This document shows positions 1 through 64,000 of a DNA stretch of 64,000 nt, piece by piece. The stretch is from Closterium sp. NIES-65. Lineage: Eukaryota > Streptophyta > Zygnematophyceae > Desmidiales > Closteriaceae. The DNA is taken from NCBI GenBank assembly GCA_948144175.1, contig CANXME010002068.1, positions 1,798,001 to 1,862,000 of the forward strand, read 5' to 3'. The notes below the pieces were generated by a model. It did no database searches. It was not told where the DNA came from and was given only the letters and a program-made list of their open reading frames with translations. The position numbers and the translations under genes were made by a program. The stretch's first letter is position 1; each line of letters begins with the position of its first letter.

Positions 1-389
1 CTCAGCAACGAGAGCAGACGCAACAGCAGACTCAAAGGAAGGGTCAGTGACGACAGTAGCAAGAAGGCGAGTGACCGAAGGACTAGCAGCACGAAGGGAG
101 TCAAACTCCGGGTTAGCAAGAGAAGAGAGGACTCTAGAGGAGACGACAACGGGACACGCAGAAGCGCAGTGGAAGGACGCAGTGCCATCTGGTGTGTGCC
201 GGGGACCGCAGGAAGACGCGGACGTGCAGTACGACCACTAGTGCGAGCAGCACGAACAGGTGATGCGGGACGAGACGCAGGCTCACGACGATCAGCAAGA
301 CCTCCAGTAGGACCAGTGTAGGGAGAAGGAGCAGGTAGAGGGGAGGCGGGCGGTAACTGTGACTGCGACTGGACAGGCGGTGGACATTC

Positions 390-3300
390 TATGGGAGGAG
401 CAGGACCAGTAGAGGGCGGGAGACCAAGAACCTGCTCCAGGAGCGGAACGAAGTAGGGCCTCGGCCGCGCAGCGCCTCTAGAACCAGCAAGTACGGTACC
501 AGTACCCCCAGCGGCAGCACCAGCGGCAGCACCAGCGCCAGCAAAGCCTCCAGCTCCAAGAGCGCCAACTCCAGTACCCTCAGAAGCACCAGCGCGAGCA
601 GCACCGCCAGCGCCAACACCCCCAGCAGCTCCAGCTCCAGCAGCACCAACTCCGGTAGGAACGTCAGCACCAGTAGAAACACCAGCGCCAACACCCCCAG
701 CAGCTCCAGCTCCAGCAGCACCAACCCCAGTAGGACCGTCAGCACCAGCTGCCTTAGCAGCACCCCCAGACGCACCAGCACTAGTAGAAACACCAGCGCC
801 AACACCCCCAGCAGCTCTAGCTCCAGCAGCACCAACTCTAGTAGGACCGTCAGCACCAGCTGCCTCAGCAGCACCCCCAGACGCACCAGCACCAGTAGAA
901 ACACCAGCGCCAACACCCCCAGACTCAGCAACACGTCTCCAGCGGCGGGCGAACCACACGCGCAGCTCCTGTGGAGAGAGCGGCTCCCGCCTCGAGGAAG
1001 TACCGCCGGTGGCCACACGACCAGACCCAGCACCCCCAGGCTCCGAACCTCCACTCTCAGCACCCCGAGACCCGGCACCCGCAGACCCGGCACCCGCAGG
1101 CTCAGCACCTCTAGCAGCACCAGAGTATACAGCTACCTCGACAGGCTCGACTGCATCTACCTGGGACACACCTGAAGGGGCAGGACCCTGAGGAGGGAGA
1201 GGGTCTACCTGAGAAGCACTTGGCGCAAGGAAGAGCGGCGGCGGGGGGAGGGGCGCAGTGCGGTAGGGGAAGAGACGGTAATAAGGCACCGACTCGTCAA
1301 AGGTGACGTCCTGGGAGGACAGAACACGGCGCGTGGTGAGGTGGTAAAACTGCCAGCCAGGCGCGTCAGGGGGGAAGCCAAGGAAGTCGTAAGGAACAGC
1401 ACGGGGGACAGCTTGTCCGCAGACAAGTCGCAGACAAACGCCCGAGATCCCCAGACCCGAAACGCAGACGCATCGCCAACCTTCCCTGTCCACCGCAAGG
1501 CGGGGGAGGTCTCTGGCAAGGAGACCCTGGGCTGAAGGTTGAGCTGATGCGCGGCGTACTGAACCGCAAACGGCCACAGAAAATGGGGGGCAGCCGCATG
1601 CATCATGGACGTACGCGCGACGTCCATGACCATGCCATTGCGGCGCTCAGCAATCCCATTTTGCTGTGGAGAGGCCGGAAGCGTGAAGGTCTGGCGGATG
1701 CCCTGTGCCTGACAGAAGGCTCCCAGACGGGTAGAGGAAAACTCCCCTCCTCTGTCCGAGGGTAGACGCAAAACAGGAAAGTCCGAGCTGAAACTCACTC
1801 TGAGCTGGAGACGAGCTGCGCGGATCCAGTCGATCAACACCTCAGTGACGTCACCCTTGCTGCGCAAGGGGAAGACTGTGGTGTAACGCGAGTAGTCGTC
1901 AACGACCAGCAGAAAGTACCGCTCTCTCCCCTGCACACTGACGCGGGCTGGGCCCCACACGTCCATGTGTAGAGTCTGTAGCGGAGCCTCTGTCGGAGGA
2001 AACTTGGAGGAGTGAGGGGCGGCGCGCTGTCGCCCCTCGACACAGGGGACGCAGGTAGGGCTAGGCCCCGGAGGAAGGGGAGGGAGAGACCGAGGAAGAC
2101 CAGAGACAAGGACACGGGAGGCCATGCCTTGGAGACGAGGCAAGGAGGGGTGACCAAGGCGGTGGTGCCAAAGGAGAATCTGGTGGGACAGCAGACGACA
2201 CGAGCAGGGGGCAGACTCAGGACCAGACCTGGACGCCGCAGCAAACTCCTGACTCGACGCAGCTACCTGGGCAAACTCAGCAATAGGAGGTGACTCAGCA
2301 GTAAGGTTGTAAAGGCTCGACCCTGGCCGACGGGTGAACGTGGCCAAGTGTCGGCCTGTCCGAGCACACCTGCAGTGGGTCACTCGCTGACTCGCAGGAG
2401 TGAACTAGTCAACCCCTCGATCTTGTAGGTCCGCTCCACTCACCAAGTTCGTAGAGAACGAGAGGAGGTAGAGACCAAATAGGGTGCCAGAGGGGGCTGC
2501 AGGGCACGGAAGGACAGTGGAGAAGCTAGCAAGGATAGGACCCCCAGAGGGGTCTGCTAGGGAGACTGCAACCGGCTGACTAAGCGGCGTTAGAGTGGTG
2601 CGGTCTCGAAAGAAGGAGCGGGACGCACCCGAGTCCAGGGTGAAGGTGTGGAAGGCTTGAGCCGACGTAGTACCTGAGAGAGCAGACTCACCAGCACCTG
2701 GGGCGGCAGACGCACTGGTACCTGGGGCAGCAGACGCACTAGCACCTAGAGCAGCAGTCTCACCAGCACCTAGCGCAGCAGCCTCTATGCCCGGGTCAGG
2801 CGGTACACACAGGTAACAGGCACCCTCAACACTATCAGCAACAGCATACATGGCAGCAAGAATATCATCAAAGTCAAGATCAAAGATAACAACCCCGGCC
2901 TTAGCTTGATCTCCCCAGCGAGGGATCTCTGACGCCTCTGGGAACTGGCGACGCCACGCGTCCGTCAGGCGACCAAAGTAGCGCTGGGTGGAGTGTGGAC
3001 CCCCCCACTGCTCACCAGTGCGGTCGCCGGTACGGAGAACAGCAGAGGCAACAGAGGGCAAGAGGGGGGAGGGAGAACACCCCTCAAAGACGGGGGTGCG
3101 AGGGTCACCACGAGAGGCTCCTACAGCGACTATGCTCTTCTCTATCGCTAGGAGGGCCTTCTCGAGGAGGTCAACGATGAGAGTGGTGGGGCAAACAGAG
3201 AGGAAGTGGTCCCTGACTACACGGAGGGAGTCAGGGAGACGAGTGACTATGTAATAGAGGGTGATGTACATGGGGGGGGGGGGGGGGTTCTTGGCGCAGA

Positions 3301-3748
3301 ACTCAGCAGGAAGCGCAGTGCGGTAGCGAGTGTCACTAGTGCGGAGGTGCGTAATGAGGTCAGCAACAGTGGGAAAGGCAGCAAGGTCAGGGAAGAGGTA
3401 TGGTAGCATGAGGCGGCTCAGTGCTGTAGTGGCAGGGGAAGAGTAGCGTGCAACTACAGCGTCGTACAAGGTCTGAGCACTCTTGTACTGGCTAAAGTGT
3501 GCACGCTCAGTGGTCGGTAAGTGGCGGCGCACAGCAAGGCGAGCAGCAGTGTCACGTGTGGCCCACTGTGAGCGAACAGTGGCGTCAGCATCAGCAGCAG
3601 GGGCAGGGGAGGCACTAGAAGTGAGGTCAAACAGGGAGAGGCCGTCTGCCCTATCGCACTGCAGGAAAAGCTGCAGATCATCTACCCAGACCTCAAAGTC
3701 CACTGCCCGACCCTCAGCGTCAAAGGTGAGAACGCTAGGGGAAGCCAT
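390..3748 (-). pseudogene. Element A gag-protease-integrase region
   Basis: Fossil polyprotein region. Gag begins near 3748 with MASPSVLTFDAEGRAVDFEVW. The protease motif LDSGASRSFF lies around 2600-2650. The GAG-pre-integrase motif WHHRLGHPSLPRL lies around 2130-2180, and the integrase core (HMDVWGPA, VVDDYSRYT, SDRGGEF, SPQQNGIAERR) around 1560-1970. The part at about 390-1200 is the low-complexity spacer between integrase and RT, built from a roughly 15 bp minisatellite. The order of parts is that of copia elements. The coding part is broken in several places and I infer no present function. Confidence 0.85.
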
Positions 3749-3754
3749 AACAGC

Positions 3755-4158
3755 TGGAGGCAGGGCAGTGCAGTGGCAGAGACTGTGCTCTTACCTGGTA
3801 GGTGGAGCGATCGGGCTGCTCGGCGGCTCGGCTGTCGGGAGACTCTGCTGCAGGGCGGCTCAGCTGCTGGGCAGCTCGGCTGCTGGGCGGCTCGGCTGCT
3901 GGGCGGCTCGGCTGCTGGCGCGGGGCGGCTCGGCTGTCGGGCGGCTCGGCTGCTGGGCGGCTCGGCTGCTGGGCGGCTCGGCTGCTGGGCGGCTTGGCTG
4001 CACGGTGCTGGGCGGCTCGGCTGTCGGGCGGCTCGGCTGCTGGGCGGCTCGGGAGGGCGGGCGGCTCAGGTGGCCAGCGGTTCGGCTGCTCGGCGTTGCG
4101 GGCGCTGGGAGGCGGGGTCGCAGGTGGTGGCGAGGTCGCAGATGGCGGCGGGCCGCAA
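3755..4158 (-). repeat. Leader tandem repeat, about 16 bp unit (GGGCGGCTCGGCTGCT)
   Basis: Degenerate tandem array between the insertion of element B and the gag start. The open frames across it, in several phases on both strands, are repeat artefacts. The same unit recurs in the leaders of C (about 7040-7280) and G (about 61330-61550). Confidence 0.8.
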
Positions 4159-4163
4159 GGGTG

Positions 4164-4419
4164 TGTCAACTTATATTTGTAACTGCCTGTAGCTGTAGTT
4201 AGTGTAGTTATTTAAACTTTGTGTGGTGGTGCACCTTATGTGTTTCCTTTGCTATATGTACTTCTAACCCTATAGTGAAGCAAACATTCTCCCAACTTTT
4301 CTCAACTCACTCGATACTCTCCCCTAGGATCAACCCGCTCGACATTCAAGTAGGGCCTAGGCTACTAAGCCTAGGCCCTAGATTAATCTACACTTTAACT
4401 CTCGTTCTCAATTTCGACA
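4164..4419 (+). repeat. 5' LTR of element B
   Basis: 256 bp. Near 4349-4375 it holds the palindrome GGCCTAGGCT...AGCCTAGGCC, also seen in the LTRs at 27749-27957 and 56548-56801. Confidence 0.92.
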
Positions 4420-4479
4420 TGTTATCGGAGCTTTTTACGACCTGGCCTGTGGGCCCGCCCTACGCTTCCGCTATGATTT

Positions 4480-4712
4480 TTCGGTCGCGCGCCTAGGGCG
4501 CGTGACGATTTTTACTTAGTCCCGCCCACGGGTGTGTGACTCCTACTCTGCCCGTCGCGCGCCCCGAGGCACGCGACGGTGCCCTTCATCTGCCCATCGT
4601 GCGCCCCGTGGCACACGATGGTGCCCTGCTCGTCGTGCGCCCCTAGGCGCACGATCGGGCCCTTTTTCTTCTACTACCCGTCGTGCGCCCCGTGGCACTG
4701 GCACGCGACGGG
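4480..4712 (+). other. Array of about five short hairpins in element B
   Basis: Successive inverted repeats of about 28 nt lie downstream of the primer-binding site, with stems such as CCGTCGCG/CGCGACGG (about 4552-4579) and CCATCGTG/CACGATGG (about 4594-4621), an inner GCC/GGC pair and a four-base loop. Stem bases differ between copies, yet pairing is kept. Similar arrays occur in the elements at 12119-13617, 31698-33057 and 56548-57672. Confidence 0.7.
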
Positions 4713-5210
4713 CCTTTCCGCCCCTGCTCTCCCTGAAGCCGCCCCTGACCCATCTGCACCGACACCTTTTCGCCGCTCTGCGGCTTTCTTCCTTCCCACC
4801 CCCTTCTTCCTTTGTCTCCCTGCAGCCGTGGGGAGGAGGGTATGGGGGTGGAGGGTGTTGGAGTGTGGGGTCAACTCTCTCCCTTCCCCTCCTCCTTCTT
4901 TCAGTCCCACCGCTGCAGCTGCCGCTGGGGGGGGAGGGTGTGAGGATGTGGGGGAGCAGGGGGAGTGGTACCCGGGTGGCGGGTGTGAGGCAACATGCAG
5001 CCATCCCTCTACCTCTCCTCTCTTCCCCCCTTCTCTGCTGCTCCTGCAGCAGTGTGGGGGAGGGGAAGGAGGAGGGTGAGGAGATGGAGGGGGTGACCAC
5101 TTAGTGTCAGCCCGCCTGCATTACCTGCTGTTGCTTGCCTTTTATTTTGCATGTGTACACCTGCAGGTTGCATTCTGCACATACTCCTGCTGCAGGCAGT
5201 TATGGGGGAG

Positions 5211-5466
5211 TGTCAACTTATATTTGTAACTGCCTGTAGCTGTAGTTAGTGTAGTTATTTAAACTTTGTGTGGTGGTGCACCTTATGTGTTTCCTTTGCT
5301 ATATGTACTTCTAACCCTATAGTGAAGCAAACATTCTCCCAACTTTTCTCAACTCACTCGATACTCTCCCCTAGGATCAACCCGCTCGACATTCAAGTAG
5401 GGCCTAGGCTACTAAGCCTAGGCCCTAGATTAATCTACACTTTAACTCTCGTTCTCAATTTCGACA
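5211..5466 (+). repeat. 3' LTR of element B
   Basis: Identical by eye to the 5' LTR, and followed by the GGGTG duplication. Confidence 0.92.
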
Positions 5467-5471
5467 GGGTG

Positions 5472-5770
5472 GGCGGGGCCGCGGTGGCGACGGGTCCGAA
5501 GTGGGGCCTAAGTGGGGCCGTAGAGGGGCCGACGGGGCCAAAGTGGGACCGTAGCGGGGCCGCAGCGGGGCCTAAGCCGGGCCGAAGCGGGGCCGTAGCG
5601 GGGCCTAAGCGGGGCCGTTGCGGGGCCGTAGCGGGGCCGTAGCGGGGCCGTAGCGGGGCCGTAGCGGCCTAAGCGAGGCCGTAGAGGGCGGCTCGAGGGG
5701 CAGTAAGGGTGGCCAATAGGGGCCACTAAGGCGGCTCGAGGCGCTACTCGAGTTAGGAGCTAAGCGCGCT
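5472..5770 (-). repeat. Leader tandem repeat, about 11 bp unit (CCCCGCTACGG)
   Basis: GC-rich direct repeats (GGGGCCGTAGC on the plus strand) between the primer-binding side of element A and the insertion of element B. The same unit forms the much longer array at 60640-61210 in the sister element. Confidence 0.8.
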
Positions 5771-5845
5771 CCGGGTAGGGAAGGAAAAAAAAAGTTCGTG
5801 GTGGGCCCTAGGCAGTATTCCCACTCGGGAACCTGCTCGATACCA

Positions 5846-5977
5846 TGACGAGAAGTGAGAATGGAATGAATGAACTATGAAACAGTTGGGTATAAGTACT
5901 AGCCCTAATTGGGTTGTACCCCTTATGGGCTACCCCACTACAGCCTACACAAATGTATAAGCTATAATGTTCTGACA
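5846..5977 (-). repeat. 5' LTR of element A
   Basis: 132 bp, TGTCAGAAC...CGTCA on the minus strand, with the primer-binding site directly inside. It carries the LTR core (GTAGTGGGGTAGCC, GGGGTACAACCC) found in the other short-LTR copias of the window. It is close to the LTR at 60338-60469. Confidence 0.9.
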
Positions 5978-6076
5978 CGAGTACTGCATGCTGCTGACTG
6001 GACAAGGCCACGTCACCAGTAGCGACACTCGAGAAGCGAAGGGGAGTGTTGGAAACAAGAAATGGACGCTTCTTAT

Positions 6077-6207
6077 TGTCAGAACATAATAGCTTATGCT
6101 TTTTTGTAGGCTCTAGTGGGGTATCCCATAGGGGGTACAACCCAATTAGGGTTAGTACTTGTACCCACTTCACTCATAGTTCATTCATTCTCGTTCTCAC
6201 TTTCTCA
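6077..6207 (+). repeat. 5' LTR of element C
   Basis: About 131 bp, TGTCAGAAC...TTCTCA, followed directly by the primer-binding site. It shares the core of the A and G LTRs. Confidence 0.88.
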
Positions 6208-6409
6208 TGGTATCGAGCAGGTTCCCTCGTGGGAACTGTTCCTAGGGCCCACCGATCCTCCCTTTTTGTCCTGCCCGGGGCGCGTCCTGCCCCTGCCCGA
6301 AGCGCGCCTAGGGTCGCGCCCTCCTTAGCGGCCCGTCGCGTCGCCCTTAGCGGCTCGTCGCGTCGCCCTTAGCGGCCGCGTCGCGCAGCCCTAACGGCCG
6401 CGTCGCGCC

Positions 6410-6960
6410 GCCCTTTCACAAGCGGCCCGTCGCCGCCCTTCTCCTGCGGCCCGCCGCCCTCAACTGCGGCCCCGCCGCCCTCAACTGCGGCCCCGCCGCC
6501 CTTCTCTACGGCCCTGCCGCTTTCACCTGCGGCCCCGCCGCCCTCAACTACTGCGGCCTCGCCGCCCTCAACTGCTGCGGCCCCGCCGCCCTCAACTGCG
6601 GCCCCGCCACCCTCAACTGTTGCGGCCTCGCCGCCCTTAACTGCTGCGGCCCCGCCGCCCTCAACTGCGGCCCCGCCGCCCTTCTCTGCGGCCCCGCCGC
6701 CCTCTCCTGCGGCCCCGCTGCTCTCACCTGCGGCCCCGCCGCTTTCACCTGCGGCCCCGTCGCCCTCAACTGCTGCGGCCCCGCCGCCCTCAACTACTGC
6801 GGCCCCGCCGCCCTCAACTGCGGCCCCACCGCCCTTCTCTGCAGCCCCGCCGCCCTCTGCTGCGGCCCCGCCGCTCTCACCTGCGGCCTCGCCGCTTTCA
6901 CCTGCGGCCCCGCCATTCTCGTTGGCGGCCCCACCGCTCTCATCTGCGGCCCCGTCACCT
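6410..6960 (+). repeat. Leader tandem repeat (GCGGCCCCGCCGCCCTCAACT unit)
   Basis: About 550 bp of degenerate roughly 20 bp units with a CGGCCCCGCCGCC core. Long frames on both strands (for example Gly-Ala repeats on the minus strand) come from the repeat and are not called as genes. Confidence 0.85.
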
Positions 6961-7349
6961 GCTGCAGCGCCGCCCGCCACCCGGGATTCCCGACCCGCCC
7001 CACCCAGCCGAGCAGCCAACCGCCGCGCCGCCCTGCTGCAGCACCGTCGAGCCGCCCGGGCAACCGAGCAGCCGGACAGCCGGCCGCCGAGCCGCCCAGC
7101 AGCCCTGCAGCCGAGTCGCCCAGCAACCGAGCCGCCCTGCAGCTGAGCCGCCCAGCAGCCGAGCCGCTGTACAGTCGAGCCACCGGACCGCCGAGCCGCA
7201 CTACAGCCGAGCCGCCCAGCAGCTCAGTAGCCGAGCCACCGATCTGCCGAGCCGCCCTATTGCCGAGCCGCCCGAGCTGCCCTGTCCGGTGAGCACATTG
7301 CCTCTCTTGCTACACTGCCCTCACCCTACTGTTGCACTGCTAGTCTACT

Positions 7350-8980
7350 GTGGTCATGGCTACCCCTAGTGTCCTCGCTTTTGACGCTGAGGGTCGCGCC
7401 ATTGACTTTGACGTCTGGGTAGATGACCTGCAGCTGTTCTTACAGTGCGATAGGGCAGACGGTCGCTCTCTCTTTGACCTCACCTCTGGTGCCTCTCCTG
7501 CCCCTGCTGCTGATGCTGATGCCACTGTTCGCTCCCAGTGGGCCACGCGCGACGCTGCTGCACGTCTTGCTGTGCGTCGCCACCTCCCTACCTCCGAGCG
7601 TGCGCACTTTAGTCAGTACAAGAGTGCTCAGACCTTGTACGACGCTGTAGTTGCGCGCTACTCCTCCCCTGCCACCACTGCACTGAGCCGTCTCATGCTA
7701 CCGTACCTCTTCCCTGACCTTGCTGCCTTTCCCACTGTCGCTGACCTCATTACACACCTCCGCACTAGTGACACTCGCTACCGTGCTGCGCTTCCTGCTA
7801 ACTTCTGCGCCAAGAACCCCCCCCCCAAGTACATCACTCTCTACTACATAGTCACTCGCCTCCCTGACTCCCTTTGCGTAGTCAGGGACCACTTCCTCTC
7901 AGTCTGTCCCACCACTCTCACTGTTGACCTCCTCAAGAAGTCCCTTCTAGCAGCCGAGAAGAGCATAGTCGCTGTAGGGGCCTCTCGTGGTGACCCGCGC
8001 ACCCCCATCTTTGAGGGGTGCTCCCCCTCCCCCCTTCTGCCCTCTGTTGCCTCTGCTGCTACGGCCAACCTCCTTGGTCTTGAGTCGGTCGGTGCGGCGT
8101 CCGCCCCTAGCGGGAGACGCCGCTCTGGCAAGGGCAAGGGGGGCAAAGGCGTTGGAGGAGCGAGCGGGAGCGGTGGAGGTGGAGACGGCGGGGGGAGTGG
8201 GGGTGGCGCTGGGAGTGGAGGTGGGGGAGGAGGTGTCGGTGGCGGCAGCGGAGGCGGCAGCGGCGGTGGTGGTGGGAGCGGGGGTGGCGGAGGTGGTGGC
8301 GGTGGAGGCGGAGGCGGAGGCGGCAGTGGTAGCGGAGGAGGCGGAGGCGGCGGAGGCGGCGGGGGTGCCGGTGGAGCTGGTCCCGGGTCTACACAGAGGA
8401 GTGGTTCCGGCGGTGGCCAGCGCCAGCAGCAGCAGCGCGGTCGTGAGACACTGTCCCCTCAGCAGCGCCGTGACTGGTACACTGCACGCCAGCGGGGTGG
8501 GGGTTTTGGTCCGTGCACCTACGTCCTGCGCAGCGGCGACCGTGCGGGTGAGCTGTGTGGGGGTGCGCACCCAACCCAGCGCTGCTTTGGCCGCCTGATG
8601 GACGCGTGGCGTCGCCAGTTCCCGGAGGCCACAGAGATCCCTCGCTGGGGCGAGCTGTCTAGGGCGAGAGTTGCTATCTATGATCTTGATTTTGATGCTA
8701 TTCTTTCTGACATGTATGATGTGTCCATTAGTGATGAGGGTGACTGTTACCGGTGTTTCCCGCCCGATCCGGGCATTGGGACTCCTGCTCTAGGTACTGG
8801 TGAGGCTGCTGCCCTAGGTGCTTGTGACGCTGCTGCTCTAGGTGCTAGTGCGTGTGCGTGCTCAGGTACTGGTGAGTCTGCGCTCTCAGGTACTGCGTCG
8901 GCCTCGGCCTCCCTCACCTTCACCCTTGACTCGGGGGCTTCTCGCTCCTTCTTTCGGGACCGCACCACACTCACGCCCTA
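7350..8980 (+). pseudogene. Element C gag and start of protease
   Basis: Gag starts MATPSVLAFDAEGRAIDFDVW after a repeat leader. It has a helical capsid-like N-terminal part (about 7350-8040, with YSSPATTALSRLMLPYLFP and YITLYYIVTRLPDS) and a basic stretch GRRRSGKGKGGKG near 8110. A long Gly/Ser tract follows at 8155-8375, then a QRQQQQ stretch. A cysteine/histidine cluster C-X13-C-X3-H-X4-C lies at about 8514-8586, where copia Gag normally has a zinc knuckle. The protease motif LDSGASRSFFRD lies at about 8925-8965, close to where the element stops. Confidence 0.8.
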
Positions 8981-9854
8981 CCTGCGGCCCTACCGCCGCA
9001 CTACATGCGGCCCGTCGCCCTACCCGTCGCGGCCCCGGCCCCGTCCCCGCCTTCCCCCCCCCCTTTTCCCGTCGCCTGTCGAGGCGACCTGAGGGGCGAG
9101 CGGTGGGGTGTCGGGTATGGGGGTGGCCGGTGTGCCTTCCTCCCTTTGCTCCTCCTCCTCCTTCGTCTCCCACTGCTGCAGCTGTCGCTGAGGGGGGTGG
9201 TTGTGTGGGAGACTGGGGTTTAGGGTTTAAGGGGGGTGCGTGGGAGTGGAGCTAGGGGTGTAGCAGCGGGTGTGTATCAGGGGGGTGGGACTGTCTGCGG
9301 GAGGTTGAATGGAGGCTGCCAGCATGTTGTCCGCAGCACCTGTAGTCCGGGGCGTTGTCCCGGTAGCCCAGTGAGCTTGTCGCTGCGCTAGTCGCCTGTG
9401 GGTCCGTTGCCCGTCTGCCGCTACTTAAGCCGCGGGGCCTGTTGCTCCTGTAGTCCGGGCGCTTAGTCCGGTAGCCATTGTGCTCGCCACTCCTGTTGCC
9501 CGTGTGTCTGCAGCTTCAGCCGCCGTCTTCTATCTCCTCTCCTCTCACTCTCCCTCCTCCTCACTTGCCCGTTGTGACTACCACTAGCTTTGCTCATAAT
9601 TGTGAACTCTAAACTATTGCTTCTTGAACTTGTGCTCAGAATGTGTGGTGACATTGTGATCCACCCTGAGCTTGTACTGCTTTTCCTGCTCTGCTGATTA
9701 CACCCCACTTTGGCTATGGGGGTGTGTCAGAATATTATCTTATGCTCTAGCCTGTAGTGGGGTGCTCTATAGCGAGTACAACCCTTCTAGGGTTTTGCTA
9801 TTTGTATCCTCATTCCTGCTAGTTCAATCCCCTTTCTTTCTTCTAATTTTGTTA
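8981..9854 (+). mobile_element. 3' part of an LTR element (D-like), with its 3' LTR, inserted in chromovirus E
   Basis: The internal part 8981-9724 resembles the GC-rich internal part of the element at 12119-13617. It ends in the 3' UTR block GTGGTGACATTGTGATCCACC and polypurine tract CTATGGGGGTG. LTR 9725-9854 follows, then GGGTA (9855-9859), the reverse complement of the TACCC at 57673-57677 beside the sister LTR 57543-57672. The two LTRs are therefore best read as the two ends of one insertion, now about 48 kb apart. Confidence 0.75.
9725..9854 (+). repeat. LTR beside the chromovirus (left copy)
   Basis: 130 bp, TGTCAGAATATT... to the boundary with gypsy sequence. It pairs with 57543-57672, which is in reverse orientation. 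Confidence 0.85.
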
Positions 9855-9859
9855 GGGTA

Positions 9860-12113
9860 GAGGTTGAAGTAACCTTGGTTTTTTCTGCTTGCTACTCTTC
9901 ATGCGCTGGCACGTGTCGCATGAGGTGACGAACTGCTGCACGTCTGCTGCCATCCCAGGCCAGTAGTAATACTTCGCTATCCCTGCTAACGTCTTGTTGC
10001 TCCCGAAATGTCCCGCGTAAGGTACGTCGTGAAACTCCTCCAATAGGATCTGCCGTAGCGGGGCGTAATTCGGTACCCAAATCTTTCCTGAACCCTTCCT
10101 TACAGCTAAGTCTTTCTCCCACTGTAACAGCTTCTTGGTCTGTGCTGTAGCAATCTCTGCGTCCACGGAGTACCCATGTTGGAATAGACCCTTGAGCAGA
10201 GGGTTCATCCCGTCGAGCTGGATGCCTGCTACATGTCCGGGGCGGCTCAACGCGTCTGCCTTGTTGTGTAGCCCAGGCTTGTAGACGATGTCGTAGTGGA
10301 AGTGAGTTTCCAGGAAGTCCACCCACCGCACCTGTCGTCGTGAGAGCGTCGGCTGCGACTTCAGGTATTTGAGACTGCAGTGGTCAGTATAGACTGTAGT
10401 CTTGGCTCCCTCTAGGTAACACCTCCACGCCTTGAAGGCTATGACTATCGCTAAGGCTTCCTTGTCATGGATGGGGTAGTTCAGTTCTGCTCCGTGTAGC
10501 TTCTTACTTAGGTAGGCGATGGGCTGCAAACCGCGTCCGTGATCCTGCATCAGTACTGCTCCGACTGCTTGGTCACTAGCGTCTGCTTCCACCACGTAGT
10601 CCTTGTCTGGATCCGGCAAGATGAGTACTGGCGCTGTAGTCAGTACTGTCTGTAGCTGCTCCATGGCTTGCTGATGAGGGGTATCCCATTTGTAGGGCGT
10701 ATCCTTTTTCAGTAGGTCGGTCAGTGGCGCTGCTATCTTAGCGTACTACGGCACGAACCTGTTGTAGTAGTTGGCGAAGCCTAGGAACTGCTGCAACTCC
10801 TTCACGTTCTCCGGTACTTTCCACTTCTTGACGGCTTCGATCTTCCGCGGGTCCACGTGTACGCCCTCGGCACTCACCATGTGCCCAAGAAACTACACTT
10901 TCTTCAGGGCGAAGTCGCTCTTCGACAGCTTCATGTAGAACTTGTTTTTCCGCAGGATCTCGAACACCTTCCGCAGATGCTCCACGTGCTCCTTCATGTT
11001 CTTGGAGTAGATGAGAATGTCGTCCAGGTACACCACCACGCACTCGTCCGGCAGGGGTCGTAAGATGTGATTCATCTCCGCTTGAAACGTTGCTGGTGCG
11101 TTGCAGAGTCCGAACGGCATCACCAAGTATTCGTAGGGAGAGGTGGATGGGCGGATCAGTTGTCTTTCCAGTAGATACTCTATCTGTTTCTTCATGTCTG
11201 TCAGCTCGGTCGGACTCATTCGGTATGGTGCACGTGAGACGGGTTTCGCACCTGGTTCCTCCACGATCTCGTGCTCGTGGGTGCGTGCTGGAGGTACGCC
11301 TGCAGGTAGGTCGTCGGGCATAATATTCTTGTACTGCTCCAAGACCTCCTTCACTGCTGCAGGTAGCTCCGAAATCTGCTTCTCCTCCTCTGCTGCTGCC
11401 ATAACCAGTGCTAAGTAACCCGTGCTACTTTTGTTCACTGTCCGTTCGATCCATGCCAGTTTCATTTCAGGAACGCTCCCTGTATCCATCCAGCTTCGCA
11501 GCTCCACTCGTTTCCCGTTGTTGTAGATGCGCGCCTTCCTGTTGACCCAATCGATCTCGGGGTTGAATCGCTTTCGGAAATCTCGCCCCAAGATGAAATC
11601 TAAACCCTTGATGTTCGTGATCGGCAACGTCGGCTTCCACCTCAGCGCCCCTATATGTAGCTGTAGTGATGCTTTGCCGTGTATGGGAAGTTTCGTACCG
11701 TCCACCATTGTTGCCGAGAGCTTGGTCTCCTCCGATAATTCTCCGATTTTCTCCAACGTCCCGCGGTCGCACACCGAGTGGGACGCACCACTGTCCACCA
11801 TTGCTTGGAGGCGTCGCCCATTGCAGATCACCTCGAGTAGTAGTGGTTTTTGCTGCTCCGAGTAACCGTAGATGGTCTCGCTTATAGGATCGTAGGGTAC
11901 GTCAAATAGATCATCCCTTGGTCGTGCGCTCGAAGCTGCTGACTCCATATCAGTTTCCAACTGAGCAGGGTTAGAAGGATTTATCCGAGGCCGATTCAGC
12001 TTCGCCTTGGCCTGGAACCTTCCCTTAAGCCTTTGCAGCTGTGTAGGCTTCTGCTGTGGGCAATGGGGAGCCTTAACACTATGCTCCGGGGAGAGAATAT
12101 GAACTCCTTGGAA
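9860..12113 (-). pseudogene. Chromovirus E protease, RT, RNase H and integrase zinc domain
   Basis: The minus strand shows a retropepsin-like motif (AMVDSGASHSVCD, about 11760-11800) and RT (PYRMSPTEL at about 11200, YLDDILIYS at about 11015). Ty3-type RNase H follows (VEADASDQAVGAVL, DKEALAIV, YTDHCSLKYL; about 10330-10620), then the integrase H2C2 zinc region (HAGHFG-like, CDTCQRMK; about 9890-10080). The order PR-RT-RH-INT is that of Ty3/gypsy. It is treated as a fossil. Confidence 0.85.
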
Positions 12114-12118
12114 CGCAC

Positions 12119-13617
12119 TCTGAAAATTTAGAAGAAAGAAGAGAGGTGCACTAGCAAGAATGAGGATACAAATAGCAAACCCTAGAAGGGTTGTACTCGG
12201 TATAGAGCACCCCACTACAGGCTAGAGCATAATATTCTGACACACCCCCATAGCCAAAGTGGGTTGTAATCAGCAGAGCAAGCAAAGCAGTACAAGCTCA
12301 GGTTGGATCACAATGTCACCACATATTCTGAGCAAAAGTTCAAGAAGCAATAGTTTAAAGTTCACAATTATGAGCAAAGCTAGAGGCTATCGCAGAGGGC
12401 TAGTGTGGAGGAGGAGGGACTATGAGAGGAGAGGAGGTAGTGGGTGGCAGCTGAAGCTGCTGGCACACGGGCAACTGGAGCAACTGGCACACTGGCAACT
12501 GGAGCATCTGGCACACGTGCTACTGGAGTAACTGGCTCCGCGGCTAACAGTAGCGGCAGACGAGCAACGGACTCACGGGCGACTGGAGCAACGGGCTCAC
12601 GGGCGACTGGCGCAACGGGCTCACGGGCGACTGGTGCAACGGTCTCACGGGCGACTGGAGCTGCTGGCTTCTCGGCGGCCACCCCCTTCAACCTCCCCAA
12701 ACTATCCCACCCCCATTTCACACACCCCCTACTGCACCCCTAGGGTCACTCATACCCCACCCCCTAGCACCACTCCGTCGACTCCCACACACCCACCCCC
12801 CTCAGCGGCAGCTGCAGCAGTGGGAGACAGAGGAGGAGGAGGAGCAGGGGAGACCACACACCCGCCACCCCCCACTCGCCACCCCCAAACCCGAACACAG
12901 GGCAGGGCGGGATGGCGGGTAGAGAGGATACGGGGGGGGGGGGGGGGCGGGGCCGACGCGCGGACTCCTTGGGCGCCAAAGCAGGCGGCAGAAGGGGCAA
13001 CGCTCGCCCCTCTCCCCCAGGTCGCGGCCCCCCAAGGAGCCGCGACAGGCGACGGGAAAAGGGGGGGGGGGGGGGGGGGGGGGGCGGTGCACGTGCCCCC
13101 GGTGCGCCGCGGCTGGCGACGAGGCATGGCAGGGGCGGGGCCAGGGCTGCAAGTGGCGGCGACGGATTCTCTGGCGGCGACGACGGGGCCGCTGGCGGCG
13201 GTTCGGGGCCGATATGAGCGGCGACGGGGGGCGACGCGCGGGTCCCCGTCGCCCGTCGCAGCGCCTCCCGGGGGCGACGCGCCGAGTGACGGGGCAGAAA
13301 CCCGTCGCGCGCCTCGGGGCGCACGGCGGGCAGAAAACCGCCGCGCGCCTTGGGGCGCACGGCGGGAAGAAAAACTGCCGCACGCCACGGGGCGTGCGGC
13401 ACAGAGAGTAGCAGTAGCAGTTGCAGCGGAAGCAACGAGGTGGTGAGCCCACCCACAGGATCGATCCAAGGGGATCGACCTGCTCTGATAGCATGTGAAA
13501 ATTTAGAAGAAAGAAGAGAGGTGCACTAGCAAGAATGAGGATACAAATAGTAAATCCTAGAAGGGTTGTACTCGCTATAGAGCACCCCACTACAGGCTAG
13601 AGCATAATATTATGACA
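12119..13617 (-). mobile_element. Non-autonomous LTR retrotransposon D
   Basis: LTRs of 124 bp at 13494-13617 (5') and 12119-12242 (3'). Target duplication CGCAC at 12114-12118 and 13618-13622. Primer-binding site TGCTATCAGAGCAGG at 13479-13493, and polypurine tract CTATGGGGGTG next to the 3' LTR. About five differences between LTRs by eye. The internal part has no gag or pol. It is GC-rich with a 24-G run (13061-13084), a G run near 12932-12947, a three-hairpin array and near the 3' end (about 12460-12670) a roughly 15 bp repeat (GCGACTGGAGCAACG type). Open frames here are repeat artefacts. Confidence 0.92.
13300..13403 (-). other. Array of three hairpins in element D
   Basis: Three consecutive inverted repeats of about 27 nt. 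The most perfect is TGCCGCACGCC/GGCGTGCGGCA near 13376-13402. They are separated by GAAAA-type spacers and lie about 90 nt inside the primer-binding site, the same layout as in elements B and J. Confidence 0.7.
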
Positions 13618-13624
13618 CGCACGA

Positions 13625-14822
13625 CCCTTTTCAACGCTCCGGAGTGGTTTGCCCAACTTCTCACGTACCTGAATAATGTCTGAAGGCTTTTTCTTGGCCT
13701 TGAAATCTCCCCTGAATTTTTTAAAGGCTTGAAAACCTCGAGAGAAAATATTCTTACTCTCGGGGGTGTTCGGCTGGAGTTTCCCGGTCCGTGAAGAGTC
13801 TTGTTTCACGGAGCCTCCATTTGTCTCGGCGATTTCCCCTGTTGCCGGCCGGTTGTGGCGTTTTAAATTCGCGCCATCATGTCCTCCTTTTTTCGCCATC
13901 GTGGATGTCGCACTGTTGTTGCCCTGCAGCTCTGCTCGTGCCTTTTTCATTTTCCAACACGCCAAGAGTCGCAAAATTCGCACTTCTCATATTTTGTCGG
14001 CTGCTGCTTCGCGTCGATCTTGTCGATATCCATTGGGTCGGCGGTCGTGGGTGGTGCCGATCGCTTCGTGCCAAATGATCGGTTTGGCACGTGGCGTCGT
14101 GTCTCGGGTTCACATCGCATCAGCGCATCGAATCTCTCTGCTGCACACACCATGTCGCGATAGTTGTTGTAGTTCGCGGCAATCACCTGTCGGCGGACTT
14201 CCATTTTTAGCCCCTCAGTATACGCTTGGATTTTTTCTCCTTCAGTCAGGTCGGTAATTCGGTTGAAGAGGTTCTCCATCTGCTGCGTGTACTGTGTTAC
14301 ACTGCCGAACTGTTTATGCCGATGAATCTGCTGCCGCGCCATGTAGCTGGAGTTGATTGGTTCGAAACGTTGAATTAAAGCTTCCCGAAACTGCGTCCAT
14401 GACCCCTCGCCTCGGATCTTATTGCTGTTGTAAATCCACTCGAGCGCCGTGCCTCATTATAGTGTCGCTGCGAGCCGAATCCGCATTGCATCGTGTGTCG
14501 GGGTCGTACAGCCAACGGCCTCGAAGTAAATTTCGAGAGTCGCAATGAATCGACGAACGTCAGTGTCTCTCGCATTCGGATTGAACGTTTCCGGTAGCCT
14601 CGGACGTGCCGCCTCAAGATTCACTGTAGCCGCTGCCGCTGGTGCTGGGTTAAGTGTCGGTGTCGCCGCTGCTGCATTCGCCGCTGCGTTCGCTGCTGCC
14701 GTGGCGGCTGCCGACTGGTTCGCGAGAAGCTCCTCTATTCGCTGGAGAGCCGCTTGCGTCTGGTCCAGGCCGGTGTGTAACTCCGTAATTTTTCGTACGG
14801 AATTATCACCATTTTCCTCCAT
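13625..14822 (-). pseudogene. Chromovirus E gag
   Basis: Starts near 14822 (MEENGDNSVRKITELHTGL) with an Ala-rich linker (about 14640-14720). It then has a Retrotrans_gag-type region (ARDTDVRRFIATLEIYFEA, QFGSVTQYTQQMENLFNRI, VRRQVIAANYNNY; about 14150-14600). Element D separates it from the protease-RT part. Confidence 0.75.
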
Positions 14823-14886
14823 TTGGCGATTTACAGGAAGATTTGCGACGGAAATAATTGATTTCTAGGCGCTGGTCATCTTACTG

Positions 14887-15431
14887 TGAGTCGAGTTGAC
14901 TGCAGAAATGACGAGGGCTGATTCAGTAAGTCGCGTTTTTCTCCCATAGTTGAAATTCGCGTCTGATCTCGGCCGTTGAGAAGAAAGTCGATCCGACCCT
15001 CCAAATTCCAACCGTTTTGGTCGAAATTCCCAGGGCCGTTGAGATTCGAATCGATCCAACGGTCGAAATTCCAACTTTTTCGCCACTGGACCTGAGGAGT
15101 GTTTGAAAACCGGTTCGAGGGGGACGTTAGAAAATAGCGCGGAACTGGTTTACGTACCGTAACAAGGTGTTACGCGAAGGTTTCGCAGGCCGCGTAGCGT
15201 CCCGAACGGATCGTTACCGAATTCGGTAGAAGGCAATTCGGTGGCAACCGAAAAGGCCAGAAATCGGTGCACGCAACCTAGCTCGGTGCTATAACTATAA
15301 TAAATTATAGGAAAGCACCCAGCCTAGGAAATCAAGCAATTCATGCATGCATATAATTATCCTATGCTAGAAATAGCATAACAAAGTAAAGGCAAGCAAG
15401 CATAGCTGGCATAAGCCTTCGTACTCTCACA
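14887..15431 (-). repeat. 5' LTR region of chromovirus E
   Basis: The outer 275 bp (about 15157-15431) matches the 3' LTR at 58783-59161 with roughly 3 percent differences by eye. The inner part is not alignable to the corresponding part of the 3' LTR. The inner boundary (CTCACA near 14887) is uncertain. Confidence 0.6.
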
Positions 15432-18400
15432 AGAGCGAGACGCACCGCTTGAAGAGGGTCTCTCCCAACTGGAGTTGGAAACAGCTACACGGGTCGTATT
15501 CGGCACACCGGAACACCCTCTTCCCGGACCCGCATCCCAGCATCTCCAAGGAATGCTCCGCGGCGTTGGCGTCGGCACCTTCGACGCGCATGGGAATCCT
15601 CGGCCCTACACCGAACGAAAGGCGGCAGAGATCTACTCTCACCGGCGCGATTCCAAGAAACGGCTCTCGCCCACGGAAGAAGAGACATTGGCGCAACAAG
15701 AAGCCGAAGAGCTTCGGCGGAAGAGCCTCGCCGAAGCACGCGGAACGCTCGCCTGGGAGCAGGACGAGGAAAGCGCCTCCAATGAAGGGGGGTGGGGGAG
15801 CGCCGGCGGATGGGAAACGAGCGACACCAGCGGCTGGGGCACAGCAACAGGCGCATACATCGGCGGATGGGGCGCCGCACAAGGCGGCGAGATGAGCGGC
15901 TGGGGAGCTTTCCGCGAGGATCAAAAGGGGGAAGAGGAAGAAGAGCCTGCGCATGCTGAGGTCGAACCTCCTGTTGTTCCTCTCGGACGACCTCCGCGCC
16001 GCCCTGCGTTAGGACCACCGCCGCCTGACATCCCTTCAAGTAGTGACCCCTGGGACACCATTGACTGGGAAAGTGAACCACTCACCCCGCGATGCACTGT
16101 CTGCGGACCTGCCCCTGAACCACGCGAACCTGCGTTCGTACTTGGCACGATCCCCGGAACTAACATCCCCTACTCCATCATCCGCGACAGAGAATTTCTC
16201 GCCCTCATGCTAACAACGGCGAACGAGGAAGAGGAAGAGAACGAGGGAGCAGCGCCTACACCGGCACCGGCACCTGACAAAGACCCCGGAGCCGCACTGG
16301 AGCGCTACATGCGCACATCTGGATTCCGCGCCGACGACGCCATCTGGCATCAGCGCCTAGGTCACCCTTCGCGCGTGACCCTGAAGAACTGCATCGAAGC
16401 CGGCGTCTTTGCACCTGGCGCACTGTTGCGCCCTGACGGCTCGGAAGTGAGAGGAGGGACTCACCCGCGCAGCTGCACTGTCTGCCCCGAAGCTGCGCTG
16501 AGTCACCAGCCCTTCCCCCTACTCGAGCCAGGAACCAATCGCTACGCCACGCTTGAGAAGGTTTACAGCGACTTTCTCAACGCAGGACACTGCGGCATCA
16601 ACGACGAACTCCACACACTCACCTTCGTCGACGTCGGAACGCGCCACGTGTGGGTCGTAAACGTGGAAGCGCGTAGCAGAGCCTACGAAGCATTCCGTCT
16701 GTGGCTGCCGCACGTGCAGCGGCAATCTGGGGAGAAATTGAAGATCTAGCAGTCCGATGGTGCGGCGGAGTTCAGGAGCAAGGAACTGCAGGATTACCTC
16801 ACGCAAAAGGGGATCGAGCATCACATCTCCCTCCCCTACACGCACCAGCAGCAGGGCGTAGTGGAGCGCACGAATCGCACCCTCATGACGAAGGTACGGG
16901 CGCTAATGTGGCAGGCAAAGCTCCCGCCGATCTACCGGACCTACGCGATGCACCACGCCGTGCGGGTGCACAACCTGCTGTCAACCACCGGAATCATCGG
17001 CAACTCCTCGCCGCACGTGAAATGTACGGGAAGAAAGGGGGACACCTCCATGCTCCGCGTCTGGGGCTGCATGGTTCAATGCCGACCACCAACATCAACC
17101 ATCGGGAAGTTCAAAAGCCGCGCGCGCTGGGGAATCCATCTCGGTATCAGCCACGAACACAAGGCGTGGATCATCCTAGATCTCCTAAGCCAGAAAATCA
17201 AGAATGCACGCGATGTCATCTTCTACGAGGGACTGTTTCTGCAACAATTTCGTGACGACGAGTTGACGAATGCAAACCGCGTCTACGCCAACGAGGGCCA
17301 CAGCTACGCCTCACCTGAGGACGAAGCAGCAGCAGCAATTCTGGAGCAGGATCCAAGAGGCGAGTTCACAAGGGGCGATCGCCGCGACGACGACGACGAC
17401 GACGATGATTCAGGTGAAGGAGGAACAGGCGCAACAGGAGGAGGTGCAGCAGGAGGAAGCAGAAGCGGCGGAGACACAGCACCGCCTGAACCAGAAAGCG
17501 ATGATGACGACGTGCAGGAAGTCGTCACTCAACATCGCCACGACAGCACTGTCACCGGTCTCCAGCTACTTGGACTACACGCTGCCATCTCCACTGCTCC
17601 GCGCATCATCGAACCTAAGAACCCACAGCAAGGAGTGGCGCGAAGCAATGGATGCAGAAACCTGGGCACTCGAGTCGCGCGACACCTGGGTGCTCGTCGA
17701 CCGTGCAGCAGTAAAGGGGAGAAGGATTCTCTTCGGCAAATGGGTCTTCCGAGTGAAGACAGGAGCCGACGGAAGGATTGAGCAATTCAAGGCACGCTGG
17801 GTGGTGCGCGGCTACGATCAAAGGCACGGGATCGATTTTGACCAGACATTTGCACTAGTCAGCCGTTACACGTCCGTCAGAATTCTCCTCGCCATCGCAG
17901 CCGCACGGCACCTACCACTCCGGCAGATCGATGTGAAGAATGCGTTCCTATACGCATTAGTGGACGCCATGATCTACGTGGAACAGCCACACACTTACGG
18001 CGACGGAGACCCACGCGTCTGTCAGCTACGCAAGTCCCTCTATGGGATCAAACAGGCACCAAGACTCTGCCAGCAGTACCTGCACAACATACTGCTTGAA
18101 ATCGGGTTCAAGCAGCTGCCTCACGATCCTGGAATGTATCGCCGCGATTTCCGCGGCGAATACATCCTCCTCACGGTCTACGTCGACGACCTTCTCTACA
18201 CAGGCTCAAGCAACGAACTGCTCGAGCAATTTGAGAGAAGCCTCGTAGGGCGCGTCGACATCACCTGCAATCATGACGTGAAGCAGTTTCTCGGACTCAA
18301 CATCACCTACTCGCCGGAAGCCATTCATCTCTCAGCAGCGAAGTATGCGGAGGAGCTTAGCAAGCGCTTCAACATTGCGCCTGCACCACTCTCCACCCCT

Positions 18401-19169
18401 TACCGCACTCCAGGACCCAACCACAAGCCTGACAACAAAGCCCTGTCCCCTGCTGAGCTTCACACTTACCAGCAGCAGTTGGGATGCCTGCTTTTCGCAT
18501 CTGTTATCTGCAGGCCCGACCTCTCCTACATTGCGAGCCAGTTGGCTCAGTACTCACGCAAACCAACGGATGAGAATCTCTCAGATCTTCAGCGAGCCCT
18601 TCAATTCTTCATCTCCACGCCCAATGTCGGGCTCAGTTTTTCCACCATCCCAACCACATCCTTCCGCCTCGTCGGCTACGTAGATGCCGATCACGCCGCT
18701 GACCCTGACAATCGACTTTCCAGGACAGGGTTCCTCTTCCGCCTCGAGCCCAGCGGCCCCATCTCCTGGAACTCTCAGAAGCAGGAGTTGGTTGCCTTGT
18801 CATCGGCGGAAGCTCAATTTATCGCAGCAACAGCAGCTGTTCGCGAAGGTCTCTACCTTCAGGAACTGCTGCAAGAAGCAAAAATTCCGGCCTCAACGAA
18901 CTTTTGCCTACACTGCGACAATCAGAGCGCGATCAGGATCGCGAACAAACCTGGCTTCGTCAACCGCACCAAGCACATCGCACTGCGGTACTTCTTCGTC
19001 AAGGACGAAGTTGACAAAGGCAAAGTTGACCTGACATACTGCCCAACGGGTGACATGGCAGCAGACTTCTTCAAGAAGAGACTGCCGCGTCAGCAGTACC
19101 AGCACTGCTCCGAACTCAGCGGGGTAGTCAAGCGGGTCAATGCTCGCTACGGCCAGGAGTGAAGGGGGG
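15432..19169 (+). pseudogene. Copia lineage F, integrase-RT-RNase H part
   Basis: A copia lineage distinct from A/C/G/H/K/M. Parts: GAG-pre-integrase IWHQRLGHPSRVTL (about 16340), integrase core (about 16540-17060, ERTNRTLMTKVRALMW), a conserved RVWGCM block and acidic/Ala-rich linker (about 17330-17530). RT follows (KWVFRVKTGADGRIEQFKARWVVRGY, VKNAFLYA, VYVDDLLYTGS; about 17640-18250), then RNase H (SSAEAQFIAATAAVREGL, IALRYFFVKD; about 18640-19090). Its gag-protease part lies at 59162-60337 on the opposite strand. The chromovirus insertion and an inversion account for the separation. Broken in a few places. Confidence 0.85.
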
Positions 19170-19550
19170 TGTTATGAATAGTGGTTAATGAAAAACACTG
19201 TTGCGCACTCCTCACCGTAGCAAAGCCGAAGCACGCACTACCGAGAGTGAAGACGAAAAGGCAGAAGAAAGGCGAAGGGACAGACGGTTACGAGGAGCAT
19301 CTGGACCGTCGGGCAGATAGCATCAGGCAGCAGCAGTGGGGAGGATTCCGCCCGAACAGTTACGTAACCACTCGGAGTCGCACGGTTGAATTTCGCTGCA
19401 ATAAAGGAATGTACCCCTTAGAGTACATGGCTAGTTAGGTCGTTTCGAATTCCCTTGTACTCATATTTATATTCCTTGTACTGCACGTGTTAATCATCTC
19501 AAAGCATTTTACATTCACTCTGCTATTGAGGTCAAGGGCCCACCAACATC
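19170..19550 (+). repeat. 3' LTR of copia F (right end approximate)
   Basis: Begins TGTTATGAATAGTGG right after the polypurine tract GAAGGGGGG. The right end is set only roughly (CCACCAACA near 19550), because the 5' LTR of this element is not in the window. Confidence 0.55.
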
Positions 19551-20820
19551 ACTTCTCTGCGTGCAAACCTTCCTGAGTAGATCCTAGGCCACGATCAACT
19601 TCTGATCGCAGCAGTTATGCCTTGCCATTTTTAAGCAGATTCTGGTATACCGTAGGTGGGATGGAAAGGAGGATACAACCAATAGAGCAATAGTTTAACT
19701 GTTCTTAATTATTATTAATTGTTAGATTTCTTGCAAATTCTTATGATTATCATCTGCTGCTTTTCATCTCACTGGTAATGCATGTCTGCATGTTTCAAAG
19801 AGAAAACTCATCGGTCATTGTCAAACAAGGCTCAGTGGTGCACCACTATGACAGTGAAGCCATTTTGAGCTGGACTTGATCGGTGTAGTTCTTTCTTTGG
19901 GATTTGCAGATTGTATTGCTTCATGTCATGTTATTCATGGAACGTTTATACTGCCGTATCTTTCCCCCCATGCTAGGCTGGGGAAGCGGCAGCATAAATA
20001 TCATTTTTTCGTATAACTTGAAACTTAAAACTTTCGACATGTATTCATCGATTCTATCGATAAATACATTCGTCTCTGTTGTGTTGTGAACTCATCAGAG
20101 ATGGAACAGAAATATAATGATCGTTTTGCTCGATCGGTATATTTCTCCACTTAAAGCCCGCATGCAAAATAGTGACCCCCCCTTCTATTTGGGTCCACTT
20201 GATATACTGATTCACATGTTTTGTTTGTAGGGTGTAATGTGTTGCAGTTTTTCTTTTTTTCCTGTAAACTCTGAAGGTCTGCAACTACAAATTGCTTTTA
20301 AATATCAAAATGATAACATAGTGATCAGGTTTTAACATAGTGATCAAGATTTTTAATGATTTGAACATGTGAAGAACATGAATATTAGGATTAGAGGATG
20401 ATCTGAGAAAAAACGTGTAGATTTTTTAGAGTTTGGGGAAAATACAGAAATACCCCGAAAAATAAATTTCCTTTTGGTCGATTGCAATATGTTGCTCCGC
20501 AACCCAAAAATTAGCCGTGACTTGACTACGATATAGGTGCAGTACGGCAGGAGCATTAGGGCAAGGCGGCCTTTGGACATGATTTGAGCTGCTTTTTGTA
20601 AGTCCAGCATTTGCATTTCACCTTTTCACGAAGGTATTTAACGATAACCATTTTTTATCAGCTTTGTTACTGCATAGCAGAAATTAGGGAACATTCCTGT
20701 GTTGACATTTGTGTCTCAATTCCCATTTTCCCGTATTGCGTCGAAACATTTTGTCAATCTCGCGTCACAAAAGATGAATGTATCGCGACACTAGGCGACC
20801 AGGCGAAATGCACAGCTGTG
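19551..20820 (+). other. AT-richer apparent host DNA, segment 1
   Basis: No gene recognised. Base composition is clearly less GC-rich than the transposons. It holds a short direct repeat, AACATAGTGATCA twice near 20325-20350. A dispersed repeat copy lies near 20145-20205 (AAAATAGTGACCCCCCCTTCTA). Short frames here have no recognisable domain. The segment continues after element I at 31128. Confidence 0.5.
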
Positions 20821-20932
20821 CGTATTGTCAAATTATATATGCGTTATATATGTGTAGGCTGTAGTAGGGTAGCCAATATGGGGTATAGCCTCTTTAGGGT
20901 TTGATACTTGAACCCAACTTTGACCCAGTTCA

Positions 20933-21060
20933 TGTCAGACTTATATGACTTAGCCTATGTAGGCTATAGTGGGGTAGCACATATGGGATACAACACTTTT
21001 CTAGGGTTTGTACTTGTACCCAACCTTTCCACCAGTCAATCATTCCTCGTAATCTTCACA
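20933..21060 (+). repeat. 5' LTR of element H
   Basis: 128 bp, TGTCAGACTTAT...CTTCACA. Confidence 0.92.
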
Positions 21061-21189
21061 TGGTATAGAGCAGGTTCCCTAGTGGGAACGTTTCCTAGGG
21101 CCCACCACTGAAAATCGAAAAAATGTTTCCTGCCCGGAGCGCGCTTCGCTCCTGCCCGAGTCGCGCCGCGCGTGCCTACCCTCCCGTCG

Positions 21190-21580
21190 CGTCCCCTGCC
21201 CTTAGCGGCTCGTCGCGCCCTCTTACGGCCCCTCGCGGCCCCCTCTCACGGCCCTTCGCGGCCCCTTCGCGGCTCCCTTGCGGCCCCTGCGCCGCCCTTC
21301 GCGGCCCCTCTCGCGGCCCTTCGCGGCCCTTCGCGGCCCCTTGCGGCCCCTGCGCCGCCCTTCGCGGCCCCTCTCACGGCCCTTCGCGGCCCCTTGCGGC
21401 CCCTCGCGGCCCCTTTGCGGCGCCTCGCGGCCCCTTCACGGCCTCGTCGCCGCCCTTCCCGGCCCCTGCGCGGCCCCTTCTCGGCCCCGCCGCCGTCCTT
21501 CGCGGCCCCTTCACGACCCTTCGTGGCCCCTTCGCCGCCCTTAGCGGCCCCTTCTCGGCTCCTCCACGGCCCTGCCGCCC
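21190..21580 (+). repeat. Leader tandem repeat of element H (GCGGCCCCTTC unit)
   Basis: Short units with the CGGCCC core (CTTCGCGGCCC, CTCGCGGCCC). A GCC/CAG-rich region follows to about 21960. It is in the same position as, but has a different unit from, the arrays in A, C, G and M. Confidence 0.8.
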
Positions 21581-22116
21581 GGCCGTCGTCGCCCCAGCAG
21601 CAGCAGCCGTCGCGCCGTCACAGCCGCCGCCACCACTACCGGGGCCGCCGCCGCCGCCGCTGCTGACAGCAGGAGCCGCCGCCACCGGTGCAGTGCGAGC
21701 AGCAGCAGCCGCCGCCGCCGACAACAGCAGCAGCCGCCGCCGCTGCCGTGACTGCCGCCGCCGCCGCTGCAGGAGCCGCGGCCGCCGCCGCCACCGCTCG
21801 GAGCCCCCGCCGCCATCGCTGCCGTGACAGCAGCCGCCGCCGCTGCTGAAGCCGCGGCGGCCGCCGCCATCGCCCGGAGCCGCCGCTGCCGTAACGGCCG
21901 CCGCCGCCGCTCCCGGGGCCGCAGCAGCCGCCGTTGCCACCAGCAGGAGCCGCTGCAGCTGTCACGACCTTGTCCCTGCAGGCGCGCCTCGACCCTGCCC
22001 CTCCACTTGCGGCACTCTACCCTCCCGCCCTGGTAAGAGCACCGCCGAGCTGCGCCCCTGCGACTGCACTGCACCTAGCCTGCTGCTACTGCCCCTAGCC
22101 TGCTGCTACTGCTGTC

Positions 22117-25100
22117 ATGGCTACCCCTAGCGTTCTCGTCTTTGATGCTGAGGGTCGGGCTGTTGACTTTGAGGTCTGGGTCCATGATCTGCAGATTTTC
22201 CTACAGTGCGATAGGAAAGACGGTCTCTCGCTGTTCGATCTCACGTCTGGCGCCTCTACTGCCCCTGCTGCCGATGCTGAAAGCACTGTTCGCTCACAGT
22301 GGGCCACACGCGATGCTCCTGCCCGTCTTGCTGTGCGTAGTCACTTGCCGTCCTCAGAGCGCGCGCAATTCAGTCAATACAAGAGTGCTAGGACCTTGTA
22401 CGACGCTGTAGTCGCACGCTACTCTTCCCATGCCACTGCTGCCCTTAGCCGCCTCATGCTACCGTACCTGTTCCCTGACCTCGCCGCCTTTCCCACAGTC
22501 GCTGACCTCATTACGCACCTTCGCACTAGTGAAACCCGCTACCGCGCTGCACTTCCTGCTGAGTTCTGCGCCAAGAACCCCCCCCCCCCCCCCCATGTAC
22601 ATCACCCTCTACTACGTAGTCACCCGGCTCTCTGACTCCCTTCGCTCGGTCAAGGACCACTTCCTCTCTGTTTGCCCCACCACATTCACTGTTGACCTCT
22701 TCGAGGAGCACCTGCTAGCAGTTGAGAAGAGTATAGTCGCTGTAGGAGCCTCTCGTGGTGACCCTCGTGCCCCCTTCTTTGAGGGGTGCTCCCCCTCCCC
22801 CCTTTTGCCCTCTGTTGCTTCTGCTGCTGCCGTCGACTTCGTTGGCACCGAGTCGGTCGGCGCTGTGTCTGCCCCTAGCGGGAGACGCCGCATCGGCAAG
22901 GGCAAGGGGGGCAAGGGCGCTAGAGGGGCTGGCGGGGGCGGTGGAGGTGGCGGTGGAGGCGGCGGAGGGAGTGGGGGTGGCGGTGGGAGTAGTGGCGGGG
23001 GTGGGGGCTTCGGTGGTGGCGGTGGTGGTGGAGGCGGCGGCGGCGGTGGCGGTGGGAGCGGAGGAGGAGGCGGAGGCGGGGGTGGCGGAGGTGGCGACGG
23101 CGGAGGTGGAGCTGGTCGGGGTGGCTCTGCGCAGCGGAGCGGCTTCGGTGGTAGTCAGCGCCAGCAGCAGCAGCGCACTCGTGAGACGCCGCCCCCCCAG
23201 CAGCTTCGTGAGTGGTACGCTGCGCGTCAGCGGGGTGGGGGTGCTGGTCCTTGTGCCTACGTCCTGCGTACCGGCGACCGCACTAGTGAGCCGTGCGGTG
23301 GCCCGCACACCACCCAGCGCTGCTAGGGCCGCCTGACGGATGCTTGGCGTCACCAGTTCCCTGACGCCACTGAGATCCCCCGCTAGGACGAGCTGCTTAG
23401 GTCGGGGGTTGCTATCTTTGATCTGGATTATGATGCTATTCTTGCTGCCATGTATGTTGTGTCTACTAGTGATGAGGGTGACTGTTACCTGTGTGTCCTG
23501 CCTGACCCAGGCATTGACGCTGCTGCTCTAGGTGCTGGTGACGCTGCTGCTCTAGGTGCTAGTGCGTCTGCTGCCCCAGGTGCTTGTGAGTCTGCTCTCT
23601 CAGGTACCACGTCGGCTCAGGCCGTACACACCTTCACCCTTGACTCGGGTACTTCCCGCTCCTTCTTCCGAGACCGCACCACGCTTACGCCGCTTAGTCG
23701 GCCGGTTGCGGTCTCCCTGGCGGACCCCTCTGGGGGTCCTGTCCTTGCCCACTTCTCCACTGTCCTCCCGTGTCCGGCGGCCCCCTCTGGGACCCTGTCA
23801 GGTCTCTACCTCCCCTTGTTCTCTACGAACTTGGCGAGTGGTGCTGATCTACAGGATGGGGGGGTTGACCAGTTCACTCCTGCGAGTCAGCGAGTGACCC
23901 ACTATACGTGTGCGCGGACGGGCCGACACTTGGCCACGTTTACCCGTCAGCCGGGGTCGAGCTTGTACACACTGACTACTGAGTCTTCTCTAGTTGCTGA
24001 GTCTAGTCAGGTAGCTGCGTCGGGTCAGGTGTTTGCTGCAGCGTCCAGGTCTGGTTCAGAGTTTGCTCCCTGCTCGTGTCGTCTCCTGTCCCACCGGACT
24101 CTCCTCTGGCACCACCGCCTTGGTCACCCCTCCCTGCCTCGTCTCCGAGGCATGGCCTCCCGTTACCTTGTTTCTGGTCTCCCCCGGTCCCTCCCTCCCC
24201 TTCCTTCGGGGCCTGCCCCTACTTGCGTTCCCTGCGTCGAGGGGCGGCAGTGCGCCGCTCCTCACTCCTCTGAGTTTCCTCCGACAGAGGCTCCGCTGCA
24301 GACTCTTCACATGGACGTGTGGGGCCCCACCCGCGTCCGTGGCCAGGGTCACGAGCGTTACTTCCTATTGGTGGTTGACGACTAGTCGCGTTACACCACG
24401 GTGTTCCCCTTGCGCAGCAAGGGTGACGTCACTGAGGTTTTTGATCGACTAGATCCGCGCAGCTCGTCTCCAGCTTAGAGAGAGTTTCGGCTCAGACTTT
24501 CCTGTTATGCGTCTGCACTCTAACAGAGGCGGGGAGTTTTCCTCTGGCCTTCTGAGAGCCTTTTGTCGTGCACAGAGCATCCGCCAGACGTTCACGCTTC
24601 CGGCCTCTCCACAGCAAAATGGGATTGCTGAGCGCCGCATTGGCATGGTCATGGACGTCGCTCGTGCATCCATGGTCCATGCGGGTGCTCCCCATTTTCT
24701 GTGGCCCTTTGCGGTTCGGTACGTGGCGCATTAAATCAACCTTCAACCCCGGGTCTCCTTGCCAGAGACCTCCCCCACCTTGCGGTGGACGGGGAAGGTT
24801 GGCGATGCGTCTGCGTTTCGTGTCTGGGGATCTCGGGCGTTTGACCGCGACTTGTCTGCGCACAAGCTGTCCCCCCGTGCTATTCCCTGCGTCTTTCTTG
24901 GCTTACCCCCTGACGCGCCTGGTTGGCAGTTTTACCACCCCACCTTGCGCCGTGTTCTGTCCTCCCAGGACGTCACCTTTGACGAGTCGGTTCCTTACTA
25001 CCGTCTCTTCCCCTACCGCACTGCGCCCCTCCCCCCGCTGCCCCTCTTCCTCGTGCAAGGTCCTCCCCCGGTAGACCCTCTCCCCCCTCAGGGTCCTGCC

Positions 25101-28100
25101 CTGTCAAGTGTGTCCCAGGTAGACGCAGTCGAGCTTGTCGAGGTAGCTGTTGACTCTGGTGCTGCTAGGGGTGCAGAGCCTGGGGGTGCGGAGCCTGGGG
25201 GTGCTGAGTCTGGGGGTGCTGAGCCTAGGGGTGCTGAGTCTGGGGGTGCTGAGCCTAGGTGTGCTGAGCCTGGGGGTGCTGAGCCTGGGGGTGCGGAGCC
25301 TGGGGGTGCGGAGCCTGGGGGTGTTGGGTCTGCTCGTTTGGCCTCTGGCGGTACCGGGTCTGGGAGTCCTTCGGGTGCTTTGTCTCGGCGGGAGCTACCC
25401 TCTCCACAGGAGCTGCACGAGTGGTTTGCCAGGCGATGGAGCCGTGCTGTTGGAGCTGGAGGTTTTGTTGTTACTGCTGACCCTGGGGTCGGCGCTGGAG
25501 GTGCTGGAGCCATTGGTCCTGGAGGTTTTGTACTGGCGGTACCAGAGCAACTGGGACTGGGGGTGCTGGAGTTAGTCCTGCTGGAGGTGCTGCTGGTGCT
25601 GCTGGAGGTACTTGAGCTGCTGGTGCTGCTGGAGATTCTGGAGCTACTGGGAGTGGTGGCGTTGGAAGTACCGCTGACGCTGGTGCTTCTGAGGGTGCTG
25701 GAGCTGACGATGCTGGAGCTGGAGGTGCTGCTAGCGCTAGTGCAGCCGCTTGGGGTACTGGTGCTGTCCTTGCTGTTTTAGGAGGCGCTGAGCAGCCGCG
25801 GCCGTACTTCGTTTCGCTCCTTGAGCAGGTTCTTGGTCTCGCGCCTTCTACTGGACCTGCTCCTCTCTTAGAGTGTCCACAGCCTGTCCAGTCGCAGTCA
25901 CAGTTACACCTCGCATCCCCACTGCCTCCTCCTTCTCCCTACACTGGTCCTACTGGAGGTCTTGCTGAGCGTCGTGCGCCTACGTCTCGTCCTGCGTCGC
26001 CTGTTCGTGCTGCTCGCGCCAGTCGTCGTATTCCGCGTCAGCGTCCTCCTGCGGTCCCGGGCACGCACCAGATGGCAATGCATCCTTCCACTGCCCCGCA
26101 GCGTGTCCCTTTGCCGTCTCCTCCAGAGTCATCTCTTCCTGCTCTTGCTGACCCAGAGTCTGACTCTCTTCGTGCTCCCAGTCCTACTGTCACGCGTCTT
26201 CTGGCTACTGTTGTCACTGACCCTTCCTTTGAGTCCACTGTTGCGTCTGCCTTAGGTGCTGAGCTTGTTGACTTCGCTGCTCACTGTCGTCTAGACTACG
26301 CTGCGAGGGTTCTTGCTGAGTCTGAGTCTGCTTGTTCTCCGTCCGTCAGGGGTGAATGTGCTCTTAGCACGAACGTCCTTGAGGAGTTCCAGTGTTTTGA
26401 TGCTGCTTTGCCTCATCTCGTGTCCATGGTGATTGCCCCTGAGGGAGACCCGGATGCACCAGACATCCGGACTCCTCGATCGTACGCTGAGGCGATCGAG
26501 GGTCCCTACTCCTCACAGTGGCAGTCAGCCATGGACGCAGAGATGGCTTCCTGGAAGTCCACAGGCACCTACGTCGACGAGGTTCCCCCACCTGGGGCGA
26601 ACATCGTCAGTGGCATGTGGATTTTCAGGGTGAAGCGGCCACCGGGTTCTCCGCCTGTCTTCAAGGCGCGTTATGTGGCTCGAGGCTTCAGTGAGCGGCA
26701 GGGAGTTGACTACTTTCAGACCTTCTCTCCCACTCCGAAGATGACCACTCTTCGGGTGCTGCTGCACATAGCCGCTCAGCGCGACTATGAGCTTCACTCT
26801 CTTGACTTCAGCACAGCCTTCTTGCTGGGCAGCCTGCACGAGGAGATCTGGCTGCGCCGCCCACCTGGTTTCACTGGGTCGTTTCCTCCTGGTACCCTGT
26901 GGAGCCTCAGGCGGCCAGTCTACGGTCTCTGGCAGGCGCCCCGTGAGTGGCACGACACACTGAGGACTACACTTGCGGCTCTTGAGTTTGCTCCTTCTAC
27001 TGCCGACCCGTCGCTGTTTCTGCGCACCGACACCTCTTTGCCGCCGTTCTACATCCTCGTGTACGTCGACGACTTGGTCTTTGCCACTGCTCACACTGCT
27101 GGACTCGCCCACGTGAAGTCCGAGCTGCAGAAGAGACACACGTGCACAGACCTGGGTGAACTGCGCAGCTACCTTGGCTTGCAGATAACCCGGGACAGAG
27201 CAAAGTGCACCATTTCCCTGACTCAGTCACACATGGTGCAGCAGGTCCTTCAGCACTTCGGCTTCACGTACTCCTCGCCTCAGGCCACTCCTCTGTCTAC
27301 TCGCCACTCGCTCTCAGCTTTGCCTTCGGATGAGTCCGTAGAGCCGAGTGGCCCGTACCCAGAGCTTGTTGGCTGCCTCATGTACCTGATGACCTGCACT
27401 CGACCTGACCTTGCATACCCTCTTAGCATCTTGGCACGCTATGTTGCTCCTGGGAGACATCGACCAGAGCACATGGCTGCAGCGAATAGGGTGTTGCGCT
27501 ACTTGTGCAGTACGTCGGGCATGGGGCTAGTGCTTGGAGGGCGGCGTTCAGTGGTCCTCACAGGTCACGCAGACGCTTCTTGGGCTGACGGCCAGGCTAC
27601 GCAGCGGTCGTCACAGGGTTACACCTTCAGTCTTGGTTCCGGCTCTGTTTCGTGGCGGTCTACCCGCTCGTCTTCTGTTCTCGGCTCCAGCTGTGAGGCT
27701 GAGATCTACGCGGGGGCCATGGCTGCACAGGAGCTACGCTGGCTCACCTGTGAAAATATTAGGTGTGGGGCCTAGGCTTAGTAGCCTAGGCCCACACTAG
27801 GAGATAGGTAAGTTCGAGTGGGTTAGGTGAGAGTCGAGAAATTGGAAGGGGAGTGAAGTGACTAGCAAGAGTTGGGATACAAGTACATTGCCCTAAATTG
27901 GGTTGTACTCATTACAGAGTACCCCACTGCAGGCTAGACAGCAAATATATTCTGACATCACCTACCTGCTGACTGACCTAGGAGAGCCGCCTCGTTCTCC
28001 TCCAGTTCCGTACGTAGACAACAAGGCCATGCTGGCCTTGTGTCGGGAGCACAGACTTGAGCACAGAACGAAGCACATTGCTCTTCGCTACTTCCTTGCT

Positions 28101-28220
28101 CGTGAGCTACAGCAGCGTGGTCAGCTGCGCCTTGCTTACGTGGCCTCTGAGGCCAACACTGCTGATATCTTTACTAAGGCACAGTGCTTTGTGATCATCA
28201 GCACTGCTGTACGATGCTAG
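22117..28220 (+). pseudogene. Element H gag-pol region
   Basis: Gag begins MATPSVLVFDAEGRAVDFEVW (22117). Gly tract 22915-23125; Cys/His cluster C-X13-C-X3-H-X4-C near 23250-23325; protease LDSGTSRSFFRD near 23640. GAG-pre-integrase WHHRLGHPSLPRLRGM near 24105-24160, and integrase (HMDVWGPTRVRGQG, SPQQNGIAERR; about 24300-24800). The AEPGG repeat spacer is 25150-25330, followed by a Gly/Leu-coding repeat to about 25790. RT about 26480-27250 (FRVKRPPGSPPVFKARYVARGF, YVDDLVFA), RNase H about 27500-28200 (SSCEAEIYAGAMAAQELRWL, KHIALRYFLARE). Broken in several places. Confidence 0.85.
27749..27957 (-). mobile_element. Solo LTR (209 bp) inside element H
   Basis: TGTCAGAATATA... to ...TATTTTCACA on the minus strand, flanked by TCACC at 27744-27748 and 27958-27962. 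No internal part is present, so it is a solo LTR left after recombination between two LTRs. It contains the CCTAGGCTNNNNAGCCTAGG-type palindrome seen in element B. Confidence 0.88.
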
Positions 28221-28447
28221 GTCTTGTGCCTACTTGGCCTCACTTGCTTACTTCTTGACCTTGCTTGTACTGTGATCTTTCTATACCTGCAGTTGCTTGT
28301 TTACCTTCATATATGATCGAACTGGCCTTGTGGCCTTGAACTTGTGCTCGGAATGTGTGGTGACGTTGTGATCCACAATAAGCTTGCTTTGCTTTGCTTG
28401 ACCGGTCTTGTGACCCCTTGTTCTCCCCCACTTTGCGTATGGGGGTG

Positions 28448-28575
28448 TGTCAGACTTATATGACTTAGCCTATGTAGGCTATAGTGGGGTAGCACATATG
28501 GGGTACAACACTTTTCAAGGGTTTGTACTTGTACCCAACCTTTCTACTAGTCAATCATTCCTCGTGATCTTCAGA
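28448..28575 (+). repeat. 3' LTR of element H
   Basis: 128 bp. About 5 percent different from the 5' LTR by eye. Confidence 0.92.
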
Positions 28576-28659
28576 GTCCATTCATTCTCGCCTGCTTATT
28601 TCAACATGGTATTAGAGCAGGATCGTTCCTAGGGCCCACCGAACGTTCCGCCCTGCCCT

Positions 28660-29750
28660 AACTGAATTATTTTTTCCTGCGCTGCCCCTGCGACTGCGCT
28701 GCCCCTGCAGCCGCGCTTGCCCCTGCGACCGTGCTGCCCATGCAGCCGTGCTTACCCTTGCGACAGTGCTGCCCCTGCAGCCGTGCCTGCCCCTGAAACC
28801 GTGCTGCTCCTGCATCTGTGCATGCCCCTGCAGCCCGTGGGCGCTGCCTCTACAGCCCGCGCGCCGCCCTGCTGAGCCGCGCGTCGCCCCTGCAGCCCGT
28901 GCGCGCTGCCCCTGCAGCCTGCGCGCCGCCCTGCCAAGCCGCGCGTCGCCCCTGTTCGTCGCGACACCCTTGCGGGGCCCGCGTGGTGTCGCCCCAGCTC
29001 GTCGCGGCGCCCCCTGGGCGCCGTCCCTGCTCGTTGCGGAGCCCCCTGCCGCAGTCGTGGCTCTGCCCTGCAGCAGCTGCCGCGGAGCCCCTTGCGGCAG
29101 TCGCGGCCCCGCTCTGCAGCAGCTGCCGCGGAGCCCCCTGCCGCAGTCGCGGCTCCACCTTGCTGCAGCTGCCGCGGAGCCCCGTACCGCAGTCGCGGCC
29201 TCGCCCTGCCACAGCTCCTGCGGAGCCCCCTGCAGTAGTCGCGGCCCCGCTTTGCAGCAATTGCCGCGGAGCCCCCTGCCGCCGTCACGGCCCCGCCCTG
29301 CAGCAGCTGCCGCGGAGCCCCCTGCCTCCGTCGCGGCCCCGCCCTGCAGCTGTCGCGGCCCCGCCAGGCCGCTGTCGCGGCCCTGCCCTGCCGCTGACGC
29401 GGCCCTGCCCTGCCGCTGTCACGGCCTCGCCCTGCAGCAGCTGTCGCGGCCCTGCCTTGCCGCCGTTGCGGCCATGCCCTGCCGCCGTCGTGCGCCTACC
29501 TTGCCGCCGCCCGCCGAGCGCCGGCCTTGCTCGCCCGGCGAGCGCCTGCCCTTCCCGCCACCGGTGGCACCTGCCCTACCCGCCCCTGGTGAGCACCTGC
29601 CCTACCCGCGCTTCCCACGCGCCTCGCTCACAAGCGCGCTACCGCGCCAGCCTGCCTTCCTGCCTGCCGCGCTTGCCTGCCAGCCGAGCCGCGCCGCCCA
29701 GCAGAGCCGCTTCGCCCGGCCGAGCCGCGCGGTGCTGCCGGAATGTGCTG
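28660..29750 (+). repeat. GC-rich leader repeats of element I
   Basis: Degenerate units such as GCAGCAGCTGCCGCGGAGCC and CAGTCGCGGCCCCGCCCTG recur. A CTG-rich trinucleotide run (CTGCTACTGCTGCTACTG type) follows at about 29785-29885. Long frames on both strands across this region are repeat artefacts. Confidence 0.75.
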
Positions 29751-29879
29751 CCTTGCTCTACTGAGCCGCACTGCCGTGCCTGCGCTGCTACTGCTGCTAC
29801 TGCTGTTACTGCTGCTACTGCTGCTACTGCTGTTATTGCTGCTACTACTGCTACTGCTCCTACTGGTGCTACTACTACT

Positions 29880-31020
29880 ACTGGCGGTGGCCAGATGCAG
29901 CTCCAGCGACGTCCGCGCGAGTCTCTCACGCCCCAGCAGCTTCGTGAGTGGTACGCTAGTTGGGGTTGTGGCGGTGGCCGTCGTGGCTGTCGCCCTAGAG
30001 CTGGTCAGTCGGGAGCGTGCAGCTGCAGCGGCGTCCGCGCGAGACACTTACGCCCCAGCAGCTTCGTGAGTGGTACGCTCAGAGTAGAGGGTCTCAGAGT
30101 ACCGTTCGCTGCCCGTGCGCCATTCGCACAGGTGATCGGGCTGGTCAGGCTTACAGGACGGTTGGTCACACACAGTCCCGCTGCTTCGCCCGTCTGAGCG
30201 ACGCCTGGCGTACCGAGTTTGGCGACGAGGCTGAGCTCCCTGTCTGGGTGGAGCTGCTTGGGCGGAGGGTAGATATATTTGCTCTTGACTATGATGCTAT
30301 TCTCACTGCCATGTATGCATTGCCTACTAGTGCTGACCGTGCCTGTTACCTGTGCGTACCGCCTGACCCAGGTATAGAGCCTGCTGCTCTAGGTGCTGGT
30401 GCGTCTCCCGCTCTAGGTGCTGGTGCGGCTGCTGCCCTAGGTGCTAGTGTGTCTCCTGCTCTAGGTGCTGGTGAGGCTGCTGCTCCAAGTGCTGGTGAGT
30501 CTGCTCTCTCTGGTACTGCGCCTGCTAAGGCCTTGCAAACCTTCACACTTGACTCTGGTGCTTCCCGCTCCTTCTTTCGCGACAGCACCACCCTCATGCC
30601 GCTCAATCGGCCGGTTGCGGTCTCCCTGGCAGACCCCTCTGGGGCTCCAGTCCTTTCGCACTCCTCCACGGTCCTGCCATGTTCGGCGGTCCCGTCTGGC
30701 TCACTATCAAGTCTTCACCTCCCCTCGTTCTTTACCAACTTGGTGAGTGGTGCTAACCTCCAGGACCAGTGGGTTGACCAGTTCACTCCTGGAGGTCAGC
30801 GCGTGACCCACTGTACGTGCTCCCGGACGGGCCGGCACCTGGCCACGTTTACCCGTGCGCCTGGCTCGAGTCTGTACACACTGACTACTATGTCCCCTCA
30901 GGTCGCTGCATCTGCGTCTCACTCCTCCTCGTTTCCCCCGATGACTGCTCCCCTGCACACCCTGCACATGGACGTGTGGGGCCCAGCCCGCATCCGTGGA
31001 TAGGACCGCGAGCGGTACTT
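29880..31020 (+). pseudogene. Element I gag-protease-integrase remnant
   Basis: Shows the C-terminal Gag signature (LTPQQLREWYA, SRCFARLSDAWRTEFGDEAELP, LDYDAILTAMYALPT, ACYLCVPPDPGIEPAALGAG), the protease motif LDSGASRSFF near 30550 and the start of integrase (HMDVWGPARI, RYFLL near 31015). It is related to, but diverged from, the A/C/G/H/M family and nearest to K in the Gag tail. Fossil. Confidence 0.75.
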
Positions 31021-31127
31021 CCTGCTGGTTGTTGACGACTACTCGGGTATAGCCTCTTTAGGGTTTGATACTTGTACCCAACTTTGACCCAGTTCATTCA
31101 TTCCTGCCTGCTTATTTCAACACGTAT

Positions 31128-31692
31128 TTGATTGGGTGAAAAGAATGACTGTACACCCGATTCTTCAATCGCTCGGCTGGCGTGTGGTTTCGAACAGCGG
31201 GTTTTTTTTTTCGCGCGAAATTCGCTTTGCAGGTTGTCCAGATGCATTGACATTTCGAACCGCATGCGATTTTCTAATAATGACGAGTCGGTTTAGAATT
31301 TGTGAGCGACGTCAGCGCATTTCAAGCTGGCCAATAAAAAATACAGTAGTGGTCGCTGAAAGTCGACTCGCATTTGGGACACACTACAGTTTATGTTGTT
31401 TTTGGGTGTCCCAAAGCGATAGAGACATTTGTGTTGACAGAGGAATGTTCCCTTAGTCGAGTAGTAGACGAACTACAATGTTCTTGAGTTTTTTTGCTCG
31501 ATTTTGGTTCACAAACTGCTTTAGAGCGTAGCCAACAGCTAAAATAGTGAACCCCATCCCAACTTGAAAATGAGTTTTTTCGTAAGCCCATTGAAGTGAG
31601 CTAGAACACTGTTTCAAACAACTCGTCTAAACAGATCGAGCTTACGTGATTGGCTCCCGCCAAAACAAAATTTTTGCCGCTTGTACAAGGAG
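31128..31692 (+). other. Apparent host DNA, segment 2
   Basis: Continues segment 1 across element I. AT-richer, with a T run near 31201. No gene recognised. Near 31515-31570 it holds AGCTAAAATAGTGAACCCC, a looser copy of the dispersed repeat seen at 20145 and 34560. A block near 31420-31460 resembles, in reverse, the block at 20680-20720 (GGGAACATTCCT). Confidence 0.45.
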
Positions 31693-32469
31693 TCGCATGT
31701 CAAAGCAGCTAGGTAAAACAGGAATGAAAAGAAGAGGGTTTCACTAGCAGGCAGTTGGGATACAAATAGCAATCCCTAACCGGGCTGTACGCACTATAGA
31801 GTAACCCACTGCAGACTAAACAAATATCACATTCTGACACACCCCCATAAGTGGGGTATAATCAGCACAGCAAGCAGTCACATAATAAGTTCACAAGCAC
31901 AAGCAAAGCTAGTGGGAGACATAGAGGACTCGTGAGGAGGAGGAGGGACTCTGAGAGAAGAGGAGATTGGAGGTGGCGGCTGAAGCTGCTTGCACACGGG
32001 CTACTGGAGCAATTGGCACACGGGCTACCGGAGCAAGGGCCCCGGACTATTGGAGTAACCGGCTCCGCGGCTAAGACGAGCGGCTGGAGCAACAGACCCA
32101 CGGGCGATTGGCGCAACGGGCTCGCTGGCTACCGGAGCAAGGGCATCCAGACTACTGGCGCTGCTGGCTCCACAATGGCTACCTCCGTTCAGCCTCCCCC
32201 ACTATCGCAGACCCCCTTTTCACACACCCCCCTATACACTCTAGCTCCACTCCCACGGCACCCCCCTAGCGCCACTCCCTCGGCTCCCACACATCTACCC
32301 CCCTCAGCGTTAGCTGTAGCAGTGGGAGACGGAGGAGGAGGAGCAGGGAACGGCTCACACACCCGCCACTCCCATACCCGCCACCCCCATAGCCGCACGC
32401 GCAGGAGGGAGAGGAAGGAGAAAGGGGAGGGGCGGGGGGAAGCAGCCCCCGTGGCGCACGGGGTCAAGG

Positions 32470-32752
32470 GGCGGCGCGCGGGTCCCCGGGGGCGCCGCGA
32501 CAGGCGACGGAGGACGGCGCGCGGGTCCCTGGGGGCGCCGCAACGGGCGACGGGGGGGCGGCGCGCGGGTCCCCGGGGGCGTCGCGACGGGCAACGGGGG
32601 GCGGCACCCGGGTCCCCGGGGGTGTCGCGACAGACGACGGGGACGACGCGGAAGTCCCCGGGGGCGCTGCGACGGACGACGGGGGGAGCGCGCGGGTCCT
32701 CGGGGGCGACGAGGGGCAACGCGCGGGTCCCCGGGGGCGCCACGACGGAGCT
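32470..32752 (-). repeat. Tandem repeat inside element J
   Basis: About 40-60 bp degenerate units containing GCGCGGGTCCCCGGGGGCG and GCGACGGGCGACGG. Frames on both strands across it are repeat artefacts. Confidence 0.75.
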
Positions 32753-32758
32753 TGAAAA

Positions 32759-32856
32759 CCGCCGCGCGCCCGGGGCGCGCGGCGGGCACGAAACCGCCAC
32801 GCGCCCCGAGCACATGGCGGGCAGAAAACCACCACGCGCCTCGAGCGCGTGGCGGG
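32759..32856 (-). other. Array of three hairpins in element J
   Basis: Three consecutive inverted repeats, for example CCGCCGCGCGCC/GGCGCGCGGCGG (about 32759-32785), separated by GAAA-type spacers. Same position relative to the primer-binding site as the arrays of B and D. Confidence 0.7.
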
Positions 32857-33374
32857 AAGAAAAAACGTGGAAGCAGGTGGGCCCACAGGCCAGGAGCGTA
32901 GACGCTGTGATAGCATGTCAAAGCAGCTAGGTAAAACAGGAATGAAAGGAAGAGGGTTTCACTAGAAGGCAGTTGGAATACAAATAGCAAACCCTAACCA
33001 GGCTGTACTCACTATAGAGTACCCCACTGCAAACTAGACAAATATCACATTCTGACATCGCATTCGTATACCTGCACGACGGTTGCACAACATTGGCTTC
33101 GATCCCTGGACCCAGCTTCATGTTCAAGCCGTCCATGGGTTCACTACTACCATAGCTAGTTTCTACTCCCAAAGACTATTTTTCAGCCTAGCATAGAATA
33201 GCTGAGAACCTAGACATTTTCTGCCTAGGCGCGTCGATTATGTTTTAACTTGGATGCCTAATAATTTAGTAGAATATCGAATTGTTTTCCGCATATCACG
33301 CAATCGTCACATTCCAAGTCGCAATCGGCCTCGCTGTGACGTCGATGCGTCACTCTTTGCAACGTCGCCATCAC

Positions 33375-34245
33375 GCTCGCAACGAAACGCTCTCCCGTCA
33401 CCCTTCCTCTCTCCCGTCGCGTTCCTCTCTCCTATCACCTTTCCTCTCTCCCGTCGCGTTCCTCTCTCTTTTCGCCCTTCCTCTCTCCCGTCTCGTTCCT
33501 CTCTCTTATCGCCTTTCCTCTCTTCTGTCGCGTTCCTCTCTCTTATGGCCTTTCCTTTCTGCCGCCGACTTTCCACTCTCCCGTCGCCTTCCTCTCTCCC
33601 TTCGCCCTTCCTCTCTCCCGTCGTCCTTCCTCTCTCCCATCGTCTTCCTCTCTCCCGTCGCCTTGCTCTCTCCCCTCCCTTTCCGTCGCCCTCGCTCTCT
33701 GTCAGAATCCCAACCACTAGACCATTGGGATAAAAGGGCTTGTTTCAGTAGTGGGTCAGTGCGCCCATAACCCCCCAGGCGAACGCGCCTGTAACCCTCT
33801 CCAGGATCAATCGGGCATCCACAGTGCAGATCTACTGACACCCCCCCACACAGGGAGGCTCAGGACTAAGCACAACGGCAACGACCTACATGTGCATACA
33901 CCGGGAATCGAACCCGAGTCCGCTCTGATACCATGTCCGAATCCCAACCACTAGACCATTGGGATAAAAGGGCTTGTTTCAGCAGCGGGTCAGTGCGCCA
34001 ATAACCCCCCAGGCGAACGCGCCTGTAACCCTCTCCAGGATCAATCGGGCATCCACAGTGCAGATCTACTGACACTCTCTCCCCTCCCTTTTCGTCGCCC
34101 TCACGTTCTCCTCTCCCTTTTCGTTGCCCTCGCTCTCTCCCCTCCCTTCGCGACGCCCTCGCTATCTCCCCTCCCTTTGCATCGCCCTCGCTCTCTCCCC
34201 TCCCTCTCCGTCGCCCTCACGTTCTCCTCTCATCCCACCAACACC
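33375..34245 (+). repeat. Pyrimidine-rich minisatellite (CTCTCCCGTCGC type)
   Basis: Degenerate units such as TTCCTCTCTCCCGTCGC at about 33375-33699 and CTCTCCCCTCCCTTTCCGTCG at 34075-34245. The TRIM at 33700-34074 splits it. Frames on either strand are low-complexity. Confidence 0.8.
33700..34074 (-). mobile_element. TRIM O: 375 bp miniature LTR element with tRNA-like boxes
   Basis: Two 141 bp direct repeats (33700-33840 and 33934-34074, about four differences) flank a 93 bp middle. Target duplication CTCTC at 33695-33699 and 34075-34079. On the minus strand the primer-binding site TGGTATCAGAGC (33922-33933) is exact, and a G run precedes the second LTR. An A-box-like TGGTCTAGTGG lies at 33948-33958 at the end of the 5' LTR. 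A B box GGTTCGATTCC lies at 33904-33914. No coding capacity. Same family as the element at 49216-49563. Confidence 0.93.
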
Positions 34246-34999
34246 AATGACCCTCCCATCTCCCTACCATTCCGCGGATTTTGCTCACGCATCTCTCCTT
34301 TCGCGTCCTCGTTTCTGTTTAATTATGTTGTCATTGCCGCCCTAGCAGGGAAATGCTCTAAGGCATTTGCTTTGTGTGAGTCAAACTTGCTCTGCTTGAG
34401 TTGGACATTGCTTCACAATGTGAAATTGGCACTGGTTGTAAATGACTTGCACGTCGCAAACTTTGGAACGACGCTTTTGCACATGCTTGTGACGATTTAT
34501 GTTTGAGAAGAAATGTCGAGAGTCGACCAGTATCATATGAGCTAGTAAAAAAAAAAAACAGAACAACACTTCAACTTTCAAATGGACCCAACTAGAAGGG
34601 GGGAATCACTATTTTAGCTGCGGGCTTTAAACCTACCCGGTCTGGTTCGGACATCTTGAACGTTGTCTTTCTCCCTCGATGTGGCATTCTTTACGACCGA
34701 ATCTCGCCTAGCCGTCGCCACAAGTCTCCTTACAAGCCGCCCCAAGCCGAACTTTGCCTTGGGATCGCTTCGCATGCCCTAACGTGGCTGGTTTGGGAGG
34801 GAGTGCCCGTCATATTACCGCAGCTGGCAGCAATATTTTTTTGTCGCTTGAAAACCGAACCTACTGTAGACCCATGTCAAACTGTTATAATGTGTAGGCT
34901 GTAGGTGGGCGGCCCATAAGGGGTACAACCCCAAATTAGGGTTATACTTGTACCAATTTTCCACTAATTTCATTCATTCTCGTTCTATAATCTAACATG

Positions 35000-37900
35000 G
35001 TATCAGACCTTGTCGACCTGCTCGAGAAGCACCTCCTTGCAGCTGAGTCGCTCTTGGTGCTGCTCGTGGCACTCCTCACACACCCTTCTTTGAGGGGTGT
35101 TCCTCCTCCCCACTTGCCCCCTCTTACGCTTCTGCTGCTGCTGTTGACATCCTTGGTACAGAGGATGTCGGGGCTGCTTTTGCTCCTAGTGGGAAGTGCT
35201 GCGGCGGCAAGGGCAAGGGAGGCAAGGGTGGTGGAGGTGGCAGCGGGGGTGGTGGTGGTGGAGGCGGTGGAGGAGGTGGAGGTGACGGCGGTGGCGGTGG
35301 GGTTGGTGGCGGGTGTGGGGGCGTTGGTGGCGGCGGGGGTGGCAGCGGTGGGGGTGGTGGTGGCAGTGGTGGCGGCAGTGGGAGTGGTGGCGGCGGCAGT
35401 GGTGGCGGTCGGGGTGGAGCTGTTCAGAGGGGAGGTTCTCGCAGTGGCCCGAGGCAGCAGCAGCAGCGTCCGAGCGAGACCCCTACGCCCCAGCAGCTTC
35501 GTGAGTGGCTTGCTAAGCGTGGGGCATCTCGGGGTAGTGTTCGCTGCCCGTATGTCATTCGCACATGTGACCGCGCCGGTCAGACATGCGGGAAGTTTCA
35601 CACCCAGCACCGCTGCTTCTCCCGCCTTGACAACGCTTGGCGTGCAGAGTTTGGCGACGAGGCTGAGCGCCCCCGCTGGCTAGAGCTGCTTAGGTCTGGT
35701 GTTGATGTTTTTGCTCTTGACTATGATGCTATCCTTGCTGCCATGTATATATTGACCGTTAGTGCTGAGGGTGACTGTTACCTGTGTGTGCCGCCCGACC
35801 CAGGTATAGAGGCTGCTGCTTTAGGTGCTAGCGAGTCTGCTCTCCCTGGTACTGCACTTGCTGAGGCCTTGCACACCTTCACGCTTAACTCAGGTGCTTC
35901 CCGTTGTTTCTTTCGCAACAGTACCACACTCACACTGCTTTGTGCACCTGTTCTAGTTAGACTGGCCAACCCCTCAGGGGGCCCAGTTCTTACACGTTCC
36001 AGCACTGTTCTCCCATGTCCGGCGATTCTGTCTGGCTCACTGTCAGGTCTTCACCTGCCCTTGTTCTAGACAAACTTGGTGAGCAGCGCCGCCCTTCAGA
36101 ATGCATGGGTTGACACCTTTACTCCTGGAGGACAGCGTGTGGCAATTTGCACGTGCTCCCTGACTTGACGTCGCCTTACTACGTTCACTCGGCAGCCTGG
36201 GTCCAGTCTGTACACACTAACTACTGGGCCTATTCAGGTGGCTGCGTCTGGTCAGGTGACCGCGTCAGGTCAGGTAGCAGCCTCCTGTTCGTGTCGCCTC
36301 CTCTCGCACCAGACTCTCATGTGGCACCACCGTCGTAGTCACCCCTCCCTGCCACGTCTCCGTGGCATGCACTCCCGCCTTCTTATCTCTGGTCTCCCCA
36401 GGTCTCTGCCTCCTCTCCTACCCTCACTTGCCCCTCCTTGCATTCCTTGTGTCGAGGGGTGGCAGCGCGCCGCTCCTCACTCCTCCGAGTTTCCCCCGAC
36501 GACAACTCCCCTGCAGACTCTCCACATGGACGTGTGGGGCCCAACCCGCGTTCGTGGACAGGGCCGCGAGCGATACTTTCTGCTAGTTGTTGACGACTAC
36601 TCGCGTTACACCACGGTCTTCCCTTGCGCAGCAAGGGGGAGGTCCCTGATGTTTTGATCTCTTGGATCCGCGCTGTCCGTCTCCAGCTCCGCGAGCGGTT
36701 CGATACGGACCTTCCTGTCATGCGTCTGCACTCTGACAGACGTGGAAAGTTTTCCTCCGACCTTCTGCGGGGCTTTTGTCGTGGAGAGGGCATCCGTCAG
36801 ACCTTCACGTTTCCAGCCTCCCCGCAGCAAAATGAGATTGCTTAGCGCCGCATCGGCTTGGTTATGGAGGTGGCTCGTACCTCCATGATCCATGCGGCTA
36901 CTCCCCATTTTCTGTGGCCGTTTGCAGTCAGGTACGCCGCACATCAGCTCAACCTCTGGCCCCGTGTCTCCTTGCCAGAGACCTCGCCGACACAGCGTTG
37001 GACGCGAGAGGTTGGCGATGCGTCGGTGTTCCGGGTCTGGGGCTCTCGTGCCTTTGTCGGCGATACTTTCGCGGACAAGCTCTCCGCCCGCGCCATTCCC
37101 TGCGTTTTCCTTGGCTTTCCCCCTGACGCGCCTGGTTGGCAATTTTACCACCCCACCACGCGTCGTGTCCTGCCCTCTCAGGACGTCACGTTTGACGAGT
37201 CGGTTCCCTTTTACCGTCTCTTCCCCTACCGCGCTGCCCCTCTCCCCCCCCGCCGCTCTTTCTCGCTCTAGGTCCCCCTCCGGTAGACCCCCTCCCCCCT
37301 CAGGGTCCTGCTCCTTCAGGTGTGTCTCAGGTAGACCCCCTCCCCTTGGCTGAACCTGTCGAGGTCACTAGCGACTCTGGTGCTGCTGGGGGTGGTGCTG
37401 CTCGAGGTACTGTGTCTGGAGGTGCTGAGCCTGTGCGTGAGGAGCCTTGGGGTGCGGAGCCTGGGGGTGCTGGGTCAAAGGGTGCGGAGCCTGGGGGTGC
37501 TGTGCCTGGGGGTGCTGAGTCTGAGGGTGTGGAGCTTGAGGTTGCAGAGCCTGGGGGTGCTGAGCCTGGGGGTCGTGAGTTTGAAGGTGCGGAGCCTAGG
37601 GGTGCTGAGCCTGCGGGTACTGCGTCTGCTGGAGGTCCTCTGGGTGCCTCGTCACAGCAGCGTCTCTCGCCACACCAGGTGCGTGAGTGGTTTGCTTGGC
37701 GTACCCACCTTCGAAGTCGCGCTGCTGGAGCTGGAGGCCCTGCCGCTGGAGGCACTACTGCTGGAGGTGCTGACGCTGGAGGCGCTGGAGCTGCTGGTCC
37801 AGGAGGTGCTCGTACTGGACGTACTAGAGCTTCCAGGGCTGGTGGTACTCTAGAGCTAGAGGTACTGGTGGTGCTGGCGCTGCTGGTCCCGGAGGTGCTC

Positions 37901-38280
37901 GCATCGGAGGTCCTCGAGCTGCCAAAGCTGGTGGTGCTGCAGGCACTGGAGCTGGAGACCCTGGAGCTGGAGGCGCTGGAGCTGGAGGCACTGGAGCTGG
38001 AGGCACTGGCACTGGAGGTGCTGACGCTGGAGACACTGGAGCTGGAGGCGCTGGAGCTAGAGGCAGCACTGGCACTGGAGGTGCTGGCGCTAGAGGCACT
38101 GGAGCTAGAGGCCCTGGAGCGAGAGGCACTGGAGCTGGAGGCACTCGAGTTGGAGGCGCTGGAGCTGGAAGCGTTGGAGCTGGAGGCCTTTGGAGCTGGA
38201 GATACTAGCGCTGGAGGTGCGGCCGCTGGAGGTGCTGGAGCTGACGGTACTGGTGATAGAGGCGCTGTGCAGCGGTGATC
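35000..38280 (+). pseudogene. Element K gag-protease-integrase and spacer
   Basis: Gag tail with Gly-coding repeats (about 35200-35420), TPQQLREWLAKRG near 35490 and the protease motif LNSGASRCFF near 35890. GAG-pre-integrase WHHRRSHPSLPRLRGM is near 36330, and the integrase core spans about 36520-36960. A spacer follows: GGTGCTGAGCCTGGG-type 15 bp units at 37390-37620, then GGAGCTGGAGGCACT-type units at 37730-38270. Fossil. Confidence 0.8.
37390..38275 (+). repeat. Minisatellite in the integrase-RT spacer of element K
   Basis: 15 bp and 12-15 bp units (GGGGGTGCTGAGCCT, then GCTGGAGGCACTGGA). The same spacer position carries related units in H (25150-25790), M (52320-52960) and A (about 480-1130, minus strand). 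Confidence 0.85.
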
Positions 38281-38470
38281 GTTTTTCATTCGGCCGCCAT
38301 CGTCGTCGCTGCCGCCACCTGACTTGGTACTTGCCATGTTCTATATCTCCCGTCTTCTACTGGTCTTACTCCACCCTTATTGTGTCCACCGCCTGACCAG
38401 TCGCAGCCACAGTTAAAGCTTTCTCCTCACTGCCTGCTCCTTCTCCTTACACTGAGCAGCGAGACTCTCT

Positions 38471-39298
38471 TGTTTTAGTCACAGTAGGCTCCAATGTGCC
38501 TAAAACGAAAGATAGAGTGCACAGTCGGATTTCTGCACAGCGGCTTCAAACGTTCATAGCGTTTTGGTCACAACATCAAATGACTTGATTCAACTTGGAT
38601 CTGGAGCGTCTTAATCTTGCCTACACTAGGCAATTTAGATCGCACGATTTGACCAAGTATTGACGACACAGCGATGGTTTGAACGAACGGCACTATGGCA
38701 GCAACATAGTCTTAGAACACAAGATAGGAAGAGTTAGGAAGAGTTACGAGTTGGGAATGACTCCCAGCTCCTACAAACCCCAAGAGCCGAGGTACAGTGA
38801 TGTGGAACAGTGCCACACTGTCCCCAACCACGAAGGGTCTCGAAACTACCCTTCACTAGGGCCTACACCAAGTGAAATGTTACACTACACAAAGTAATGT
38901 AACTATCTTCAATATCTTGAGGTGCACCCTTTTGGCTAGCTTCGAAATCACTTGAGGCTTGACACCAAGGCTCGGGCTCTTCATCACAAACTCATCCTTG
39001 AGTTCTTGATGGGTCTTCTACACACACCTGCGACACGCCGAACGTTCGACACAGGACAAAATAGAAACCGCGCACGACAAAATAGAAACCGCGTGCGAGA
39101 CACAAACGACCGCGTAACACGCGTCTAGCGATAACTCGCTATTGACTCGACACACACACTCGACATCATGACTCAACATTCACACACAATTATAAGCATG
39201 AAATATATATTATCCCATGCCCTCATACCATTCCATACACACACACATGCACGCACACGGACAACAAGCCGAGTGCAAACCGTAGGGTTGCACCAACA
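38471..39298 (-). repeat. 3' LTR of element L
   Basis: 828 bp. Contains two direct copies of GACAAAATAGAAACCGCG near 39053-39092. Confidence 0.93.
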
Positions 39299-39339
39299 AA
39301 CTCCTCCTCGGATTGTTGGCCTTAGGATATGTTGCTCTC

Positions 39340-42300
39340 TCAGTTCAGAGCCATCCCACCCAGCTTGCAACACTTCCAATGCTGCTGCTCCACCAGCCTC
39401 TTAGTCATCATGTCAGCCGGCTGCCCCGTGGTCTTCACGTAGCGCAACTCAACTTCACCCGCGGCCACCATGCTCCTCGTCCAATGCCACTTCACCCTCA
39501 TGTGCTTTGTGAGTCCATGCAACATAGGGTTCTTAGCAAGAGCAATGGCACCGTGGCTGTCACAGTAGAGTGGGGTAGGTCCTTGCTGCTCCTCCCCCAA
39601 TTCAGCCAACAAACGCCGCTGCCACACAATCTCTCGTACGGCACGGAAGAGTGCCATGTACTCGGACTCCACCGAGCTCAAAGCTTGGTCAACCTGCTTC
39701 TTGCTCTCCCAAGCAGTTGGGCCTCCACCAACACAGCATATGAAGCCTCCCACACTTGTCATGTCCTCTGATTCCGATGCATATGACGCATCCGAGTAGG
39801 CGGTGAGGAACAAACGCCCGGGTTCAACACCATCCGCGCCCTTTTGGCGCCTTTGTGCCGCCGCCGAGTATTGCAGCCCAACGGTCGGTGTTTGGCCAAG
39901 ATACTTGGCCACCCTCATTCCAGCTGCTACCTGCTCCTCATTAGGGCATTGCACAACCCTAGCCAGCTGCCCAGTAGAAAACGCGACGTCCGGTCGGGTG
40001 TTTACCGCCTCATACATGAGGCTGCCCACCAACGAGTGAAAATGGTGCCTCTCCTCTTCACAAACGCTCTCCTCCTCTGGTCCCTTCACACACTTGAACC
40101 CAGAGGGAAAAGGAGTAGCCACATGACCTTCACTCTGGCCAAAGTTGGCAGCCAACGCCTCCAGGTACTTCTGTTGGTGCACTCGCATGCTCCGCTTCTC
40201 CACGTCTCGTTCGATGTGGAGCCCAAGGTAGAAGTTCACGTCACCAAGGGACTTGCACTTGAACTTGTCATGCAGCTTCAGCATCACCTCCTTCAAAAGG
40301 TCAGAGGAGAGTGAGAATATAAGAATGTCATCCACATAAACCACCATGAAGCTCCTCTGCTCCCCCTCGCCAAGCATGAACAAGGAGTGATCGGCCGTTG
40401 AGGGAGTGAAGCGGTTCCCCTCCAACACTTTGCGCAGCTTCATGTACCATTGCCTAGGGGCCTGCTTCAGCCCATAGAGGGCCTTCTTCAGCTTCCACAC
40501 TCTGCCACTACCATCATCAAACCCCTCTGGTTGCGCCATAAAAATCTCCTCCTCAAGGATGCCGTTAAGGAATGCCGTTACGATGTCCATTTGTTTTACT
40601 ACCCATCCTTTGATGGCGGCTCCCGCGAATAGGGTTCGCAGCATCGTCGGCTTCACCACAGGGGCAAACAGCTCCTTGAAGTCCCCCTTCTCCTTCTGCT
40701 GGTACCCCTTGGCTACAAGCCTAGACTTGTAGCGCTCGATCTTGCCGTCGGCATCCGACTTGATTTTGAAGAGCCACTTGGACGTTATCGCCGTACGCCC
40801 CTCCGGTAGCTCCACCAATTCAAACGTGTCATTCTCCTTGATGCTCTTCAGCTCTCTCTCCATGGCCTTCTTCCACTCCTCAGCATCACTACTCTCCAAA
40901 GCCTCCTTGAGAGTTGCTGGTTCTCCCGGCATCTCCACCGGAGAGAAGAACGCGAAGGCACACTCCTCGTAGTCACTCTCCTCGTCGTCTCCGACCATCA
41001 TTGCCGCTCCGGCCAGGGCTGTCTTGCCCTGCTTTCCCAGCGCATCATAGGTCAGCCTATTAGGGGGTTGAACTCTCCTCTTGCCCCTTCCTTCCTCCTC
41101 AGCTGCAGGGACTTGAAGGCCTTGGCGTTGCTGCGGTGTGGCTCGAATCCGTGGAGCACTCGTAGTACGGGAAGGGAGTGACGGTGCACGCTCGCTCACT
41201 TGCTGCACCTCCTCCCATTCTTCCTCTGCATCATTGGCCTCCTCTCCCCCATTCACAAGGGAGGATTGCCTTGTGGTTGTGCTGCCGCTGCTCAGCTCCA
41301 AAGGCAGCTCCACATGCTCCAAACCGGAACTCTTCACCTCCCCAAACCGCACGCCTATCTTCGCCTCATTCTCCGCCTTCCAATCTTTGTACATGAAGTT
41401 CTCCATGAACTTGCAGTCCCTGCTCACCAAGAACTTCTTGGTGAATGGGTCCCAAAGAAGCCATCCCTTGCTGTTTTGAGCCATGCCCAAGTGCACGGCC
41501 CACACCGCCTTGGCACCAAGCTTGTTGTGCCGAAGATGCTTAGGTACGAGCGCCATACACATGCACCCGAACACCCGAAGCATATCCACCTTTGGCTTCC
41601 TTCCTAGCCACTCCACATAGGGCACCCATTTGTCTGCTCCCACATGATTCAAGGCTCGGTTCTTGGCCACACACGCGCTCCGCACCGCATCAGGCCAGAA
41701 ATAGTCGGGTAGCCTGGCTTCAATGAGCAACCCGCGTGCTGCCTCCGTGATTGTGCGGTTCGCTCGCTCGGCGATGCCGTTCATTGCAGGGGAGTATGGC
41801 ATGGTGAGGGAGTGCCGAATACCATTCTTCTTCAGCCACAACCCAAACTCCTTGCTCAGGAACTCTCCCCCTCGATCGGTGCGGATTGACTTGACTAGAC
41901 GGTCTTGTTGCCGCTCCACCATCGGGAACCAATCCGCCTTCAACGTTTCAGCCACGTCGCTCTTCTTGGCCAGCACGTACACCCAAGTCATACGGGTGTA
42001 GACGTCCACAATAGTGAGGAAGTACTCAGCTCAAGCAGCTCCAAGCTTCAGGGGGCCCACCACGTCCATCACCACCTCATCAAGTGGTGCCTTAGCCGTT
42101 GCCTCCGAACTAGAGAATGGGAAACGGGTGAACTTGGCTTGCATGCACGTCGGGCAGCCAAGTACCTCATCGGGCTCCCCCTTCACACGTATGCCAGCAA
42201 CCATCTCATTCTTTACTAGCTGCTGCAAGATGGGCAGGGCCACATGCCCCATGCGCCGATGCAAGGTGAGCCAATCACACTCCCCCGTAGCCGAAGTTGG

Positions 42301-44035
42301 ATTGGAGAATGCCGCGCTCGCAATAGCGCCCCACATACTCTCTCCGTAGTCCTCCTCCGCTGCTGCCTCGGGGTTCTCCTCACCCTTTTGCTGCTCCTTG
42401 GCTGCTGCACCTCTCTCCATAGGTTCACCAAGGTTGCTGGTCCCTCCAAGATTGCACTTCTTGGACTCCTTCTCCTTAGCGCGACCGTCCGCGCAATCGC
42501 CGCTACCAACCGCTCCACCTTTGGTGCTGACACTTGCTGCCACTTGCCTCTCCTTAGGCATTGGGACCACAGGGATCTGCCACATCTCGTTGTAGACATC
42601 TCTGTCCTCATGAAGGTCCCAAAGAATCCGATCGCCAAGCCTTGCGGTGTAGGTCTTGGCTCCCTTTGAGTTCGTGTCCATGCCGGCCTTTGCCAACCGC
42701 CGCACGGAAATCAGGTTGGCAGCAAGGCTGGGCACCCAAAGCACATTCTTGAGGCCCACCATCTTCCCATCAGCACCCTTAAACATGGCCTTGCCCATGC
42801 CTTTCACCTCCGCCCGCTGCCCCAAAGCTGATGTGACATGCTTCACCGGTGACGGTTCGAGTTCGGTGAGCAAGTCCGGGCGAGGTGTCATGCTATAGGT
42901 AGCGCCACTATCGATCACCCAATAGTCCAGAGGGTATAGAGTCACCTTCCCCACAGCTGCTGGCTCCTCAAAGCCTTCATCCTTCTCTGGACCAGTCGGT
43001 ACTTGCGTCGACACGAAGTAGAATAGACCCGGGTACCGATCGTTGCTCGGGTCCTTGTCGTTGTCTCCGCTCTTCATGTTTGCAGCTCCGCCACCGCGAC
43101 CGCCACGGCCTCCACGGCCTCTTCCTCTCCCTCCTCCTGCTCCTCTACCCTCTTGGCCTTGAGTAGGGGTCCAACCATCAGGGAGTTTGTAGCAGTCGCG
43201 CCACATGTGTCCGCTCTTGTGGCAATAGTGACACTCGCCGTCGAATCGGCCGCGACCGCGTCCGTAGCTCTTGTCGTCGCTGCCGTAACCGCCACTCCCG
43301 CGGCCTCCGCCGAAGTTGCTGCCACCAAACCTTCCTCCCCCTCGTCCTCTACCTCTTCCTCGACCATATCCACGGCCGATGCTCGCTGCCCCAGCGCCAT
43401 CCGCACTCGCCAACTCACGGCGGCAGAAATCCTCTTGAAGGATAGCTCGCTTCACGTCTTCAAGCGAGAGGCGGGGCAAGTCGCGATTAAGGTTGATGAT
43501 GAGCGAGGACCATGACTCAGGGAGTAGGGCCAGCAACTTGGTCTTCTGTTGGAGCTCACTATAGTTCAAATTAGCTCCCTCAAGCCGCGTCAACAAGTCG
43601 AAGAATTTCTGCACCCCTTCTTCAACCGCTTCATCCTCTTCAATTCGCTAGTGTCGCCATTTGCCGTTCCAACACCACAGCTACCGCCGCTGTTGCAGGA
43701 GCGTGTACACCCTTGAGAGCAGCCCATGCCTTTGGTCCCTTCTCTGGTTCACGCTGGAAAGGCTTGATGTGACGGATTTGGCTGCTCCCCAACGCTTGCC
43801 CAAGTAGGAGGTAGCCTTGTGCGCTCTTCCGCACCCACGGGCTCTTCTCCGGGTCGTTCTCGGGACGCTTCTCCGTTCCTTCCATTACCTCCAGCAGGTC
43901 ATAGTGGTCAAATATGTTCTCCATTTTGAAGGACCACTCAGCAAAGTTGTCACCATTGAACTTGTCAAGGCCAAACACTCTAGGCTCATCCCTAGATGGG
44001 CCAACACTTGGTTGCACAGGCGCCATGGCTGAATC
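39340..44035 (-). pseudogene. Element L gag-pol region
   Basis: Gag (about 43000-44035: EPRVFGLDKFNGDNFAEWSFKME) ends in a standard zinc knuckle CHYCHKSGHMWRDC near 43190-43230 between Gly/Arg-rich stretches. Protease WVIDSGATYSM is near 42890-42920. GAG-pre-integrase HRRMGHVALPILQQL lies near 42220, and the integrase core (DVYTRMTWVYVL, DRGGEFLSKEF, SPAMNGIAERANRT) at about 41550-42090. RT (KWLFKIKSDADGKIERYKSRLVAKGY, YVDDILIFS) is at about 40240-40860, and RNase H (YASESEDMTSVGGF, SSVESEYMALFRAVRE) at about 39400-39790. Mostly open, with about two or three breaks. Confidence 0.9.
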
Positions 44036-44144
44036 ACGGGGTTAGCCTTGAGCTTGGGCTTCTCCTCTGCCACCAGCACCTCTGCCACCCCTTTCCTCAG
44101 GTCCAGCCATTGTCGAAACTGCTCCAAGGGGCTCTGATACCACT

Positions 44145-44972
44145 TGTTATAGTCACAGTAGGCTCCAATGTGCCTAAAACGAAAGATAGAGTGCACAGTC
44201 GGATTTCTGCACAGCAGCTTCAAACGTTCATAGCGTTTTGGTCACAACATCAAATGACTTTATTCAACTTGGATCTGGAGCGTCTTATTCTCGCCTACAC
44301 TAGGCAATTTAGATCGCACGATTTGACCAGGTATTGACGACACAGCGTCGGTTTGAACGAACGGCACTATGGCAGCAACATAGTCTTAGAACACAAGATA
44401 GGAAGAGTTAGGAAGAGTTACGAGTTGGGAATGACTCCCAGCTCCTACAAACCCCAAGAGCCGAGGTACAGTGATGTGGAACAGTGCCACACTGTCCCCA
44501 ACCACGAAGGGTCTCGAAACTACCCTTCACTAGGGCCTACACCAAGTGAAATGTTACACTACACAAAGTAATGTAACTATCTTCAATATCTTGAGGTGCA
44601 CCCTTTTGGCTAGCTTCGAAATCACTTGAGGCTTGACACCAAGGCTCGGGCTCTTCATCACAAACTCATCCTTGAGTTCTTGATGGGTCTTCTACACACA
44701 CCTGCGACACGCCGAACGTTCGACACAGGACAAAATAGAAACCGCGCACGACAAAATAGAAACCGCGTGCGAGACACAAACGACCGCGTAACACGCGTCT
44801 AGCGATAACTCGCTATTGACTCGACACACACACTCGACATCATGACTCAACATTCACACACAATTATAAGCATGAAATATATATTATCCCATGCCCTCAT
44901 ACCATTCCATACACACACACATGCACGCATACGGACAACAAGCCGAGTGCAAACCGTAGGGTTGCACCAACA
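44145..44972 (-). repeat. 5' LTR of element L
   Basis: 828 bp, about 1 percent different from the 3' LTR. Confidence 0.93.
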
Positions 44973-46268
44973 TCTCTTACAGAGCGTCGTGAGCCTGAGT
45001 CTCGTCCTGCCTTGCCTTTTCGCGCTGTTTTCCCTGGTCAACGTGTTCCTCCTCCGCGTCCTTCTCCTGTCCCCAGCACGTACACTATGGCACTTCGTCC
45101 TTCCTCTGTTCCACAGCGTGTCCCTCTGCCGTCTCCTCCTGCGTCCTCTCTTGCTGACAGTCCGGACCCTGAGTCTGACTTAGTTCGTGCTGCCAGTCCT
45201 ATTGTCACTCGGTTTCTAGCCACTGACCCTTCGTTTGAGTCAGCTGTTGCGTCTGCCCTAGTTGCTGAGCTTGTTGACTTTGCTGCCACCTGTCGTCTCG
45301 ACTACGCCGCTAGTCTTGTTGCAGAGTCAGAGTCTGACTGTTCTCCGTCCGTCGGAGGTGAATGTGCTCTTAGCAAGGAGGTCCTTGAGGACAGGCAGGA
45401 GGACTTTGAGTGTCTTGCAACTGCTGTACCTCATCTCTTGGCCATGCTGCTTGCACTTGAGGGAGACCCGGATGCACCAGAAATCCCGACCCCGTGCTCT
45501 TACGCAGAGGCGATTACGGGTCCCTACTCTTCTCAGTGGCAGATAGCCATGGACGCAGAGATGGCATCCTGGAAGTCCACATGCACTTATGTCGACGCAG
45601 TCCCCCCTCCTGGGGCGAACATAGTCGATGGCATGTGGATTTTTAGGGTGAAGCGGCCGCCGGGCTCTAAGCCTGACTTCAAGGCTCGTTACGTTGCACG
45701 AGGCTTCAGGCAGCGACAGGGAATTGACTTCTTCCAGACCTTCTCCCCTACCCCGAAGATGACCATTCTTTTGGTGCTGCTGCACGTCGCCGCTCAGCGT
45801 GACTACGAGCTTCACTCTCTTGACTTCAGCACTGCTTTCTTACAGGGAAGCATGCACGAGGAGATCTGGCTGCGCCGCCCACATGGCTTCACTAGGTCGT
45901 TTCCTACAGGTACCCTGGTAAGCCTCCGGTGGCCAGTCTACGGTCTCCCTCAGGCGCCTCGTGAGTAGCAGACACGTTGAGGACGACGCTTGCGGCTCTT
46001 GGGTTTGCTCCTTCGACTGCTGACCTGTTGCTGTTTATGCGCACCGACACTTCGCTGCCTGCATTCAACATCCTTGTGTACGTCGACGACTTGGTTTTTG
46101 CCACTGCTGACACTAAGGCACTGACCCTTGTGAAGTCGAAGCTGCAGAAGAGACACACGTGCACAGACCTGGGTGAGCTGCGCAGCTATCTTGGCTTGCA
46201 GATCATCCGGGTAAATCACAACGCACCATCACCCTAACTTAGTCACACATGGTGCACTAGGTCCTTAA

Positions 46269-46615
46269 AGCTGCGGTCTACATACTAAAATGGTTTTTCC
46301 AGGGTAATCTATGTGCACACCCTTTCGCGCTTGATGATTGAAGAGCGAAGTGTATTTTTTTCCAAAACACCAGTGCGAGAAATTCAAACGCCGCTTACGA
46401 GGCCTAACAATTCCGTGAGTGAGTTTGCTTGGGGGCTCAAATCCGCGGAAAGGCGGAGATTTCTGCACCCTACACAAACAACCAAGCGTAAAAAATTCTG
46501 TGCTCATCCCCCTCCTTCCTTCCGCCTAGATTATTTGTTTCTCCGACGTGACAGTGCTACCTTGCTTTCAAGTGATAAACCAGGGCCTGTCCCTCGAAAT
46601 ATGTAGATCGCAACT
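46269..46615 (+). mobile_element. 347 bp MITE with TTAA target duplication
   Basis: Flanked by TTAA at 46265-46268 and 46616-46619. Terminal inverted repeats are AGCTGCGGTCTACATACT (left) and AGTTGCGATCTACATATT (right, reversed), with three mismatches in 18. Comparison with the same RT site in element H (about 27247-27268) shows an empty site of equal length containing a single four-base target. No coding capacity. The TTAA target points to a piggyBac-type or other TTAA-targeting transposase supplied in trans. The strand is arbitrary. Confidence 0.85.
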
Positions 46616-46749
46616 TTAAGTGCTTCGGCTTCCGGTACTCCTTGCCACAGTCCACTCCTCTGCCTACCGGTCACTCGCTCTCAGCTCCACCTTCAGTCGA
46701 GTCTGTAGAGCCGAGTGGCTTGTATCCAGAGCTGGTGGGCTGCCTCATG

Positions 46750-46882
46750 TGTGAAGAAATGAGGAATGAAGAAGAGAGGAGGTTGCACTAGCAGCAGTTG
46801 GCATACATATAGGAAACCCTAATTGGGTTGTACTCACTATAGAGTACCCCACTGCAGGCTAGACAATTATAACGTTCTGACA
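46750..46882 (-). mobile_element. Solo LTR (133 bp) inside element K
   Basis: TGTCAGAACGTTATAATTG... to ...TTCTTCACA on the minus strand, flanked by TCATG at 46745-46749 and 46883-46887. It carries the short-LTR family core. Confidence 0.88.
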
Positions 46883-48179
46883 TCATGTACCCGATGACCT
46901 GCACTCGACCTGACCTTGCGTACCCCCTTAGCATCCTGGCTCGCTATGTTGCGCCTGGGAGACATCGGCGAGAGCACTGGGAGGCTGCTAAGAGGGTGTT
47001 GCGCTACTTGTGCAGTACATCAGGCATGGGGCTTGGAGGCCAGAGTCAAGTTGTCCTAACTGGTCACACAGACACGTCTTGGGCTGACCACCAAGCTACG
47101 CAGCAGTCGTCACAGGGTTACACGTTCAGCCTTGGCTCCAGTTGTGAAGCTGAGATTTACGCAAGAGCCATGGCTGCACACGAGCTACGCTAGCTCACCT
47201 ACCTGCTGACCGACTTGGGAGAGCGGCCTTGTTCTCCTCTAGTTCTGTACATAGACAATAAGGCAGCTATTGCCTTGTGTCAGGAGCACAGAACGAAGCA
47301 CATCGCTCTACGTTACTTCCTTGCTCGAGAGTTGCTGCAGCGTGGTCAGCTTCGTCTTGCTTACATGGCCACTCAGGCCAACACTGCTAATATATTCACC
47401 AAGGCACTTCAGCCTGGTGATCATCAGCGTTTTTGTACTGTTTTGGGCCTTGTGCATACTTTGCCTCACTTGCTCACTTCGTGACTTTGCTTGTACTATG
47501 ATCTTTATACATATACCTGCATGACTGCACTTGCTACGTTATGATCACTGTACTGTTTGTTCTCTTTTATATAACTCTGCATATGAAGTGGCTTTGTTGT
47601 CATTTGCTTGTGCTGAGAATGTGTGGTGACTTCGTGATCCACACTGAGCTTGCTTTGGTTTTCTTGACTGGTCTTGTGACCACTGGTTCTCCCCCACTTT
47701 GCCTATGGGGGTGTGTCAAACTGTTATAATATGTAGGCTGTAGTGGGGCAGCCCATAAGGGGTACAACCCACATTAGGGTTATACTTGTACCAACTTTCC
47801 ACTAGTTTCATTCATTCTCGTTCTATATTCTAACAACCCACACCACTTGTGCTGTATTTTGGTGAATATGCTATTTTTTTCTATCTCGCAGGCGAGGAGG
47901 AACTACCTATGGTTGTCTGAGCTTGCAGGAAACTGTCAAACTCATATGCTATAGTTTGTGTAGGTTGTAGTGGGGTGGACAATATGGGGTACAACACTTT
48001 TAGGTTTTCCTACTTGTACCCACCTGCTTGCTAGTTCATTCATTCCTCATTTCTTCACATGGTATAGAGCAAGTTCCCTAGTGGGAACGCTTCCTAGGGC
48101 CCACCACTGAAAATCAAAAATATTTTTTCTGACCGGAGCGCCACTCGCCCCTGCCCGAGGCGCGCCCCGTGGGCCGCCC

Positions 48180-48700
48180 TCTCGTCGCGTCCCCTGCCCT
48201 TAGCGGCCTCTCGCGCCCTCCTAGAGGCCCCCCTTAGCGAACCCTCGCCACCCCTAGCGGCCCCGTCGCCACCCTTCGCGGCCCCGTCGCCGCCCCTAGC
48301 GGCCCCGTCGCCGCCCTTCGCGGCCCCGTCGCCGCCCCTAGCGGCCCCGTCGCCACCCTTCGCGGCCCCGTCGCTGCCCCTAGCGGCCCCGTCGCCACCC
48401 TTCGCGACCCCGTCGCCGCCTGTTACGGCCCCGTCGCCGTCCTTCGCGGCCCCGTCGCCGCCCTTCAAGGCCCCTCGCGGCCCCTTCGCGGCCCCGGCGC
48501 CGCCCCTAGCGGCCCCGTCGCCGCCCTTCTTGGCCCCATCACCGCCCTTCGCGGCCCCTTCGCGGCCCTGTCGCCGCCTCTAGCGGCCCCGTCGCCGCCC
48601 CTAGCGGCCCCGTCGCCGCCCTTCGCGGCCCCTCGCGGCCTCTTCTCGGCCCCGTCGCCGCCCTTCATGGCCCCGTCGTCACCCTTCGCGGCCCCTCCTC
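48180..48700 (+). repeat. Leader tandem repeat of element M (GCGGCCCCGTCGCCGCCC unit)
   Basis: About 20-24 bp units, for example AGCGGCCCCGTCGCCGCCCT, repeated with small changes. A CAG/CCG-rich part follows to about 48860. Frames on either strand are repeat artefacts. Confidence 0.85.
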
Positions 48701-49215
48701 GGCTCCTCCGCCACCAGCAGCAGACGCCGCCGCCGCCAGCAGCAGCCGACAGCAGCAGACGCCGCCAACAACAGCGGTGGCCACCACCAGCAGCACTCGT
48801 CGCCGCCGACAGCAGCGACTGCCGCCGCCACTGACAGCAGGAGCTGCCGCCGCGGTCGTGGCTCTGTCCCTGCAGACCCGCCTCGGCCCTGCCCCACCGC
48901 TTGCCGACCCCCTACCTACCAGCCCTGGTGAGAGCACTGCCGAGCCACGCCTGCTACTGCTGCCCCTAGCTTGCTGCCACTGCTGTCATGGCTACCCCTA
49001 GTGTTCTAGTCTTTGATGCTGAGGGTCGGGCTGTTGACTTTGAGGTTTGGGTCGATGATCTACAGCTTTTCCTACAGTGCGATAGGAAGGATGGTCTCTC
49101 CCTGTTCGATCTCACGTCTGGCGCCTCTACTACCCCTGCTGCCGATGCTGACAGCACTGTTCGCTCATAGTGGGCCACACGCGATGATGCTGCCCGTCTT
49201 GCTGTGCGTAGTCAC

Positions 49216-49563
49216 TGTCAGAGGTCCACTGGTGATCCCCGATCGATCCTAGGGAAGGGTTACAGGCACATTTGCCTGGGGGGTTATGGGCGCACTGACC
49301 CGCTACTGAAACAAGCCCTTTTATCCCAATGGTCTAGTGGTTGGGATTCTGAGATGGTATCCAGAGCGAAGGTCTCGGGTTCGAATCCCGGTGTATGCAC
49401 TTCGGGCATCCCAGTGCGGGGGGGTGTCAGAGGTCCACTGGTGATCCCCGATCGATCCTAGGGAAGGGTTACAGGCACATTTGCCTGGGGGGTTATGGGC
49501 GCACTGACCCGCTACTGAAACAAGCCCTTTTATCCCAATGGTCTAGTGGTTGGGATTCTGAGA
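49216..49563 (+). mobile_element. TRIM N: 348 bp miniature LTR element, identical LTRs, tRNA-like boxes
   Basis: Two identical 139 bp direct repeats (49216-49354 and 49425-49563) flank only 70 bp. Target duplication GTCAC at 49211-49215 and 49564-49568, confirmed by the uninterrupted gag sequence in element H. Primer-binding site TGGTATCCAGAGC at 49355. A G run (49418-49424) precedes the second LTR as a polypurine tract. A-box-like TGGTCTAGTGG at 49330-49340, B box GGTTCGAATCC at 49378-49388, TTTT at 49319-49322 and 49528-49531. No coding capacity. Very recent by LTR identity. Confidence 0.95.
49330..49388 (+). promoter_or_regulatory. Candidate split Pol III internal promoter in TRIM N
   Basis: The A-box-like TGGTCTAGTGG (49330-49340) fits the tRNA D-arm consensus and resembles tRNA-Glu/Asp D arms. 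It lies in the last 25 bases of the 5' LTR. The B box GGTTCGAATCC (49378-49388) is a perfect T-arm match within the 70 bp middle. Start-to-start spacing is 48 bp, within the range used by Pol III. The primer-binding site lies between the two boxes. Activity is inferred. Confidence 0.6.
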
Positions 49564-52500
49564 GTCACTTGCCGTCCACTGAGCGCGCGCACTTTAATCA
49601 GTACACAAGAGTGCTAAGACCTTGTACGATGCTATAGTTGCACGCTACTCTTCCCCTGCCACTGCTGCCCTTAGCCGCCTCATGCTGCCGTACTTGTTTC
49701 CTGACCTCGCCGCCGTTCCCACTGCCGCTAACCTCGTTACGCACCTTCGCACTAGTGACACCCGCTACTGCGCTGCGCTTCCTGCTGAGTTCTGCGCCGA
49801 GAACCCCCCCCCCCCCCCCCCCCATGTGCATCACCCTCTACTACATAGTCACCCGGCTCCCTGACTCCCTTCGCTCGGTCAAGGCCCACTTCCTCTCTGT
49901 TTGCCCCACCACACACACCGTTGACCTCCTCGAGGAGCGCCTCCTGGCAGCTGAGAAGAGTATAGTCGCTGTAGGAGCCTCTCGTGCTGACCCTCGTGCC
50001 CCCATCTTTTAGGGGTGCTCCCCCTCCCCCCTTTTGCCCTCTGTTGCCTCTGCTGCTGCCGTCGACTTCGTTGGCACCGAGTCGGTCGGCGCTGCGTCTG
50101 CCCCTAGCGGGCGACGCCGCACCGGCAAGGGCAAGGGGGGCAAGGGCACTGGAGGGGCTGGTCGGGGCGGTGGAGGTGGCGGTGGAGGAGGCGGAGGGAG
50201 TGGGGGTGGTGGTGGGAGTGGTGGCGGGGGTGGGGGCTTCGGTGGCGGCGGTGGAGGTGGAGGCGGCGGCGGCGGTGGCGGTGGGAGCGGAGGTGGAGGC
50301 GGTGGCAAAGGTGGCGGCGGAGGAGGTGGAGCTAGTCGGGGTGGCTCTGCGCAGCGGGGCGGCTTCGGTGGTGGTCAGCGCCAGCAACAGCAGCGCACTC
50401 GTGACACCCCGCCCCCCCAGCAGCTTCGTGAGTGGTACTCTGCGCGTCAGCGGGGTGGGGGTGCTGGTCCTTGTGCCTACGTCCTACGTACCGGCGACCG
50501 CACTGGTGAGCCGTGCGGTGGCCCGCACACCACCCAGCACTGCTTCGGCCGTCTGACGGACGCTTGGCGTCTCGAGTTCCCTGACGCCACTGAGATCCCC
50601 CGCTGGGGCGAGCTGCTGAGGTCGGGGGTTGCTGTCTTTGATCTCGATTATGATGCCATTCTTGCTGCCATGTATGATGTGTCTACTAGTGATGAGGGTG
50701 ACTGTTACCTGTGTGTTCCGCCTGACCCGGGCATTGAGGCTGCTGCTCTAGATGCTGGTGGGGCTGCTGCTCTAGGTGCTAGTGCGTCTGCTGCCCCAGG
50801 TGCTGGTGAGTCTGCTCTCTCAGGTACCACGTCGGCTCCGGCCTTACACACCTTCACCCTTAACTCGGGTGCTTCCCGCTCCTTCTTTTGAGACCGCACC
50901 ACGCTTACGCCGCTTAGTCGGCTGGTTGCGGTCTCCCTGGCGGACCCCTCTGGGGGTCCTGTCCTTGCCCCCTTCTCCACTGTCTTACCTTGTCCGGCAG
51001 CCCCCTTTGGCATCCTGTCACGTCTCTACCTCCCCTCGTTCTCTACGAACTTGGTGAGTGGTGCTGATCTACAGGATGGGGGGGTTGACCAGTTCACTCC
51101 TGCGAGTCAGCGGGTGACCCACTGTACGTGTGCTCGGACGGGCCGACACTTGGCCACGTTTACTCGTCAGCCGGGGTCGAGCCTGTACACACTGACTACT
51201 GAGTCTGGTCAGGTAGCTGCGTCGAGTCAGGTGTTTGCTGCAGCGTCCAGGTCTTGTCTTGAGTCTGCTCCTTGCTCGTGTCGTCTCCTCTCCCACCAGA
51301 CTCTCCTTTGGCACCACCGCCTTGGTCACCCTTCCCTGCCTCGTCTCTGAGGCATTGCCTCCCGTGTCCTTGTCTCTGGTCTCCCCTGGTCCCTCCCTCC
51401 CCTCCCTCCGGGGCCTGCCCCTACCTGCGTTCCCTGCGTCGAGGGGCGGCAGCGCGCCGCCCCTCACTCCTCCGAGTTTCCTCTGACACAGGCTCCCCTG
51501 CAAACTCTTCACATGGACCTGTGGGGCCCCGCCCGCGTCCGTGGCCAGGGTCACGAGCGTTACACCACGGTTTTCCCCTTGCGTAGCAAGGGTGACGTCA
51601 CAAAGGTGTTGATCGACTGGATCCCCGCAGCTCGTCTCCAGCTCAGAGAGAGTTTTGGCTCGGACTTTCCTGTTTTGCGTCTCCACTCTGACAGAGGCGG
51701 GGAGTTTTCCTCTTCCCTTCTGGGAGCCTTCTGTCGTGCACAGGGCATCCGCCAGACCTTCACGCTTCCGGCCTCTCCACTGAAAAATGGGATTGCTGAG
51801 CACCGCATTGGCATGGTCATGGACGTCACTCGTACGTCCATGATCCATGCGGTTGCTCCCCATTTTCTGTGGCCGTTTGCGGTTCAGTACGGAGCGCATC
51901 AGATCAACCTTCAGCCCCGGGTCTCTTTGGCAGAGACCTCCCCCACCTTGCGGTGGACGGGGAAGGTTGGCGATGCGTCTGCGTTTCGTGTCTGGGGATC
52001 TCGGGCGTTTGTCCGCGACTTGTCTGCGGACAAGCTGTCCCCCCGTGCGGTTCCCTGCGTCTTCCTTGGCTTCCCCCCTGATGCGCCTAGTTGGCAGTTT
52101 TACCACCCCACTTGACGCTATATTCTGTCCTCCCAGGACGTCACCTTTGACGAGTCGGTTCCTTACTACCGTCTCTTCCCCTGCCGCACTGTGCCCCTCC
52201 CCCCGCCGCCGCTCTTCCTTGCGCCAGGTCCCCCCCCGGTAGACCCCCTCCCCCCTCAGGGTCCTGCCCCGTCAGGTGTGTCCCAGGTAGACGCAGTCGA
52301 GCCTGTCAAGGTAGCTGTTGACTCTAGTACTGCTAGGGGTGCTGAGCCTGGGGGTGCTGAGTCTGGGGGTGCTGGGCTTGGGAGTGCGTAGCCTGGGGGT
52401 ACGGAGCCTGGGGGTGCAGAGCCTTGGTGTGCGGAGCCTGGGGGTACAGAGCCTGGGGGTGCTGAGCCTGGGGGTGCGGAGCCTTGGGGTGCTGGGTCTG

Positions 52501-55500
52501 CTCGTGTGGTCTCTGGTGGTGCTGGGTTTGGGGCCCCTTCGGGTACTTCGTCGAGGCGGGAGCTACCCTCTCCACAGTAGCTACGTGAGTGGTTTGCCCG
52601 GCGTTGGAGCCGTACTGCTGGAGCTGGAGGTGCTGCTGTTGCTGCTGACCCTGGGGTCGGCACTGGGGTTACTGGAGCCACTGGTCGTAGAGGTGCTCGT
52701 AGTGGTGGTACTGGAGCTATTGGGCCTGGGGGTGCTGCTGAGGCTGCTGGAGCTGACGGTCCTGCTGGAGTTGGTGCTGCTGGAGCTGGAGCTGCTGGAG
52801 CTGCAGCTGCTGGGGGTGTTGGCGCTGGAGGTGCTGCTGGCGCTGGTGCTTCATAGGGTGCTGGAGTTGGCGCTGTTGGAGCTGGAGGTGCTACTGGCGC
52901 TGGTGCTGCCGCTGGGGGTACTGGTGCTGTCCCTGTTGGTTCTGGAGGCGCTGCGCGGCTGCGGCCGTACTTCATTCCGCTCCTTGAGCAGGTTCTTGGT
53001 CTCCCGCCCTCTACTTGTCCTGCTCCTCCCTTAGAGTGTCCACAGCCTGTCCAGTCGCGGTCACAGTTACAGCCCGCCTCCCCCCTGCCTGCTCCTTCTC
53101 CATACACTGGTCCTACAGGAGGTCTTGCTGAGCGTCGTGAGCCTGCGTCTCGCCCTGCGTCGCCTGTTCATGCTGCTCGCACTAGTAGTCGTGCTCTGCG
53201 TCCGCGTCCTCCCGCGGTCCCGGGCACACACCAGATGGCGCTGCGTCCTTCCACTGCTCCTCTGCGTGTCCCGTTGCCGTCTCCTCCAGAGTCCTCTCTT
53301 CCTCTCCTTGCTGACCCGGAGTCTGACTCTCTTCGTGCTGCCAGTTCTACTATCACGCGTTTCCTGGCTACTGTTGTCACTGACCCTTCCTTTGAGTCCA
53401 CTGCTGCGTCTGCCTTGGTTGCTGAGCTTGTCGACTTTGCTGCTCGCTGTCGTCTAGACTACGCTGCTAGTCTTGTTGCTGAGTTTGAGTCTGTCTGTCC
53501 TCCGTCCGTCGAGGGTGAGTGTGCTCTTAGCACGGACGTCCTTGAGGACAGGTAGGAGGAGTTCCAGTGCTTTGCTGCTGCTTTGCCTCATCTCGTGTCC
53601 ACGCTGATTGCCCCTGAGGGAGACCCGGATGCACCAGACATCCCGACTCCTCGATCGTACGCTGAGGCGATCGAGGGTCCCTTCTCCTCTCATTGGCGGT
53701 CAGCCATGGACGCAGAGATGGCTTCCTAGAAGTCCACAGGCACCTACGTCGACGAGGTTCCCCCACCTGGGGCGAACATCGTCAGTGGCATGTGGATTTT
53801 CAGGGTGAAGCAGCCGCCAGGTTCTCCGCCTGTCTTCAAGGCGCGTTACGTGGCTCGAGGCTTCAGTCAGCGGCAGGGAGTTGACTACTTTCAGACCTTC
53901 TCTCCCACCCCGAAGATGACCACTCTTCGGGTGCTGCTGCACATAGCCGCTCAACGCGACTACGAGCTTCACTCTCTTGACTTCAGCACAGCTTTCCTGC
54001 AGGGCAGCGTGCACGAGGAGATCTGGCTGCGCCGCCCACCTGGCTTCACTGGGTCGTTTCCCCCTGGTACCCAGTGGAGCCTCCGATGGCCAGTCTACGG
54101 TCTCTGCCAGGCGCCCCGTGAGTGGCACGACACACTGATGACTACACTTGCGGCTCTTGGGTTTGCTCCTTTTACTGCCGACCCGTCGCTGTTCTTCGCA
54201 CCGACACCTCTTTGCCGCCGTTCTACATCCTCGTGTACGTCGACGACTTGGTCTTTGCCACTGCTGACACTGCTGGACTCGCCCACGTGAATTCCGAGCT
54301 GCAGAAGAGACACACGTGCACAGACCTGGGTGAACTGCGCAGCTACCTTAGCTTGCAGATCACCTGGGACAGAGCACAGCACACCATTACCCTGACTCAG
54401 TCACACATGGTGCAGCAGGTCCTTCAGCGCTTCGACTTCACGTACTCCTCGCCTCAGGCCACTCCTCTGTCTACTCGCCACTCGCTCTCAGCTCTGCCTT
54501 CGGATGAGTCCGTAGAGCCGAGTGGCCCGTACCTAGAGCTTGTTGGCTGCCTCATGTACCTGATGACCTGCACACAACCTGACCTTGCATACCCTCTTAG
54601 CATCTTGGCACGCTATGTTGCTCCTGGGAAACATCGACTAGAGCACATGGCTGCAGCGAAGAGGGTGTTGCGCTACTTGTGCAGTACGTCGGGCATGGGG
54701 CTAGTGCTTGGAGGGCAACGTCCAGTGGTCCTCACAGGTCACGCAGACGCTTCTTGGGCTGACGACCAGGCTACGCAGCGGTCGTCACAGGGTTACACCT
54801 TCAGCCTTGGTTCCGGCTCTGTTTCATGGCGGTCTACCCGCTCGTCTTCTATTCTCGGCTCCAGCTGTGAGGCTGAGATCTACGCGGGGGCCATGGCTGC
54901 ACAGGAGCTACGTTGGCTCATCTACCTGCTGACTGACCTAGGAGAGCCGCCTCGTTCTCCTCCAGTTCTGTACGTAGACAACAAGGTCATGCTGGCCTTG
55001 TGTCGGGAGCACAGACTGGAGCACAGAGCGAAGCACATTGCTCTTCGCTACTTCCTTGCTCGTGAGCTGCAGTTGCGTGGTCAGCTGCGCCTTGCTTACG
55101 TGGCCTCTGAGGCCAACACTGCTGATATCTTTACCAAGGCACTTGCGCCTTGTGATCATCAGCGCTTCTGTACGATGCTAGGTCTTGTGCCTACTTGGCC
55201 TCACTTGCTCACTTCTTGACCTTGCTTGTACTGTGATCTTTCTATACCTACACTTGCTTGTTTACCTTTATATATGATCTTGCATGTGAGCTGGCCTTGT
55301 GGCCTTGAACTTGTGCTCGGAATGTGTGGTGACGTTGTGATCCACCCTGAGTTTGCTTTGTTTTGCTTGACTGGTCTTGTGACCTCTTGTTCTCCCCCAC
55401 TTTGCCTATGGGGGTGTGTCAAACTCATATGCTATAGTCTGTGTAGGCTGTAGTTGGGTAGACCATATGGGGTACAGCACTTTTAGGTTCTCCTACTTGT

Positions 55501-55547
55501 ACCCACCTGCTTGCTAGTTCATTCGTTCCTCATTTTTTCACGGAAAC

Positions 55548-56542
55548 TGTGGTGTTTTGCCAGATTACTGTGGCAATCCTAGCTTCATACAAAGTGACTT
55601 TTGAACATGTTTGGTCGTCGTCGTGCCAGGTTGTTGTAGGATTCCCTGTGATTAGCGAGTGCATTATCGTCCACTGTCACAGAGGGGACTCGTACACGAT
55701 AATGCGGTCGCTGGTGAAGAATGTGATTAGCCTGGAATGGCTGCACCAGCCAGCCATCCTTTTTGTACCAGCCTGATCTTGTTGTTGACATTCGCTTTAC
55801 CTGGCAAAGCACTATGGCGTTACCACATGCGCTTTGGCGTGCTGCTCAGACGCTTAAAAAAAGAATCACAAATCCCACTAATACTCCTGGGAATGTTAGG
55901 AGCTGGTTGTTAGGAGCTCACGTATGCATCGCCGCCATTCCACGCTCACCACACCATGCAGAGAGTTACTTTACACTAGGAGTTGGACTATGTTGGGAAA
56001 GCATGATTGGTAGGTCGCAGCTTCTGGTCGTGTTCTCTCTACTTGCGCATTCATGGTGAAAGTTGGTAAGAGCTTCACTAGCAAAAGTTGGATACAAGGA
56101 TGCAAAAGAGATTGGCAATTGTGACTACATTTGAGACCTAGCAAGCCTAGCAACGGGCAGGTGGACCTGCAGCGTCCACAGGGGCGGCCTGCCAGTGCGG
56201 CAAGTTGACGGCGTTCCAATGCAGCTCGAAGCCGGCTTGCCAACGCGGGAAGTCGACGACCTGCCAACACCTCACCAGCGGGGCTTGCCAACATTGCAGC
56301 CGCAGATGTAAGCGCATGCATGCGTACCTACTTCAGAGGTGCTTAAAGACGTCGTGCATTGCCACGCCCATCACGCAGGTGTGAAATCGGCCACATGCCG
56401 ATAGTTGCGCCTGATATGTCACGTCGACATTGGGATACCAGCTAGTAGGCCGATTTTGCCAAAGCCCCTTGGGCGATGTCTGCGCACCCTCGCACGAATT
56501 CGTTGCCATGGTAACTAAGTCGACCGGGTAATGTACCCGGTG
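55548..56542 (+). other. Apparent host DNA, segment 4
   Basis: No gene assigned. Short frames at 55549-55776 (plus) and 55585-55812 (minus) have no domain I recognise. Near 56060-56100 TTCACTAGCAAAAGTTGGATACAAGG resembles a worn reverse-oriented LTR of the short-LTR family. 56150-56310 contains loosely repeated GGCTTGCCAACGCGG-type segments. Confidence 0.4.
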
Positions 56543-56547
56543 CCCAC

Positions 56548-56801
56548 TGTCGAGAGTATAAGTTAAGTTGAGAGGTAGGGCCTAGGCTTAGGAGCCTAGG
56601 CCCGAGATTAGGTATCGAGTAGGTTTTCTCCTAGGCGAGGTATCGAGTGAGTTGAAGAGGAATTGGAGAATGATGGTGTTTCACTATAGGGTTCGAAGTA
56701 CATATAGCATAGGAAACAAATAGGGTGCACCACCAACCACAGTTTAAATAACTACACTAACTACAAGAGTTATAACAAAACATGACAAATATATTTCGAC
56801 A
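56548..56801 (-). repeat. B-type LTR at the left end of the chimera
   Basis: 254 bp. Shares with the element B LTR the CCTAGGCTTAGGAGCCTAGG palindrome (about 56581-56603) and the GTTTAAATAACTACACTAACTAC block, but is clearly diverged. Confidence 0.8.
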
Positions 56802-57249
56802 CGCCCCCATAATGCTTGTAGGTAGATATGTAGTTACGCCATTCAAAAGAATAGCAAGCAACAGCAGGTACCTCTTCCATCTCCTCACCCTCCTCCTTCC
56901 CCTCCCCCACACTGCTGCAGGAGCAGCAGAGAAGGGGGGGAAGAGAGGAGAGGTGGAGGGACGGCTGCATGTTGCCTCACACCCGCCACCCCGGTACCAC
57001 TCCCCCTGCTCCCCCACATCCTCACACCCTCCCCCCCCAGCGGCAGCTGCAGCGGTGGGACTGAAAGGAGGAGGGGAAGGGAGAGAGTTGACCCCACACT
57101 CCAACACCCGCCACCCCCATACCCTCCTCCCCACGGCTGCAGGGAGACAAAGGAGGAGGGGGGTGGGCGGGAAGAAAGCCGCAGAGCGGCGAAACGGTGT
57201 CGGTGCAGATGGGTCAGGGGCGGCTTCCGGGAGAGCAGGGGCGGAAAGG

Positions 57250-57478
57250 CCCGTCGCGTGCCAGTGCCACGGGGCGCACGACGGGTAGGATAAGAGATAG
57301 GGCCCGATCGTGTGCCTCGGGGCGCACGACGAGCAGGGCACCATCGTGTGCCACGGGGCGCACGATGGGCAGTTGAAGGGCCCCGTCGCGTGCCACGAGG
57401 CGCGCGACGGGCAGAGTAGGAGTCACACGCCCGTGGGCGGGACAAGGTAAAAATCGTCACGCGCCCTAGGCGCGCGAC
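57250..57478 (-). other. Hairpin array in the chimeric element
   Basis: Five inverted repeats in the same order as in element B (4480-4712), for example CCATCGTG/CGCACGATGG near 57340-57369. Several stem positions differ from B. Confidence 0.65.
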
Positions 57479-57542
57479 CGAAAAATCACAGCGGAAGCGT
57501 AGGGCGGGCCCACAGGCCAGGACGTAAGTGGCTCTGATAGCA

Positions 57543-57672
57543 TGACAGAATTAGAAGAAAGAAAGGGGATTCAACTAGCAGGAATGAGGATACAAATAGC
57601 AAAACCCTAGAAGGGTTGTACTCGCTATAGAGCACCCCACTACAGGCTAGAGCATAAGATAATATTCTGACA
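57543..57672 (-). repeat. LTR beside the chromovirus (right copy)
   Basis: 130 bp, nearly identical to 9725-9854 in reverse, followed by TACCC (57673-57677). Confidence 0.88.
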
Positions 57673-58564
57673 TACCCGTACCGGAGCAGCCATGGCAGGT
57701 CGTTAGCCTCAACTTCATCACACGACTTCCTTCGACCTCACGGGGACATGATTCCATCCTCGTGGTGATCGATGAGTTCTCCAAAATGGGTCACTTCATA
57801 CCGACCAACGCCACAGCTACAGCTGAAGCAACTGCTCGCCTCTTCTTCGACCGCATCATCACCATCCACGGCATCCCCGCTACACTCATCTCAGACAGAG
57901 ACCCAAAATTCACGAGTAAGTTCTGGAAGGAGCTCATGGGACTGTTGGGGACAAAGCTTGCAATGTCTTCAGCATACCACCCCCAGACTGACGGACAGAC
58001 AGAGCGACTCAATCAAGTGGTTGAACAGTTACTGCGCACAGCTTGCAAGGACGACGTCAGCCACTGGGACACACAGTTACCGACCCTAGAGTTTGCTTAC
58101 AACAATGCATCACATGCGGCCACAGGGAAAACTCCTTTCTTCCTGTGTTACGGACAAGAACCACTCACACCACAGCAGCCAACCACACCGGCACACGTCC
58201 AAGCCGCACATGACTTCGTCACCACCATGCAGCAGCTATGGGAAAAGACTCAGCGACGACTCACCACGATGCAGACCTCCTAGAAGCAGTATGCCGATCG
58301 TCAGCGACGTGATCACTCAGTAGCAGTCGGAGATCAGGTGCTTCTTGACACGCGCAACTTGAACCTGTCTCACCTCCCACCCAAACTCCAGCCTCGCTTC
58401 TGTGGTCCTTTTCTCGTAGAGGCACAGGTGACACCAGTTACATTCCGCTTGCGCTTACCTACTACTTGGAAGCTTCACAATGCTTTCCATGTGCAACTAC
58501 TGAAACCCTTCAAGGACCCCAACCAACAGTTCCAGGGACGGCAGCTACCGCCACCTCCACCTGT

Positions 58565-58740
58565 TCTTGTGCAGGATGAACCTCAGTACGAGATAGAGCG
58601 CGTTCTCACTCATCGGCGCCGCGGTGGCAAGACCCTCAAGTTCCTGATATGCTGGAAGGGATACGACCCCACTGAGGACAGTTGGGTTGCAGAAACTGAT
58701 ATGGGCAATGCACGCCGTGCTCTCAAGGACTATCTTGTCA
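58565..58740 (+). pseudogene. Chromodomain at the end of the chromovirus integrase
   Basis: The sequence YEIERVLTHRRRGGKTLKFL followed by CWKGYDPTEDSWVAE fits a chromodomain (aromatic residues Y, W and Y in cage-like positions). It ends the polyprotein shortly before the polypurine tract, as in chromoviruses, where it is thought to steer integration to modified histones. Confidence 0.85.
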
Positions 58741-58782
58741 AGCAGGGTGTATCTCACGCCACCCAGCTTTGAGGGGGGGACG

Positions 58783-59161
58783 TGTGAGAGTACGACGGCT
58801 TATGCCAGCTATGCTTGCTTGCCTTTACTTTGTTATGCTATTTCTAGCATAGGATAATTATATGCATGTATGAATTGCTTGATTTCCTAGGCTAGGTGCT
58901 TTCCTATATTTTATTATAGTTATAGCACCGAGCTAGGTTGCGTGCACCGAATTCTGGCCTTTTCGGTTGCCACCGAATTGCCTTCTACCGAATTCGGTAA
59001 GGATCCGTTCGGGACGCTACGCGGCCCGCGGAACCTTCGCGTAACACCTAGTTACGGGGCCTTGTGTCGAGCTTATATATAGCCTCGTGTTGTACCTAGG
59101 TGATCATTCAATTCGATTCAATTCACATTCTCTTTTCTGAGCTCGATCCTAGATCCTCACA
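58783..59161 (+). repeat. 3' LTR of chromovirus E
   Basis: 379 bp, TGTGAGAGTACG...CCTCACA. Its first 275 bp match the outer part of the LTR at 14887-15431; the remainder does not. Confidence 0.88.
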
Positions 59162-60337
59162 GCTCTGTTTCGCGAATGGCGGCAAGGCCACGGCCGGCGA
59201 TCGCGCTCGTCGAAGACGTTGGTGAGTGGCAGTCCCTGCAGACACCGTTGGGATCGGGGTCGTGCAGCGCGAGCTCGCGGGGGTGTGAGTGGTGTGGCAC
59301 CCAAGGGCGCCCATCAGGGTGCTTCCAATCGCGGCGATGAATGTGTTCGAAGCGCAGGGGGACAAGGTCAATCAATTCCTGCGAATCGCCGCTGCAGTCG
59401 GGAATGTCGAAGTCGAGAACGTATACGCCGTTCTTGGCGCGCGCCCGTCCGATCTACTTGCGCTTCTTGTTCGGCATCGTGAAGTGGAGCAGGATGTCGC
59501 GCGTGTCAGGGTCGGTGCTGAGAATGACTCCGCAATCCAGGAGTTGCGCCGCCGAGAGTAAATTAAAGCGCAGGTTCTGCACAATCAACATGTCGTTAAG
59601 TGTGATGTGCGTTCGGCTCCCTCGTGCCTTGAGCACCACGATACCTTGCGCGCTTGCGCGCAGCCGCGTGTTGTTCGCCACTGTGACGTAAGTGACGACG
59701 GGAGTGGAGACGGCGTCGGATATGTAACGCTCTGAGCCCACCATATGCTGCCCATAGCAGCTGTCCAGGTACCAGTTGTTGTAGCGCCTGTTGTCGTTTC
59801 GCGCGAGCAGCGCCAGTCGCGGAGTGACGATGTGTGGAGTGTCTACCTTCAAAAACTGTTCGCGCGCGATCCAGTCGATTGGTGCCGGCCGCATGTCAGG
59901 TACGTGCGGAGGGCTCTCAAGCAGCGGGACTGGTAGATTCCAGTCCTGGTTGTCGTCGTCGATGTAGTCGTGATGCGTGCTAAATGGATTGTTGTTTGGA
60001 GATGCCTCGATTGGGCCGGGCGCCGGCTCAGGAGAGAGTGAGCGTGCGCGCGGGCGACGAGAGCCTCTCGTCATGGTCATGTTCCCCATGACGTTGCGGA
60101 CGGGGGCAGCTTGTGATGGCTGCTGCTGCGGTTGAGTTGTTGGATTCAGGTTGCGCGGTGGGGGTTGAGACCCCTGGGCGGGACACGTGTCGTTTCTTGC
60201 GTCTTGTCGGCCGGACCAAGTGCTCAGATTGGTCTGGCGAGGGCAAGATCGATGCTTGCATCGATCCGCCAAGTGCCCGAAATTTCTGCAGATCTTGCAG
60301 TAGAGGCGCCGTGGTCGTCGCTCTTCTGTGTTGTTTG
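59162..60337 (-). pseudogene. Copia lineage F, gag tail and protease part
   Basis: On the minus strand: a standard zinc knuckle CKICRNFGHLADRC (about 60253-60300), a Pro/Gln-rich linker, and a protease region (NNWYLDSCYGQHM near 59745-59790, LRASAQGIVVLKARGS, MLIVQNLRFNLLSAAQLLD near 59550-59600). It then runs toward the chromovirus insertion at 59162. The left edge is the chromovirus duplication and the right edge is the GTTTG duplication of element G (60333-60337). The matching integrase-RT part is at 15432-19169. Confidence 0.8.
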
Positions 60338-60469
60338 TGTCAGAACATTATAGCTTATACATTTGTGTAGGCTGTAGTGGGGTAGCCCATAAGGGGTACA
60401 ACCCAATTAGGGTTAGTACTTGTATCCAACTGTTTCATAGTTCATTCATTCCATTCTCACTTCTCGTCA
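60338..60469 (+). repeat. 5' LTR of element G
   Basis: 132 bp, differing from the element A LTR at only about three positions by eye. Confidence 0.92.
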
Positions 60470-60629
60470 TGGTATCGAGCAGGTTCCCGAGTGGGAATAC
60501 TGCCTAGGGCCCACCACGAACTTTTTTTTTCCTTCACTGCCCGGAGCGCGCTTAGCTCCTCACCCGAGTAGCGCCTCGAGCCGCCTTAGTGGCCCCTATT
60601 GGCCACCCTTACTGCCCCTCGAGCCGCCC

Positions 60630-61210
60630 TCTACGGCCTCGCTTAGGCCGCTACGGCCCCGCTACGGCCCCGCTTAGGCCCCGTCGGCCCTGCTACGGCC
60701 CCGCTTAGGCCCCGCTACGGCCCCGCTATGGCCCCGCTACGGCCCCGTCGGCCCCGCTTAGGCCCCGCTACGGCCCCGCTACGGCCCCGCTACGGCCCCG
60801 TCGGCCCCGTCGGCCCCGCTTAGGCCCCGCTACGGCCCCGCTACGGCCCCGTCGGCCCCGTCGGCCCCGCTACGGCCCCGCTTAGGCCCCGTCGGCCCTG
60901 CTACGGCCCCCCTTAGGCCCCGCTACGGCCCCGCTACGGCCCCGCTACGGCCCCATCGGCCCCGCTTAGGCCCCGCTACGGCCCCGCTACGGCCCCGCTA
61001 CGGCCCCGCCGGCCCCGTCGGCCCCGCTTAGGCCCCGCTACGGCCCCGCTACGGCCCCGTCGGCCCCGCTACGGCCCCGCTACGGCCCCGCTTAGGCCCC
61101 GCTACGGCCCCGCTTCGGCCCCGCTTAGGCCCCGCTGCGGCCCCGCTACGGCCCCACATCGGCCCCGTCGGCCCCTCTACGGCCCCACTTAGGCCCCACT
61201 TCGGCCCCGT
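60630..61210 (+). repeat. Leader tandem repeat of element G (CCCCGCTACGG / CCCCGCTTAGG units)
   Basis: About 50 units of 11-12 bp in mixed order (GCTACGG, GCTTAGG, GTCGG variants), with higher-order repetition. A CAGCCGAGCCGCCCAG array follows at about 61330-61550, just before gag. Confidence 0.9.
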
Positions 61211-61610
61211 CGCCACCGCGGCCCGCCCACCCTTGCGGCCCGCCGCCACCTGCGACCTCGCCACCACCTGCGACCCCGCCTCCCAGCGCCCGCAACGCCG
61301 AGCAGCCGAACCGCCGGCCACCTGAGCCGCCCGACCTCCCGAGTCGCCCAGCAGCCGAGCCGCCCGACAGCCGAGCCGCCCAGCACCGTGCAGCCGAGCC
61401 GCCCAGCAGCCGAGCCGCCCAGCAGCCGAGCCGCTCGACAACCGAGCCGCCCCGCACCAGCAGCCGAGCCGCCCAGCAGCCGAGCCGCCCAGCACTCGAG
61501 CCGCCCTACAGCCGAGTCGCCCGACAGCCGAGCCGCCGAGCAGCCCGATCGCTCCACCTACCTGGTAAGAGCACAGTCTCTGCCACTGCACTGCCCTGCC
61601 TCCTGCTGTT

Positions 61611-64000
61611 ATGGCTTCCCCTAGCGTTCTCACCTTTGACGCTGAGGGTCTGGCAGTGGACTTTGAGGTCTGGGTAGATGATCTGCAGCTTTTCCTGCAG
61701 TGCGATAGGGCAGATGGCCTCTCCCTGTTTGACCTCACTTCTGGTGCCTCCCCTGCCCCTGCTGCTGATGCTGACGCCACTGTTCGCTCACAGTGGGCCA
61801 CACGTGACGCTGCTGCTCGCCTTGATGTGCGCCGCCATTTACCGAGCACTGAGCGTGCACACTTTAGCTAGTACAAGAGTGCTCAGACCTTGTACGACGC
61901 TGTAGTTGCACGCTACTCTTCCCCTGCCACTGCTGCACTGAGCCGCCTCATGCTACCGTACCTCTTCCCTGACCTTGCTGCCTTTCCCACTGTTGCTGAC
62001 CTCATTACGCACCTCTGCACTAGTGACACTCGCTACTGCGCTGCGCTTCCTGCTGACTTTTGCGCCAAGAACCCCCCCCCCATGTACATCACCCTCTACA
62101 ACATAGTCACCCGTCTCCCTGACTCTCTCCGTGTAGTCAGGGACCACTTCCTCTCTGTTTGCCCCACCACTCTCACCGTTGACCTCCTCGAGAAGGCCCT
62201 CCTAGCAATAGAGAAGAGCATAGTCGCTGTATGAGCCTCTCGTGGTGACCCTCGCACCCCCGTCTTTGAGGGGTGTTCTCCCTCCCCCTTCTTGCCCTCT
62301 GTTTCCTCTACTGCTGCGGCCGACCTAGTTGGTTTCGAGTCGGTCGGCCCTGCGTCTGCCCCGAGCGGGAGATGCCGCACCGGCTAGGGCAAGGGGGGCA
62401 AGGGCACTGGAGGAGGTGGAGGGGGCGGTAGAGATGGTGGTGGAGGCGGTGGAGGGAGTGGGGGTGGTGGTGGGAGTGGTGCTGGGGGTGGCGGCGGCGG
62501 CGGCAGCAGTGGAGGCGGCGGAGGCGGTGGAGGTGGCGGAGGGAAAGGAGGCGGCGGAGGTAGTGGAGGAGGCGGAGGTGGAGGAGGCGGCGGAGGCGGC
62601 GGAGGCGGCGGCGGCGGCGGAGGCGGCGGTGGTGGAGCGAGTCGCAACTCTGCGTCGAGGAGTGGCGCCGGTGGTGGTCAGCACCAGCAGCAGTAGCAGA
62701 GTGGTGTGACCCTGTCCCCTCAGCATCTTCGTGAGTGGTACACTGCACGCCAGCGCGGTGGGGGTTTTGGTCCCTGCTCTTACGTTCTCCGTACCGGCGA
62801 CCGCACTGGTGAGCAGTGCGGGGGTCCGCACTCCACCCAGCGCTGCTTTGGTCGCCTGACGGACGCGTGGCGTCGCCAGTTCCCAGAGGCGTCAGAGATC
62901 CCTCGCTGGGGAGATCTGGCTAAGGCCGGGGTTGCTATCTTTGATCTTGACTTTGATGCTATTCTTGCTACCATGTATGCTGTTGCTGATAGTGTTGAGG
63001 GTGCCTGTTACCTGTGTGTACCGCCTGATCCGGGCATTGAGGCTGCTGCGCTAGGTGCTGGTGAGACTGCTGCTCTAGGTGCTAGTGCGTCTACTGTCCC
63101 AGGTACCAGTGCGTCTGCCGCCCCAGGTGCTGGTGAGTCTGCTCTCTCAGGTACTACGTCGGCTCAGGCCTTCCACACCTTCACCCTGGACTCGGGTGCG
63201 TCCCGCTCCTTCTTTCGAGACCGCACCACTCTTACGCCGCTTAGTCGGCCGGTTGCAGTCTCCCTAGCAGACCCCTCTCGGGGTCCTGTCCTTGCTAGCT
63301 TCTCCACTGTCCTTCCGTGCCCTGCAGCCCCCTCTGGCACCCTGTCTGGTCTCTACCTCCCCTCGTTCTCTACGAACTCGGTGAGTGGAGCGGACCTACA
63401 GGATCGAGGGGTCGACCAGTTCTTTCCTGCGAGTCAGCGAGTGACCCACTGCAGGTGTGCTCAGACAGGCCGACACTTGGCCACGTTCACCCGTCGGCCA
63501 GGGTCGAGCCTGTACACCCTTACTGCTGAGTCACCTCCTACTGCTGAGTCTGCCTAGGTAGCTGCGTTGAGTCAGGTGTTTGCTGCGGCGTCCACGTCTG
63601 GTCCTGAATCTGCCCCCTGCTCGTGTCGTCTGCTGTCCCACCAGACTCTCCTTTGGCACCACCGCCTTGGTCACCCCTCCTTGCCTCATCTCTGAGGCAT
63701 GGCCTCCCGTGTCCTTGTCTCTGGTCTTCCTCGGTCTCTCCCTCCCCTTCCTCCGGGGCCTGGCCCTACCTGCGTCCCCTGCGTCGAGGGGCGACAGCGC
63801 GCCGCCCCTCACTCCTCCGAGTTTCCTCCGACAGATGCTCCGCTGCACACTCTACAAATGGACGTGTGGGGCCCAGCCCGCGCCAGTGGGCAAGGGAGAG
63901 AGCGGTACTTTCTGCTGGTCGTTGACGACTACTCGCGTTACACCACAGTCTTCCCCTTGCGCAGCAAGGGTGATGTCACTGAGGTGTTGATCGACTGGAT
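61611..64000 (+). pseudogene. Element G gag-protease-integrase (partial)
   Basis: Gag starts MASPSVLTFDAEGLAVDFEVW (61611). Gly-coding tract 62400-62640; Cys/His cluster C-X13-C-X3-H-X4-C near 62778-62850; FGRLTDAWRRQFPEASEIPRWGD; protease LDSGASRSFFRD near 63185-63225; GAG-pre-integrase near 63655. The integrase core begins (MDVWGPAP-type, about 63855) and continues past the window edge. Fossil with several breaks. Confidence 0.85.

Follow-up and report, generated by a model that had tools for sequence, protein, structure and literature searches.

The window (the whole 64-kb stretch of DNA that was analysed) contains a 348-bp element with two 139-nt LTRs that are 100% identical, separated by a 70-bp middle region (49355–49424) and flanked by a 5-bp GTCAC duplication, an anatomy that the first-pass annotation had described and that the sequence bears out. 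Its reading of the two promoter-like motifs also stood: an A box lies at the end of the LTR and a B box just past the primer-binding site (PBS), 48 nt apart. The element is short, with two LTRs, a PBS and a polypurine tract (PPT) and without a coding region, and thus qualifies as a TRIM. Its features are as follows.

49211–49215, plus strand: left target-site duplication GTCAC (single GTCAC at an empty site near 22340)
49216–49354, plus strand: LTR 1, TGTCAG...CTGAGA, 139 nt, 100% identity with LTR 2
49281–49295, plus strand: U3 stretch GGGTTATGGGCGCAC, complementary at 14 of 15 positions to the tRNA-iMet anticodon arm (LTR 2 copy at 49490–49504)
49313–49322, plus strand: predicted RNA start and R, AAGCCCTTTT (LTR 2 copy at 49522–49531, ending in the predicted terminator TTTT)
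49323–49347, plus strand: 7-bp stem ATCCCAA/TTGGGAT of a hairpin whose loop is the A box, pairing across copies
49330–49340, plus strand: A box TGGTCTAGTGG, within the LTR, consensus in 110 of 120 copies
49355–49367, plus strand: PBS, directly after LTR 1
49375–49391, plus strand: T-arm-like stem-loop in the middle region, containing the B box GGTTCGAATCC (49378–49388)
49418–49424, plus strand: PPT GGGGGGG, adjoining LTR 2
49425–49563, plus strand: LTR 2, identical to LTR 1
49564–49568, plus strand: right target-site duplication GTCAC, same letters as the left flank

The insertion interrupts a Ty1/copia-like element, and the empty site is paralogous sequence at ~22.3 kb in the window. We read the interrupted part of the host element as its gag region; frames downstream of the TRIM matched RVT_2 (108.3 and 37.8 bits) and SH3_retrovirus, all over the cut-off, and rve below it. 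The copia-like sequence also contains 21-bp and 15-bp tandem repeats at 48167–48750 and 52303–52542, and a long C run lies in its coding region at ~49805–49824.

A second, diverged member of the same family is present on the opposite strand.

33700–34074, minus strand: 375-nt family member, the longest unit kind, with LTRs TGTCAG...CTGACA, an A box, B box GGTTCGATTCC and flanks GAGAG
33922–33933, minus strand: its PBS, TGGTATCAGAGC

This LTR end (CTGACA) and PBS characterise the wider family, whereas the subfamily of the 49216 element has LTRs ending in CTGAGA, a PBS with one more C and A and B boxes spaced 48 nt apart. The assembly searched comprised 874 Mb in 2,400 contigs. A DNA search, in which 40 of 923 first-look candidates were scored, listed 87 matches, and 31 of these (counting the window copy) covered the full length of the query with 100% identity. 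The LTR/PBS junction of the subfamily gave 672 matches at ≤ 3 mismatches, the wider-family junction (CTGACA plus the canonical PBS) gave 10,963 and a 29-nt LTR core gave 10,645, each with 0 in the control, and these junction and core counts take in tandem units and possibly duplicated haplotypes. The commonest unit lengths were ~209 (the subfamily of the 49216 element), 208 and 234–235. The search and alignment of LTR copies that the first-pass annotation had proposed as a check thus returned thousands of junctions and a comparison of 120 copies, and the TRIM family is large and, because so many of the listed matches were full length and identical to the query, recently active.

To gauge chance occurrence of the two boxes, the 209-nt unit was treated as a circle and shuffled 20,000 times with its dinucleotide composition kept. 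An A box was found in 1,039 shuffles and a B box in 19; none contained an A box followed by a B box 20–80 nt on. Conservation was assessed in copies drawn from 134 junction windows, of which 122 matched the family U3; two (L064 and L069) were left out as their downstream sequence was not TRIM, giving 120. The A-box consensus was present in 110, the B-box consensus in 108 and TTTT in 111 of these, counts that are not independent since the copies have common ancestry; in 23 non-redundant diverged copies the corresponding numbers were 18, 17 and 20. Other copies lacking the boxes, or their spacing, had been named as grounds for rejecting a split promoter. On the boxes the split promoter withstood this test, as they were kept, but the spacing took three values, being 48 nt in 49, 47 nt in 13 and 44 nt in 38 of the 100 copies with both boxes. 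Spacing tracked middle-region type in all but one copy: of the 38 with the 44-nt form, 37 had the longer middle and 1 had the shorter. A regular expression for A box, PBS and B box gave 127 matches in 353,264 bases, all from this one TRIM family, and 0 in the reversed sequence, although the sample was centred on the family and so says little on others.

The mean pairwise difference among the 23 non-redundant copies was 0.043 for the A box, 0.051 for AAGCCCTTTT, 0.081 for the B box and 0.070 for the PBS, compared to 0.200 for U3 positions 1–58, 0.180 for the spacer between PBS and B box and 0.191 for the tail. U3 positions 59–80 (0.054) were the least variable part of U3. Since this stretch and the PBS are as conserved as the boxes, conservation is not limited to the promoter, and the conserved block may act in part in priming or packaging. 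Each of the seven pairs of the hairpin around the A box was formed in 115–120 of the 120 copies, with changes on both sides at pair 114/126 in 7 copies and at pair 112/128 in 1.

The segment carrying the boxes resembles part of a tRNA. By our reading, the LTR end and the PBS occupy the place of the anticodon arm, and the 44-nt form keeps the tRNA register from positions 8 to 65, with the T-arm after the PBS; in this form TCTGA CATGGTA TCAGA can make a 5-bp stem with a 7-nt loop. In the young subfamily the additional PBS C, together with a C-to-G substitution where the LTR ends, could form another hairpin, TCTG-A-GAT-GGT-ATC-CAGA. An acceptor stem is absent from the segment. The Rfam tRNA model scored 15.3 bits (E 2.3) on the 49216 element, under its 29-bit cut-off, and was unlisted in the Rfam scans of the second window element and of copy L063, in both of which only tmRNA models matched, and then just the T-arm (9.7–11.1 bits, far under cut-off); we therefore regard descent of the promoter segment from a tRNA as probable. 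ARAGORN predicted no tRNA gene in the window, and permissive runs gave implausible folds only. Weak matches to an Rfam family of plastid ycf2 5′UTRs on the opposite strand (15.5–17.8 bits, cut-off 65.7) were taken as chance. The predicted fold of the whole element was no more stable than that of shuffled sequence (z = −0.47; 67 of 200 shuffles folded as well or better).

Possible RNA ends were located relative to the A box. Plant tRNA genes often start at a CAA just upstream (PMC11700998, in the part available to us). In the 49216 element the distance from the A of a CAA to the A box downstream is 17 nt, and a TTTT starts six nt after that A; from these positions the RNA is predicted to be ~219 nt with an R of ~10 nt. 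The only runs of at least four T in the element are at 49319–49322 and 49528–49531, so that both window elements have one such run per unit, at the predicted RNA end. Exactly one run occurred in 6,008 of 20,000 shuffles and none in 13,531; a single run per unit is therefore common by chance, and its position is what matters. With TTTT just past the predicted start, Pol III would need to transcribe beyond this first run and then terminate at the second, 209 nt later. The CAA is not strict, certain copies having TTAAAAAG or TTAATAAG, and the A-rich run before AGCCC varies in certain copies, which might fit a U3/R junction, slippage in the A run being an equally good explanation. The earlier suggestion of an RNA with almost no terminal redundancy, in which TTTT adjoins the start, gains support from the position and conservation of these motifs.

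tRNA-iMet is the presumed primer, judging from sequence complementarity. Of six tRNA-iMet loci retrieved from the assembly, four read ATCAGAG...CTCTGAT, one ends in CTCTGAC and one is apparently degraded, and the wider-family PBS matches the 3′ end plus CCA of the four at 12 of 12 positions. We also found a complementarity of U3 to the anticodon arm of tRNA-iMet that is new to this analysis. For the TRIM at 49216 and its sister in the window, 2 and 7 of 1000 shuffles reached the antisense score (3–33 of 2000 over the tested variants), whereas the scores of six other LTRs in the window were ordinary (131–930 of 1000 shuffles). The exact 15-mer is present in 110 of the 120 copies. An anticodon-arm pattern had 508 matches in the assembly (control 9), of which 100 were listed; 28 of those listed were exact, and 58 of the 67 listed with two mismatches were the antisense of LTR positions 61–80, with one G fewer than in the LTR of the 49216 element. 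Four of the listed matches (C10, C84, C105 and C1358) lay at LTR positions 61–80 of family copies. A further U3 hairpin, CAGGCA/TGCCTG, spans LTR positions 48–63 (49263–49278); among the 120 copies its innermost pair was A-T 63 times and G-C 35 times.

Exact 5-bp duplications flanked 69 of the 106 LTR–middle–LTR units examined; the remaining 37 matched imperfectly (3 of them at four letters out of five), had unmatched flanks or were internal to arrays. Nine tandem arrays had matching outer 5 bp (L015, L032, L033, L036, L041, L047, L053, L075 and L083), and in four of these (L032, L033, L036 and L041) unit lengths and LTR types were mixed inside one duplication. Such mixed arrays are better explained by units joined before insertion than by later unequal exchange, and gene conversion is a possible source. 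Tandem TRIMs are known, including L3I2-type arrays flanked by one duplication (PMC4717578), and tandem LTR elements have been interpreted as single insertions (PMC11899658), as stated in the portions of both papers available to us. In another, diverged family member (L114) a copia-type LTR and PBS break up the middle region, probably through nested insertion.

These observations led us to regard the element as, most probably, a non-autonomous TRIM transcribed by Pol III from a type-2 promoter that spans the junction of the 5′ LTR and the middle region. The binding sites for TFIIIC would be the A box, where LTR 1 ends, and the B box, a little past the PBS. Pol III would begin at the CAA near 49312–49314, ~17 nt ahead of the A box, and stop at TTTT in LTR 2 (49528–49531), giving an RNA of ~219 nt with the same ~10 nt, R, at both ends. 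Particle, reverse transcriptase and integrase would all come from a Ty1/copia helper. Priming by tRNA-iMet at the PBS, in the anticodon-arm position of the tRNA-like segment, would yield a minus-strand strong-stop DNA of ~42 nt that is transferred through the short R, and the helper integrase would then produce the 5-bp duplications. With no B box, solo LTRs and LTR 2 by itself should be silent.

It is unlikely that the element is instead a Pol II-transcribed TRIM whose 5′ leader is kept for binding the primer tRNA and the helper Gag and whose boxes, rather than forming the promoter, are relics or imitate a tRNA for packaging. Conservation of the PBS and of the A-box hairpin, with its changes on both sides, would be expected of features acting in RNA, U3 59–80 is equally conserved although it lies beyond the boxes, and known TRIMs, except for Cassandra, Helenus and Ajax, are taken to be Pol II-transcribed (PMC10853983 and PMC10886601, in the parts available to us). 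However, priming leaves the conservation of a B box past the PBS unexplained, the T run falls exactly at the end predicted from the A box, and none of five tested TATA-like and poly(A)-signal strings (AATAAA, ATTAAA, TATAA, TATAAA and TATATA) was present in either window element. The constant 5-bp duplications (69 of 106 units, and the outer ends of nine arrays), the PBS and PPT at the LTR edges, the TG...CA ends of the wider family and a boundary without a 3′ tail make it very improbable that a tRNA-derived, SINE-like retroposon acquired the look of LTRs from tandem units, despite its Pol III boxes, a unit of ~210–235 nt and the arrays. A retrozyme, with an RNA cut by a hammerhead and circularised, would share the size, the gene-less structure with PBS and PPT and the tandem units; it is scarcely credible here, as Rfam scans returned no ribozyme family at cut-off in the window, or at E 5 over the element and its sister.

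Compatible with Pol III transcription is a further proposal, possible rather than likely, in which tRNA-iMet bridges the RNA, with its 3′ end on the 5′ PBS and its anticodon arm on U3 close to the 3′ end of the RNA, which would ease reverse transcription. The 14 of 15 pairing and its rarity in shuffles, the ordinary scores of the six other LTRs, the low variability of U3 59–80 relative to 1–58, the persistence of the 15-mer across copies and the precedent of Ty3 (PMC4974528, in the part available to us) all speak for it, but the significance is modest for a G-rich LTR, the iMet arm has to unfold, the stretch is absent from the short-LTR candidate helpers and the U3 letters could have another role. 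Combining both ideas, the priming site would itself be the anticodon arm of a tRNA-like promoter, and one ~60-nt segment would serve as a TFIIIC site in DNA and as the tRNA-iMet primer site in the ~219-nt RNA, which pairing of the iMet anticodon arm with U3 would circularise; we put this forward as speculation that we doubt more than we believe. Held in a circle by tRNA-iMet, the RNA would need an R of only ~10 nt for strand transfer. If true, promoter, terminator, primer site and end-joining would be united in one unit, a near-minimal retrotransposon genome. The Pol III reading itself, if right, would show how few bases (~219 nt) the RNA of an LTR retrotransposon needs, and nature would have put the lower limit of a usable R to the test. 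It also predicts silence of solo LTRs and of the 3′ LTR, because the promoter forms only at the LTR/middle junction, unlike the prediction for a promoter wholly within the LTR.

The closest known elements are Helenus, TRIMs with tRNA-like LTRs (class TRIMp3) that comprise one plant family and copia-linked fungal families (Kojima 2024, PMC10886601). As in the present family, Helenus combines tRNA-type A and B boxes with a PBS and a PPT, has 5-bp duplications in fungi and in the single plant case, and forms tandem arrays in one family, and a copia helper was inferred for its fungal members (PMC10886601). Helenus elements are 311–1263 bp long (cf. 348 bp here), and the plant member Helenus-1_SMo has an LTR of 120 and a middle of 85 (PMC10886601). 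The tRNA-like sequence of Helenus lies inside the LTR, so that each LTR has a whole promoter (PMC10886601), whereas the present family has the A box alone in the LTR, the B box in the middle region and the PBS between the two. Cassandra is likewise a plant TRIM with a Pol III promoter, a Met-tRNA PBS and tandem arrays, but its promoter is that of 5S rRNA, at about mid-LTR (PMC10853983, in the part available to us), rather than of tRNA type. Rfam scans of the window and of the element returned no 5S rRNA match.

Ty3 is autonomous and Pol II-transcribed, and it pairs other tRNA arms than the TRIM would. The likeness lies in its bipartite PBS, with tRNA-iMet complementarity at both RNA ends (PMC4974528, in the part available to us). 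The arrays of tandemly arrayed TRIMs (Gao 2016) are similar to those seen here, and the terms 'polymerase III', 'Pol III' and 'tRNA' gave no match in a text search of that paper's main text (PMC4717578). The first-pass annotation was unaware of any TRIM with a tRNA-type promoter overlapping the priming site. As a statement on tRNA-type promoters in TRIMs this was too strong, because Helenus and the TRIMp3 class had been published in 2024 (PMC10886601). In our literature search, no description came up of a promoter that is cut in two at the edge of the LTR and encloses the PBS. The family is a real, recently active, Helenus-like TRIM family for which we infer Pol III use, and the putative promoter, divided by the LTR edge and containing the priming site, is its unmatched feature in the literature we read.

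Candidate helpers are present in the window itself.

12121–13618, 9740–9852, 57531–57677, 20933–21058 and 28448–28607: short LTRs beginning TGTCAGA, candidate copia helpers

These elements share with the TRIM the LTR start TGTCAG, closely similar PBSs (such as TGCTATCAGAGC or TGGTATTAGAGC in certain elements) and a G-rich PPT. The LTR pair 20933/28448 brackets copia-like sequence, and we take the short-LTR group to be copias. Composite loci also joined the two kinds of element: L112 has, in order, a copia-type LTR, the TRIM middle, a TRIM LTR and a copia-type PBS and middle; L106 has another copia-type LTR, the TRIM middle and a TRIM LTR, without a duplication; and in L069 a TRIM LTR is followed by a copia-type PBS. 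L106 and L112 came from 20 junctions picked mostly for having no exact LTR core listed beside them, so that the frequency of composite loci among them is not representative. Such loci fit template exchange in shared particles, with later DNA recombination as the alternative. A TRIM LTR joined to a copia-type middle had 4 matches, 2 of them exact and apparently one locus twice. The converse junction, a copia-type PPT with a TRIM LTR, had 2,451 matches at ≤ 3 mismatches, but the 100 listed differed from the TRIM start by 2–3 letters and were read as starts of copia-type LTRs. The window also contains, on the minus strand at 38469–44972, an LTR retrotransposon with 830-bp LTRs that are 98.9% identical, an apparent AGAGA duplication and the PBS TGGTATCAGAGC at 44131–44142.
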